64,000 bases of DNA from Pseudoduganella lutea (GTDB taxonomy: Bacteria > Pseudomonadota > Gammaproteobacteria > Burkholderiales > Burkholderiaceae_D): NCBI RefSeq assembly GCF_004209755.1, contig NZ_CP035913.1:1240001-1304000 (forward strand), in the 5' to 3' direction. The translations under genes were made by a program, and so were the position numbers. Positions 1-64,000 of this stretch are shown here, piece by piece (the first letter of the stretch is position 1; each line of letters opens with the position of its first letter). The notes beneath the pieces are model-generated. The model did no database searches. It was given only the letters and a program-made list of their open reading frames with translations, and was not told the DNA's origin.

Positions 1-2832
1 CAGCGGCGCGTCGCCGGCGCGCATCCAGCCCGGTGCGGCCCACTTGGCATAGAACGCCTTGTCCGAGCGCAGGTAAGCGGTACGCTGGCCAACGCGGCCC
101 TGCGCATCCATCGCGCGGCCCGTAATGCGCCAGCGCGTCAGCGCATCCGGCATCGTGAACGTGACGCGCGCGCGACCGGCGGCGTCGGTCATCAGCGACG
201 GCGCCCACAGCGCGGTATCGACGTTGTCGCGACGCGGCCGCTCCAGCACCTTCACGCCGCGCTCGTTGTAATTGTGGCGCGCGGGCACGCCGCCCAGCCG
301 GCCCTGCGCCATGTCGTAGCTGATGAACGACAGGCTTGCCGTCGTGCGCACGTTGTTGCGGCGCGGGTGGTAGAAGAAGTCCGCGATGTCCGGCGCGATC
401 TCCGGCTGCAGCACGTAGATCATCTCATCAACGACCCCCAGTGCCACCAGCGTGGCGACGGGCTTGCCGTCGAGCGTGGCCGTGACGTCGAGCGTGACTT
501 TTTCGCCAGGCTGGTACACCGGCTTGTCCGTGGCGAATTGCAGCGCGATGCGCGGCTCGATGATCTGCAGGCCCGCGTTCTCGAACACGAACTCGCCGTT
601 GCGCACGGCGGCGACGGAGAACGTGATGTTCGGACCATGCGCCTCCTGCACGGGGATACGCACGCGCCACTGGTTCGGCGCCACGCGCCGCGCCTGGAAC
701 CACGCGGCACCGCCCTGCAACAGGCCGTGGCTCTCCACCTTGTCCCGCTCCAGCGTCAGCAGAGCCTGGTCCGCGGGGGCAGAGAACGTGACCAGCGCTT
801 CGGCCGTTTCGCCCGGCTTGTAGCGGGCGCGGTCCAGCACGATCTCGATGCTGCCCGGCGTGGCCTTCACGCCCGCGCCGCTGACCCAGTGGCTGGTACT
901 GCCCACGAGGTTGCCCCGTTCGTCGCGCAGGCTCAGTTGATACGAGCCGGATACCGGGAATGTCACGTCCCACGTTTTCGCGGCGCCGTCGAACGGACCT
1001 TCCGTTTTTGTCTGCGTTTCAAGCTGCACCATTTCCCAGCGAACCGGCTTCGCACCGCCCTGCCCCAGCGCGGTCACGCCAAAGCGCACCACCTGGCCAG
1101 GATCGGAAAACTGGCGCGCCGCCTTCAACTGGTACGTGGTGGCCGAGCGGGCGATGAGCAGCTCGCGCGTGGTTTTCACGCGGTACGCGGCGCCGTCTGT
1201 CGCCAGCACGGTCAGGATGTAGCGCGAAGGATCGGCGGCCGGCGGCAGCGTGAAGTCCGCATTGCCGCTGCTGTCCGTCCGCAATTCTTCCGTCTTCAGG
1301 TCGACAGGGAACAGGCCGCTGTAGCGCAGCTCGCCTTCCACGAGTGTGTTCTGCTGGCCGCGCAGCGACAGCGTGAGTTTCGCGTTGCGCACCGGCTTGC
1401 CATCGGCGTAACGCAGCGCGATCGTGCCTTCGACACGTTCGCCCGTCTTGAATTCGGGCTTCGCCGGCTGCACGCTGATCTCGAAGTGCGGCTTGATGTA
1501 CTCGGCCACGCGGAAAGCCGCGCCATACATGCCGCCCTGGTAGCTGAAGCGCAGCTCGTAGCCACCGGCGCCGGCCTGCACCGGCAGGCGGAAGCGGGTT
1601 TCGGTCCCCGTTTCCGGCGACAGCTGCAGCGTTTGCGTCAGCAGCGGCGTGCCGTTCGGGTCGAATACGGTCAGGCCGACGGGCGCCGCCGCGGCAGCCT
1701 GCGAAGCGCGCGCGGACGTGAACTCGCGGCCCAGGAACTTCACGTTGACTTCGTCGCCAGGCCGGTACAGGGGGCGGTCCGTCACCGCGTACAGCTTCGT
1801 ATTGTAGATCTCGCTGTCATAGTAGAAATTCTCGGAAACGAACACGCCGCCGTCGCGATCCTCGCCCAGCACATAGGTGTGCTCCGGGCTGCCCCGCTCG
1901 AGCGCGGCGACGCCATCCTGGCCGGTGGTGCCGTACTGCAGCACGCCACTGCCGTCCGTCCACACGACACTGGTACCCGGTACGGCGGCGCCATTGTCGC
2001 GCCGCGCGCTCCACACGAGCATCTGGCCGGACGAGACCTTGGTCACGGCCACCGTGTTAGACACGAACACCAGCGTGGTCGCACGGTGCTCGCCGATGAT
2101 CGCTTCGACCAGGTACAGCCCCGGCTTGCGCTTGCCGATCGGGATCATCAGGTTGCCGGCACCGGTGGGAATGAAGTCGCTGCTGGAGCCATCGAGCTTG
2201 ACGCCCTTCGGCGGCTCGATGGGTTTCGCCTGCCAGATCGGATAGCGGAAGCGGTCCACCATGTCGAACCCCTTCAGCGGCTTGTACCGGGGGTTGTTCT
2301 GGAACGTGGTGGGCCGGCGGATCGCTTCGTTCGTGGCCAGCCCGGGCTGCGTGTGCGTGACGGCGCGGCGCGCATCGGCCGAGAACAGCTGGCGCCAGAT
2401 CAGGCGCGACTGTTTCCACCAGCTGTCCCACAGGTAGCGCAGCGTGTTCGCCAGCCCTTCGCCCTGGTAATTGCCTTCAACCTGCACGCGGTGCAGGTTG
2501 CGCTGCTTCTTCAGGAACTCCAGCGGCTCGGGCACGCGGTACACGACGATGTCGGCACCCGAATACGCTTCTAGGTTCATGCGCGCCATGTCGCGGCCAG
2601 GCACTTCGAGCCGCACGCGCGCTTCTTCCGCCGGGCCGAAGCCCGTGTCCGCGAGCAGGAAGAACGGCTCGCCCTTGACCGGTGTGTAGTTGCTTGGCGC
2701 GTTGCCCTGCTCCTGCGCACCGACGCCGCGCGGCACGAGCGCGGAAAAGGCCAGCAGCACGCACAGCTTCAGGACAAGAAGGAAAGCCGGAACACGCCGG
2801 CGAAGTTGGGATTGTCGACCGTCGGTTGCCAC
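1..2832 (-). CDS. Alpha-2-macroglobulin family protein (YfaS-like), C-terminus cut by window edge
   Basis: About 944 codons lie in the window; the C-terminal part is beyond position 1. The reading frame encodes the bacterial alpha-2-macroglobulin pattern of repeated macroglobulin beta-domains, with stretches such as [11 protein letters not shown] and LYRPG near residues 340-350. The family traps proteases in the periplasm; the YfaS branch usually lacks the thioester, and the region that would hold it is off the window. I chose a GTG start at 2832: AAGGA sits 6 bases upstream and the next 40 residues form a signal peptide (basic start, then [17 protein letters not shown], then GAQ). This start lies 64 bases inside the preceding DUF1175 gene, so the two are probably translationally coupled. 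The start is less certain than the family. Confidence 0.85.
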
Positions 2833-3449
2833 CGCGTGTCCTTCCACATCGTAAGTTGTTGAACATCGACGGTCCGCAGACCGTTATCCATTGGGGTGAC
2901 CGTGCCCGTGTGGTACGCGATGCGCGCACCCATCCACACCATCAGGTGCTGTTCGTCGCCCTGGTCGAAGAACAGCAGGTCGCCGGGCGACGCCATCGAC
3001 AGTTCGCGGGAGACGAACCTGCTGTTGTTCTGCACCAGCGCGATCGCGGTGACGAAATGGCCGACCTTACCGTCGGACTGCACCCAGCGGTTGCGCAGTG
3101 CGGCCTGCGCCGGCGTCAGGTTCAGTTCCGGCGGCAGGCGCCGGTCGGTGCCGATACCGTTCGCGCGCAACCAGCGGGCATCGTGCACGGCAAGCGCCTC
3201 GTTGACGGCAAAACGCACGAGGCCCGCGCAGTCACGGTGTTGCCAGCGAGGCGAAGGTCCGCGCTCGACCTGGGCGCTGACGATGCGCAGCATCCACGCC
3301 TGGAATGCGCGGGTCTGGGCCTGGGTCAGCCGCGCCTGCGTATCGACGGCGCGTTTCAGGGCGAACGCCGGCGCTGCGGCGGCGGCGAGCGGCGCGGCCA
3401 GCAGGCGCAGGCAGCGGCGCCGCACGGTCAGCGATTGACGGCTTGCCAT
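2769..3449 (-). CDS. DUF1175 family protein (YfaT-like), possible periplasmic NlpC/P60-type hydrolase
   Basis: 226 residues, middle gene of a three-gene operon. The N-terminus has arginines followed by a hydrophobic [13 protein letters not shown] stretch, suggesting export. E. coli keeps a DUF1175 gene (yfaT) beside the alpha-2-macroglobulin yfaS, as here. Seen in the sequence: RDCAGLVRF with Cys74, GDLLFF at 156-161 and QHLMVW with His168. This resembles the Cys...His layout of NlpC/P60 cell-wall peptidases; that comparison is my inference. The start overlaps the end of the DUF2138 gene by 22 bases, and its own end overlaps the macroglobulin gene. Confidence 0.85.
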
Positions 3450-5017
3450 TCCAGTGGTTCCCAGGCGACGCCGGAGGATGGCAGCTTTTTCAGCACCAAC
3501 CGGTAAGGCGGGTATTTTTTCAACGCGTTCAGGCGCGGTACCAGGTGCTCGTCCGCTGCTGCGCGCAACAGCGGTTCCTGGCTTTGCGGCAGGCTGCCGA
3601 ACGCCTCGGTTTCGATCAGCCGGGCCAGCGATGCGGGGGCGATGACACCGATCGTGCGTGCGGCATCGGGCAGCAGGTCGGCCACCGCCGGCGCCCGCTT
3701 GCGCTGCACTGCGAGTACCTGGTCGACCAGTTTCCCGTCCGCGGAAAACACGACCAGCTTGCCCGCCATGGCCAGCGTTGCCTTCGCCTCGCCCTGCCTT
3801 GTCGCCACGGTGCGCTCCCAGCGGACGGCACCTTCCGCCCTGGCCGCGGCTGCATCGCCCTTGCCGGCCATCGTTGCCGAAAACAGGCTGCCGAGCAGCG
3901 CCTCGGTATTGGCCGCTGCGGCCGGAGCGCGGCTTGCGACAAAGACTGGCGTGTGCAGGCGCGAGCCGCCATACCAGCAGGCGGCAGCGGGACCGCTCAT
4001 CTGATCGGCGAGCGGCAACAGCGGCGCGTTGGCATCGATGCGCTCCAGCACGGGCTGCATGGCTGCCCAGTCGGCCGGCACGATGAAACAGGCACTCGGG
4101 TTATGCGGCAGCACGTGCCACAGTGCGGTCGCGTCATAACCGCCCTTCTTCAGCTTGCCTGCGTCCAGCAGCGCATGTGAAGCCCATGCTCCCTTGCTGA
4201 AGTCGAACCGCAGCGCTTCGAACGCGCCAAAGAATGGCTGGTAACCGAACGACAGGAAATCCGCCTTGACGGCGATGCTGTGGCCATCGGTCGCGCCGCG
4301 CGCCAGGCGGAACTGGTCATGAAAGACACGCTGCCGTGCGCCATCCTTCGACAGCAGGTCGATCACGGCTTTGCGGGCGGTCTCGTCGACGTTCTTGCCG
4401 TCGTCGCCCCCGTACAGCATGCCCGGATGGGACAGGACGACGAGCCGATCGCGGTGAGCCGCCAGCAGCAGCGTGCGGTTGTAGGCATAGTCGAGCGCGA
4501 ACACGCGCACGTCGGCACCGTCGACGGACAGCTCGCCGGCGATGCGCATCTGGCTGTCCTTCAGCGCAACCTTGCCTGCTTCCTCGACCAACCGGGTGAG
4601 CTGGTTGCGCGAGACGGCAATGGCAAAGTGCTTCAGCGTGCCATCGGCATCGCGCCACAGCGCCACGTCCGCCGGCTGGTCCAGCACCATGCGCAGCAGC
4701 TGGTCGCCCCAGCCCAGTTCATGTTCATAGGCGATGCGCCGCAGGCTGCCTTTCAGGCCCAGCCGGTCTTCGTTCTGCTCGTAGTAGAAGAGGAACTCCT
4801 CGCGCAGGACGTCGCGCGCCAGCGGGATCTTCAGTAAATCGCGCGGCAGCGTGGACAGGCTCTTCGTGACGATCAGCGCATCGGGCTTCGACAGGTCGAT
4901 GCCCAGGCTGTTGACCGGCCCCGCCCAGTGCCCCCAGCCGAACGTGCGGTAGGCCACCAGGGCAGCGGCGACGATGGCCACGCCGGCGACGGCTTTGATC
5001 AGCGTTTTCTTTTGCAT
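3428..5017 (-). CDS. DUF2138 family protein (YfaA-like)
   Basis: 529 residues, first gene of the operon. Residues about 7-24 form a single N-terminal hydrophobic segment, probably a signal anchor, so most of the protein should be periplasmic. The rest has no catalytic motif I can name. The family is recognised from overall resemblance to E. coli YfaA (DUF2138) and from the conserved order DUF2138 - DUF1175 - alpha-2-macroglobulin. The function is not established; the constant partnership suggests accessory or maturation proteins for the macroglobulin. The AT-rich 100 bases upstream probably contain the operon promoter. Confidence 0.85.
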
Positions 5018-5215
5018 TACGCGCCCGTGGGTTGAAACTTGCTATTTTTAATTACTAATTTTACCACGGATTAATTGCATTTAAGTAATCATTCTGGGCT
5101 TGTATGTAAGGCGCGACAGTGTGCTGCTATCAACAATCATCGATAGCGACGGGTCAAAGGTACATGCCGCTTTGTCGGTCAGAGGCTATTGAATGCGCGT
5201 CGCCATAGCAAAAAA

Positions 5216-5239
5216 CCCCGCCGACATATGCTGGCGGGG
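5216..5239 (-). terminator. Rho-independent terminator, minus strand
   Basis: CCCCGCC (5216-5222) pairs with GGCGGGG (5233-5239), and the minus-strand transcript then runs into a U tract (A-run at 5209-5215). Stem and loop resemble the two terminators next to the 5S genes (6760-6783, 6967-6990), so this may be a further terminator of the rRNA operon, separated from it by the IS insertion. Confidence 0.75.
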
Positions 5240-5264
5240 TCTTACCCTGTACAGCCCAAAAACC

Positions 5265-5318
5265 GGTGACAGACACCCAATATTTTGAAACATTTCCAGA
5301 AAACCGGTGTCTGTCACC
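5265..5318. repeat. Palindromic intergenic repeat pair (REP-like)
   Basis: GGTGACAGACACC (5265-5277) and its exact reverse complement GGTGTCTGTCACC (5306-5318) form a 13-bp inverted repeat with a 28-base spacer; ACC precedes both arms. From memory, such GGTGTCTGTCACC palindromes recur between genes of Massilia-type genomes, like REP elements. The right arm ends only 4 bases before the inverted repeat of the IS element. Confidence 0.75.
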
Positions 5319-5334
5319 GTACATGGACGCCCCC

Positions 5335-5605
5335 GGTATGCCAAGCTTTCTTTTCATGACGGCTTTAGGTAAAGATTGCACCCGTACATTCGGACTTTGA
5401 TGTGGCCGATGCCACTGTCCCTGATGGGATTTGCTGGTCGACGCCCCGGCGGTTTAACGCACTCGAAGTGCTTGGTGACAGACGGGCTTAGCCAACCACG
5501 GTCTTACCTGGTTTGCCATCACTGCTTGATCGCTTGTGCAATCGGTGGAATGTACCGGCACTGCTTCCAAAAACTGTTTGCCTCCCTTCGACAAGGGACC
5601 CTTAA
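5335..5605 (-). ncRNA. Candidate bridge RNA region of the IS1111-type element
   Basis: This is the 3' non-coding stretch of the element, where IS1111-type elements encode the bridge RNA that pairs with donor and target DNA. Supporting signal: GGTGACAGAC at 5474-5483 equals one strand of the palindrome immediately outside the element. I did not fold the RNA or define its ends, so the limits given are those of the non-coding region only. Confidence 0.4.
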
Positions 5606-5639
5606 CCGGGTCGATTACGCGGCAGCGTAATCGACCCGG
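5606..5639. repeat. Perfect 15-bp hairpin spanning the transposase stop codon
   Basis: CCGGGTCGATTACGC (5606-5620) and GCGTAATCGACCCGG (5625-5639) are exact reverse complements around a 4-base loop. The hairpin covers the last eight codons of the transposase, its TAA stop (5615-5617) and nine bases beyond. There is no T tract, so it is not a standard terminator; it may mark the start of the non-coding RNA or limit transposase expression. Confidence 0.8.
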
Positions 5640-6634
5640 AACTCTCTGTCATGTGCTAACAACGCCCACACTGTTCTTGCATTTTTGTTGGCCAAGGCCA
5701 CGGCAGCGATATTCTTGTGTCGCCGGCTAAGTAGCGAATGAAGCCAGTCTTGCTTGATCTTGTTGGCTGCGTGCCGGATTACTGCTCGGGCGCCATGAAT
5801 GAGCAACGTGCGCAGATACGTATCGCCTCGTTTGCTGATGCCAAGAAGGTTGGTTCGGCCGCCCGTTGAATGCTGTTTCGGCACCAGGCCAAGCCATGCA
5901 GCGAGCTGTCGGCCGTTGGCGAAGTGCTTGGCGTTACCGATCGCTGCCACCAATGCGCTCGCTGTAATCGGACCAATGCCCGGTATCTTCTCTAGTCGCT
6001 GAGACATCGAATTCGAGCGATGCCAATTCTGGATCTCCAGCTCGAATTGCTTAACTCGCTTGTCCAATACGTTCAAGTGATCAAGAAGTTCGAGGATGGT
6101 CTGGCGGAACGCGCCGGGCAGTTCATCCTTCGCTTCATCGAGCAATGTCGGCACCCGCTCCTTAAGCAGGGCCAGGCCCTTTGGCACGATCAATCCAAAC
6201 TCCGCCAATAGCCCGCGAATCTGATTAGCCTGCGCCGTGCGCTGCTTGACGAATCCTGCCCGGGCCGTGTGGACAGCAAGGATCGCCTGCTGTTCGATAT
6301 TCTTGATCGGCACGAAACGCATGCTTGGTCGTTGTACTGCTTCGCAGATCGCTTCTGCATCTGCTGCATCGTGCTTGTTGGTCTTCACGTACGGCTTGAC
6401 GAACTGCGGAGCTATCAGCTTGACCGTGTGCCCCAGGCTTTGCAGTTGCCGCGCCCAGTAGTGCGCGCTGCCACATGCTTCCATTCCGATCAGACACGGT
6501 GCCATGTTGGCGAAAAATTCCATTACCTTGCCACGCCTCAGCTGGATACGCTTCTCCACCTTGCCAGCCGCATTTACACCGTGGAATTGGAAAACTTCCT
6601 TTGCCAAATCAACACCGCATACCGTAATCTTCAT
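5615..6634 (-). CDS. IS110-family transposase (DEDD type)
   Basis: 339 residues, full length for the family. The N-terminal RuvC-like domain has the expected acidic residues: Asp9 in VCGVDLAKE, Glu52 in IGMEACGSAHYW, and Asp89/Asp92 in KHDAADAEAI. The C-terminal Tnp_20 domain has the helix-hairpin-helix EKIPGIGPITASALVAA and the motif GISKRGDTYLR, which holds the conserved serine of the family. The frame is intact, so the element may be active. The protein ends in VDYAAA inside the stop-codon hairpin. Confidence 0.95.
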   Translation of the reverse strand: MKITVCGVDLAKEVFQFHGVNAAGKVEKRIQLRRGKVMEFFANMAPCLIGMEACGSAHYWARQLQSLGHTVKLIAPQFVKPYVKTNKHDAADAEAICEAVQRPSMRFVPIKNIEQQAILAVHTARAGFVKQRTAQANQIRGLLAEFGLIVPKGLALLKERVPTLLDEAKDELPGAFRQTILELLDHLNVLDKRVKQFELEIQNWHRSNSMSQRLEKIPGIGPITASALVAAIGNAKHFANGRQLAAWLGLVPKQHSTGGRTNLLGISKRGDTYLRTLLIHGARAVIRHAANKIKQDWLHSLLSRRHKNIAAVALANKNARTVWALLAHDREFRVDYAAA

Positions 6635-6759
6635 GGTGACGCCCCCCTCTAGCTAAGTGGTTTCTCGACAACTCCACTTTGGCACATTGATGCCGTTTTA
6701 GGGTGGGGGCGTCCATCCCATTGGTTTTCGAGAAACTTTTTGAGCCGAAAAGCGAAAAA

Positions 6760-6783
6760 CCCCGCCAGCACACGCTAGCGGGG
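6760..6783 (-). terminator. Terminator behind the partial 5S copy
   Basis: CCCCGC and GCGGGG close a hairpin with inner AGC/GCT pairing and flanking A and T runs, so it can work on both strands. It is nearly identical, with its flanks, to the hairpin at 6967-6990 behind the complete 5S gene. Confidence 0.85.
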
Positions 6784-6797
6784 TTTTTCTATGTAAC

Positions 6798-6871
6798 AGC
6801 CTGACGATAACCTGCTTTCACACTGGTTGCAGCACTATCATCGGCGCAAAGTCGTTTCACGGTCCTGTTCG
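6798..6871 (-). pseudogene. Truncated 5S rRNA copy (3' two-thirds)
   Basis: 74 bases match the 3' part of the complete 5S gene at 7005-7120 with one visible difference (CCTGCTTT here, CCTACTTT there, plus-strand reading). Similarity stops abruptly at 6871, after GTCCTGTTCG. The first ~45 bases of a 5S gene are missing, so the product could not fold as 5S. Bases 6872-6960 between the copies are unrelated to rRNA. Confidence 0.85.
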
Positions 6872-6966
6872 TGGAGCGAGGTCGGGCAGTGCCCGGCCGA
6901 GCAAAAAACCGGAACCTTGCCGAAGTCCGCAACATACTGCTGAAGTGGCATTCCAAATGCGAAAAA

Positions 6967-6990
6967 CCCCGCCAGCACACGCTAGCGGGG
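6967..6990 (-). terminator. rRNA operon terminator
   Basis: CCCCGCCAGC-acac-GCTAGCGGGG hairpin with A run before and T run after on the plus strand, 14 bases beyond the 5S 3' end. It should end the rRNA transcript, backed up by the copy at 6760-6783. Confidence 0.9.
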
Positions 6991-7004
6991 TTTTTCTATA
7001 TAAC

Positions 7005-7120
7005 AGCCTGACGATAACCTACTTTCACACTGGTTGCAGCACTATCATCGGCGCAAAGTCGTTTCACGGTCCTGTTCGGGATGGGAAGGGGTGGGACCGA
7101 CTTGCTATGGTCATCAGGCA
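7005..7120 (-). rRNA. rrf: 5S ribosomal RNA
   Basis: About 116 bases. The minus-strand 5' end TGCCTGATGACC and the 3' end CGTCAGGCT form the terminal stem, and CCCATCCCGAAC in between is the conserved 5S loop. Last gene of the rRNA operon. Confidence 0.95.
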
Positions 7121-7248
7121 TGACTTGTACGATCGATTGCTCTCAATGGAGCAGCAATCGATCTCAATCTGGAAGAAGTAAGTTGGGTAACTCTCATCAA
7201 AGAGTAAATGCAAGGAACCATGATTGGTTCATAACCGTCAAGGTTATA

Positions 7249-10124
<2,876 letters not shown>

Positions 10125-10253
10125 TATAACCTTGACGGCTATAGCTACAAGCATTTACTACTGTGTTTGATGAGTTTTTTGTATGCGTCCTTTCGGACAC
10201 TACCCTAAGTGTGCGATGTCTCGCACGCTTAATAAAACTTTACTTCTTCCAGA

Positions 10254-10265
10254 TTGTTAAAGAAC
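10254..10265 (-). promoter_or_regulatory. boxA antitermination site before 23S
   Basis: Minus-strand GTTCTTTAACAA matches the rRNA boxA consensus bound by NusB-S10. It lies between tRNA-Ala and the 23S gene; a second copy is in the 16S leader. Confidence 0.75.
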
Positions 10266-10330
10266 GAAACAGCAGTGATCTCTAAAAGATCAAATCTAAA
10301 TCTCAGGACTTAGATTTGACATCTTAAACT

Positions 10331-10406
10331 TGGTGGAGGATGACGGGATCGAACCGACGACCCCCTGCTTGCAAAGCAGGTGCTCTCCCAGCTGAGCTAA
10401 TCCCCC
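10331..10406 (-). tRNA. tRNA-Ala (anticodon TGC)
   Basis: 76 bases including encoded CCA. The acceptor stem begins GGGGGAT, the D-loop holds AGCTCAGCTGGGAGAGC, the anticodon arm is CCTGC-TTTGCAA-GCAGG and the T-loop is GGTTCGATCC. It lies in the 16S-23S spacer after tRNA-Ile, the usual order. Confidence 0.97.
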
Positions 10407-10433
10407 ATGGGATACAACTTTGTGCTTGATACG

Positions 10434-10510
10434 TGGTGGGTCTGGTTGGGCTCGAACCAACGACCCCCGCGTTATCAACACGGTGCTCTAACCAGCTGAG
10501 CTACAGACCC
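10434..10510 (-). tRNA. tRNA-Ile (anticodon GAT)
   Basis: 77 bases including encoded CCA. The acceptor stem begins GGGTCTG, the anticodon loop contains TTGATAA and the T-loop is GGTTCGAGCC. First tRNA in the 16S-23S spacer. Confidence 0.97.
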
Positions 10511-10604
10511 GCATTGTTACCTAGCGGTGCTACTGTTTCTTCTTCATTCGACAGTCGATAAGTGTGAGCGTTTGATGCACGATCTTGACGATCCGTGCCG
10601 ACTC

Positions 10605-12138
<1,534 letters not shown>

Positions 12139-12311
12139 AATCTCTGTTTTTCCGATACTGCTATCGGAGGTCACTCACTCAAGATACTGACGAACCATCC
12201 GAAGATGATTACGTTTATTTCTTGTGTAAGCGTTTGTTGCTATATTTTGAGCATTCCGGACCGAAGTCCGGAGGCACATCGCATCAAACGCCCACACTTA
12301 TCGACTGTTGA

Positions 12312-12322
12312 TTGTTAAAGAA
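12312..12322 (-). promoter_or_regulatory. boxA antitermination site in the 16S leader
   Basis: Minus-strand TTCTTTAACAA, the rRNA boxA consensus, lies just upstream of the 5' arm of the 16S processing stem. The leader between the promoters and 16S (12139-12494) contains no gene. Confidence 0.75.
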
Positions 12323-12402
12323 TTCTTCGCTTTTCAGCGGTTCTGCATTTCGGGATCAACCCGTCGACAAATCGTTGTGTTTGTCAGCAGCAGAGAGGCA
12401 AG

Positions 12403-12431
12403 ATTATCGAGTGTTTCGTGCGATTCGTCAA
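12403..12431 (-). promoter_or_regulatory. rRNA promoter P2
   Basis: Minus strand TTGACG (12426-12431), 17-base spacer, GATAAT (12403-12408): five of six matches in each box. Transcription should start near 12396, upstream of boxA. Confidence 0.75.
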
Positions 12432-12500
12432 GCTTCTTTTTTGCCCCGCTTCAACTTGCTTGCTTCACTTTCGTGTCAGCGCGTTGCTGCGAGGGACAGA

Positions 12501-12529
12501 ACTATAGCAATCCCGCTGCCGCCGCGCAA
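12501..12529 (-). promoter_or_regulatory. rRNA promoter P1
   Basis: Minus strand TTGCGC (12524-12529), 17-base spacer, TATAGT (12501-12506); start near 12494. Together with P2, 98 bases downstream, this gives the tandem arrangement known from enterobacterial rRNA operons. No A/T-rich UP element is obvious upstream. Confidence 0.7.
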
Positions 12530-12673
12530 GCACTTTTTGCGCCTCCAACCATCCCAAACTTTCCCGCCTCAGGTCCGCAATTGTGCAGCCTGTCGCATGG
12601 CACTCGCCGTGGTGGACAGTTTTGCGTAACGTTATCTACACTTGCTCCCCTATATAGAGAACGAAGGCCGTCG

Positions 12674-14068
12674 ATGTTCCCCACGCCAAAAACACAGGAA
12701 ACCCTGAAGACCGTCCTGGCTTCGCTGCACAAGGGCTTCGACCAGACTGCGACCTGGGTTACGCAATTATCTTGGTGGAAGTTTTTCCTGTTCGCGGCGC
12801 TGGCATTGATCGCCGCGTCGATCCTGCAGGACGAACTGTTCTCGCCAAATATGGATGAGGACGTGGCCATCCGTTCGCACAAGCGCCCGAGTGCCGGCAG
12901 CGATACCAGTATCGTCATCGATGACAGCGGCATTCACTTCAATCCACGCGGCGGCAAGTTGCGCAATCCGGCGCCGGCCGAGCCGGTGGGACCTCCCGAT
13001 GCCACCGAATTGCCGGACGCGCCTGCGCCACCCGATGCCCCCGAGGCACCTGATGCGCCAGATGCGCCCGATGTACCGGATGCTCCCCCTGTGGCGCCGG
13101 CGGCCGGGGCAGCCCCAGCGGCGCCCGCCGCCCCGGTCGCTCCCCTGGGAAAAACCAGGACCGCGCCCGTCGTGACCAATCTCCCGGGCGAGGAAGTCCA
13201 TATCGAGTTGCCGCCACAGATCGGCGAAGAACTGTCCAACGCACTCGAGGAAGCCGTCGACAATGCGGCCGAGGAAAAAGTGTCGCGTTATCACGAGCAG
13301 GCGTCGACGTGGTTCCAGAGCTTTGTCTTTTTGCTCGTCCTCACATTGTTCGGCATGAAGGCGCTGATGGGCGGAAAAAAGCGCGCTGAAGCGGAAACGC
13401 AGAGCGCCAATGCCGCCGCCGAGCGCGCTGCCATGCAGCGCCAGCTGTCCGAAGCCAAGATGCAGATGATGCAGGCGCAGGTCGAGCCGCATTTCCTGTT
13501 CAACACGCTGGCCTCGGTCGAACACCTGATCGAGACCGATCCGCCACGCGCCTCGGCAATGCAGCGCAGCCTGATCAAGTACCTGCGCGCTGTGCTGCCC
13601 CAGATGCGTGACAATACGCTCATTACCAATCTCGGTCGCGAGGCGGACATGGTGCTGGCTTATCTGGCGTTGCTGAAGATGCGCATGGAGGAACGGCTGA
13701 CGATCGATTTCGACATTCCCGATGGCTTGCGCAGTGCCGCGTTCCCGCCGATGATGCTGCAATCGATGGTGGAAAACGCCATCAAGCATGGCCTCGAAGG
13801 CAAGCCGGAGGGCGGCACGCTCAAGGTGCGGGCCGACGTTGCGCACAGCAAGCTGCGCGTGATCGTCGCGGATGATGGACTCGGTTTTGGCGCCAAGCCC
13901 AGCGACGGCACGGGCCTGGGCCTGATGACGATACGTGAACGGCTCAAGCTGCTGCACGGCGATGGGGGCCAGTTGCGCATCGAGCCCAACCAGCCGAGCG
14001 GCGTGATCGCCACAATCGAAGTGCCCTACCAGTTGTCGGATGTGGCCCGCAAAGGAGCCGCTCAATAA
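12674..14068 (+). CDS. LytS/YehU-type sensor histidine kinase with Pro-Ala-Asp repeat segment
   Basis: 464 residues from ATG 12674, with GAAGG just upstream. The frame is open further 5', but that part overlaps the rRNA promoters and leader and is not coding. One membrane segment lies at about 34-52 and a second at about 212-229. The loop between them holds a low-complexity PDAP/APAAP repeat (about residues 105-165), probably extracytoplasmic. The cytoplasmic part is a His_kinase domain with VEPHFLFNT (His273 the likely phosphate acceptor) and an HATPase with ENAIKHG and GLGLMTIRERL. The LytTR regulator follows 77 bases downstream. Confidence 0.9.
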   Translation: MFPTPKTQETLKTVLASLHKGFDQTATWVTQLSWWKFFLFAALALIAASILQDELFSPNMDEDVAIRSHKRPSAGSDTSIVIDDSGIHFNPRGGKLRNPAPAEPVGPPDATELPDAPAPPDAPEAPDAPDAPDVPDAPPVAPAAGAAPAAPAAPVAPLGKTRTAPVVTNLPGEEVHIELPPQIGEELSNALEEAVDNAAEEKVSRYHEQASTWFQSFVFLLVLTLFGMKALMGGKKRAEAETQSANAAAERAAMQRQLSEAKMQMMQAQVEPHFLFNTLASVEHLIETDPPRASAMQRSLIKYLRAVLPQMRDNTLITNLGREADMVLAYLALLKMRMEERLTIDFDIPDGLRSAAFPPMMLQSMVENAIKHGLEGKPEGGTLKVRADVAHSKLRVIVADDGLGFGAKPSDGTGLGLMTIRERLKLLHGDGGQLRIEPNQPSGVIATIEVPYQLSDVARKGAAQ

Positions 14069-14145
14069 TGGTGGGTCAATGAAGGCATTGCAAGGGGCAC
14101 CGATTCATTGAATAATTGGCATCCCTGCCCTCACATCTGCAAACC

Positions 14146-14907
14146 ATGCCTACCGCGATATTAGCCGACGACGAACGTTTGATGCGCGACCAGTTGCGCA
14201 TGCGCCTGGGCCAGGTGTGGCCGGAACTGGAGATCGTGGGCGAGGCAAAGAACGGCGACGAAGCGATCGAACTCGTCGACGAGCTGAAGCCGGACTTCAC
14301 GTTCCTCGATATCCGCATGCCCGGCAAGACAGGCATGGAAGCGGCTGCGGCCATCGGCAACAAGAGCCATGTCGTGTTCGTGACCGCCTACGATGCCTAT
14401 GCGGTGGAAGCGTTCGAGCGCGGCGCCGTCGATTACGTGCTCAAGCCGCCCGAGCAGGAACGGCTGAAGATCACCGCCGACCGGCTGAAAGACCGGCTGA
14501 ACAAGCCGGTTGGCGATGTCAACGCGAGTGTCACGGCAATGCTGTCGCAGCTTGCCGAGAAAATCGCCGCGCCAAAACCGAAATTCCTGCAATGGATACA
14601 AGCCAGTATCGGCCAGGACTTGCGCATGATTCCCGTCGAGGAAATCCTGTTTTTCCGTTCCGACGAAAAATACACGTGCGTGCAGACCGACAAGTTCGAA
14701 GCCTTGATCCGCAAACCCGTGCGCGACCTGGCCGACGAACTGGATCCTGCGCTGTTCTGGCAAATCCACCGCGCAACCCTGGTCAACGTGAACGCGATCG
14801 AGGGCGTCACGCGCGATATTCGCGGCCGCCACCTGGTGATGATCAAGGGCCGGCCGGAAAAGCTGGAAGTCAGCCGCAGCTTCCTGCACCTGTTCAAGCA
14901 AATGTAA
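14146..14907 (+). CDS. LytTR-family response regulator
   Basis: 253 residues: receiver domain (about 1-120) with the acidic pocket ADDE and phospho-acceptor Asp55 in FLDIRMPG, then a LytTR DNA-binding domain (about 150-253). A TTG in frame at 14116 would add ten residues without family support; ATG 14146 starts exactly at the receiver domain. Partner of the kinase just upstream. Regulators of this type bind direct repeats upstream of targets; no target is evident here. Confidence 0.93.
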   Translation: MPTAILADDERLMRDQLRMRLGQVWPELEIVGEAKNGDEAIELVDELKPDFTFLDIRMPGKTGMEAAAAIGNKSHVVFVTAYDAYAVEAFERGAVDYVLKPPEQERLKITADRLKDRLNKPVGDVNASVTAMLSQLAEKIAAPKPKFLQWIQASIGQDLRMIPVEEILFFRSDEKYTCVQTDKFEALIRKPVRDLADELDPALFWQIHRATLVNVNAIEGVTRDIRGRHLVMIKGRPEKLEVSRSFLHLFKQM

Positions 14908-15002
14908 TTACACCTGCGCAACTGCGCCACGTCAATCTTTCCCGAACCCGGCTGTATTAGGGTTTTCAAGCGGCTGCCTGCTTTCAGCCGAAGGGGGATC
15001 AG

Positions 15003-15794
15003 ATGTCCATGTCACGACCATTGCTGGCAGCCGCGCTGCTCATCGCCATGCGGCTTGCCTGGCGGCTCGATGCGCGGCCAGCCACGTTCGCCGCGCAGCG
15101 CGAGGCCGATGCACGCGCGCGGATGGCCGGGCGCCGCGCCACCGACTATGCGCTGGAGAATATCCGCGAAGAGGAACGCACCCATATCGCGCGCGAGCTG
15201 CACGACGACCTGGGCCAGTTGCTGGCCACCCTGCGCGTGGACATGAGCTTGCTGATGCAGCGACCGGTGACCGACGAGGCCACGCGCGACCTGCTGACCG
15301 GCATGGACGGGCGGCTGCTGTCGGCGATCACGTCGCTCCGGCGCATCGCCAGCAACCTGCGTCCGCATGCGCTGGACGAAGGTGGCCTGTATTTCGCATT
15401 GCAGTCGCTGCGGCACGAATTCGAGGAACGCCATGGCGTGGCGTGCGAACTCATCGCCCGCGAAGACGAGCTGGTGCTGAGCGACCGCTACAGCACTGCA
15501 ATCTTTCGCATCGTGCAGGAGTCGCTCACGAATATCGCGCGACATGCGCAGGCCGGCCACGTGCGCATCACCCTGCGTCGGCAGCGGAACACGCTTTTCC
15601 TGAGCATCGAGGACGACGGCCGGGGCATCGCCCAGGCAGACATGGAAAAGCCCACATCCTTCGGCCTGCTCGGCATGCACGAACGCGTCTGGGCGATCCG
15701 TGGCGATATCTCGATCACCGGCAGCCACGGCGGCACCAGGATTGCGATCCATCTTCCCTTGCCGGAGGAAGCGGGTGTACAAGCCTGCCGATGA
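15003..15794 (+). CDS. Orphan NarX-type histidine kinase without a clear sensor domain
   Basis: 263 residues. A short hydrophobic N-terminus (about 5-20) and linker lead directly into a HisKA_3 domain with ARELHDDLGQ (His67) and an HATPase with ESLTNIARHA and GLLGMHERV. Kinases of this family normally pair with a NarL-type regulator, but none is adjacent: upstream is a LytTR regulator, downstream a porin on the other strand. The lack of any recognisable input domain suggests it relies on a partner protein, or lost its sensor. Confidence 0.88.
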   Translation: MSMSRPLLAAALLIAMRLAWRLDARPATFAAQREADARARMAGRRATDYALENIREEERTHIARELHDDLGQLLATLRVDMSLLMQRPVTDEATRDLLTGMDGRLLSAITSLRRIASNLRPHALDEGGLYFALQSLRHEFEERHGVACELIAREDELVLSDRYSTAIFRIVQESLTNIARHAQAGHVRITLRRQRNTLFLSIEDDGRGIAQADMEKPTSFGLLGMHERVWAIRGDISITGSHGGTRIAIHLPLPEEAGVQACR

Positions 15795-15855
15795 TTTACC
15801 GGCGCGCCTGAACGCCCCTCACGGCTTGCTTTCGGATAGCTCGTCACAAAAAAAA

Positions 15856-15877
15856 ACGCCCGGTTCGCACCGGGCGT
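15856..15877 (-). terminator. Porin gene terminator
   Basis: Stem ACGCCCGGT/ACCGGGCGT around a TCGC loop. The minus-strand transcript runs into nine U residues (A run at 15848-15856), 26 bases after the porin stop. Confidence 0.9.
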
Positions 15878-15902
15878 CCTGCTGTATTTCAGGCTTGCGA
15901 TA

Positions 15903-16988
15903 TCAGAACGTGTGGCGGATACCCAGGTTGAAGCCGGTGTCGCCGCTGCCCACTTCGTTGTTGTTCCCCACGGTATAGCCTGCACCATTCTTGTTGTCGA
16001 TCTTCGCGTATGCCACATAGGCGCTGGTGCGCTTCGACAGATCGTGCGTGTAGCCAACGGCCCACTGGCGCGCGTCCTGGTTGTTGGCGGTCTTGTCGTT
16101 CTTGTTCATCCAAGAAGCGATGATCTTGCCGGAACCGACCGGTACCTGCACGCCCAGCAGTGCATCGTCCGCTTCGAGCGAAGCGCGCGGTGCCACGGCG
16201 TAGCCGAAGGCATTGGCCACCGGGATCGGCGAGCTGTTCAGGCCCTTGTCGCGCTCGAAGGCGGCGAATACCTTGACGACCTTGAAGTCATAGTTCACGG
16301 CCAGCAGCGTGTTCTTGCCGTTCTCGCGGTTGGCGGCCGGCGTGGTGCCGGTCGCGACCGCGTCGTTATTGCGGTTGTTGTACACCAGGCTCGCGTTCAG
16401 TGGGCCTTGCGCGTAGTTGAAGCCGATCGAGAACAGACGGCCTGCTTCGCTGTCGCCGGCCTGCTCGCCCAGCGCATACATGCCTTCGATCGAGAAGCCG
16501 GACCACTTCGGCGTGGTGTACACGATCGCGTTCGACACGCGGGTGTTCACGCCGCCAGCAGGGAACAGGTTCTTGGCGCTGCCCGCATAGCCGGCGCCGA
16601 ACGGATCGGCGACTTTCGACAGGGCGTTGTACAGCGGGTTGTACTGGCGGCCCAGCGTCAGGGTACCCAGCGTCTTGCTGGACAGGCCCACGAATGCCTG
16701 GCGGTTGAACAGCGTGCCAGCGCTGTCGACCGTGCCGTCGTCCAGCTTGTAGCCCGATTCCAGCGTGAAGATCGCGGACAGGCCGTTGCCCAGGTCTTCG
16801 GTACCGCGGAAGCCGATACGCGACTGGCTGCCGATGCCGCTGGTCACCTTGGTGACGCTGCCAGCCGCACCGCCGGTCTCACGAACGATACCTGCATCAA
16901 CGATACCGTAGATGGTCACGTTCGACTGGGCGGAAGCGGTGGCTGCGAAGCTGCCGGCGATGAGTGCGGCCAGGGTAAGTTTTTTCAC
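15903..16988 (-). CDS. General porin of the outer membrane (Gram-negative porin family)
   Basis: 361 residues. A signal peptide MKKLTLAALIAGSFAATASA is followed by SNVTIYGIVDAGI, the typical first strand of Burkholderiales trimeric porins. The protein ends in GIRHTF, with the C-terminal phenylalanine needed for outer-membrane insertion. Full family length (350-400). It should form a 16-stranded diffusion channel for small solutes. Monocistronic, with its own terminator. Confidence 0.95.
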   Translation of the reverse strand: MKKLTLAALIAGSFAATASAQSNVTIYGIVDAGIVRETGGAAGSVTKVTSGIGSQSRIGFRGTEDLGNGLSAIFTLESGYKLDDGTVDSAGTLFNRQAFVGLSSKTLGTLTLGRQYNPLYNALSKVADPFGAGYAGSAKNLFPAGGVNTRVSNAIVYTTPKWSGFSIEGMYALGEQAGDSEAGRLFSIGFNYAQGPLNASLVYNNRNNDAVATGTTPAANRENGKNTLLAVNYDFKVVKVFAAFERDKGLNSSPIPVANAFGYAVAPRASLEADDALLGVQVPVGSGKIIASWMNKNDKTANNQDARQWAVGYTHDLSKRTSAYVAYAKIDNKNGAGYTVGNNNEVGSGDTGFNLGIRHTF

Positions 16989-17118
16989 TTTGATGTTCTC
17001 TTGTTGAGTTGGTCGGACTGTGAGACCGCTTTGGATCTGACGCGGCGTATCATGCCTTCCAAATACTTCAACAATATGACATCGATAAGTTGTTACCGAG
17101 TTACAACAGGCGTTGCCT

Positions 17119-17766
17119 TTATTTCAGCCGTGCTGTCAGCAGCCAATAATGCTCCAGCCGGTCGATACGGATTTCCTTCGTGGCTGTCGCCAGTTTCTTG
17201 CGCAGGAAGCTGTCGGTCGGGAAGTTCTTGAGGACCTCCAGCCGCTCGCCCGATGCCAGCAGGCGGAACTGGTAAGTGTTTCCTTCCAGATCGGTGCGAG
17301 CGATGACCGTGCTGCTGCCATCGACATAGACACTATCGAGCAGCACCAGCAGCACATCCTTGCCCAGCTTTGCGCGCAGCTGCGCTAGGAAACGCTCCTG
17401 CTCTTCCCGCTTCACGTGCGACCACCAGAAACCGGCGAACACGGCCGTGTACTGGCCTGGTGACAACGGCAGGTCCCAGGCATCGGCCTGCGCGAATGTC
17501 ACGTTGCCCCCCTGCTGCCGCGAGCGCGCCAGGGCCAGCACTTCCTCGTTGACGTCCGTCGCATGCACCGAGGCGGCGGTCGGCGCGATCACGCGCGTCC
17601 AGTATCCGGTGCCGCAAGCCAGCTCGAGAACCTTGTGGCCGCGCAGCAGCTCGGCCACCTTGCCGCGCACCGCGGCCAGGTCGGCCTGTCGCTCCGGCTT
17701 GTCGTAGGCATCTTCGATGGCGGCCGCGTTCAGCGCGTAGAACTGCTTCAGTGTGACTTGATTCAT
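17119..17766 (-). CDS. SAM-dependent methyltransferase, class I
   Basis: 215 residues. The SAM-binding motif I is VLELACGTGYWT (about 45-56), followed by an acidic residue in HATDVNEEVL and motif-IV-like FAGFWWSHV. The substrate cannot be told from sequence. The start ATG overlaps the stop of the upstream cysB-type gene by four bases (ATGA), so the two are co-transcribed and probably coupled. That placement may link this enzyme to sulfur supply; this is inference. Confidence 0.88.
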   Translation of the reverse strand: MNQVTLKQFYALNAAAIEDAYDKPERQADLAAVRGKVAELLRGHKVLELACGTGYWTRVIAPTAASVHATDVNEEVLALARSRQQGGNVTFAQADAWDLPLSPGQYTAVFAGFWWSHVKREEQERFLAQLRAKLGKDVLLVLLDSVYVDGSSTVIARTDLEGNTYQFRLLASGERLEVLKNFPTDSFLRKKLATATKEIRIDRLEHYWLLTARLK

Positions 17767-18704
17767 AATTCGTAGTTTTCGTGCTCGCCCCGCATCGCCT
17801 GCTCGACCAGCTTGCGGTTCAGCGTGGGGGCCAATAATTCAATGAACGTATAAATATAGGAGCGCAGATACGCGCCCTGCTTTACCGCCACCCGCGAGAC
17901 ATTCATCCCGAACAGGTGGCCGACGGAAATGGCGCGCAGGTTGCGGTCCCGCTCGGCGTCGAACGCCATGCCCGCGATGATGCCGATCCCCATGCCCAGT
18001 TCGACATAGGTCTTGATGACGTCCGCGTCGATGGCTTCCAGCAGCACGTCCGGCTTCAGGCCGCGCAGCGAAAAGGCGTGATCGATCTTGCTGCGCCCGG
18101 CAAAGGCGCCATCATAGGTAATCAGCGGGTACGATGCGATGTCTTCCAGCGTCACCGACTTTCCCTTGAGCAAAGGGTGTTCGGCAGGTACCACGACCAC
18201 ATGTTCCCATTGGTAGCACGGCAGCGTGATCAGGTTGTCCACGCCGGCAATCGACTCCGTGGCGATCGCCAGGTCGGCCTGGTCGCGTTGTACCATCTCG
18301 GCGATCTGGCGCGGATTTCCTTGCAAGAGAGACAATCTTACTTTCGGGAACTTCACCATGAATGCCTGCACCACCTTCGGCAGCGTGTAGCGGGCCTGGG
18401 TATGCGTGGTGGCGATCGTGAAGCTGCCACTGTCCTGCGCCGCGTATTCCTTGCCGATCCGTTTCAGACTGTCGATTTCCTGCATGATCAGCTCGACCGA
18501 CTGCAGCACCAGGCGGCCCGGCTCGGTCAGTCCACGGATCCGCTTGCCATGGCGGGTGAAAATATCCACGCCCAGCTCTTCCTCGAGCTCGATGATCGCT
18601 TTTGAAACGCCGGGCTGCGATGTAAACAGCGCCTTGGCGGCATCGGTCAGGTTGTAGTTCTGGCGGACGGCTTCCCGTACGAAACGAAGTTGATGAAGAT
18701 TCAT
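17763..18704 (-). CDS. cysB: CysB-family LysR transcription regulator
   Basis: 313 residues. The N-terminal winged helix reads FVREAVRQNYNLTDAAKAL..SQPGVSKAI, the CysB/Cbl signature, followed by the periplasmic-binding-like effector domain (about 90-295) with TTHTQARYTLP, where CysB binds O-/N-acetylserine or sulfate-like ligands. It is divergent from cysI with 182 bases between, the expected place for activating the cys operon. CysB versus Cbl cannot be settled from sequence alone, but the neighbours favour a general cysteine regulator. Confidence 0.92.
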   Translation of the reverse strand: MNLHQLRFVREAVRQNYNLTDAAKALFTSQPGVSKAIIELEEELGVDIFTRHGKRIRGLTEPGRLVLQSVELIMQEIDSLKRIGKEYAAQDSGSFTIATTHTQARYTLPKVVQAFMVKFPKVRLSLLQGNPRQIAEMVQRDQADLAIATESIAGVDNLITLPCYQWEHVVVVPAEHPLLKGKSVTLEDIASYPLITYDGAFAGRSKIDHAFSLRGLKPDVLLEAIDADVIKTYVELGMGIGIIAGMAFDAERDRNLRAISVGHLFGMNVSRVAVKQGAYLRSYIYTFIELLAPTLNRKLVEQAMRGEHENYEL

Positions 18705-18886
18705 GTAGTTCCCGGCGGTAAGCCCGCTATTTTACGCTGAAGCTTATACCGCCTACGCATATAAGCAAATAAAGACTAAGTAGTTTGGAATAAAGCGTGA
18801 GTTTATTACGATAACGCCTACCTTGGGGACGACCTGCCGGTAGAGACCGCCGGTAAGCTCCACGCTTTGCGACTATAGGAACGCCA

Positions 18887-20570
<1,684 letters not shown>

Positions 20571-20578
<8 letters not shown>

Positions 20579-21122
20579 TCAGATTATCAAGGGTCAAGAG
20601 ATCGTCAACGACGACTGGACCGTGCTGCGCCTCGAAGAAGGCCAGGAACCTGCCACTGTGGAAATCGCTGCAGGGAAGGTCATCGTGCCTTTGACAGTGT
20701 GGCAGGCGCAGAAGGAAGCGCTGGCCGCCCGCGCTGAAATCGGCGTGTGGCTGCAGTCCGACGAGCGTCCCGAAGAGCTGAAGGGCGAACTGGACAAATT
20801 CTCGGTCGTGGCCGTGAACTTCCCGAAGTTCACCGATGGCCGCGGCTACTCGATCGCCTACAACCTGCGCATGCGCCTCGGCTACACCGGCGAGCTGCGC
20901 GCGATCGGCGACGTGCTGCGCGACCAGCTGTTCCAGATGAAGCGCACCGGCTTCGATGCGTATGCACCGCGCCCGGACCGCAGCATCGAGGATGCGCTGA
21001 AAGGCCTGACCGTGTTTTCCGAAACCTACCAGGCATCGGTCGACGACAAGTTGCCGCTGTTCCGCCGCCATGCCCGCACGGCCGGCGCGCGCGAGCACAA
21101 CGATGTCGGCGCCGGCATCTGA
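20571..21122 (+). CDS. DUF934 family protein, sulfite-reduction accessory
   Basis: 183 residues. The family occurs next to CysI in many beta- and alphaproteobacteria and is thought to take part in sulfite reduction; its biochemistry is not settled. Visible conserved segment: FTDGRGYSIAYNLR (about 86-99). It starts within the end of cysI (8-base overlap) and precedes cysH by 19 bases, which supports one functional unit. Confidence 0.92.
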
Positions 21123-21141
21123 GGCGGTCAAAGGAAACCAC

Positions 21142-21858
21142 ATGAGCAAGCTCGATTCTCTCGTCGCGTCCACCAGGCAGACCCTGGAGCTGATCGCACG
21201 CGAGTACACGCCAGCCGTGTTCGCATCCAGCCTCGCCGCCGAGGACATGGTGCTGACGGACCTGATCCTGAAAGCGAAACTGCCAATCGGCATCTTCTCG
21301 CTGGAAACGGGCCGCCTGCACAAGGAAACGCTGGCAATGCTGGACCGCGTGAAGGACCACTATGGCTACGACATCGCGCTGTACCGTCCGCAGCCGGAAG
21401 CGGTGGAACAGTACGTGGCGCAGAACGGCCTGAACGCTTTCTATGACAGCGTGGACATGCGCAAGGAATGCTGCCGCATCCGCAAGGTCGAGCCGCTCGG
21501 CCGCGCGCTTGCCGGCAACAAGGCCTGGATCACGGGCCAGCGCCGCGCGCAGTCGAACACCCGGGGCTCGCTGCAGGTGCACGAGGACGATCCCGGCCAC
21601 CTGATGGACAAGTTCAACCCGCTGGCCGACTGGTCCGAGGAAGACGTGTGGGAATACCTGCGCGCCAACGACGTGCCGACCAATGCCTTGCACGACCAGG
21701 GTTTCCCGTCGATCGGCTGCGAGCCGTGCACCCGCGCGATCCAGCCGGGCGAGGATGTCCGTGCCGGCCGCTGGTGGTGGGAAAACCCCGAATCGAAGGA
21801 ATGCGGGCTGCACGTCGTTGACGGCAAGCTCATTCGGATCAAATCCGTGGCAGCATAA
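21142..21858 (+). CDS. cysH: APS reductase (CysH family, iron-sulfur type)
   Basis: 238 residues from ATG 21142, with AAGGAA seven bases upstream; the longer open frame to 21070 is not needed. The pair Cys110-Cys111 (KECCRIRK) and CEPC (Cys193, Cys196) form the 4Fe-4S site that marks adenylyl-sulfate (APS) reductases, rather than the cluster-free PAPS reductase. The C-terminal ECGLH carries the catalytic cysteine. It reduces APS to sulfite. This fits the absence of an APS kinase (cysC) in the cluster. Confidence 0.93.
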   Translation: MSKLDSLVASTRQTLELIAREYTPAVFASSLAAEDMVLTDLILKAKLPIGIFSLETGRLHKETLAMLDRVKDHYGYDIALYRPQPEAVEQYVAQNGLNAFYDSVDMRKECCRIRKVEPLGRALAGNKAWITGQRRAQSNTRGSLQVHEDDPGHLMDKFNPLADWSEEDVWEYLRANDVPTNALHDQGFPSIGCEPCTRAIQPGEDVRAGRWWWENPESKECGLHVVDGKLIRIKSVAA

Positions 21859-21884
21859 ATACTGGCCACAACAAGAGAAGACAC

Positions 21885-22826
21885 ATGAACGCACTGGCAG
21901 AAAATAAGATCACCGGGCTGGAGGACGTGAACTCGCGTCACCTGGACACCCTCGAATCGGAAGCGATCCACATCCTGCGCGAAGTGGCCGCGGAATGCTC
22001 CAACCCCGCGCTGCTGTTCTCCGGCGGCAAAGACTCGGTGGTCCTGCTGCGCCTTGCCGAAAAGGCTTTCCGCCCCGGCAAATTCCCGTTCCCGCTCGTG
22101 CACGTGGATACCGGCCACAATTTCCCGGAAGTGATCGAATTCCGCGACCGCCGCGTGGCCGAACTGGGCGAACGCCTGATCGTCGGTTCCGTCGAAGAGT
22201 CGATCCGCAAGGGCACCGTGCGCCTGCGTAATCCGGCAACGGATTCGCGCAATGCCGCGCAAGCCGTCACGCTGCTGGAAACGATCGCCGAACACGGCTT
22301 CGACGCCTGCATCGGCGGTGCCCGTCGCGACGAGGAAAAGGCCCGCGCCAAGGAACGCATCTTCTCGTTCCGCGACGAATTCGGCCAGTGGGATCCCAAG
22401 GCGCAGCGCCCGGAACTGTGGGACCTGTATAACACCCGCGTGCACCCGGGCGAGAACATGCGCGTGTTCCCGATCTCGAACTGGACGGAACTGGACGTGT
22501 GGCAGTACATCGCCCGCGAAAAGCTGGCCCTGCCATCGATCTACTTCGCGCATGAACGCCAGGTCATTCCACGCAACGGCCTGCTGGTGCCGCTGACGGA
22601 CATCACGCCGCCGCGCGAAGGCGAAACGGTGGAAACGCAGGTGGTGCGCTTCCGCACCGTGGGCGACATCTCGTGCACCTGCCCCGTATCGTCCGATGCG
22701 GCCGATGTCGATGCGATCATCGCCGAGACGGCCGTCACCCAGGTCACCGAACGGGGCGCGACGCGGATGGACGACCAGACCTCCGAAGCCTCGATGGAAA
22801 AACGCAAGAAAGCCGGATACTTCTGA
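21885..22826 (+). CDS. cysD: Sulfate adenylyltransferase subunit 2
   Basis: 313 residues, family length. An ATP-pyrophosphatase domain with the PP-loop FSGGKDSVVLL (about 44-54) and the C-terminal basic end EKRKKAGYF typical of CysD. With CysN it makes APS from ATP and sulfate, driven by GTP hydrolysis. Its TGA stop overlaps the cysN ATG in TGATG. Confidence 0.96.
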   Translation: MNALAENKITGLEDVNSRHLDTLESEAIHILREVAAECSNPALLFSGGKDSVVLLRLAEKAFRPGKFPFPLVHVDTGHNFPEVIEFRDRRVAELGERLIVGSVEESIRKGTVRLRNPATDSRNAAQAVTLLETIAEHGFDACIGGARRDEEKARAKERIFSFRDEFGQWDPKAQRPELWDLYNTRVHPGENMRVFPISNWTELDVWQYIAREKLALPSIYFAHERQVIPRNGLLVPLTDITPPREGETVETQVVRFRTVGDISCTCPVSSDAADVDAIIAETAVTQVTERGATRMDDQTSEASMEKRKKAGYF

Positions 22827-24145
22827 TGAACGCCATGACCAAAGAACAAATTAGCCAATCGCCGGACGCGGCATCGTCCCTGCTGCGCTTCATCACCGCC
22901 GGTTCCGTCGACGATGGCAAGAGCACCCTGATCGGCCGCCTGCTGTTCGACAGCAAGGGCATCTTCGCCGACCAGCTGGCGGCCGTCTCGCGCGCCAAGC
23001 ACAAGCGCACCGTGGGCGATACGATCGACCTGTCGCTGCTGACCGATGGCCTGGAAGCGGAGCGTGAACAGGGCATCACGATCGACGTGGCCTACCGCTA
23101 TTTCGCCACGCCGAAGCGCAAGTTCATCATCGCCGACACCCCGGGCCACGAGCAGTACACCCGCAACATGGTGACCGGCGCGTCGACCGCCGATGCGGTG
23201 ATCATCCTGATCGACGTGTCGAAGGTGAAGTTGCGCGAAGATGGCGGCGTGGACCTGCTGATCCAGACCAAGCGCCACTCGACGATCGCGCACCTGCTGC
23301 AGATCGAGCACGTGGTGGTGGCCGTCAACAAGATGGACCTGGTGAACTATGACCAGGAAGTGTACGACCGCATCGTCAAGGCCTACGCCGAGTTCGCGCA
23401 GACGCTGGGCCTGAAGGACATCACGCCGATCCCGCTGTCGGCGCTGACCGGCGACAACGTGGTCGACAAGAGCGCCAACATGGCCTGGTACGAAGGGCCG
23501 ACGCTCATCGAGCTGCTCGAATCGCTGTCCGTATACGACGAATCGCACGCATCGCCATTCCGCTTCCCGGTGCAGCTGGTGGCGCGCCACAATGGCCATG
23601 AAGCCAACGACTTCCGCGGCTACATGGGCCGCATCGAAGCCGGCAAGGTCAGCGTGGGCGACAAGCTGGTGGTGCAGCCTTCGGGCCATAGCGCCACGGT
23701 GAAGGAGATCGTCACGTTCGACGGCGTGCTGGAGTCGGCGACCGCCGGCCAGTCGGTGACGATCGTGCTGAACGAGTACGTGGACGTGTCGCGCGGCGAC
23801 GTGCTGGCATCCGCCGAACAACCGGCCACGCTGCTCAAGCAGGTCAACGCGGACGTGTGCTGGCTGTCCGAAGAGCCGCTGGACCTGCGCCGCAAGTACT
23901 GGCTGAAGCACGGTACCAAGCAGACCGCCGCGAAGATCACAAAGATCGACTCGATCCTTGACATCAACACGCAGCAGCGTCACGATGCCGAGGCGCTGAA
24001 GCTGAACGACGTGGCCCGCATCGGCCTGACCGTACAGCAGCCGCTGGCCGCCGATGCCTATGCCGACATCCGCGCGACGGGCGCCTTCATACTGATCGAT
24101 GAAGTCACGCACCAGACCGTGGCAGCCGGCATGATCAGGCTGTAA
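22826..24145 (+). CDS. cysN: Sulfate adenylyltransferase subunit 1 (GTPase)
   Basis: 439 residues from ATG 22826, which shares one base with the cysD stop; the frame extends further 5' but inside cysD. Translation-factor-like GTPase: GSVDDGKST (G1), DTPGHEQY (G3), NKMD (G4), then beta-barrel domains. No C-terminal APS-kinase domain is fused, so the pathway should stop at APS, matching the APS-reductase type of cysH. Confidence 0.96.
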   Translation: MNAMTKEQISQSPDAASSLLRFITAGSVDDGKSTLIGRLLFDSKGIFADQLAAVSRAKHKRTVGDTIDLSLLTDGLEAEREQGITIDVAYRYFATPKRKFIIADTPGHEQYTRNMVTGASTADAVIILIDVSKVKLREDGGVDLLIQTKRHSTIAHLLQIEHVVVAVNKMDLVNYDQEVYDRIVKAYAEFAQTLGLKDITPIPLSALTGDNVVDKSANMAWYEGPTLIELLESLSVYDESHASPFRFPVQLVARHNGHEANDFRGYMGRIEAGKVSVGDKLVVQPSGHSATVKEIVTFDGVLESATAGQSVTIVLNEYVDVSRGDVLASAEQPATLLKQVNADVCWLSEEPLDLRRKYWLKHGTKQTAAKITKIDSILDINTQQRHDAEALKLNDVARIGLTVQQPLAADAYADIRATGAFILIDEVTHQTVAAGMIRL

Positions 24146-24262
24146 TTCGCGGCCTTGATCCGCGGCGTCGATCCGCAACATGATCTGCGCCGCGGTGAAC
24201 AAGCATCACCTGGGCAGTACATAGCAGCTTCGATCCTTCACCAGCCAGCACGGGAGTCAGGT

Positions 24263-24982
24263 TTGCCAGCAGTCGGAAAAGTTTATTTGGTGGGTGCCGG
24301 TCCCGGTGCCGCGGACCTGATCACGGTGCGCGGCGCCCGCCTGCTGGCCGAAGCGGAAGTGGTGCTGTACGACGCGCTGGTTACGCCGGAAATGCTGGCA
24401 CTCTGCCCGCAGGCCGACCTGGTGTCGGTCGGCAAGCGCGCCGGCCAGCGTTCGGCGGCGCAGGAATTCATCAACCAGCAGCTGATCGAAAGCGCCCGCA
24501 AATATGCGCGCGTGGTGCGCCTGAAAGGTGGCGACCCGATGCTGTTCGGCCGCGCCGACGAGGAATTGACGGCGCTCGAAGCGGAAGGCATCGAAGTCGA
24601 AGTGGTGCCGGGCATTACCACGGCCGTTGCCGCGGCGGCGGCGGCCAAGCAGCCGCTGACGAAACGGGGCGTGGCCCGCAGCGTGGCCTTCTTCACGTCG
24701 AGCACGGCGCCGGACCAGGACGACCTGTCCGGCATCCCGTCGACCGACACGCTGGTGCAGTACATGGGTGGCCGCGAAGCCATCGCCACCGCCCAGCGCC
24801 TGCTGCAGCAGGGCCGCCGTCCCGATACGCCGGTGCTGGTGCTGGAAAACGTGAGCCGCCCCGATCAGCGCATCGAGCGCATCACGCTGGACAAGCTGGC
24901 GCACGGCCTCGGTTCGCCGCACGGCCCCGTGCTGGTCATGGTTGGCGACGCGATGGAAGCCCGACCGCTGCAGTCACGCTGA
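24263..24982 (+). CDS. cobA: Uroporphyrinogen-III C-methyltransferase
   Basis: 239 residues from a TTG at 24263, preceded by GGGAG. This start places the family's first strand (KVYLVGAGPGAADL) at the N-terminus; an in-frame upstream start at 24155 would add 36 unrelated residues. Motifs: VRLKGGDPMLFGR and VPGITTAVAAAA of the tetrapyrrole methylase family. It makes precorrin-2, the siroheme precursor needed by CysI. There is no CysG oxidase/chelatase fusion; the CbiX gene at 27931 could supply chelation. Confidence 0.92.
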   Translation: MPAVGKVYLVGAGPGAADLITVRGARLLAEAEVVLYDALVTPEMLALCPQADLVSVGKRAGQRSAAQEFINQQLIESARKYARVVRLKGGDPMLFGRADEELTALEAEGIEVEVVPGITTAVAAAAAAKQPLTKRGVARSVAFFTSSTAPDQDDLSGIPSTDTLVQYMGGREAIATAQRLLQQGRRPDTPVLVLENVSRPDQRIERITLDKLAHGLGSPHGPVLVMVGDAMEARPLQSR

Positions 24983-25074
24983 TACCGCTACCGCACTGCG
25001 CTATCGCGCTGTGCTATCGCGCCGTCACATTACTGCTGGGTAGCGGGCGCCCTGCCCGCGGGGTTCTCCCTATA

Positions 25075-25587
25075 ATGGGAAAAAAGCCCCACGATATGAA
25101 AGTCGACCCCCAACAGCCCAACAAGGGCAACGTCCCCGACGACGCCGACCTGCCCGAAGACGGCGACTTCTCCGACATGCTGAGCGAGATGCGCATCGTG
25201 CTGCCCGGTGCGCAAACGCTGGCCGCCTTCCTGATCATCCTGCCGTTCAACGGCGGGTTCCGGAATATCGTTCAGTCGGAAAAATACGTGTTCCTCGCCA
25301 CGCTGTTCTTTGCGCTTTCGAGCCTGATCCTGCTGTCGGGCCCTGCGGTGCAGCATCGCGTGATGCGGCCATTGATGAATCGCGAACGCTTCAAGCGGTA
25401 TGCGACGCGGCAGATCGTGGCCGGCTCGGTGGCCCTTGGCATCGCGCTCGTGCTGGGCACCAATCTCGTGGTGTCCGAAGTGTTCGGCCACCGGATTGGC
25501 CTGGCCGTGGCTGTCGCAATCGGCATCATTGTCAGCTCGGTCTGGTGGCTGCTGCCGCTCTGGCTCAAGAATAAAAAGCGTCTCTAG
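25075..25587 (+). CDS. DUF6328-like small membrane protein
   Basis: 170 residues. An acidic cytoplasmic N-terminus (about 1-35) is followed by SEMRIVLPGAQTLAAFLIILPF and three more hydrophobic segments (about 67-85, 115-135, 143-162), so four membrane helices are predicted. The pattern recalls the DUF6328 family; function unknown. A second ATG at residue 8 is an alternative start. Not obviously linked to the cys genes. Confidence 0.75.
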   Translation: MGKKPHDMKVDPQQPNKGNVPDDADLPEDGDFSDMLSEMRIVLPGAQTLAAFLIILPFNGGFRNIVQSEKYVFLATLFFALSSLILLSGPAVQHRVMRPLMNRERFKRYATRQIVAGSVALGIALVLGTNLVVSEVFGHRIGLAVAVAIGIIVSSVWWLLPLWLKNKKRL

Positions 25588-25683
25588 CGCAGGTTCTGCT
25601 TGCCAGGCGGCTCGCATGCGGTTCATGCTGCGCTATGCACCACACTGCTAAAATACCGCCTTTTGCACAGATCGGGAGGCAGC

Positions 25684-26430
25684 ATGGGACAAGCACACGA
25701 CGTACTGGAACGGGCGCGCGCAGCGCGGCTGGAAGGCCGGTACGAGGATGCGCTGCGCGACCACCTGTGGTTCCATGAAAACGCGCTGGCCGTCGAGCCG
25801 GGTCTGGCGGGCGTGCGCCTGTCGTTCGCGCTGCGCGACTGGATCTACCTTGCCGAGCAGTTTCCCCTGGCACGCCGCGCGCTGCAGGGCCTGCGCGACC
25901 GCGATACGGCCCGCATGCTGACCGGTGGTGAATCGCGCGACCTGTTCCGCGACATCGTCGCCATCAACAGCGCACTGGGCGAAGAGCGGGCCACGCAAGA
26001 CCTGTTCGTGCGCCTCGATATCCAGTCGCCCGAACTGGCGGTGCAGTGTGCCGACTTCGCGCTGCCGGCCCTCGTGGCCGCCGAGGATTTCATGCTGGCG
26101 CGGCGTTACCTGGGCGACCCGGCCGCGCGCGTGCAGGCGCTGGCCGCCAACCTTAACGCCTACACGGGAGAACTGGTGAAGACAGGCGGCACGTCGTCCG
26201 CGCCCGCCCTGCTCTCGTTCGTGCTGAACTACGCGAAGGAAGTGCGCCTCGTGGTCGAGGTGCTGCGGCGCCAGGATGAAGAGGAACTCGCGGAACAGGT
26301 ATCGCGGATGGCGCTGGATGAGTTGAAATCCGATGCGCTGCGCGATGCCGTCGAGCGGGAGTTCGAAACGCCGGGCGTCACGATCAAGGCCATGGTGGCG
26401 CATGCCCGCGCCAACGTGACGGAGCATTGA
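25684..26430 (+). CDS. Uncharacterised helical-repeat protein, tandem paralog 1
   Basis: 248 residues from ATG 25684, with GGGAGG upstream; no signal peptide or membrane helix. Rich in Ala, Leu, Arg and Glu and probably all-helical; the start RLEGRYEDALRDHLWFHENAL looks like a TPR unit. The stop overlaps the start of the next gene (TGATG). That gene is a diverged copy: PLARRALQGLRDRDTARML here against PPARDALVALRDEHVQRLL there. Function unknown; probably a cytoplasmic protein-binding pair. Confidence 0.8.
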   Translation: MGQAHDVLERARAARLEGRYEDALRDHLWFHENALAVEPGLAGVRLSFALRDWIYLAEQFPLARRALQGLRDRDTARMLTGGESRDLFRDIVAINSALGEERATQDLFVRLDIQSPELAVQCADFALPALVAAEDFMLARRYLGDPAARVQALAANLNAYTGELVKTGGTSSAPALLSFVLNYAKEVRLVVEVLRRQDEEELAEQVSRMALDELKSDALRDAVEREFETPGVTIKAMVAHARANVTEH

Positions 26431-27182
26431 TGGACGCCGTGCGGCTGGCGATCGCACGACGCGAAGCAGGTGATTTCGATGGCGCGCTGGCCATCCTGCG
26501 CGGCATTGCCGATGACCTGCGCCGCAACGATCCCGCACTGCCGCCACTGCCGTTCATCGTGATGTTCGAGTGGAGCGTGCTGATGGAGCTCCATCCTCCG
26601 GCACGCGATGCGCTGGTGGCGCTGCGCGACGAGCATGTGCAGCGTCTGTTGCACGGCGACGTCGACAGTGCCCACCAGGAATTCGACGGCAGCCCGCATT
26701 CCCGGTTCTGGGACATCGCGTGGTTCAACGACACGCTGAAGGATTGGCGTTCGAACCATGAACTGTTCGTTCACCTCGAACAGACCGCCCCCGAAGTGGC
26801 GCGGCGCTATGCATGGCGCGCGTTGCCCGCCATCGTGGCCCAGGGCGACTTTGCCCTTGGCGCACGCTACATGCCCGATCCGCTGGAAGAATTGGTCGGC
26901 CTGAATGGCGCCGCCACGTTCCGGCCACTCTTCCCGCCTGGCAGGCAGGCGCCCCTGCTGTCGGCGCTGCTGTCCGGCTATTGCCGTGATGTCGGGTTAC
27001 GCTGCGCCATACTCACGGGCCTGGGCCGGGAAGCCGAGGCACTGGCCTTCAGGGCGCAGGCACTGGCCGGCATCACGTCCGCCAGCCTGCGTGACATGGC
27101 CGAGCGGGAACTCGCGCATCCGGGTTCGATGGGCCAGCTGATGGGCGAACACGAGGCAAGGAAACCGCCACCGTTCGACTGA
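26430..27182 (+). CDS. Uncharacterised helical-repeat protein, tandem paralog 2
   Basis: 250 residues. Shares the block ELFVHLEQTAPEVARRYAWR with DLFVRLDIQSPELAVQCADF of the gene before it, and ends the shared region with YMPDP against YLGDP. The two arose by duplication and have diverged strongly. It begins REAGDFDGALAILRGI, again TPR-like. Coupled to its partner by a one-base overlap and convergent with the nitrilase gene after three bases. Function unknown. Confidence 0.8.
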   Translation: MDAVRLAIARREAGDFDGALAILRGIADDLRRNDPALPPLPFIVMFEWSVLMELHPPARDALVALRDEHVQRLLHGDVDSAHQEFDGSPHSRFWDIAWFNDTLKDWRSNHELFVHLEQTAPEVARRYAWRALPAIVAQGDFALGARYMPDPLEELVGLNGAATFRPLFPPGRQAPLLSALLSGYCRDVGLRCAILTGLGREAEALAFRAQALAGITSASLRDMAERELAHPGSMGQLMGEHEARKPPPFD

Positions 27183-27185
27183 ACA

Positions 27186-27941
27186 TCAGGCGGGCGTATC
27201 GATCATGCGCGCGTGCCACCCGGCGCCATCCCGTCGAGCCAGCAGCAGGCACTCACCGCTGCCCGGCGCGGCGATGACGGCAGTGCCATTCTCATCCCAC
27301 AGTGCACTGCGCCCTGCACTGGCCCAGCCGCCTGTCGGCCCGCCGTGGTTTGCCATTGCTACCGGCATCCGGTATTCGCGCGCGTAAGCACGCAGCAGCG
27401 CGGCATCGTTCTCATAACCATGTTCCGACACCAGCATGCTGGCGGCATACAGGTGCGCGCCCCAGCGCGATGCCGCAGCGGGGTGCTCCGCGTGCGCGAC
27501 ATCGGCGCAGACCGCCAGCGCGACACTCGCACCGTCCAGTTGCAAAGCCGGGCCGCCATCCCCCGCCGCAAACGCGGCGTCCTCACCCGGGTGCAGGTGC
27601 TGCTTCGTGTACACCTTCACGGTGCCATCCGGCAGGAACGACAGCGCGGCGATACGCGGCGGGCCGGCCGACTTCAGCGGTGCGCCCGTCACGAGCACGA
27701 TGCCGTACCGCATCGCGGCTTCGCGCAGCGGCGTCAATCGCGCATCGTCGACGTTCAGCGCAAGCCCGGCCGCCAGCGCCGGTTCGTAGCCCGTCAACGC
27801 CAGTTCGGGAAACAGCACGAGGCGCGCGCCCTCGTCCGCCGCGGCTTGTGCCAGTGCGACGTGCCGGGCGACGTTGACATCAATATCGCCCTTGGCGACG
27901 ACCGTCTGGGCAATCGCAAAGGGGCCGATATCAACGGCCAT
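27186..27941 (-). CDS. Carbon-nitrogen hydrolase (nitrilase superfamily)
   Basis: 251 residues from ATG 27941, where the family begins (IAQTVVAKGDIDVNVARH). The catalytic Glu is in LFPELALTGYEP, Lys in KVYTKQHLHPGE and Cys in ALAVCADVAHAEH, so the Glu-Lys-Cys triad is complete. It should hydrolyse an amide or nitrile; the substrate is unknown. The start overlaps the end of cbiX by 11 bases; last gene of the lptF-lptG-cbiX operon. Confidence 0.9.
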   Translation of the reverse strand: MAVDIGPFAIAQTVVAKGDIDVNVARHVALAQAAADEGARLVLFPELALTGYEPALAAGLALNVDDARLTPLREAAMRYGIVLVTGAPLKSAGPPRIAALSFLPDGTVKVYTKQHLHPGEDAAFAAGDGGPALQLDGASVALAVCADVAHAEHPAAASRWGAHLYAASMLVSEHGYENDAALLRAYAREYRMPVAMANHGGPTGGWASAGRSALWDENGTAVIAAPGSGECLLLARRDGAGWHARMIDTPA

Positions 27942-28311
27942 CGGCCAGCGCACCGATGCAGTAATCGGCAATCGCCTGCAGCACGGCGGCATTCTCGCCT
28001 GCCGCCTCGGCGACGCGTACTGCCAGTTGCGGATGCTCGGCGCGCAACTCGTCGATCATCAGCGGCAGGTCGCGCAGGACATGGCCGCCCTGGCCCAGGA
28101 ATACCGGCACCACGGTCAGGTCGGTGATGCCTTGCGCCACCAGTTCAGTGGCCCGTTCCGGCAAGCGCGGCGACATCAGCTCCAGGAAGGCCAGCGACAC
28201 ATCGGCATCGGGCTGGCGCGCGGCCACCAGGTCGCGCAGCCGCTCGAATGGCGCGGCCCAGCTGGCGGCACGGGCGCCATGGGCAAACAGGATCAGTGCT
28301 CGTTTTGTCAT
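27931..28311 (-). CDS. cbiX: Small CbiX-type sirohydrochlorin chelatase
   Basis: 126 residues, the size of the single-domain CbiX-S form. It begins ALILFAHGARAASW with the metal-binding histidine and has VPVFLGQGGHVLRDLP with the second. Such enzymes insert cobalt or iron into sirohydrochlorin; with cobA 3 kb away and a siroheme-dependent CysI, a ferrochelatase role is likely (inference). Two bases separate it from lptG. Confidence 0.92.
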   Translation of the reverse strand: MTKRALILFAHGARAASWAAPFERLRDLVAARQPDADVSLAFLELMSPRLPERATELVAQGITDLTVVPVFLGQGGHVLRDLPLMIDELRAEHPQLAVRVAEAAGENAAVLQAIADYCIGALADGR

Positions 28312-28313
28312 AT

Positions 28314-29477
28314 CTAGTGTCGCTCCACCCAGTAAAGTGCCCCCACCGCGAGGGCCAGGAAAATCAGGCTCGGCATCACCGCGATCACGTACGCCGGCAG
28401 CGTGGACAAGGCGCCCACATGCGAGAACAGCGTGTTCACGAGCAGGAAGCTTACGCCGATCATGATGCCGATGAAGATCTTCAGGCTCACGCCGCCGCTG
28501 CGTGTATGCAGGTAGCCGAACGGCAGCGCCAGCGCCATCAGCACGAAGATCGCCAGCGGATCGATCAGCTTTTTCCAGAACGCGATCTTGAAGCGCTCCG
28601 TCTGCTGGCGGTTTTCCTGCAGGTGACGCGTGTAGACGGCCAGTTCGTTGGCAGACATGCGTTCCGGATCCGAGGCGGCCACGGAAAGAATCTTCGGCGT
28701 GATCTCGGAAACGAGGTCCTTGGTCGCATGCTTGCGCGTTTCGATCGCGCTGGTCTCCTGCGCGAAGTTGTTTTGCGCCGTGGCCTCGCCCTTCAGCAAT
28801 GCCGGATTCGTGAAGTGGTTTTCCGTCACGTCCTGCAGGCGCCACACGTTATTGCCCTGGTAGGTGCCGCTTTTCGCCACCGTCAGCGTGCGCAGGCGGT
28901 AGCTGTTGTCGAATTCATAGAGCTTCACGTCGACCAGGCTGCTGTCCGGGCGCACCTGGCGCACGTTGAAGAACCGCGAGCCTTGCACGGTCCCGGTCAG
29001 GCCTTCGCTCTTGACGATGTCCTTCGTCCACAGGCCGGAGCGGAATTCGGAAGATACCGTGGTGCCGCGGCCCGTCAGGTGCAGGCGCTCGGCCATCAGC
29101 GCCGTGCGCGGGGCGATCAGCTCGCCGAAGATGAACGTGAGGACGACAAAGAGGATGCCGGTCTTGAACAGCATCCAGCCGGCCATCCGCGTCGACATGC
29201 CGGCGGCGCGCATGATCGTGAACTCGGATGACGATGCGAACTGCGCCATCGTGTAGATCGTGCCGATCAGTGCGGCGACCGGCATCACTTCGTACACGTG
29301 CTGCGGGATCATCACCAGTACATACAGCAGCGCATCCTTGAGCGAGTAGCCATTGCGGCCCACGGACGACAGCTCATTGGTCAGGTCCATGAACGCGGTC
29401 AGGCCCAGGAATGCCAGCAGCACCATCACGACGGCCTTCGTGATGGAAACGGTGAAGTAGCGTTGCAGGACACTCAT
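28314..29477 (-). CDS. lptG: LPS export ABC transporter permease LptG
   Basis: 387 residues from ATG 29477, which overlaps the lptF stop (ATGA). Six membrane helices, three on each side of a periplasmic beta-jellyroll domain (about 105-270). With LptF and LptB it extracts lipopolysaccharide from the inner membrane and passes it to LptC. Full length for the family. Confidence 0.95.
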   Translation of the reverse strand: MSVLQRYFTVSITKAVVMVLLAFLGLTAFMDLTNELSSVGRNGYSLKDALLYVLVMIPQHVYEVMPVAALIGTIYTMAQFASSSEFTIMRAAGMSTRMAGWMLFKTGILFVVLTFIFGELIAPRTALMAERLHLTGRGTTVSSEFRSGLWTKDIVKSEGLTGTVQGSRFFNVRQVRPDSSLVDVKLYEFDNSYRLRTLTVAKSGTYQGNNVWRLQDVTENHFTNPALLKGEATAQNNFAQETSAIETRKHATKDLVSEITPKILSVAASDPERMSANELAVYTRHLQENRQQTERFKIAFWKKLIDPLAIFVLMALALPFGYLHTRSGGVSLKIFIGIMIGVSFLLVNTLFSHVGALSTLPAYVIAVMPSLIFLALAVGALYWVERH

Positions 29478-30592
29478 GCCGCCCCCTTGCCGCGCTTGCG
29501 CGCCGCGAGCAGGGCCTGCGGATGCCAGCGGCTGTTCACGTTCAGGCGCCACAGGAACAGCAGCACCACCGTCAGCAGCGCCGCCACGTGCAGCGGCCAC
29601 CATCCCATCGTGAAGCTGAACCTGCCTTGCTCGACGCCTTTCCTGAACAGTTCTGTCATGTTGTAGTAGGTGAAGAAGATCAGGATCGCGATGATGAGGT
29701 TCGTCGAACTGCCGGCACGGGGATTGACGAAGCCGAGCGGAATCGCCAGCAGCATCAGCACCAGGCAGGTGATCGGCGCGGAAATGCGCCACAACAGTTC
29801 CGCACGGGCCTGGTTGGTGGGGATCTTGACCAGCGTCGTCGTCGGGACGGCATTCATCTTCTGGATCGTCTCGAGCTTCGTGGCCTGCTGCGCCACGCGC
29901 ATCTTGTAGCTGTCGAATTCCATTGTCTGGAAGTCCGCCTGGCCAGGCTCGCCCTGGTAACGGCGGCCATTCTTCAGCACCAGGTAGCGCTGGCCGTTAT
30001 CGCCCGTTTCGATCACGCCTTCCTTGGCGACGATGACCGAGGTGCCGCGCGCATCGATCTGGTTGACGAAGACGTTCTGCACCGACGACGTTTCGCCGGA
30101 CGTGCCTTCGACGAAGAAGATGCGGTTGGTGGAACCGGATTCCTTGAACTGGCCGGGCGACACCTTCTGCAGGTCTTCGCGCTTGGCGAAGCGTTCCACG
30201 TATTCCGCATACTGCTGCTTGGCCCAGGGGCCCGCATAGAACGCGAGTACCGCGGTGACCACGATGATCGGCGCGCCGAACGTGAGCACGGGCCGGATCC
30301 ATGCGGTCAGGCTCTGGCCGGACGCGAACCACACCACCATTTCGGAATCGCGATAGGTTCGGGTGACCACCAGCAGGACGGCGATGAAACTGGTCAGCGC
30401 CAGGATCAGCGGCAGGTAGTTCAGCGACGTGAACGCGATCAGGGCGATGACGTCGGACGATGCGACCTTGCCGCCGGCGGCCTGGCCAAGGATCCTGATC
30501 AGGGTCCACGTGAGGATGATGGTGAACAGCACCATGAAGGTAGCCCCGGCGGAGCTGAGCAGCTCACGCCTGAGGGCGCGTTGAAAAATCAT
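29474..30592 (-). CDS. lptF: LPS export ABC transporter permease LptF
   Basis: 372 residues. It begins MIFQRALRRELLSSAGATF, followed by the first membrane helix, a periplasmic domain in the middle and three C-terminal helices, as in LptF. First gene of the operon lptF-lptG-cbiX-nitrilase; divergent from pepA with 189 bases between, the usual arrangement in proteobacteria. Confidence 0.95.
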   Translation of the reverse strand: MIFQRALRRELLSSAGATFMVLFTIILTWTLIRILGQAAGGKVASSDVIALIAFTSLNYLPLILALTSFIAVLLVVTRTYRDSEMVVWFASGQSLTAWIRPVLTFGAPIIVVTAVLAFYAGPWAKQQYAEYVERFAKREDLQKVSPGQFKESGSTNRIFFVEGTSGETSSVQNVFVNQIDARGTSVIVAKEGVIETGDNGQRYLVLKNGRRYQGEPGQADFQTMEFDSYKMRVAQQATKLETIQKMNAVPTTTLVKIPTNQARAELLWRISAPITCLVLMLLAIPLGFVNPRAGSSTNLIIAILIFFTYYNMTELFRKGVEQGRFSFTMGWWPLHVAALLTVVLLFLWRLNVNSRWHPQALLAARKRGKGAA

Positions 30593-30781
30593 TCGAAGCT
30601 TATAATTCGATAAGTGAGGTTATGTGACCGGCGCATTTGTGCGGCTCGTTCGGGCCGTCAAGTGCGCGGCTCATGCAGCCGGCTCCTGCCGCCGAATCAC
30701 GTAACTGGGTTAAGCTACCGCGCCTTGGCGTTCGTCCACGAGACGAACGGACAAACTAACGCGCACCTACGGAGAACAAAA

Positions 30782-32275
30782 ATGGACTTTAGCATAAAAG
30801 CATTCGACACCAAGAACACCATCGCGTCGGCCAAGACCGGCTGTGTCGCAGTGGGCGTATACGAAAACAGGAAGCTTTCGCAGGACGCCCAGGCGCTCGA
30901 CACCGCCGGGCACATCACGCAAGCGCTGAAGTCCGGCGACATCACCGGCAAACCCGGCTCCACCCTGCTGCTGCGCGGACTGGCTGGCGTGGCGGCCGAG
31001 CGCGTGCTGCTGGTTGGACTGGGCAATGCGGACGGCGTGACCGAGAAAGCGTTCACGAGCGGCGTACAAGCCGCGCTGAAGGTGTTTGCCACGCTGGGCG
31101 CGGCGGATGCCATTATCGCACTGCCGCTGGCCGAACTGAAAGAGCGCGACGTGAACTGGGCGATCCGCGCCGTGGTCGTGGCCGCGCGCGAAAGCATCTA
31201 TCGCACCGACGCGCAAAAGTCGAAGAAGGACCCGGCCCCCGCCGGCGTGAAGAAGATCGCGCTGGCAGTGGTGAACAACGCAGGCACCAAGCTGGCACTG
31301 GCGCAGGCGATCGCCGTGGCCAACGGCATGCAGTTGACGAAAGACCTGGCCAACCTGTCGGCCAACATCTGCACGCCAACCTACCTGGCCGAGACGGCCA
31401 AGAGCCTGGGCAAGGAATTCAAGTTCAACGTCGAGGTCCTCGAGCGCAAGCAGCTCGAGGCGCTGAAGATGGGCAGCTTCCTGTCCGTGACGAACGGCAG
31501 CGAGCAGCCGCCAAAGTTCATCGTCATGAAGCACATGGGCGGCAAGCCGAAGGATGCGCCGGTGGTACTGGTCGGCAAGGGCATCACGTTCGACACGGGC
31601 GGCATCTCGATCAAGCCGGGCCCCGGCATGGATGAAATGAAGTACGACATGGGCGGCGCCGCTTCGGTGCTGGGCACGTTCCGGGCGATCGGCGAGATGA
31701 ACCTGAAGCTGAATGTGATCGGCATCGTGCCGGCGTGCGAGAACATGCCTTCCGGCCGCGCCACGAAGCCGGGCGACATTGTCACGTCGATGAACGGCCT
31801 GACGATCGAAGTGCTGAACACGGACGCCGAAGGCCGCCTGATCCTGTGCGACGCGCTGACCTATGCCGAGCGCTTCAACCCGGCCGCCGTGATTGACGTG
31901 GCCACGCTGACCGGCGCGTGCATCGTGGCGCTGGGCCACCACCACAGCGGCCTGTTCACGCGCGACGACGACGAGCACAACGCGCTGGCCGAGGAAATCG
32001 CCGCGGCCGGCCGTGCGACCGGCGATACCGTGTGGCGCCTGCCGATCGGCGAGCAGTACAACGATCAGCTCAAGTCGAATTTTGCCGACCTGGCCAATAT
32101 CGGCTCGCCGGGCGGCGCCTCGTGCACCGCCGCCGCCTTCCTGGAAAACTTCACGCGCAAGTATCCGTGGGCGCACGTGGACATTGCCGGTACCGCCTGG
32201 AAATCCGGCGCCGCCAAGGGCGCGACGGGCCGGCCGGTACCGCTGCTGACGAATTTCCTGATTAACAGGGTTTGA
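30782..32275 (+). CDS. pepA: Leucyl aminopeptidase
   Basis: 497 residues from ATG 30782; the frame is open upstream, but the family begins at [11 protein letters not shown]. Peptidase M17 C-terminal domain with [16 protein letters not shown] (metal-binding Lys and Asp) and the signature NTDAEGRL (about 345-352); two metal ions are bound. Cytoplasmic hexamer removing N-terminal residues from peptides. Its stop codon lies in the first unit of an 18-bp tandem repeat. Confidence 0.96.
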
Positions 32276-32410
32276 AGCGACAATAAGGTTTGAAGCAACA
32301 ACAGCGCTTGAGGCAAGAACACGGTTTGAGGCAACGATAGGGCCCGAAGCAATGATAGGGCTCGAAGCATCGATACGGTTCAAAGCAATCAGGGCCTGAA
32401 GCAGAGCGCC
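32270..32410. repeat. Imperfect 18-bp tandem repeat, about eight units
   Basis: Units of the form G-yyTGAAGCAAyrATArG follow one another at 32270, 32288, 32306, 32324, 32342 and 32360 with exact 18-base spacing; a 16-base unit at 32378 and a partial one at 32394 follow. GAAGC or GAGGC is conserved in nearly all. The first unit contains the pepA stop codon. It lies between pepA and its terminator, so it is transcribed. Because 18 is a multiple of three, several frames stay open through it, but none looks like a gene. Confidence 0.85.
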
Positions 32411-32420
32411 TTACAGATGA

Positions 32421-32448
32421 ACGCCGCCAGGGGTAACCCGGGCGGCGT
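32421..32448 (+). terminator. pepA terminator
   Basis: ACGCCGCC (32421-32428) pairs with GGCGGCGT (32441-32448), followed by TTTTAATT. It lies downstream of the tandem repeat. Confidence 0.85.
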
Positions 32449-32549
32449 TTTAATTCATCTGGCAAATGCGTGTCAGGCCTTCGCCGCTCATCATCCAGCT
32501 GACGTCGCCCCGGCGATGCCGCGCCACGGTGAATGCGCCGTGCGGACAG

Positions 32550-33215
32550 TCAGTAAATGGTGGAGCCGCCGGGCGGCTGTGGTGGCTGCGGCGGTGGTGC
32601 GGGTGGCTTGGGATCCGGTTTCGGCTCGGGTTTCGGCTTGGGCGGGGGCGCGGCCGGCGGTGCAGGCGGCGGCGGGGCAACGCGCTTGAGCAGCACGGTC
32701 AAGGTGCTGGGATAGTCGAAGCCGGCGCCGGTCTGGCGGTCGACGAACTGGCCGGTGCCGGCCGTGAGCAGGATATTGCCCCAGCGCGAGCTGTTCTGCT
32801 TTGGACTGATCTGGTCGTAGACGTACACGTCATTGAGCCGGCAATCGACGGTCAGCGGCTGCGTGCTTTTCCGCACGCGAACGCGGCCGGGCGACGTGAC
32901 GAACCATCGCCCGATGTCGTTGCTTAACACGCAGCCGATCCCGGCCACCTGCTGGTGGTCGAGCACGGTTTGCACCATCACATACTGTTCGGTCGATTCG
33001 GTCAGCGTGGCACAACCCGCCAGTGCCGCGACGAGCGCGGAACCGGGCAGTAAGCTGCCAGCGGCTGCTGACACGGACACGAGCAGCAGGCGCAAGCGCG
33101 CGTGCCACGGCAACCGTGGGGGTTGCCGTGCAAACGGCTCGCGCGGCCCGGCCGAGACCACCCCGGCACCGTGCTTGCGCACCATGCCGGTCAACGTGGT
33201 CTGCCGAGTTGGCAT
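32550..33215 (-). CDS. Putative lipoprotein with proline-rich C-terminus
   Basis: 221 residues. After a basic N-terminus a hydrophobic stretch ends in the lipobox-like LVAALAGC (Cys about 67), so a lipoprotein is likely. The signal would be unusually long from ATG 33215; an ATG at 33185 or a later alternative codon is possible. The mature part (about 68-180) has no domain I recognise. The last 45 residues are a Pro/Lys/Glu/Asp run (PPKPKPEPKPDPKPPAPP) ending in GGSTIY, which may span the cell wall. Seven bases separate it from the unknown gene upstream. Confidence 0.7.
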   Translation of the reverse strand: MPTRQTTLTGMVRKHGAGVVSAGPREPFARQPPRLPWHARLRLLLVSVSAAAGSLLPGSALVAALAGCATLTESTEQYVMVQTVLDHQQVAGIGCVLSNDIGRWFVTSPGRVRVRKSTQPLTVDCRLNDVYVYDQISPKQNSSRWGNILLTAGTGQFVDRQTGAGFDYPSTLTVLLKRVAPPPPAPPAAPPPKPKPEPKPDPKPPAPPPQPPQPPGGSTIY

Positions 33216-33222
33216 CGAGCGG

Positions 33223-33612
33223 TCAGTCGCCGTTCTTGCCGGCCTGCTGCTTCTGCTTCAGCCCCTGGATGACATGCATGATGTCGTCCATTGCCGTGTT
33301 GTCCTTGCTTTTCAGTGCCGAGAAAGCATCCAGCACTTCGTTCAGCACCTGGTTGCGCACCTCCGCTTCATCCGAGGCAATCACTTGCGGCCGGGTTGCA
33401 GTTGCAGTGGCGGTTGCGGTGCGGGCGCTGCCCTTGTCGACAGAATCCTTGGCGGCCTTGCGACCGCCGGGAGTCTTGCCGTGTTCCAGCGCTGCTTGCC
33501 AGATCAGCCAGCGGCGCTGCGTTTCATACACCAGATATTCTTCTGGCTTGTCTTCGCGGCGACGGACGATGTGCCCGTCCTTCTGAGCCCATGTTTCGAA
33601 TGCAGATCGCAT
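33223..33612 (-). CDS. Small protein of unknown function
   Basis: 129 residues, soluble, without signal peptide. The N-terminal half (WAQKDGHIVRRREDKPEEYL...TQRRWLIWQAALEHG) is charged with several tryptophans; the middle has an Ala-Thr repeat ATATATAT; the end is helical (VRNQVLNEVLDAFSALKSK). I do not recognise the family. Probably the first gene of a two-gene operon with the lipoprotein. Confidence 0.65.
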   Translation of the reverse strand: MRSAFETWAQKDGHIVRRREDKPEEYLVYETQRRWLIWQAALEHGKTPGGRKAAKDSVDKGSARTATATATATRPQVIASDEAEVRNQVLNEVLDAFSALKSKDNTAMDDIMHVIQGLKQKQQAGKNGD

Positions 33613-34023
33613 TTTCTTCCTTTACAAATGCTTTGCACGTTTAACCAAAGTTTCTCAATAGTACCACCCATTGACGCAAGACAACACTCAAGATGTAGCA
33701 ATTTGCAGTGTCAAAGCGCCAAAAAGCTTGTCGAACCAAGCCGGGCGGAAGCCGTTCGATGACGAACAAACTCCAGTATATTGCCCTTTTACGGCTTCGC
33801 TAAGCGAATTTTAGTACTATTTTGATAACTGTGAGGCAAAAACAGCAATAATTTTTCAAAGTGGTCGCATTTTGCAACGAAGTTGCGTCTGAGAGTAGTC
33901 TTATTGTCTTCAATTGCTGACGCAGCGCAATTGAACTTCCGTACATTGTATTAGGTTTTTGCAACTCGTGGAGTACTCATTGCGGTAATATGCCGCCCAA
34001 AATGAATCACCGCAAGGAATACT
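33613..34023. other. AT-rich intergenic region before xth
   Basis: 411 bases with no credible gene, clearly richer in A and T than its neighbours. It must carry the divergent promoters for xth (plus) and for the small-protein/lipoprotein pair (minus). I see no strong hairpin terminator or palindromic operator. Confidence 0.5.
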
Positions 34024-34788
34024 ATGCAACTCGTCACATGGAACGTCAATTCCCTGAATGTCCGTCTGCCTCATCTTTTGCAATGGCTGGCAGAAAATCC
34101 GGTCGACATAATCTGCATACAGGAAACGAAGCTTACTGATGAAAAATTCCCGGTCGCGGCAATTGAAGCGGCCGGATATGCGGTCGAATTTTCAGGGCAA
34201 AAGACTTATAACGGCGTCGCCATCCTGTCGCGCCTGCCAATGACCGATATCGTCCGCAACAATCCGCTGTATCCGGACGAACAGCAGCGTATCCTCGCCG
34301 CGACGATCGGCGGCGTGCGGGTCGTTTGCGCTTATGTACCGAACGGCCAGGCCGTCGATTCCGACAAATACGTGTACAAGCTGGGCTGGATGGCGGCATT
34401 GCGCGACTGGCTGGCGAGTGAACTGGCGCGCAACCCGAACCTTGCCGTGCTGGGCGACTACAACGTGGCGCCGGAAGACCGCGACGTGCACGATCCCGCT
34501 GCCTGGGAAGGGGAAGTGCATGTATCGCCGCGGGAGCGTGCGGCGTTCCAGGCATTGCTCGATGTGGGCCTGACCGATGCCTACCGGCTTTTCGCGCAAC
34601 CGGAAAAGGCATACAGCTGGTGGGATTACCGGATGCTGCGCTTCCAGAAGAACCAGGGCTTGCGGATCGACCACATCCTGCTGTCGGCACCGCTGGCGGC
34701 GCGCTGCACCGGCTGCACGATCGACCGCGCGCCACGCAAATGGCAACAGCCCTCCGATCACACGCCCGTGATCGCCACCCTGGACTGA
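34024..34788 (+). CDS. xth: Exodeoxyribonuclease III
   Basis: 254 residues, endonuclease/exonuclease/phosphatase fold. Motifs: WNVNSLNVR, IQETKL (Glu34, metal), GDYNVAP and SDHTPV (catalytic His near the end). It repairs abasic sites and removes 3' blocks. Preceded by AAGGAA. Its last 31 bases overlap the end of the convergent GGDEF/EAL gene. Confidence 0.95.
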   Translation: MQLVTWNVNSLNVRLPHLLQWLAENPVDIICIQETKLTDEKFPVAAIEAAGYAVEFSGQKTYNGVAILSRLPMTDIVRNNPLYPDEQQRILAATIGGVRVVCAYVPNGQAVDSDKYVYKLGWMAALRDWLASELARNPNLAVLGDYNVAPEDRDVHDPAAWEGEVHVSPRERAAFQALLDVGLTDAYRLFAQPEKAYSWWDYRMLRFQKNQGLRIDHILLSAPLAARCTGCTIDRAPRKWQQPSDHTPVIATLD

Positions 34789-37703
34789 ACGCAGTCCAGG
34801 CGTTCCAGCAGGTTGCCCGCGTTCGCGCGCGGCACCGGCTGCGAGAACAGGTAGCCCTGGGCAAACTGGCAACCCTGCTGCTGCAGCAGGGCGTAATGCC
34901 CTTCCGTTTCGACGCCTTCCGCCACCACCGACAGTTGCAGGCTGTCCGACAAGGCGATGATCGCCGCCACGATCGCCCTGTCCTCGGCGCTCTTTTCAAG
35001 GTCCTTGATGAATGCGCGGTCGATCTTGATCTTCTTGACCGGGAAGCGTTTCAGGTAAGCGAGGCTCGAGTAGCCGGTACCGAAATCGTCGATCGACAGG
35101 CGAATGCCCATCGCGTTGATCTGGCCGAGAATATCGAGCGTCTGCTCGCCGTGCTGCATCAGCGCGGTTTCCGTGATCTCGAATTCCAGCAATGCCGGAT
35201 CGATGCCCGTTTCATCGAGGATGCGGCGGATCGCCGGCATCAGGCCCCTGTGCATGAACTGGCGCGGCGACAGGTTCACGGCCAGCGGCACCGGCTGCAG
35301 GCCCTGCCGCTTCCATTCCATGCTTTGCTCGCACGCGCGCCGGATGACCCATTCGCCGACCGGCACGATCAGGCCATTTTCTTCGAGGATGGGAATGAAC
35401 TTGTCGGGACCTACCAGGCCACTGCCCGGCCGGCGCCAGCGCAGCAGCACTTCCAGCGAATGCAGGCGGCGCGAGCCGATGTCGATGATCGGCTGGAAAT
35501 GCAGCTCGAACTGGTCCTGCGCCAGCGCGCTGCGCAGGCTGCTTTCCAGCTCGAAGAACGTCGCCGCCGAATTCATCTTTTGCGTGAAGAACTGGTAATT
35601 GTTGCGGCCGGCCGCCTTGGCGTGGTACATCGCCGCGTCGGCATGGCGCATCAGGGTTTCCACGTCCTGCCCGTCGTCCGGGCAGATGCAGATGCCGATC
35701 GACGGCGTGATATGCAGTGTATGCCCGTCAAGCGGGAATGGCGGCGCCAGCGCGTCGATGATCTTTTCGGCCACCTGGGCCGCTTCCTCGCTGTCGCGGA
35801 TATGCGGCGCGAGCACCACGAATTCGTCGCCGCCCAGCCGCGCCACCGTATCGCTGGCACGCACCGCCCGGCACAGCCGGCCCGCCACTTCCTTCAGCAG
35901 CGCGTCACCGGTCAGGTGGCCCAGTGAATCGTTGATGGTCTTGAACCGGTCCAGGTCGAGGAACATCACGGCCAGCGAGCGCCCGGTGCGCTGCGCATTG
36001 AGCACGGCGCGCTCGACACGGTCTGTCAGCAGCGCGCGGTTCGGCAGGCCGGTCAGGCTGTCGTGGTACGCCATATGGTGCACCCTTGCCTCGGCCTGCC
36101 GGCGCTCGACGATCTCGCCCTGCAGCATCGTGTTCGCGCCGGCCAGTTCGGCGGTACGCTCCAGCACGCGGATCTCCAGCTCGTCGCGCGCGCGGCGCAC
36201 CGAGTCCGCCGCCTGGCGCAACGATTCCTCCGCGGCCTTGTGCTCCGTGCGGTCCTCGGCGATCCAGATCGTGCCCTGCTCCGGCGCATCGGGATTGACC
36301 ACATAGGCGATCAGCTGGGCCCAGAACGTGCTGCCATCCTTGCGCCGCAGTTCGATCTCGGTCTGGAACGGCCGGGCAGCGGCCAGCAGCGGGCCGGCCT
36401 GCGCGCTGAGCGCCTCGTAGGCGGCCACCGAAGGATAGAGCGCCTCGCATGACATGCCGTTCGCCTCTTCGCTGCCGTAGCGGAACATCTCGGCAAAGCC
36501 GCGATTGTGGCGCGTGATCGTGCGCTCGCGCGTGAACAGTATGCTGATCGACGCATTGTTCATCAACGCTTCGGATTCCATCTGGTTCTGCCGCGACAGC
36601 GTCACGTCTTCCAGGATCCAGATCGTGCCGCCGTCGTTTTGCTCCTGGTCCACCGCCTTGGCCCGCACGCGGCACCAGAACAGCGAACCATCCTTGCGCT
36701 GGAAGCGGAATTCCTTCTTTTCAAATGGCCGGCCGTGGGCCAGCAGGGGGCCGGCCTCGGCGCCGAACTCGCGATACACCTGCTCCGACGGGAACACGGC
36801 GCCCGCATGCATGCCGATCATCTCGTCCGGCGCATACCCGAACATCGCGGCAATGCGTGGATTGCAGCTCAACATGTGCTGGTTCTTCGTGAACAGGATA
36901 CCCACCGATGCGTTATCGAGGATCGCCTTCTGTTCCAGCAGTATCTTGCGGGTGGCTTCGCTGGCGGCGCGCTGCTCGCTGATGTCTTCGACGATCCACA
37001 CCATGCCCGCCTGCCGGTCGGAAGGGTCGACCGCGCGGCCATGCGCGCGGCACCAGAACAGCGCGCCGTCGCCCCGCTTCATCGGCGTTTCCAGCGTGAC
37101 CGATTGGCCCTCGTGCAACACCGGCATCCAGCGTTCGCGCATCGTGTCGAATTGCTCGACATCCGGGTACAGCATCAGGCTCGGCTTGCCTTCCATCTCG
37201 TGGCGGGCATAGCCGAACATTTCCGCCGCGCGCATATTGCATTCCTGGACATGGTCGTGCTTGCTGAAGATGATGCCGACCGCGGCGTTCTCCAGGATCG
37301 CGCGCTGTTCCAGCAAGGCCTTGCGCAGCGCCTGCTGGTCGCGCTGGACGGCGCCGATGTCGTGCAACAGGATCGTGGCACCGCGCCGCCCCAGCGCGGC
37401 GGGAAACGGCTTGACCGTGACTTGCACGGCCACGTACCGCCCCGCGGCGGCGATCACGCAGCTGTCCCACGCGGCCGTATCGCCACCGGCCAGCGCCGCT
37501 TCGAGTGCCGCGCAGCCGTCGCCGCGCATGTGCCGCGCAAACAGGTCCACCATGGCCATCCCGCGCGGATCGCGCGCCAGCAGTGCATCGAACTCCGCGT
37601 TCGATGCCACCACGATGCCGCCGCCATCGCAGGCGCAGGCCGGCATGCCGATCAGCTGTAGTGCGTCGGTGACGGGGTCGGCAATGGCGGGAGCATCGTT
37701 CAT
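34758..37703 (-). CDS. Multi-PAS diguanylate cyclase/phosphodiesterase (GGDEF-EAL)
   Basis: 981 residues, no membrane segment. About four PAS units in the first 510 residues, three of which repeat the pattern ILxNAxVGIxF(S/T)K. A short coiled coil leads into a GGDEF domain (about 545-710) with intact ARLGGDEF and an upstream RASD that fits the product-inhibition site, then an EAL domain (about 725-970) whose signature reads EVLLRW. IDDFGTGYSSL and KIDRAFI keep further metal and catalytic residues. Both activities appear possible; the PAS array would decide which prevails. It controls cyclic di-GMP. Confidence 0.93.
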   Translation of the reverse strand: MNDAPAIADPVTDALQLIGMPACACDGGGIVVASNAEFDALLARDPRGMAMVDLFARHMRGDGCAALEAALAGGDTAAWDSCVIAAAGRYVAVQVTVKPFPAALGRRGATILLHDIGAVQRDQQALRKALLEQRAILENAAVGIIFSKHDHVQECNMRAAEMFGYARHEMEGKPSLMLYPDVEQFDTMRERWMPVLHEGQSVTLETPMKRGDGALFWCRAHGRAVDPSDRQAGMVWIVEDISEQRAASEATRKILLEQKAILDNASVGILFTKNQHMLSCNPRIAAMFGYAPDEMIGMHAGAVFPSEQVYREFGAEAGPLLAHGRPFEKKEFRFQRKDGSLFWCRVRAKAVDQEQNDGGTIWILEDVTLSRQNQMESEALMNNASISILFTRERTITRHNRGFAEMFRYGSEEANGMSCEALYPSVAAYEALSAQAGPLLAAARPFQTEIELRRKDGSTFWAQLIAYVVNPDAPEQGTIWIAEDRTEHKAAEESLRQAADSVRRARDELEIRVLERTAELAGANTMLQGEIVERRQAEARVHHMAYHDSLTGLPNRALLTDRVERAVLNAQRTGRSLAVMFLDLDRFKTINDSLGHLTGDALLKEVAGRLCRAVRASDTVARLGGDEFVVLAPHIRDSEEAAQVAEKIIDALAPPFPLDGHTLHITPSIGICICPDDGQDVETLMRHADAAMYHAKAAGRNNYQFFTQKMNSAATFFELESSLRSALAQDQFELHFQPIIDIGSRRLHSLEVLLRWRRPGSGLVGPDKFIPILEENGLIVPVGEWVIRRACEQSMEWKRQGLQPVPLAVNLSPRQFMHRGLMPAIRRILDETGIDPALLEFEITETALMQHGEQTLDILGQINAMGIRLSIDDFGTGYSSLAYLKRFPVKKIKIDRAFIKDLEKSAEDRAIVAAIIALSDSLQLSVVAEGVETEGHYALLQQQGCQFAQGYLFSQPVPRANAGNLLERLDCVQSRVAITGV

Positions 37704-37792
37704 GGCATATTGTCACGCAAGAATAGCTGCCATACGGCAACTCGGCTTCAAATCATAAACCAGCCGCTCCGCAATAGCCATGCGCAATGCAA

Positions 37793-37815
37793 GAAGCCCT
37801 GCAATGCCGGGCTTC
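37793..37815 (-). terminator. Possible terminator of the prp operon
   Basis: GAAGCCC (37793-37799) and GGGCTTC (37809-37815) form a 7-bp stem 46 bases after the prpF stop. The following T tract is poor, so termination is uncertain. Confidence 0.4.
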
Positions 37816-37860
37816 GATACAACAGTTGGTTACCCCATTGCCTTCGATGCAAGCGCGGCG

Positions 37861-39051
37861 TTATGGTTGAAGTGGCACGCGCACATGGCCTTCCATCAAC
37901 ACGCGCGCACTGCGGCTCATGACCGCTTTCGTCACGAGCCACTGGCCATCCGCTTCGAGCGCTTCGGCGCCCACGCGCAGCGTGCCGGACGGGTGACCGA
38001 ACGTCACCGCCGTGCGCACGCCGCCACCAGCGGCAAGGTTGACCAGCGTGCCCGGAATCGCCGCAGCCGTACCGATCGCCACGGCGGCGGTGCCCATCAT
38101 CGCGTGGTGCAGCTTGCCCATCGACAGTGCGCGCACCAGCAGGTCGACCTCCCCGGCGTGCACGGTCTTGCCCGACGAAGCGCCATAGGTGGCCGGCGGC
38201 GCCACGAACGCCACCTTCGGCGTGTGCTGCCGCCTTGCCGCCTCGTCCACGTGCGCGATCAACCCCATGCGCACCGCACCGTGGGCCCGGATCGTTTCAA
38301 ACATCGCCAGCGCTTTCGCATCGCCATTGATGGCTTCCTGCAGCTCGCTGCCGGTATAGCCGATGCTGGCCGCGTCGACAAAGATCGTGGGGATGCCGGC
38401 GTTGATCATCGTCGCGCGCAGCGTGCCCACGCCGGGCACGTCGAGATCGTCGACCACGCGGCCGGTCGGGAACATCGCGCCGCCGGCACCCTCCTCGTCG
38501 GCCGCCGGGTCCATGAATTCGAGCTGCACCTCGGCGGCGAGGAACGTCACCCCGTCGAGCTCGAAGTCGCCCGTCTCCTGCACTTCGCCGTTCGTTACCG
38601 GCACGTGGGCGATGATCGTCTTGCCGATATTGGCTTGCCAGATGCGCACCACGGCCAGGCCGTTGCGCGGCACGCGGGCCGGGTCGACCATGCCGTTGGC
38701 GATGGCGAACGGTCCCACGGCGGCCGACAGGTTGCCGCAATTGCCGCTCCAGTCGACGAACGGCTTGTCGATCGACACCTGGCCGAACAGGTAATCGACA
38801 TCGTGGTCCGGCCGCGTGCTCCGCGACAGCAGCACCGTCTTGCTGGTGCTCGACGTGGCGCCGCCCATGCCGTCGATCTGTTTGCCATACGGATCGGGGC
38901 TGCCGATCACGCGCAGGAGCAGCGCGTCGCGCGCCGGCCCCGGCACGCGCGCCGCCTCGGGCAAGTCTTCGACCTTGAAGAATACGCCCTTGCTGGTGCC
39001 GCCGCGCATATAGGTTGCGGCGATCCTCGTTTGTGGTGGCGGCGTCATCAT
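37861..39051 (-). CDS. prpF: 2-methylaconitate cis-trans isomerase
   Basis: 396 residues, PrpF family (diaminopimelate-epimerase fold). It begins RIAATYMRGGTSKGVFF, which contains a conserved cofactor-free isomerase loop, and has DWSGNCGNLSAAVG around the catalytic cysteine region. It converts the AcnD product to the form aconitase can use. Overlaps the acnD stop (ATGATGA). Last gene of the operon. Confidence 0.95.
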   Translation of the reverse strand: MMTPPPQTRIAATYMRGGTSKGVFFKVEDLPEAARVPGPARDALLLRVIGSPDPYGKQIDGMGGATSSTSKTVLLSRSTRPDHDVDYLFGQVSIDKPFVDWSGNCGNLSAAVGPFAIANGMVDPARVPRNGLAVVRIWQANIGKTIIAHVPVTNGEVQETGDFELDGVTFLAAEVQLEFMDPAADEEGAGGAMFPTGRVVDDLDVPGVGTLRATMINAGIPTIFVDAASIGYTGSELQEAINGDAKALAMFETIRAHGAVRMGLIAHVDEAARRQHTPKVAFVAPPATYGASSGKTVHAGEVDLLVRALSMGKLHHAMMGTAAVAIGTAAAIPGTLVNLAAGGGVRTAVTFGHPSGTLRVGAEALEADGQWLVTKAVMSRSARVLMEGHVRVPLQP

Positions 39052-41672
39052 GCCGCCTCGCTATTGGCAGGCACGCTGGTGGCAGCGAGGAAATCCTGGG
39101 CAAAGCGCTGCAGCACGCCGCCCGCTTCGTAGATCGCCACTTCTTCCGCCGTGTCGAGGCGGCACTGCACCGGCACCGTGACGTTCTCCCCATTGCTTCG
39201 ATGGATGACCAGCGTCAGCGTGGCGCGTGGCTTGCGCTCGCCCACCACGTCGAACGTTTCCGTACCGTCGATGCCGAGCGTGAGCCGGTTGATGCCGCCG
39301 GTGAACTCGAGCGGCAGCACGCCCATGCCGACGAGATTCGTGCGGTGGATGCGCTCGAAGCCTTCGGCCACGATCGCTTCCACGCCCGCCAGCCGCACGC
39401 CTTTCGCGGCCCAGTCGCGCGACGAACCCTGGCCATAGTCGGCGCCGGCGATCACGACCAGCGGCTGCCGGCGCGCCATGTAAGTTTCGATCGCTTCCCA
39501 CATGCGCGTGACCGTGCCTTCCGGTTCGATGCGCGCCAGCGAGCCCGCCCTGACCTGGCCGTCGGCCACGACCATCTCGTTCTTCAAGGTGGGATTTGCG
39601 AACGTGGCGCGTTGCGCGGTCAGGTGGTCGCCGCGGTGCGTCGCGTACGAGTTGAAGTCCTCTTCCGGCAGGCCCATCTTCGCCAGGTATTCGCCGGCCG
39701 CGCTGTCGGCCAGGATCGCATTCGACGGCGACAGGTGATCCGTCGTGATGTTGTCGCCGAGGACTGCCAGCGGCCGCATGCCGGTCAGCGTGCGTTCGCC
39801 GGCCAGCGCGCCCTCCCAGTAAGGCGGGCGGCGAATATACGTGCTTTGCGGCCGCCACTCATACAGCGGACTGACGCTGCCGACCGCCGCTTCCTGCCGT
39901 GCGAACATGGGAATGTAGACCTTGCGGAAGTGCTCCGGCTTCACGCTGGCCGCCACGATGGCATCGATCTCCTCGTCGCTCGGCCACAGGTCCTGCAAGG
40001 TGACGGGATTGCCCTGGTCGTCATGACCCAGTGCATCCTTCTCGATGTCGAAGCGGATCGTACCGGCGATCGCATACGCCACCACCAGCGGTGGCGAAGC
40101 CAGGAAGGCCTGCTGCGCGTAGGGGTGGATACGGCCGTCGAAGTTGCGGTTGCCGGACAAAACCGCCGTCGCATACAGGTTGCGTTCGACGATCTCCTGC
40201 TGGATGACCGGGTCGAGCGCGCCGGACATGCCATTGCACGACGTGCAGGCATAGGCGACGACGCCGAAGCCCAGCTGCTCGAGCTCCGGCAGGAGCCCGG
40301 CCTCTTCCAGGTACAGGGTGACGGCTTTCGATCCCGGCGCCAGCGAGCTCTTGACCCACGGTTTGCGCAACAGGCCGTACCGGTTGGCATTGCGAGCCAG
40401 CAGGCCGGCGGCGATCATGTTGCGCGGGTTGTTCGTGTTGGTGCAGCTGGTGATCGCGGCGATGATCACGGCGCCGTCGGGCATGCGGCCCGGCTCGTTC
40501 TCGACGACGCCGGCGATGCCGCGGGCGGCCAGTTCGGACGTCGGCACGCGTTTGTGGGGGTTCGACGGGCCGGCGATGTTGCGCACCACCGTGCCCAGGT
40601 CGAAGCGCAGCACGCGTTCGTATTCGGCATTCACGAGGCTGTCGGCCCACAGGCCCGCATGCCGCGCATACAGTTCGACCAGCGCCACCTGGTCATCCTC
40701 GCGACCGGTCAGGCGCAAATATTTGATGGTTTGCTCGTCGATGGAGAACATCGCGGCGGTGGCGCCGAATTCCGGCGCCATGTTGGCGATGGTGGCGCGG
40801 TCGCCCAGCGTCAGCGCGGCCGTGCCCTCGCCATGGAACTCGAGCCAGGCCGACACCACTTTTTCCTTGCGCAGGAATTCGGTCAGCGCCAGCACGATGT
40901 CGGTGGCGGTGATGCCCTCCCGTGGCCGCCCCGTCAGCTCGACGCCGACGATGTCCGGCAGGCGCATCCATGAAGCACGGCCCAGCATCACGGTTTCCGC
41001 TTCCAGCCCGCCGACGCCGACCGCGATTACGCCTAGCGCATCGACCATCGGCGTGTGCGAATCCGTGCCGACCAGCGTATCCGGATAGGCGACGCCATCG
41101 CTCACCTGCACGACCGGCGACATGCGCTCCAGGTTGATCTGGTGCAGGATGCCGTTCCCCGGCGGGATCACGTCGACGTTGCGGAATGCCCGCTTGGTCC
41201 ATTCGATGAAATGAAAACGGTCTTCATTGCGGCGATCCTCGATGGCGCGATTCTTTGCAAACGCATCGGGGTCGAAGCCGCCGCATTCGACCGCCAGCGA
41301 ATGGTCGACCACGAGCTGCGTGGGCACCACGGGATTGACGAGCGCCGGGTCGCCGCCCTGCTCCGCGATGGCATCGCGCAGCCCGGCCAGGTCGACCAGC
41401 GCGGTCTGGCCGAGGATGTCGTGGCACACGACCCGTGCCGGGAACCACGGAAAGTCCAGGTCGCTCTTGCGGTAGACGAGCTGCTGCAGCGACGCGGTCA
41501 GCTGCGTGGCGTCGCAGCGGCGGCACAGGTTCTCGGCCAGCACGCGCGACGTGTACGGCAGCTTGTCATAGGCGCCCGCTTCGATCGCTTCAACGGCGGC
41601 GCGCGCATCGAAGTAATCCAGGCTCGTACCGGGAAGATTCTTCCGGTACGCGGTGTTCATTGGCGTAGTCAC
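39048..41672 (-). CDS. acnD: Fe/S-dependent 2-methylisocitrate dehydratase
   Basis: 874 residues, aconitase A/IRP-like but of the AcnD branch found with prpF. The 4Fe-4S cysteines are in SCTNTNNP and ACTSCNG. GTG start at 41672 with AAGGA six bases upstream; ATG 41660 is an alternative. It dehydrates 2-methylcitrate. Nine bases after prpC. Confidence 0.95.
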   Translation of the reverse strand: MTTPMNTAYRKNLPGTSLDYFDARAAVEAIEAGAYDKLPYTSRVLAENLCRRCDATQLTASLQQLVYRKSDLDFPWFPARVVCHDILGQTALVDLAGLRDAIAEQGGDPALVNPVVPTQLVVDHSLAVECGGFDPDAFAKNRAIEDRRNEDRFHFIEWTKRAFRNVDVIPPGNGILHQINLERMSPVVQVSDGVAYPDTLVGTDSHTPMVDALGVIAVGVGGLEAETVMLGRASWMRLPDIVGVELTGRPREGITATDIVLALTEFLRKEKVVSAWLEFHGEGTAALTLGDRATIANMAPEFGATAAMFSIDEQTIKYLRLTGREDDQVALVELYARHAGLWADSLVNAEYERVLRFDLGTVVRNIAGPSNPHKRVPTSELAARGIAGVVENEPGRMPDGAVIIAAITSCTNTNNPRNMIAAGLLARNANRYGLLRKPWVKSSLAPGSKAVTLYLEEAGLLPELEQLGFGVVAYACTSCNGMSGALDPVIQQEIVERNLYATAVLSGNRNFDGRIHPYAQQAFLASPPLVVAYAIAGTIRFDIEKDALGHDDQGNPVTLQDLWPSDEEIDAIVAASVKPEHFRKVYIPMFARQEAAVGSVSPLYEWRPQSTYIRRPPYWEGALAGERTLTGMRPLAVLGDNITTDHLSPSNAILADSAAGEYLAKMGLPEEDFNSYATHRGDHLTAQRATFANPTLKNEMVVADGQVRAGSLARIEPEGTVTRMWEAIETYMARRQPLVVIAGADYGQGSSRDWAAKGVRLAGVEAIVAEGFERIHRTNLVGMGVLPLEFTGGINRLTLGIDGTETFDVVGERKPRATLTLVIHRSNGENVTVPVQCRLDTAEEVAIYEAGGVLQRFAQDFLAATSVPANSEAA

Positions 41673-41681
41673 GTTGTTTCC

Positions 41682-42827
41682 TTACTTGCGATCCGAAATG
41701 GGCACGAACGCCAGGTCTTCAGGCCCCACGTAGTTCGCGCTTGGGCGGATGATCTTGTTGTCGATGCGCTGCTCGATGATATGCGCGGCCCAGCCGGAAG
41801 TGCGGGAAATGACGAACAGCGGCGTGAACATCGCCGTCGGCACGCCCATCATGTGGTACGACACCGCGGAGAACCAGTCCAGGTTCGGGAACATCTTCTT
41901 CACTTCCCACATCACCGACTCGAGGCGCTCGGCGATGTCGAACATCTTCATGGAACCGGCTTCCTGCGACAGCTCGCGCGCCACCTCCTTGATCACCTTG
42001 TTGCGCGGGTCGGACACCGTGTAGACGGGGTGGCCGAAGCCGATCACCACTTCCCTGTTGGCCACGCGCGCGCGGATGTCGCTTTCCGCTTCGTCGGCGT
42101 TCTCGTAGCGCTTCTGGATATCGAGCGCCACTTCGTTGGCGCCGCCATGCTTCGGCCCGCGTAGCGCGCCGATCGCGCCCGTGATGGCCGAGTAGATGTC
42201 GGAACCCGTCCCGGCGACCACGCGCGCCGTAAACGTGGAGGCATTGAATTCATGCTCGGCATACAGGATCAGCGAGGTGTGCATCGCCTTGACCCAGGCA
42301 TCGGATGGCTTTTCGCCATGCAGCAGGTGCAGGAAATGGCCGCCGATCGAATCGTCGTCCGTTTCCACGTCGATGCGCCGGCCGGCGTGGCTGTAGTGGT
42401 ACCAGTACAGCAGGATCGAACCGAACGAGGCCATCAGGCGGTCGGCGATGTCGCGCGCGCCGGCCAGGTTGTGGTCTTCCTTCTCGGGCAGCACGCAGCC
42501 GAGCACGGAGGCGCCGGTGCGCATCACGTCCATCGGATGGGCGCCGGCCGGCAGCGCTTCCAGTGCCAGCTTCACCGCCTGCGGCAAGCCGCGCAGCGAC
42601 TTCAGCTTGGCCTTGTAGCCCTTCAGTTCACCGGCGGTCGGCAACTTGCCGTGCACCAGCAGGTAGGCGATTTCCTCGAACTCGCAGGTATCGGCAACGT
42701 CGAGAATATCGTAGCCGCGGTAATGCAGGTCATTGCCGGTCTTGCCGACGGAGCACAGTGCCGTGTTGCCGGCCGTGACGCCGGAAAGTGCGACGGATTT
42801 CTTGGGCTTGAAGGTTGTTTCGGTCAT
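41682..42827 (-). CDS. prpC: 2-methylcitrate synthase
   Basis: 381 residues from ATG 42827, with AGGAGA eight bases upstream. Citrate-synthase family with [17 protein letters not shown] and the catalytic His/Asp segments. Position between prpB and acnD makes methylcitrate synthase the safe call. It condenses propionyl-CoA with oxaloacetate. Confidence 0.96.
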
Positions 42828-42840
42828 TTGCTGGTCTCCT

Positions 42841-43728
42841 TTATTTTTTCTGTGCGGCAAACAGTGCATCGAGCTTCTGTTCGAAAACATGGTAGCCGAT
42901 GCTGTCGTAGAGTTCCTCACGGGTCTGCATCGTGTCGAGCACGTTCTGTTGCGTGCCGTCGCGGCGGATGGCGCCATACACGTTCTCCGCGGCGCGGTTC
43001 GCGGCGCGGAACGCGGAGAGCGGGTACAGCACGATGTCCACGTCGACACTCTTCAGCTGCTCCAGCGTGAACAGCGGCGTGGAACCATACTCGGTGATAT
43101 TGGCCAGCACCGGCACCTTGACAGCGTCCGCGAAACGCTTGTACATCGACAGTTCCGTCAGTGCTTCGGCAAAGATCATGTCGGCGCCGGCTTCCACGCA
43201 CGCCACCGCGCGCTCGATGGCGGCGTCGAAGCCCTCGACGGCCAGCGCGTCGGTGCGCGCCATGATGACGAATTCCGCGTCGGTGCGGGCATCGACCGCG
43301 GCTTTTACACGGTCGACCATTTCACCCTGGCTGACGATTTCCTTGCCCGGCCGGTGGCCGCAGCGCTTGGCGCCCACCTGGTCCTCGATGTGCACGGCGG
43401 CGGCGCCGGACTTGATCATCGACTTCACGGTGCGGGCCACGTTGAAGGCCGAGGCGCCGAAACCCGTGTCGATATCGACCAGCAGCGGCAGGTCGCAGAC
43501 GTCGGTGATGCGGCGCACGTCGGTCAGCACGTCGTCCAGGCTGGAAATGCCCAGGTCGGGCAAGCCCAGCGAACCGGCCGCGACGCCGCCGCCGGAAAGA
43601 TAAATGGCGCGGAACCCGGCCCGTTTCGCCAGCAAGGCATGGTTGGCGTTGATCGCGCCCACGACCTGCAGGGGCGACTCTTCCCGGACGGCCTGGCGGA
43701 ATGCTGCTCCAGCGGACTGAACACTCAT
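42841..43728 (-). CDS. prpB: 2-methylisocitrate lyase
   Basis: 295 residues, isocitrate-lyase superfamily. The signature [10 protein letters not shown] holds the catalytic cysteine; DIDTGFG and HIEDQVG supply metal-binding acids. It splits 2-methylisocitrate into pyruvate and succinate. First gene of the operon, behind the sigma-54 promoter at 43768-43782. Confidence 0.96.
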
Positions 43729-43767
43729 GATGACCTTTCAAATGGCGTGATGGATACCAAACCAACC

Positions 43768-43782
43768 GCAAGGTATGTGCCA
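43768..43782 (-). promoter_or_regulatory. Sigma-54 promoter of prpBC-acnD-prpF
   Basis: Minus strand TGGCAC-ATACC-TTGC, an exact match to the core -24/-12 consensus (TGGCAC-N5-TTGC). It lies 40 bases upstream of the prpB ATG, with transcription expected near 43756. The divergent prpR encodes a sigma-54 activator, as required. Confidence 0.85.
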
Positions 43783-43849
43783 GACCGCTGCAGATAGATG
43801 AAAGTGCATTGAATCAATGACTTGGAACAAGGGCCTACTCCATAACGAC

Positions 43850-43871
43850 GTTTCATCTGAAACGTATGAAA
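43850..43871. promoter_or_regulatory. Likely PrpR binding palindromes
   Basis: GTTTCA-TC-TGAAAC (43850-43863) overlaps TTTCAT...ATGAAA (43851-43856 and 43866-43871); a further TGAAAC follows at 43889-43894. The sites lie about 70-100 bases upstream of the sigma-54 promoter, a normal distance for an enhancer-binding activator, and overlap the prpR promoter region, suggesting autoregulation. Confidence 0.65.
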
Positions 43872-43882
43872 CATCATTGAAC

Positions 43883-43888
43883 TATAAT
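43883..43888 (+). promoter_or_regulatory. -10 box of prpR, implying a leaderless mRNA
   Basis: TATAAT ends six bases before the prpR ATG (43895), so transcription should begin at or next to the start codon. No Shine-Dalgarno sequence precedes the ATG. The -35 region is weak (no TTGACA-like box at 16-18 bases). Confidence 0.55.
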
Positions 43889-43894
43889 TGAAAC

Positions 43895-45508
<1,614 letters not shown>

Positions 45509-45608
45509 TTCCGCGCCACCGCCACTCGTCCCTGGTTTGCGCCGTTCGTCACACCACCATGCCCGCCGCGCGGGCGCGGTGCGACGATGCGTTTCAAGGA
45601 GGAACACC

Positions 45609-46477
45609 ATGAAACGTCAACTGATCGCCGCGGCCGCCGCCGCATCCCTTTCCGCTTTCCTGCTGGCCGCACTGCCCGCCCAGGCGGCCACCGCTTCAAG
45701 GCCGAAGTGTCCGGCGCGGGTCCCGCGGTCATCCTGATTCCTGGCCTCGCTTCATCCGGCGAGGTATGGCAAGGCACGGCGAAACACCTGTGCGGTCCGC
45801 GCCAGTGCCACGTGCTGACACTGGCGGGTTTCGCCGGACAGCCAGCCATCGAGGGCGTGCTGCTGCCGCAGGTCGAACGCCAGCTGGCCGACTACATCGC
45901 CGCCCACAAGCTCGGCAAGCCGGTCGTGATCGGCCATAGCCTGGGCGGCTTCGTGGCCATGCGTTTTGCCGCCACGCACCCGGATCTCGTGGACAAGCTC
46001 GTCATCGTGGACTCGTTGCCGGCGATGGGTGCGATCCAGGTACCGGGTGTTACGGCGGAACAGCTGAAGCAGATGGCCGACATGACGCGTGAACAGATGC
46101 TGGCCGCCGACGATGCAAGCTTTTCGGCCAACCAGCGCCGCACGGTGATGACGATGGCGAGCAAACCGGAAGACGTGGACCGCATCGTTGGCTGGGGCCG
46201 GCGCTCCGACCGCAAGGCCGTAGCCGGCGCCATGGCCGAACTGATCGCCGACGACCTGCGCGACGACGTGGCCCGCATCAAGGCGCCGACGCTGGTGCTC
46301 GGCACGTGGATCGCCTACAAGGACTATGCGCCCCGCGCGGCAACGGAACAGGTGTACCGCGCACAGTACGCGAAGCTGCCTGGCGTGCAAGTGGAGATCG
46401 CCGACACTGCGCGCCACTTCATCATGTACGACGACCCGGCCTGGATGTATGATCGCATCGACCGATTCCTGAAGTGA
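45609..46477 (+). CDS. Alpha/beta hydrolase, exported, with an apparent frameshift near the signal peptide
   Basis: ATG 45609 follows a strong AAGGAGG and encodes a clean signal peptide (MKRQLIAAAAAASLSAFLLA...AQA), but that frame stops at 45737. The hydrolase itself is in the -1 frame from about 45690: FKAEVSGAGPAVILIPGLASSG (oxyanion region), GHSLGG with the nucleophile serine, and a C-terminal DTARHFIMYDDP with the histidine. A one-base loss between about 45683 and 45697 would explain this. The hydrolase frame also has its own ATG at 45587, but the 35 residues before the domain are not signal-like. It is either a real inactivation, a sequencing error or a poor alternative start. The end overlaps the next gene. 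Confidence 0.75.
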
Positions 46478-47565
46478 GCCCGATCGCCGTGACTTCGCCG
46501 TCCACCGCCCCGCACTCGCCGCGTCACCTGGCGTCGCATCGTCCGCCGGCTCGTCTTCCATTCATTGCGCGCCTGAACTGGTACTGGATCTGTCAGGCGG
46601 GGGGCTGGCTGCTGGTGGCGCTGTTCCAGGCCATTACTTACGCCGGCAGCAGGAACCTGGCACCGGTCGTGGCATGGACGCTGCTGTCCGCATTGTGCAT
46701 CTCGGACCTGTGGCACCGGTTCATCAAGGCGCGCGGATGGGCCGCGCGTGGTCTCGACTGGCGCCTGCTGGCAGGTGCCGTGTTCCTGCTGGCGCCGGCG
46801 ATGACCCTCAGCGTGGCCATTGCCATCCACCTGATGATGCGCCCGGTGGACAATGTCGCCTGGCTGCCCATGGCCCTGCTGTGGTGGGCCATCACCTTCG
46901 TGGCATGGAACCTGTGCTACGTGATGGCGCTGTCGCTGCGCCGGGCCAACCGGCTCGAGGCGGAAACGCTGCGCCTTGAATTGCATGCCAAGGACATCGA
47001 ACTGCGCGCGCTGCAGGCGCAGGTGAACCCGCACTTCTTCTTCAACAGCCTCAATAGCGTGCGGGCGCTGATCTACGAAGAGCCTGGAGCGGCGGCCCGG
47101 ATGATCGACCAGCTGGCCGGGCTGATGCGCTATGCGCTGCAATCGGGCCAGGCGGAAACGGTGCCGCTGGCGGCGGAGATGGAAGCGGTGGAGGCCTACC
47201 TGGCGATCGAAAAGATCCGCTTCGAGGAAAGGCTGCGCGTGCACATCGACATCGAAGCAGGCGTGGAGTGCGTGATGGTACCGCCGATGTCACTGCAAAC
47301 GCTGGTCGAGAATGCCGTGAAGTACGGCGTGGAACTGAGCACGACCGGCAGCGACATCCGCATCCGCGCGTGGCGCGGCGAAGCGTGCACGGTGATCGAG
47401 ATCGCCAATGCCGGCGCGATCCGCGGCATCGGCACTTCCACACAGGTGGGCCTTGCCAACGCGCGCAAACGGCTGGCGCTGGCGGTGGGAAGTGCCGCCA
47501 GCCTGGAGCTGGCCGAACGCGATGGCTGGGTATGCGCCACGCTGCGGTTACCGGCGGCCGCATGA
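46474..47565 (+). CDS. LytS-type sensor histidine kinase
   Basis: 363 residues from a GTG that overlaps the hydrolase stop (GTGA). Four membrane helices within residues about 35-160, a short coiled coil, then the His_kinase motif QVNPHFFFNSLNS (His187) and an HATPase with ENAVKYG. No separate sensor domain. It forms a pair with the LytTR regulator that begins inside its stop codon. Confidence 0.92.
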   Translation: MSPIAVTSPSTAPHSPRHLASHRPPARLPFIARLNWYWICQAGGWLLVALFQAITYAGSRNLAPVVAWTLLSALCISDLWHRFIKARGWAARGLDWRLLAGAVFLLAPAMTLSVAIAIHLMMRPVDNVAWLPMALLWWAITFVAWNLCYVMALSLRRANRLEAETLRLELHAKDIELRALQAQVNPHFFFNSLNSVRALIYEEPGAAARMIDQLAGLMRYALQSGQAETVPLAAEMEAVEAYLAIEKIRFEERLRVHIDIEAGVECVMVPPMSLQTLVENAVKYGVELSTTGSDIRIRAWRGEACTVIEIANAGAIRGIGTSTQVGLANARKRLALAVGSAASLELAERDGWVCATLRLPAAA

Positions 47566-48290
47566 CGCCGCCACCCATGCGCGTGCTGATCGTCGACGAC
47601 GAGCGCCTTGCCCGCGCCGAATTGCGCCGGCTGCTGGCCGCGCATGCCGACATCGAGATCGTCGGTGAAGCGGCCGATGCGGCGCAGGCGATCATGCAGG
47701 TGAAGGCCTTGCAGCCGGACCTGTTGCTGCTCGACGTGCAGATGCCGGGCGGCAGCGGCTTCGACCTGCTGCTGGCGCTCGACACGGCACCCGAAGTGAT
47801 CTTCACGACCGCGTTCGACCAGTATGCGCTGCAGGCATTCGAAGTGAATGCGCTGGATTACCTGCAAAAGCCCATCCAGGCGGCGCGGCTGGCAAACGCC
47901 CTGCGGCGGGCTGCGCTGCGGCGCGGCATGGGGAACTTGCCAGCGCCGGCCGGCGTGCCGGCCGCGCCGCGCAAGCTGTTCATCCGCGATGGCGAACGCT
48001 GCTGGTTCGTGGCGCTGGACAACGTGCGCCTGTTCGAATCCGAAGGCAACTACACGCGCGTGTATTTCGACGACGCGCAGCCCCTGATGCTGCGCTCCCT
48101 CGCACAGCTGGAAGAGCAGCTGGACCGGGAGCGCTTCCTGCGCGCCAGCCGCCGGCACATCGTCAACCTGGCGTTCGTCGAGCGGATGACCGCCAACGAC
48201 GCCGGCGGGCTGGACCTGCTGCTGCCAGGCGGGATGACCGTCGTGGTGTCGCGGCGGCGAGCCACGCAGTTGCGCAGCCTCGGCCTGTAA
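47562..48290 (+). CDS. LytTR-family response regulator
   Basis: 242 residues from ATG 47562 (ATGA overlap with the kinase). Receiver with VDDE and phospho-acceptor Asp58 (LLLDVQMPGG), LytTR DNA-binding domain from about 135. A second ATG five codons later is possible. Convergent with the protease gene after seven bases. Confidence 0.93.
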   Translation: MTPPPMRVLIVDDERLARAELRRLLAAHADIEIVGEAADAAQAIMQVKALQPDLLLLDVQMPGGSGFDLLLALDTAPEVIFTTAFDQYALQAFEVNALDYLQKPIQAARLANALRRAALRRGMGNLPAPAGVPAAPRKLFIRDGERCWFVALDNVRLFESEGNYTRVYFDDAQPLMLRSLAQLEEQLDRERFLRASRRHIVNLAFVERMTANDAGGLDLLLPGGMTVVVSRRRATQLRSLGL

Positions 48291-48297
48291 GCGAGCG

Positions 48298-51200
48298 TCA
48301 GTAGTTCAGCGCCGGAATCGCCTGCGGGCTGTAAGGCTTCACGGGCGATTCCTTGACTTTCTTCTGCAGCATCTCGATCGCCACTTCCAGCTGGCGGTCG
48401 CGGCCCGCAAACGTGGCGTGCGGCAGGTTGTCCACTTCCACATCGGGCATCACGCCCACGCCTTCGATTAGCCACTGGCCCTTGTCGCTGTCGAACTGCC
48501 CGAGCTCGGCCACGCGCACCATGCCATTGTCGGCCAGCCGGTTGCGGTCGCTGAGCCACACGCCCGCGCCCGCGGTGCGCTTGCCCACCAGCGGGCCGAG
48601 CCCCAGCGCCTTGACGCCGGCGGCGAAGGTTTCGCCATCCGAATACGTCAGTTCGTCGACCAGCACCACGATGTGGCCGCGGAACGTGTTCTGCATGTTC
48701 GGCGACGCCTGCCCGCTCGGGTTGGTCCAGAACGCCCAGGCCTTGCGCAGCAGCTTTTCGATGATCCAGCTGTCGATATTGCCGCCGCGGTTGCGCCGCA
48801 CGTCGATGACCAGGCCATCGCGGTCCACGTTCGCATAGAAGTCGCGTGCGAAGGCGGCGATGTCGTCCGGCCCCATCGCCCGCAGGTGCAGGTAACCGAT
48901 GCGGCCCGCCGACGCCTCGGCCACCTGGCGGGCACGGCCCTGCTCCCAGTCGCTGTATTGCAGCGCGTCTTCCTTCGCGGCCGGCACCGGCACGGCGATG
49001 ACGGCGCGCGCCTTGCCTGCTCCTGCGTCGCCCTTGGGCTGCACGTTCAGCAGCACCTGGCGGCCAGCCTGGTTCAGCAGGAGGTCGGCAATATTGCGCG
49101 CCTCCAGCACGCTCTTGCCGTTGACGGCCGTGATGACATCGCCCTCCTTCACGTCGACGTCCGGCTGCGCCAGCGGTGCGCGCCCGGCCGGCAGCTCTTC
49201 TTCGGTGCGGTACACGCGGTCGACGCGGTAGCCATTCTGCACGCGCGTAAACACGGCGCCCAGGCCGGACGGCGTGCCCTCGGGCGCGGCCTTGCGGATA
49301 TCGCCGGGCTGTACCTGCGAGTGCAATGCGCCCACCTCGGCCACCATCATGCCGAGGATGTCGTTCAGCTCCGCGCGGTCGGTCACGCGCTCGACCAGCG
49401 GCGCGTACTTGTCGCGCACGGCCATCCAGTTCACGCCGCGCATCTTCACGTCGTACAGGAAATCGCGGTGCATGCGCCACGCGTCATTGAACATCTGCTT
49501 CCATTCCTGCACGGGGTTCGAGACGATGCTCCAGTCCTCCACCCTGACACGCGCCTTGCTGATATCGGCCGGCTGCCTGGCGCCGGCGTCGACGATGATC
49601 ATCTCGCCCGCGCCAGCCGGCGACAGCGTGCGGTAGTACACGTGCTTGCGGTCCGGTGCCAGGTCGAATTCGCGCACGTTCGGGGCAAAGGTATCGGGTT
49701 TCGGTTCGGTGCGCGCGATCGCCAGCGTCTTGAGCGCCGGCTTGTTGTCCGCGCCATCGGCATCGATGTAGTACAGGCGCTTGTCGTCCACCGCCAGGCG
49801 ACGGTAATTGCCGGCGGCAAGCGGCACTTCGAACAGGCGCTGCGCCAGCCCCTTGAAGACGATTGCCGGCGATGCTGGCTTGGCGGGTTTCACGGGTTCC
49901 TTCGCCCCCTTGCCGTCCTTCGCCTGCACCAGCTTGTCGACCGCCTTTTCGACGGCCTTCTCGGCCGCTGTTTCCTCCACGGTTTCGGCCGGTGGCGGCG
50001 CGGTCTTCGACAGCTCGTCGTCCGGCTTGAACGGGAAGCGGTTGCCGGGCTGCAGTGCCAGCGCGTAGATGCCCACGCGCTTGTCGAACACGGGGCCCAT
50101 GTTGCGGTCGCCCCATGGCGAACCGTTGGACAGCTTGAAGTTGCGGGCCGACAGGAAGTACAGCCACTGGCCATCCGGCGAGAATGCCGGGTCGGCGGAC
50201 GTGTAGCGGTCGCTGGTCACGAAGGCCAGCTCGGTCGAGGCCAGGTTGTACAGGCCGATCTGGTCGCGCAGCTGGGTGCTGGCACTGCGCACGAAGGCGA
50301 TGTTGCGGCTGTCGGGCGACCACACCACGTCGTCGTGCTGGTCGATGCCGGCCTTGCCGGCGTCATCGACCAGCGTCTGCTTGCGCGTGACCAGCTCCAG
50401 CAGCCAGCAACGGCCCTTCTTGTCGGTATGCGCGATCCATTTGCCATCGGGCGACGGATACAGCGCCCAGCGGTGGTTGTTGCCGTCGCGGGTCAATGGC
50501 TCGCCATGCCCGGAGCCATCCGCGGCAAAGCGCCAGATTTCGTTTTCGCCGGTGGTGTCGACGATCGCATAGACCCACTTCTCGTCGGCCGAGAACACCG
50601 CGTCGCGGGCCCTGGCGCCTTGCGGGATTGCGATTTCCACGCGGCGCTGGCTGCCCGTGCCGGCAATCGTCACGCGGCCGCGCGCCGTCAGCACCACCCG
50701 CTCTTCCTTCGCGGCCAGTTGCACGTTCGTCAGCGCTTCGAGCGGCGAACGGATCAGGCGCGTGCGCTGCTGGTCGAAGTCCGACACGAGGCTGACCGGC
50801 AGTTGCCGCGTGTCGCCACGTGTCAGATCGAGCAGGTGCAGGTCCGCGCCCAGCTGGTAGACGATGCGCCCACTGCCCAGCGCGGCGTTGCGCACATCCC
50901 AGTCCTTGTGCGACGTGAGCTGGCGGACATCGGCGCCGTCCGGTTCCGCGGACCACAGGTTGTCGGTGCCGCCGCGATCGCTGGTGAAATACAGCCTGCC
51001 CCGCCACCACATGGGCCGCTTGTCGTTGCCGGCACTGCCGGGGAAGACACGCCGAGCTTCCGCGCCACCCTCGAGATCGAAACGCCACAGCTGGGCGTGG
51101 GCGCCGCCGCGGTAGTGGCGCACGTTATCGCCCGTCATCACCAGGCCGTGCCGGGTGAAGTACAGCGTCTTGCCGGCGTCGTCGAGCACGGCGTCGTTTG

Positions 51201-51657
51201 CATCGGCCACGGGGAACACGCGGCGTTCCAGCGTGGCCGGCTGCACGGCCGCCACGATGCGGTGCGCGCCCGGGCCGACCGAGCGGAACGTGCTGACCAG
51301 GACTTCGCCCCGCGCCGTCCAGCCCAGCACGAGGACGCCGCCATTCTCGAACGTCAGCCGTTTCGGCAGGCCGCCGGCAAGCGGCATCACGTAGGCATCC
51401 TGCGCGCCTTCATAGCTGCCGGCAAACGCCACCCATTTGCCATCCGGAGAAATGGCCGCATGCGTTTCGGCGGCCGCATGCGTGGTCAGGCGCTGTGCCG
51501 GCCCGCCTTGCGCGGCAGTGCGCCACAGGTCGCCTTCCGCCGTGAACACGACAACATCGGCACCAATGGCGGGATAGCGCAGGTAGGGAGCAGCGGCAAG
51601 CGCCGCAATGGAAGTGCCAAGCAGGCCGGCGGCAAGGACAGAACGGAGCAGGAGCAT
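48298..51657 (-). CDS. Tricorn-like S41 peptidase with beta-propeller
   Basis: 1119 residues from ATG 51657, where a signal peptide begins (MLLLRSVLAAGLLGTSIAALA); an ATG 17 codons upstream would spoil it. PD40/WD40-like propeller repeats fill about residues 25-620 (ISPDGKWVAF, FSADEKWVYA, FSPDGQWLYF). A Glu/Lys/Pro-rich linker follows, then a tricorn core, a PDZ domain and the S41 catalytic domain with LVDELTYSDGETFAAG, where the serine nucleophile lies. Probably a periplasmic oligopeptide-degrading protease. Confidence 0.92.
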   Translation of the reverse strand: MLLLRSVLAAGLLGTSIAALAAAPYLRYPAIGADVVVFTAEGDLWRTAAQGGPAQRLTTHAAAETHAAISPDGKWVAFAGSYEGAQDAYVMPLAGGLPKRLTFENGGVLVLGWTARGEVLVSTFRSVGPGAHRIVAAVQPATLERRVFPVADANDAVLDDAGKTLYFTRHGLVMTGDNVRHYRGGAHAQLWRFDLEGGAEARRVFPGSAGNDKRPMWWRGRLYFTSDRGGTDNLWSAEPDGADVRQLTSHKDWDVRNAALGSGRIVYQLGADLHLLDLTRGDTRQLPVSLVSDFDQQRTRLIRSPLEALTNVQLAAKEERVVLTARGRVTIAGTGSQRRVEIAIPQGARARDAVFSADEKWVYAIVDTTGENEIWRFAADGSGHGEPLTRDGNNHRWALYPSPDGKWIAHTDKKGRCWLLELVTRKQTLVDDAGKAGIDQHDDVVWSPDSRNIAFVRSASTQLRDQIGLYNLASTELAFVTSDRYTSADPAFSPDGQWLYFLSARNFKLSNGSPWGDRNMGPVFDKRVGIYALALQPGNRFPFKPDDELSKTAPPPAETVEETAAEKAVEKAVDKLVQAKDGKGAKEPVKPAKPASPAIVFKGLAQRLFEVPLAAGNYRRLAVDDKRLYYIDADGADNKPALKTLAIARTEPKPDTFAPNVREFDLAPDRKHVYYRTLSPAGAGEMIIVDAGARQPADISKARVRVEDWSIVSNPVQEWKQMFNDAWRMHRDFLYDVKMRGVNWMAVRDKYAPLVERVTDRAELNDILGMMVAEVGALHSQVQPGDIRKAAPEGTPSGLGAVFTRVQNGYRVDRVYRTEEELPAGRAPLAQPDVDVKEGDVITAVNGKSVLEARNIADLLLNQAGRQVLLNVQPKGDAGAGKARAVIAVPVPAAKEDALQYSDWEQGRARQVAEASAGRIGYLHLRAMGPDDIAAFARDFYANVDRDGLVIDVRRNRGGNIDSWIIEKLLRKAWAFWTNPSGQASPNMQNTFRGHIVVLVDELTYSDGETFAAGVKALGLGPLVGKRTAGAGVWLSDRNRLADNGMVRVAELGQFDSDKGQWLIEGVGVMPDVEVDNLPHATFAGRDRQLEVAIEMLQKKVKESPVKPYSPQAIPALNY

Positions 51658-51930
51658 TGCAGGGAGGCGGTAAAGGTGAAGCACCGATTCTGGCACAAAT
51701 GCCGGCACGTAAATAGTCGTGCCGCCGTGGGCACCCGATGCCAGGAAAGCGCTGATTTATTGCTGGTGGAGATTACCGGGATCGCCGCCATGAATGCATC
51801 AGCCTCCCTAGCATAACGCGCTCCCGTTGGCAGAGACCGACGCACGGCACGCGCAATTGTAAATGTCATTGATGGGCTGGCCGGCCGGCTTTTACGATGG
51901 TCTTCATACCCACCACCAGGAGAAACGCCC

Positions 51931-52635
51931 ATGAAGCGCCAGTCCCCCGTATCGTCCGCCCGCCTTGCCACCACCCGCCTGGCCACCGCTTGCGTGCTTG
52001 CCCTTGCCGCCGCCCTGCCCGCCCAAGCCGATTCCGTGACGGAAATCGCCCAGCTGCAGGGCTGGGTCAACAGCAATGGCGGCAGCAACGAAGCCACGCC
52101 GCTCGGCAACACCTACACGGGCAACGACACCGGCCTGCGCTTCAACAGCTGGGCGGCCTTCTTCATCCCGGCCGGCACCACATGGGCGTCGGCCACCTTG
52201 TCGCTGTCGCCCTCCGTGTATGGCGACGCGCCGCCCAGTGTCATCGGCCTGTTCGACGTCGACGGCGGCCTGCAACCGTTCCTGAACACCTTCCATCCCG
52301 GCACGGACGTGTTTGCCGACCTGGGCGGCGGCACGCAGTATGCCGCCGCCACGCTGCACGACAGCGCCGTCGATGTCACCCTGAACGGCGCGGCGCTGGC
52401 CGACATCAATGCAGCCGGCGGCTCGTATTTCGTGATCGGCTTCACGAACCAGACGCTCAACGCGGTGCCGGTCGAAATGGGTGACCAGGGCATCTACCTG
52501 GGCGGCATCCGCGCCGAGCCCTACCTGGAGCTGACGCTGTCTACCGTACCGGCCGTGCCGGAACCGGGAACGTATGCGATGCTGCTGGCGGGCCTGGCGG
52601 TGGCGGGCGTGGCCGCGCGGCGGCGGCGCATGTAA
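51931..52635 (+). CDS. PEP-CTERM surface protein
   Basis: 234 residues. Signal peptide (to about residue 34, ending LPAQA), a mid part of beta type without a recognised domain, and a C-terminal sorting signal VPEPGTYAMLLAGLAVAGVA followed by ARRRRM. Such proteins are cut and anchored by an exosortase, which is not in the window. Preceded by AGGAGA. Confidence 0.9.
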   Translation: MKRQSPVSSARLATTRLATACVLALAAALPAQADSVTEIAQLQGWVNSNGGSNEATPLGNTYTGNDTGLRFNSWAAFFIPAGTTWASATLSLSPSVYGDAPPSVIGLFDVDGGLQPFLNTFHPGTDVFADLGGGTQYAAATLHDSAVDVTLNGAALADINAAGGSYFVIGFTNQTLNAVPVEMGDQGIYLGGIRAEPYLELTLSTVPAVPEPGTYAMLLAGLAVAGVAARRRRM

Positions 52636-52666
52636 TCCCCGGATCAATACGCCGGGCGTAAAAAAA

Positions 52667-52684
52667 CCCGCTCTCGCGAGCGGG
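52667..52684. terminator. Bidirectional terminator between the PEP-CTERM gene and clpA
   Basis: CCCGCTC/GAGCGGG around TCGC, with A run before and T run after, serving both convergent genes. Confidence 0.9.
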
Positions 52685-52704
52685 TTTTTTCGTTGCAAAG
52701 AGGA

Positions 52705-55001
<2,297 letters not shown>

Positions 55002-55005
<4 letters not shown>

Positions 55006-55304
55006 ACTTCCTCCATCACGCACTGCAGGGGATGCCCTGCCTTGCGCGCATGCGTTAAAACGAACTCCACCTTGGTTGATGCAATATCTTTTGAGAACAC
55101 ACCGCACACGCCTTTACCGTAGCGGTGCACACTCAGCATAATTTGCGTAGCCGTTTCCCGATCCTTGTTGAAATATTCCTGAATGATCGCGACCACGAAT
55201 TCCATCGGGGTGTAGTCGTCGTTCAACAACGCCACCTGGTACATGGGAGGCGGCTTCAGCGTTTGCCGCTCCAGGACGGTCTCGGTGTCATGCTTGGTTG
55301 CCAT
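55002..55304 (-). CDS. clpS: ClpA adaptor ClpS
   Basis: 100 residues. Core sequence [17 protein letters not shown] and [15 protein letters not shown] includes the N-degron-binding pocket. It hands N-end-rule substrates to ClpA. No Shine-Dalgarno sequence is visible; a TAGAAT box eight bases upstream hints at a very short leader. Confidence 0.96.
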
Positions 55305-55632
55305 ACGCTTATATTCTAATGCTTTCGTGGTCGGTGCAACGCCCGTTTAGCTGGGCGTTTCCATTTGTCCTCAATCTTACGCGCTTTCCCAACTGTGCGC
55401 AGATGGCGACCCCCGGCGCAAAATCAAGTGCTTTCATCATTTCTCCTGTTGCAAAAATCGTACTATTGCCGCGACAAAGCGCTTGACACAAAAAATTGTT
55501 CCGCCAACAATGCCATATCGACTGGTGCAGAAATGTACATGTTGGTAAGAAGTGAGTTGTCGAGGAGGGGGCAGGAAGCTTCTTGCTTTTATGGCTCGTG
55601 TGATTCGTTATTATTTGAAAGTTCTTTTTATT
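55305..55632. other. clpS-csp intergenic region with cold-shock leader
   Basis: 328 bases. Holds the divergent promoters, a hairpin AACGCCC...GGGCGTT at 55338-55359 near clpS, and the long csp 5' leader from about 55518. In the leader GAGGAGGGGG (55562-55571) and an in-frame ATG at 55591 precede the csp start at 55633. Confidence 0.6.
55483..55511 (+). promoter_or_regulatory. csp promoter
   Basis: TTGACA (55483-55488), 17 bases, AACAAT (55506-55511). Start near 55518 gives a 115-base leader, typical for cold-shock genes whose mRNA folds in a temperature-dependent way. Confidence 0.6.
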
Positions 55633-55836
55633 ATGGCAACTGGTACCGTTAAGTGGTTCAATGACTCCAAAGGTTTCGGCTTCATCACCCCTGATGATGG
55701 TGGCGAAGATTTGTTCGCGCACTTCTCCGCAATCAACATGAACGGCTTCAAGACCCTGAAAGAAGGTCAAAAGGTGCAGTTCGAAGTCACGCAAGGCCCT
55801 AAAGGCAAGCAAGCTTCCAACATCCAGGCTAGCTGA
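55633..55836 (+). CDS. cspA: Cold-shock protein, CspA family
   Basis: 67 residues, single cold-shock domain with RNP1 KGFGFITP and RNP2 LFAHFSAI. It binds single-stranded RNA and DNA as a chaperone. The start at 55633 gives the standard family N-terminus MATGTVKWF; an in-frame ATG at 55591 would add 14 hydrophobic residues. Confidence 0.95.
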
Positions 55837-55860
55837 TCAGCTTCCTCGACTGTAAAAGAA

Positions 55861-55876
55861 CCCCGCAACCGCGGGG
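55861..55876 (+). terminator. csp terminator
   Basis: CCCCGC-aacc-GCGGGG followed by eight T residues. Confidence 0.93.
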
Positions 55877-55976
55877 TTTTTTTTCGGCCGTTGCACCGCT
55901 AGCTTGCAAGTAACACAAGGCCTTGCATTAAGCATATTTGACCACTGTCATGTTTTTCAATCAACAGAGAGGAATC

Positions 55977-56651
55977 ATGAAATTCGGACATATCATACTT
56001 GCGGCCACTGTGCTGGCTGCCACCGCCCAGGCCGGCGCAACCAACTATGGCGACCTTCGCCTCGAGCATCTTACCTTATCCAATATCAGATCTTCAGGGG
56101 ATACGCCAGCGCAGCCAGTGGTCGTATCGACCGCGGGATTGACCACGCGCCTGTCGTTTGACGGGTGGGGAGACTACGTCCACGTCGACAGCAGCGCCGG
56201 CCCGACTTATCTGGACTCCTCCCTGGCAATGCTTGCCACGCCGGATCAGGGCTTCGCCGTGAAATCGCTCACCTTCAGTGCTCGCCTGGACGTCGACTTG
56301 CAAGGCCCGCCCCTGCTGGACTGGCAATATCCGAAGTACACGTTCTATTTCGAATCGCCCGGGCTGCTCGGCACGTCCCTGGGAATGGCCGAGACAGACT
56401 TTACTGAAAGCCACAAGTTTGGGCCGGAAATCGGCGTGGAACCGATGATCGACCCGTTCACGATTCGCGTGTACTCAGGTGCGGAAACGTTCGGCGGGCT
56501 GAGCGCGAGCCAGTACCAGTCGCTGAGCTTCCGCGACATTACGCTGGACATCGAACTGGTCCAGCTGCCCGTGCCAGAACCGTCGTCCTGGCTGATGATC
56601 ACGACCGGCATGCTGGCCGTCGGCGTAGCCGCGCGCCGGCGCAAGACTTGA
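55977..56651 (+). CDS. PEP-CTERM surface protein
   Basis: 224 residues from ATG 55977 with GAGAGGAA upstream. Signal peptide to about residue 20 (TAQAGA), a beta-rich mid part (FSARLDVDLQGPP, YTFYFESPG) and the sorting signal VPEPSSWLMITTGMLAVGVA with ARRRKT. Anchored and cut by an exosortase encoded elsewhere. Not similar to the other two PEP-CTERM proteins here beyond the tail. Confidence 0.88.
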   Translation: MKFGHIILAATVLAATAQAGATNYGDLRLEHLTLSNIRSSGDTPAQPVVVSTAGLTTRLSFDGWGDYVHVDSSAGPTYLDSSLAMLATPDQGFAVKSLTFSARLDVDLQGPPLLDWQYPKYTFYFESPGLLGTSLGMAETDFTESHKFGPEIGVEPMIDPFTIRVYSGAETFGGLSASQYQSLSFRDITLDIELVQLPVPEPSSWLMITTGMLAVGVAARRRKT

Positions 56652-56676
56652 GATACTCGGCGCCTGAATGAAAAAA

Positions 56677-56693
56677 CCCGCACGTCGTGCGGG
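56677..56693. terminator. Bidirectional terminator between the PEP-CTERM gene and icd
   Basis: CCCGCACG-T-CGTGCGGG palindrome with flanking A run and T run. Confidence 0.88.
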
Positions 56694-56717
56694 TTTTGCT
56701 GATCGCGCCACTGACTC

Positions 56718-57971
<1,254 letters not shown>

Positions 57972-58109
57972 CGAGTTCTCCGAAGTGAAGCGACGCTGGC
58001 GGCGCCAATGACCTGTAGTTCACGCGTGTCTTCTATAAGATAAAAGACAACGGACGATTATGCATCAGTATTTTACTGGCTGCCATCCTTTAGTCGGTAC
58101 AATCCCGCA

Positions 58110-58667
58110 ATGCTGATCTTACTTAACAAGCCATTCGGCGTATTGTGCCAGTTTTCGCCGCAGCCCGAACGCCGGACGCTGGCTGACTGCGTGCCCGTAC
58201 CGGGCGTTTACCCGGCCGGACGCCTCGATGCCGACAGCGAAGGCTTGCTGCTGCTGACGGACGACGGCAAGCTGCAGCATGCGATCGCCCACCCGGACCG
58301 CAAGGAAGCAAAAACCTACCTGGTGCAGGTGGACGGGATCGCCGATGCCGACGCGCTCGCGCGGCTGCAGGCACCGCTCGACCTGGGGGATTTCGTGACG
58401 AAACCCTGCCGCGCGGTACGTATCGCCGAGCCGGAGTGGCTGTGGCCGCGTGACCCGCCGATTCGCGCGCGGGTCGACAAGCCGACCTCGTGGCTGGCGA
58501 TCACCCTGCAGGAAGGCAAGAACCGGCAAGTGCGGCGCATGACGGCCGCCGTCGGCCTGCCCACGCTGCGCCTGGTGCGCAGCGCGATCGGGGCGGTATC
58601 CCTTGCCAGCCATCCCCTGATGCCGGGCGAATGGATCGAGATCGACGCGGCGCAACTGAAGGCTTAA
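58110..58667 (+). CDS. RluE-like 23S rRNA pseudouridine synthase
   Basis: 185 residues, RsuA/RluB/E/F family without the S4 domain. Catalytic Asp in GRLDADSEGLLLLT; also LLNKPFGVL and EGKNRQVRRMTAAVG. Best fit is RluE (pseudouridine 2457 of 23S rRNA), but the exact site cannot be proved by sequence reading. Confidence 0.9.
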   Translation: MLILLNKPFGVLCQFSPQPERRTLADCVPVPGVYPAGRLDADSEGLLLLTDDGKLQHAIAHPDRKEAKTYLVQVDGIADADALARLQAPLDLGDFVTKPCRAVRIAEPEWLWPRDPPIRARVDKPTSWLAITLQEGKNRQVRRMTAAVGLPTLRLVRSAIGAVSLASHPLMPGEWIEIDAAQLKA

Positions 58668-58760
58668 GGCTACCTTAGGAACAGCAGCGCATCGCGCCCG
58701 CACGGCTATCATTGCGCCTGCCAGCCATGAACTATTTGTTCGACCAACGTTACCCACGTC

Positions 58761-59210
58761 ATGATGAAGACAATCTCCGCCCTCATAGCCCTCGTCGCCT
58801 TCGGCGCAGCGACGGGCAGTGCCGCCCAGGACGGGCGCTTCGGCACCACCACGCTGACCGCCGGCATGCACCTCATCAAGGCCGAGGTCGCGGCGACCGA
58901 AGCACAACGTGCGCAGGGCCTGATGCACCGCGAGTCGATGCCGGCCAACGCCGGGATGGTATTTGTTTTCGATGCGCCGGCCACCCAGTGCATGTGGATG
59001 AAGAACACGCTGTTGCCGTTATCGGTCGCTTTCATCGATGCCGGAGGCACGATCGTCAACATTCGCGACATGCAGCCGCAAACCCTTGACAGCCACTGCT
59101 CGACGAAAGGCGTGCCGGTGAAGTATGCGCTCGAGATGAACCGTGGCTGGTTCCAGCAAAAGCATATCAAGCCGGGCATGAAGATCGGCAATCTGCCGCC
59201 GCAACGCTAG
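58761..59210 (+). CDS. DUF192 family exported protein
   Basis: 149 residues. Signal peptide to about residue 22 (GSAAQ), then the DUF192 core: AQRAQGLMHRESMPANAGMVF and WMKNTLLPLSVAFID. A single-domain family common in proteobacteria; function unknown. Its promoter region lies after the pseudouridine synthase gene. Confidence 0.92.
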   Translation: MMKTISALIALVAFGAATGSAAQDGRFGTTTLTAGMHLIKAEVAATEAQRAQGLMHRESMPANAGMVFVFDAPATQCMWMKNTLLPLSVAFIDAGGTIVNIRDMQPQTLDSHCSTKGVPVKYALEMNRGWFQQKHIKPGMKIGNLPPQR

Positions 59211-59256
59211 GCTCGCCATCTCCAGCGCGAACGGGATCGCCGCGCAAAGCGAAAAA

Positions 59257-59280
59257 CCCGCGATGGCAATGCCATGCGGG
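59257..59280. terminator. Bidirectional terminator between DUF192 gene and rpsT
   Basis: CCCGCgATGGC-aat-GCCATgCGGG hairpin flanked by an A run and TTTT. Confidence 0.88.
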
Positions 59281-59326
59281 TTTTAAGTGTGCACCTGTCT
59301 GGCGGCCATTGCCGCCGCACGCGAAC

Positions 59327-59593
59327 TTAGGCGGCCAGTGCCTTCAGGGCAGCTGCCAGGCGGCTCTTGTGGCGAGCGGCCTTGTTCTTGTGGATGATTT
59401 TCTTGTCAGCGATCGAGTCGATGGTCGACACGGAGGACTGGAAGATCTGCGTTGCGGCAGCCTTGTCGCCGGCCTGGATGGCCTTGCGGACAGCCTTGAT
59501 CGCGGTACGCAGGGTCGAACGCTGTGCCGAGTTGTGCGCGTTTTGCTTGACTGCTTGACGAGCGCGTTTGCGCGCTTGTGCGGTATTTGCCAT
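59327..59593 (-). CDS. rpsT: Ribosomal protein S20
   Basis: 88 residues from ATG 59593, starting [13 protein letters not shown] as in other S20 proteins; the open frame continues 12 codons upstream without family support. Very basic, helical, Ala-rich. Divergent from murJ, the common proteobacterial arrangement. Confidence 0.97.
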
Positions 59594-59864
59594 GGAATTT
59601 CCTAAATCGTTGTCAAAGTTCGTTTGCAAACAACAGCGTTTGCCAAACCGGTGCGTTCAGTCTGACCACGCAGGCCAACGCAGAGCTGGTCAACATCGAT
59701 GTCTGCGTCACTGAATTCTGTACAGCCTTAAATTATAACGACCTTTTGATGCCGGAGCAATTCAAAAAGCGGGAAACTTGCCGGAATCTTGCCAAAACCA
59801 TACACGCCGGGCTTCAGAAGATTGTAAGACTGGCATCGTGGAGGCACGGCTATAATCTCGGCCC

Positions 59865-61415
59865 ATGAACCTGCTCAGAACCCTAGCCGCCGTCTCCAGC
59901 ATGACCATGCTGTCGCGCGTTACAGGGCTGCTGCGCGAAAGCCTGTTCGCCCGGGCTTTCGGTGCCGGCGCCTATACCGACGCCTTCAATGTGGCCTTCC
60001 GTATCCCGAACCTGCTGCGCCGCCTGTTTGCCGAGGGCGCGTTTTCCCAAGCCTTCGTGCCCATCCTTGCCGAATACAAGAATCGCGAAGGACTCGAGGC
60101 AAGCAAGACCCTGTCCGACCATGTCGCCAATTGCCTGGTATGGGCCACGCTGCTCGTCAGCGCCGCCGGTATCCTCGGCGCCCCGCTCCTGCTGGCGGTG
60201 ATCGCCGGGGGACTGAAGCAGGATAGCGGCGCATTCGATGCCGCTGTCTGGATGACAAGGCTGATGTTCCCGTACATTGCCTGCATGTCGTTCGTGGCCA
60301 TGGCCGGCGGCATCCTGAACACGTGGCGCCAGTTCAAGATCCCCGCGTTCACGCCAGTGCTGCTGAACCTGTCGATGATCTCGGGCTCGCTGTTCCTGGC
60401 ACCTTATCTCGAACAGCCGGTCTATGCGCAGGCCATCGCCGTGTTCGTGGGCGGCCTGCTCCAGGTGGCGATCCAGGTGCCGGCACTGGTGAATATCGGC
60501 ATGCTGCCGCGCCTGTCGATCAATCCGCTCGCAGGACTGCGCGACGCCGGCGTGCGCCGCGTGCTGAAAAAGATGGGGCCGGCCGTGTTCGCCGTGGCCG
60601 CCGCCCAGATCAGCCTGATGATCAACACGGCCATCGCCTCGCACTTGCGCGAAGGCAGCATTTCCTGGCTCACCTATGCCGACCGCCTGATGGAGTTTCC
60701 GACCGCCCTGCTGGGCGTGGCGCTGGGCACGATCCTGCTGCCCAGCCTTTCCAAGGCCAACGTGGATGGCGATCCGCGGGAATATTCCGCACTGCTGGAC
60801 TGGGGGCTGCGCCTGACGCTCCTGCTGGCGATCCCGGCCGCCGTCGGCCTGGCCGTGCTGGCCCTGCCGTTGATCGCCACGTTGTTCCACTACGGCCACT
60901 TCAGCGATGAAGCGGCTCGCATGTCGGCCCGGCCATTGGTCGCCTATGCAGTCGGGCTGATCGGCATCATCCTCGTCAAGACGCTGGCGCCGGCGTTCTA
61001 TGCCAAGCAGGATATCCGCACGCCGGTGAAGATCGCGGTGGGCGTGCTGATTACCACCCAGTTGATGAACCTGGTGTTCGTGCCCTTCCTCGAGGTGGCC
61101 GGCCTGGCGCTGTCGATCGGCGTGGGCGCCTGCGTCAACGCGACCCTCCTGTTCACGGGGCTGCGCAAGCGCGACATTTACCGGCCACTGCCCGGCTGGG
61201 GCAAGTTTTTCATGAAGCTCGTTGTCGCCGTTATGCTGATGGGTGGCGTAGCATGGTTCGGTAGCCAGCAGTTCGACTGGCTGGGCCTGCGCGAAACGCC
61301 GTTCCTGCGTGCCGGTGCCCTGTTCCTCATCATTGGCGCCTGCGGCACCGTGTACTTCGGCGCCTTGCTTGCGCTGGGATTCCGCCTGCGCGATTTCAAA
61401 CGCACGGGCAAGTAG
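59865..61415 (+). CDS. murJ: Lipid II flippase MurJ
   Basis: 516 residues with about 14 membrane helices (MOP superfamily). It begins MNLLRTLAAVSSMTMLSRVTGLLRESLFARAFG when read in sequence; the RVTGLLRE and FRIPNLLRRLFAEGAFSQAF segments are MurJ hallmarks and include conserved arginines of the central cavity. It flips lipid II for peptidoglycan synthesis. Confidence 0.96.
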   Translation: MNLLRTLAAVSSMTMLSRVTGLLRESLFARAFGAGAYTDAFNVAFRIPNLLRRLFAEGAFSQAFVPILAEYKNREGLEASKTLSDHVANCLVWATLLVSAAGILGAPLLLAVIAGGLKQDSGAFDAAVWMTRLMFPYIACMSFVAMAGGILNTWRQFKIPAFTPVLLNLSMISGSLFLAPYLEQPVYAQAIAVFVGGLLQVAIQVPALVNIGMLPRLSINPLAGLRDAGVRRVLKKMGPAVFAVAAAQISLMINTAIASHLREGSISWLTYADRLMEFPTALLGVALGTILLPSLSKANVDGDPREYSALLDWGLRLTLLLAIPAAVGLAVLALPLIATLFHYGHFSDEAARMSARPLVAYAVGLIGIILVKTLAPAFYAKQDIRTPVKIAVGVLITTQLMNLVFVPFLEVAGLALSIGVGACVNATLLFTGLRKRDIYRPLPGWGKFFMKLVVAVMLMGGVAWFGSQQFDWLGLRETPFLRAGALFLIIGACGTVYFGALLALGFRLRDFKRTGK

Positions 61416-61453
61416 CTGAACTTGATGCGCTGTTAACGTAAAGTGGTCATTGC

Positions 61454-61624
61454 TTAGCAACATGAAACTATGCGCGCCGTTGTCGCGGGTGCCACGATCA
61501 CGCGAAGGCACTGGCCTGGTTGCACGACGTTGGCAGGAAAGGCTTGCAGAAGAGCGAGCTCATCGTAGGAAAGCTGGCGCTGCGCCAGCGCCTTGAACAC
61601 CACTTGGAACTCCGCTGCGTCCAT
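61454..61624 (-). CDS. Possible small protein of unknown function
   Basis: 56 codons from ATG 61624 with GAAGGG five bases upstream. The predicted peptide starts MDAAEFQVVFKALAQRQ and has the amphipathic stretch LSYDELALLQAF. A frame on the other strand (61520-61768) overlaps it but runs through a terminator and is less credible. No family recognised; the 360-base gap after murJ otherwise holds only the terminator at 61737. Confidence 0.3.
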   Translation of the reverse strand: MDAAEFQVVFKALAQRQLSYDELALLQAFPANVVQPGQCLRVIVAPATTARIVSCC

Positions 61625-61736
61625 TGTGCCCTTCGTGTCAACACGAAGTACCTCAACAGAAGATCACACCGTGATTGCGCAGGAAAGCTTCCCAAGCTTA
61701 CGCGCACGGCGCCAAAAGTAACCAGGCAAAAAAAAA

Positions 61737-61756
61737 CCCGCTGCCACGGCAGCGGG
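61737..61756. terminator. Terminator of the third PEP-CTERM gene
   Basis: CCCGCTGCC-ac-GGCAGCGGG, with nine A residues before (U tract on the minus transcript) and five T residues after; works both ways. Confidence 0.92.
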
Positions 61757-61775
61757 TTTTTCGCATGAAACTGAA

Positions 61776-62249
61776 TTACGCTTGCTTGGACTTGCGACGG
61801 GCCAGGAAGCCCATGATGCCCAGGCCGCCCAGCAGCATGCCGTAGGTGGTTGGTTCCGGTACAGCGGAAGTCACGGTAACTTCGCCACTGTACTTCGCGC
61901 CGGCCAGCGCGGTGCCGTACAGGTTCAGCACGAACGGGCCTTGGTCGGTCACTTCCACTTCGAAGAATTTTGCCTTGTTACCGAAGATTTCGCCGGTGGT
62001 ACCGTTCAGGTTGCTATTGGCGCCGAAGGTCAGGTTCTGGCCGCTGATCGATACCAGGATGTTGTAGAAGCCAGCTTCCAGGCCGTTGAACGTAATCACA
62101 TCGTGACCGCCGTACAGTGCGCCATTGACAGCGTTCGAGGTGTTGAAGAAGTTGTCGGCCCCGACGTTCAACGTGACGGTCTGGTTGTCTGCGAACGCGC
62201 TCATCGAAGCGACGGCCAGTACGGAAGCTACGGCGAATTTGAGTTTCAT
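61776..62249 (-). CDS. Small PEP-CTERM protein (related to FxDxF-type)
   Basis: 157 residues. Signal peptide MKLKFAVASVLAVASMSAFA, then a short beta domain with GLEAGFYNILVSISGQNLTF, which recalls FxDxF-type PEP-CTERM proteins although the FxDxF motif itself is not evident. Sorting signal VPEPTTYGMLLGGLGIMGFLA with ARRKSKQA. AT-rich upstream region (62250-62514). Confidence 0.9.
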   Translation of the reverse strand: MKLKFAVASVLAVASMSAFADNQTVTLNVGADNFFNTSNAVNGALYGGHDVITFNGLEAGFYNILVSISGQNLTFGANSNLNGTTGEIFGNKAKFFEVEVTDQGPFVLNLYGTALAGAKYSGEVTVTSAVPEPTTYGMLLGGLGIMGFLARRKSKQA

Positions 62250-62514
62250 GAAATTATCCTTGTGAGAGTAGTAGTAGTAGTACGTCGCTGGTCAGTACAT
62301 TGCTGAACTGCTGAGATAGATCATAACATAATGGCACTAAAAAATAACACAATGAAATTGTAAATTTTTTAGTGCAAGTATTTTTTACGCAACATTCATT
62401 GCAGCGGCGTCTACTCTACAGGAAATTCCTTCTCGTGTGTTTCTTTTAGTAACTAAGTGTTGCTTTATGAAATTGAAATATGTGTACCTCCAACAACACC
62501 GCGGTCGCGTATGG
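62250..62514. other. AT-rich intergenic region with a short triplet repeat
   Basis: 265 bases between the PEP-CTERM gene and the pseudopilin stop. It includes a short AGT triplet run near 62265-62282, inside the leader of the PEP-CTERM gene, and a markedly AT-rich stretch at 62320-62400 that probably carries its promoter. No gene is supported. Confidence 0.5.
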
Positions 62515-63375
62515 TCAGGAATCGGTGTTCGCTGGTATCGGCGCTGGAGATTCGACCGGAGCGTCTGTTGCGGGCTCGACCGGCGTCACCGGTTCGGCTT
62601 GCTCAGGCTCGGTCGGTTCGACAGGCTCGGCCGGAGCATCAGCGGCATTGTCTGCCGGCTCTTCTGCCTCCGTTGGCTTCGGTGGCTCTTCCACAACAGT
62701 CACGGGATTGCCTGTGCTCGTGCCTGTGCCTGGAGCAGGAATAAACGTCGGTGCGCTGCCAGTCTGGGAACCGGACTGGCCTGGCTGGCCTGGTTGACCT
62801 GGCGCGCCCGGCTGGCCGGGCTTGGTTTGTCCAGGCTGGCCCGGCTCTCCTGGCTTGACCTGGCCCGGCGGCAGCGGTTCCTGACCATCGAAGGTAAATA
62901 CCCATTCGGAGATCTTCTGCTTGCCGTTGAACGCCTGGAAGCGCGAGGGGAAATTGGCGACCTTGATCGGCGTGGCGGCCGAGAGGCTGTAGATACCCAG
63001 GATCCCACGGTTGTCGGCCAGATAGCGGATGCCCCACTCCGCCTTGCCCGTCATGGGATCGATGAAGATCTTGCGCAGGTGGCGGCGCGTCCCCGGGAAG
63101 CGTGGATCCTTCAGCAGTTCCTTCAGCGTGGGCGGCTGGGGTGGCTGGCCGGCCGGCGTGGCGGCGGCATAGCTCTTCAGCGCGTTGCTGAACTGCTCGC
63201 CGATGTGCAGGAGATCGCGTTCGGCCTGCGCGCGCTGCAGCGTAACGCCAACGCGCACGGTGGTGGCGGCAACGAGCCCGATGATGGCAACCAGGATGAT
63301 AAGCCCCACATACGTGAAGCCACCGGCCGCGCGCGGCCGCTTACCACTCCGAATATGGCTTGCCGCTGCGGTCAT
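62515..63375 (-). CDS. Pseudopilin-like protein with collagen-like and acidic proline-rich tail
   Basis: 286 residues from ATG 63375 (35-base overlap with the preceding pilin-type gene). The prepilin signal is RAAGG followed by FTYVGLIILVAIIGLVAAT; position +5 is Gly instead of the usual Glu, as in GspK-type minor pseudopilins. The globular part runs to about residue 175. Then come Gly-X-Y triplets (GEP GQP GQT, break, GQP GAP GQP GQP GQS GSQ; near 62766-62860) and about 60 residues rich in Pro, Glu and Ala to the C-terminus. Such tails are not part of normal pseudopilins. Confidence 0.85.
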   Translation of the reverse strand: MTAAASHIRSGKRPRAAGGFTYVGLIILVAIIGLVAATTVRVGVTLQRAQAERDLLHIGEQFSNALKSYAAATPAGQPPQPPTLKELLKDPRFPGTRRHLRKIFIDPMTGKAEWGIRYLADNRGILGIYSLSAATPIKVANFPSRFQAFNGKQKISEWVFTFDGQEPLPPGQVKPGEPGQPGQTKPGQPGAPGQPGQPGQSGSQTGSAPTFIPAPGTGTSTGNPVTVVEEPPKPTEAEEPADNAADAPAEPVEPTEPEQAEPVTPVEPATDAPVESPAPIPANTDS

Positions 63376-63721
63376 TGCCCGGTGCTCCGCTCTTGATGTC
63401 GGCGATGCCGCCCTGCGCCGGGTCTTCCGGCGGCAGCAGTTGCCAGCTGTCGGCCGTTTCCGTGATGGGGTCGATGGGCAGCGCGCGCAGGTATTTTTTC
63501 TCGACCAGCTGTTCCAGCGATTCGGGATAACGGCCGGTATCGCCATAGAACTGGTCGATGACCAAGCGCGTGCTGCGCAGGTTATCGGCGAGGATGGTTT
63601 CCTTGGCCTTGTCGACGCTGGGGAAATAACGGGGCACGGCCAGCGTCAATAGCAGCGCCACGATGCCCAGCACCACCAGCAACTCGATCAGCGTGAATCC
63701 CTTGGACAGCTTGTTTACCAT
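63341..63721 (-). CDS. GspG-like pseudopilin
   Basis: 126 residues. Prepilin leader MVNKLSKG, cleavage before FTLIELLVVLGIVALLL with Glu at +5. The C-terminal domain has GRYPESLEQL and LPIDPITETADSW, as in GspG-like and related minor pilins. Fifteen bases after the upstream pilin gene; part of a type II secretion or pilus operon that continues to the right of the window. Confidence 0.9.
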   Translation of the reverse strand: MVNKLSKGFTLIELLVVLGIVALLLTLAVPRYFPSVDKAKETILADNLRSTRLVIDQFYGDTGRYPESLEQLVEKKYLRALPIDPITETADSWQLLPPEDPAQGGIADIKSGAPGNDRSGKPYSEW

Positions 63722-63736
63722 GTGCCTGCCATTTGC

Positions 63737-64000
63737 TTACCATTTTCGATAGGGGATGCCGTTCAGCCCTATCTTGTCGGAATTCGAATACACGTCATAG
63801 ACATCCTCGCCTTCGCGCGGTTCCTCGGCCTCGCTGGCGTAACTGCGCTTGCCCCAGGTCTGCGCGGCCGAAAGCTCGCTGTCGGTCGAGAACGGGTCGC
63901 GCGGCACGCGGCGCAGGAAAAAGATCTTGCCCCGCTTCGGGTCGCGCAAGTCCGTCACGCCCTCGGCCAGCGTCTCCAGGTTTTTTGGATAACCGGTGCC
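63737..64000 (-). CDS. Pseudopilin (GspG-like), N-terminus beyond the window
   Basis: The last 87 codons of a gene entering from the right edge. [26 protein letters not shown] and the ending NGIPYRKW are typical of the C-terminal half of GspG-like pseudopilins. The prepilin signal should lie just beyond 64000. Probably the first pilin-type gene of a run of three. Confidence 0.88.

Follow-up and report, generated by a model that had tools for sequence, protein, structure and literature searches.

Does the RNA encoded by an insertion sequence choose the repeat into which the element inserts? This question is raised by one locus of the window, i.e., the whole stretch of 64,000 nucleotides of Pseudoduganella lutea DNA that was analysed. 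There, an insertion sequence stands against a palindrome, and ten bases of the palindrome, GGTGACAGAC, recur in the non-coding 3' part of the element. Sequence comparisons make it very probable that this is an IS1111-type element with a downstream bridge RNA (seekRNA) guiding insertion to a REP-like palindrome. The element, its ends, its insertion site, the fold of the RNA region and the covariation of its guides with target and donor were demonstrated by sequence.

The element and its insertion site

The window's element is an IS1111-type insertion sequence of 1404 bp (5320-6723, minus strand), placed by four full copies at 99-100% identity and by comparison of the flanks with uninterrupted palindromes; positions 5319-6722 are equally possible (one shared C/G). 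In the sense of its transposase the element lies on the minus strand, with the left end at 6723 and the right end at 5320. The transposase gene (5615-6634, minus strand; 339 aa) was assigned to the DEDD IS110/IS1111 type from its open reading frame and from Pfam matches, each above cut-off, to PF01548 (DEDD_Tnp_IS110) and PF02371 (Transposase_20). Perfect subterminal inverted repeats of 12 bp were found on the left (ATGGACGCCCCC, 6705-6716, minus strand, with the 7 outer bases CAATGGG at 6717-6723) and on the right (GGGGGCGTCCAT, 5323-5334, minus strand, with the 3 outer bases GTA at 5320-5322), and a non-coding stretch of about 295 bp lies between the end of the transposase gene (5615) and the right end. 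In its published description (PMC11187229), the IS1111 group is defined by 11-13 bp subterminal inverted repeats that leave 7 bases outside them at the left end and 3 at the right end, and its transposases measure about 330-350 aa. The element agrees with these published features in the length of its DEDD transposase, in its inverted repeats and outer bases and in its long downstream non-coding region. The closest full-length transposase relatives in named genomes belong to Massilia niastensis, an Alcaligenaceae bacterium and Noviherbaspirillum aerium (72-74% identity), and a plasmid search returned 5 records, the best at 73.7%. No tandem repeats were found in window positions 5000-7300. Between the element and the rRNA operon, a 122-bp stretch comprising the 5S rRNA 3' end and a terminator is duplicated (6754-6875 and 6961-7081, 97.5% identity).

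The window's genome (G000; 7.5 Mb, single contig) contains four full copies of the element, and all four are inserted at AAAAC^CGGTGACAG, the palindrome lying next to their right end. At each of them AAAAC is followed by CAATGGG at the left junction, GTA is followed by CGGTGACAG at the right junction, and GGTG[T/C]CTGTCACC adjoins the element at an identical distance. In the window, the palindromes form a pair. The left arm AAAACCGGTGACAGACACC (5259-5277, plus strand), read directly and from the consensus of palindrome copies, is an unoccupied copy of the same target, whereas the right arm GGTGTCTGTCACCG (5306-5319, plus strand), read directly, is interrupted by the insertion and resumes as GTTTT at 6724-6728. 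Within these arms GGTGACAGACACC occupies 5265-5277 and its reverse complement GGTGTCTGTCACC occupies 5306-5318; the four bases GTAC separate the end of the right arm at 5318 from the start of the inverted repeat ATGGACGCCCCC at 5323. The initial annotation had given the sequences and positions of GGTGACAGACACC, GGTGTCTGTCACC and GGTGACAGAC, as well as the 4-base gap, correctly.

Because AAAACC stands immediately 5' of GGTGACAGACACC in 24 of the 28 uninterrupted G000 palindromes, the uninterrupted site is AAAAC^CGGTGACAG, and the shared C leaves an ambiguity of one base. Insertion without target duplication is a trait of the IS1111 group and its family. Comparison of the ends with uninterrupted palindromes elsewhere in G000, i.e., at non-orthologous sites, leaves room for a duplication of at most one shared base. 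A joined-flank search of 74 genomes (best 8 candidates per genome), whose query held 569 of 1600 bases and represented site L002 and most of L003, yielded no clear orthologous empty site. A similar uninterrupted palindrome cluster in G003 (L222) matched at 81% over 147 query bases, and its orthology could not be called. A second palindrome family (GGGTCTGACCC type) was seen near copies L002 and L004, and several genomes of the genus contain similar sequence.

With copies 99% identical, the palindrome and the element might have been duplicated together as a block instead of being joined by repeated targeting. The palindrome loops and outer flanks are different at each of the four G000 sites, and they also differ among the seven sites of a sister element in genome G063, described below. 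The copies therefore represent independent insertions, and block duplication is extremely improbable.

The target belongs to an abundant repeat. Exact copies of GGTGTCTGTCACC number 51 in G000 (0 for a reversed-pattern control), and many of these palindromes are paired, 41 or 45 bp apart, often in inverted orientation. At G000:C1:1055961-1056062 (L010-L012), three copies about 45 bp apart share one direction and do not form an inverted pair. Thirty of the 51 palindromes were read, 28 of them uninterrupted and 2 at element junctions. Coding-like ORFs covered 7 of the 28 uninterrupted palindromes vs 256 of 300 random window positions, in a crude test of ORFs and third-position GC in which the arms of one pair were counted singly. 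By this test most palindromes are probably intergenic. The suggestion that the repeat family offers many safe intergenic targets is supported as far as this crude coding test reaches.

REP and REPIN repeats are linked to a gene for a RAYT (REP-associated tyrosine transposase). Five Y1_Tnp matches were found in G000, and both GGTGTCTGTCACC and GGTGACAG are absent within about 1.5 kb of all five. A RAYT origin of the window's palindromes is not supported by these matches: none of the five RAYT-type genes has the palindrome within that distance. A palindrome pair of GGTGTCGGACAC(C) / GGTGTCGGACACC type (L154) lies about 0.4 kb from the Y1_Tnp match at C1:4525210-4525449 of G000; this GGTGTCGGACACC-type pair beside a RAYT-type gene is kin of the family targeted in G063, not of the window's. 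The window's palindromes occur in many copies, often as inverted pairs and mostly outside genes, and are named REP-like only.

Guides and fold of the RNA region

At 5474-5483, GGTGACAGAC encodes minus-strand GUCUGUCACC, the complement of the insertion site's right half. This predicted right target guide (minus strand), the complement of the target top strand, was assigned from guide/target covariation and is unpaired in the consensus fold; in the window an A of this guide faces the target's shared C. The predicted left target guide AAACCG (5450-5455, minus strand), likewise assigned from covariation, corresponds to the left half of the site; it has the same sense as the target AAAC^CG and would pair with the bottom strand. 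Along the minus-strand RNA, GUCUGUCACC comes first, followed by a small hairpin and then, 3', by AAACCG. Published IS1111 seekRNAs are described with the top-strand match 5' of the bottom-strand match (PMC11187229). The window's guides have this order, and both lie in a loop.

Two candidate donor guides were read by eye from a table of 24 relatives. The right donor guide AUCCCAU (5424-5430, minus strand) is complementary to ATGGGAT of the element's left end, and the left donor guide AUGUAC (5384-5389, minus strand) repeats, in the same sense, the right end ATGTA together with the shared C. In all 24 relatives the left donor guide fits the relative's own end, shared C or T included, and at the varying position of the right donor guide the pair is Watson-Crick in 22 and G-U in 2. 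Since few end types exist, shared descent contributes to this agreement. Copy L004 (G000:C1:4341071-4342474) carries a C-to-G change in the right donor guide, which would weaken the pairing between its RNA and the end of this same copy.

How much weight can the ten bases bear? The initial annotation had called such a match unlikely by chance. When the 280-bp non-coding region was randomised 20000 times with a first-order model, a 10-base match to the 19-nt arm, on either strand, turned up in 112 of the versions (about 0.6%). Taken alone, the match is suggestive and not decisive; the weight rests on the survey of copies, the sister element and the relatives.

A structured bridge/seek RNA region was delimited 3' of the transposase gene at 5374-5520 (minus strand) from 24 relatives, its limits being those of the consensus fold and not transcript ends. 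The alignment (A1) comprises 24 of the 40 distinct elements introduced below; the L043-type subfamily and L148 were excluded as too diverged, and L084, L088-L091, L097 and L135 as diverged, odd or incomplete. The consensus fold has 36 pairs, with 98.1% of cells paired vs 89.3% in shuffles and with 15 of the 36 pairs changed on both sides vs 9.3 in shuffles; neither value was reached in any of 500 shuffles. Further pair types, one of five covariation measures, numbered 32 vs 29.8 in shuffles, a value reached by 72 of 500 and hence not above them. Sliding the partners by 1-3 columns destroys the consensus structure, a control that is favoured by the structure coming from the same alignment. The predicted target-binding stem-loop (5435-5498, minus strand) consists of an outer stem, an internal loop and an apical hairpin (5459-5471), and the internal loop, flanked by the outer stem and the apical hairpin, contains the two target guides (right guide, columns 62-71; left guide, columns 94-99). 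The expectation that the ten-base match would lie in a guide loop and not in a stem was confirmed, here by the consensus fold of 24 relatives and not by a covariance model. The single-sequence fold of the window was not more stable than shuffles (z -0.25), and Rfam gave no match in the region at gathering level, with one sub-threshold chance hit.

The transposase stop codon lies within a near-perfect inverted repeat (5606-5639). This repeat shows matched changes in both arms in the G063 sister element, and changes in one arm only in copy L004. The matched changes in G063 suggest that a hairpin between the gene and the RNA has been kept.

Guide and target in sister and related elements

Genome G063, of the same genus, contains a sister element that is 83% identical and present in 7 full-length copies; copy counts in genomes other than the window's are lower bounds, and the genus search covered the best 5 candidates per genome and the family search the best 2. 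Six of the seven copies are inserted at AAAAC^CGGTGTCG, a changed palindrome (GGTGTCG), and none is at a window-type GGTGACAG site. The G063 right guide, GCGCGACACC, differs from the window's GUCUGUCACC in 4 of 10 bases, whereas the rest of the RNA region differs in 11 of 192 (guide vs rest, Fisher p 0.003). Three of the four guide changes fit changed target bases and the fourth is a mismatch. Eight contiguous target bases fit the guide before a mismatch (C opposite A); at L111/L218, one of the six fitting copies, only 7 bases fit. Exact sites in G063 number 54 of window type (AAACCGGTGACAG) and 49 of its own type (AAACCGGTGTCGC), therefore both targets are available to the sister element. Were the element to accept either family equally, the probability that all six fitting copies fall in one of them would be about 1-2% (the seventh copy left out). 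This seventh copy, L109/L216 (G063:C1:3313438-3314846), has CGACACCTCGG to the right of the element, which shows no fit to the guide. We suspect that the palindrome hairpin was later deleted by way of a CG repeat, which would give that flank. The initial annotation had asked whether every copy sits against the palindrome at the same distance. All four G000 copies do, six of seven G063 copies stand at a different palindrome that fits their changed guide, and one G063 copy departs from the rule.

The notion that the guide follows the palindrome most abundant in its genome was withdrawn, as AAACCGGTGACAG is about as frequent in G063 (54 copies) as in G000 (56); the specificity result was kept. 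As 13-mers, GGTGTCTGTCACC was counted 51 times in G000 and once in G063, and GGTGTGCGACACC once in G000 and 60 times in G063 (reversed-pattern control, 1 each); 26 of the 60 GGTGTGCGACACC copies in G063 were read with their flanks. AAACCGGTGTCGC occurs 6 times in G000, 49 times in G063 and 0 times in G069.

The search for wider relatives listed 112 end pairs (both orientations), of which 48 were kept by the left-end motif and 40 distinct elements after duplicate guide regions had been removed. The right guides of these 40 matched their own targets at a mean of 6.9 of 8 positions vs 4.8 after permutation, a value that 0 of 1000 permutations reached. Twenty-seven elements scored 7-8 of 8, eight scored 6, four scored 5 (L047, L060, L097, L135) and one scored 3 (L084, with its best match just beyond the span that was tested). 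At fixed columns of the 24 aligned relatives, the right guide scored 7.2 of 8 vs 4.0 with the targets of other elements and the left guide 5.5 of 6 vs 2.0, each with 0 of 10000 permutations reaching the observed value. These permutations do not remove relatedness, and similar targets among relatives raise the permuted scores. The low right-guide scores in this set were 5 (L128) and 6 (L068, L071, L073, L123, L141), and the low left-guide scores 4 of 6 (L067, L141).

A distant IS1111 subfamily (L043, L045, L046, L049, L050, L051, L060, L148) has a transposase identity of about 51-52% for the members listed. Sites of this L043-type subfamily mostly resemble GGCCANNNN^C[A/G]G, and in the members that fit, the right guide lies about 160 bases from the right end.

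The survey of relatives bears on how the ten bases came to stand where they are. They are some 150 bp away from the insertion point, and a chance match of 0.6% calls for some cause, which could be the capture of flanking palindrome sequence at insertion, with no role as a guide. The match is found at one place in all four copies, however, and most relatives with different targets carry the complement of their own target there. This position-specific covariation contradicts capture, to which we give almost no probability. A second possibility is that the transposase or the folded palindrome hairpin picks the site via DNA structure and that the match is incidental. It would agree with the target being a palindrome arm and with the insertion of some IS1111 elements in foldable sites such as attC and REP, as described in PMC11187229. 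Against it, the near-identical scaffold of G063 picks the palindrome matching its changed guide in a genome that also has window-type sites, and in many related elements the guide at this position of the RNA fits the element's own, unrelated target. In G069, moreover, where exact window-type palindromes number 165, the junctions found for a relative (5 left and 2 right) fit GG^CGCTGTCA instead; this relative was judged from its flanks alone, its guide lying beyond the contig ends and not being readable. Site choice by DNA structure is very unlikely. The proposal that the element is guided to the palindrome family is supported by the four G000 copies, the switch in G063 and the guide/target fit of the relatives.

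Under guidance by RNA, the downstream non-coding region would encode a bridge RNA (seekRNA) with two target guides, and two further stretches of this RNA would pair with the joined ends of an excised circle (ATGTA-C-AATGGGAT). Bound to the DEDD transposase, the RNA would direct the element into AAAAC^CGGTGACAG, where the arm of a REP-like palindrome has its outer edge. Copies would thereby land in an abundant, probably mostly non-coding repeat. Published experiments on relatives lead us to expect that the RNA is transcribed and bound by the transposase, that the element passes through a circle and that pairing of the guides determines the site. We further propose, tentatively and with some doubt, that the left guide stays on AAAACC, the conserved outer edge that several palindrome families of the genus share, while the right guide is re-coded along with the diverging palindrome centre, so that guide and repeat family would co-evolve by half-guide switching. 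If true, the element would exemplify how retargeting can proceed in nature step by step among abundant, low-cost repeats.

Comparison with known guided elements

IS621 reportedly inserts into REP sequences, and ISPpu10 of Pseudomonas putida is likewise said to have been found inserted in them. REP-targeting IS1111 elements, seekRNAs and bridge RNAs, and natural guide switching are already published. ISPpu9 of P. putida resembles the window's element in being inserted in REP sequences, according to the account in PMC8450116 (sequences not compared). By description, and again with sequences not compared, ISPa11 of Pseudomonas aeruginosa is also alike: it is an IS1111 element with a downstream seekRNA, REP targets and a top-strand match 5' of the bottom-strand match (PMC11187229). 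Its host and palindrome are different, and the passages of PMC11187229 considered here name no sister element switched between palindrome families.

IS621 of the IS110 group, from E. coli, shares with the window's element a bridge RNA with target and donor loops (PMC11208160). In the IS110 group, as described there, the RNA is encoded in the left end, whereas in the window's element it lies downstream of the transposase gene; the IS621 core is CT, whereas the window's element has a single shared C. The guide order of IS110-type seekRNAs is described as the reverse of the IS1111 order (PMC11187229). For such comparisons with IS621, the window's element offers an IS1111 bridge RNA in which a candidate is available for each of the four guides.

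Close relatives that were naturally redirected by base changes in the target-matching RNA, as seen here, have been described in the pairs ISEc11/ISXne4 and ISEc21/ISMch6 (PMC11187229). In that account, ISEc11 has a short linear target, and ISXne4 is known from few copies and ISMch6 from one. The pair of the window and G063 differs from these cases in that 4 and 7 copies were found, both targets are repeated palindromes and a single genome contains the two. A literature search by title and abstract opening, with bioRxiv preprints, many subscription papers and ISfinder outside its scope, found no guide switch between palindrome families. The clean part of the present case is this switch between two palindrome families, as seen by comparison of sister elements. 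It constitutes a natural experiment on RNA-guided transposition, in which sister elements with nearly the same scaffold differ in few guide bases and both target families can be counted, and it suggests how elements like these can change target in small steps, with abundant repeats as landing sites.
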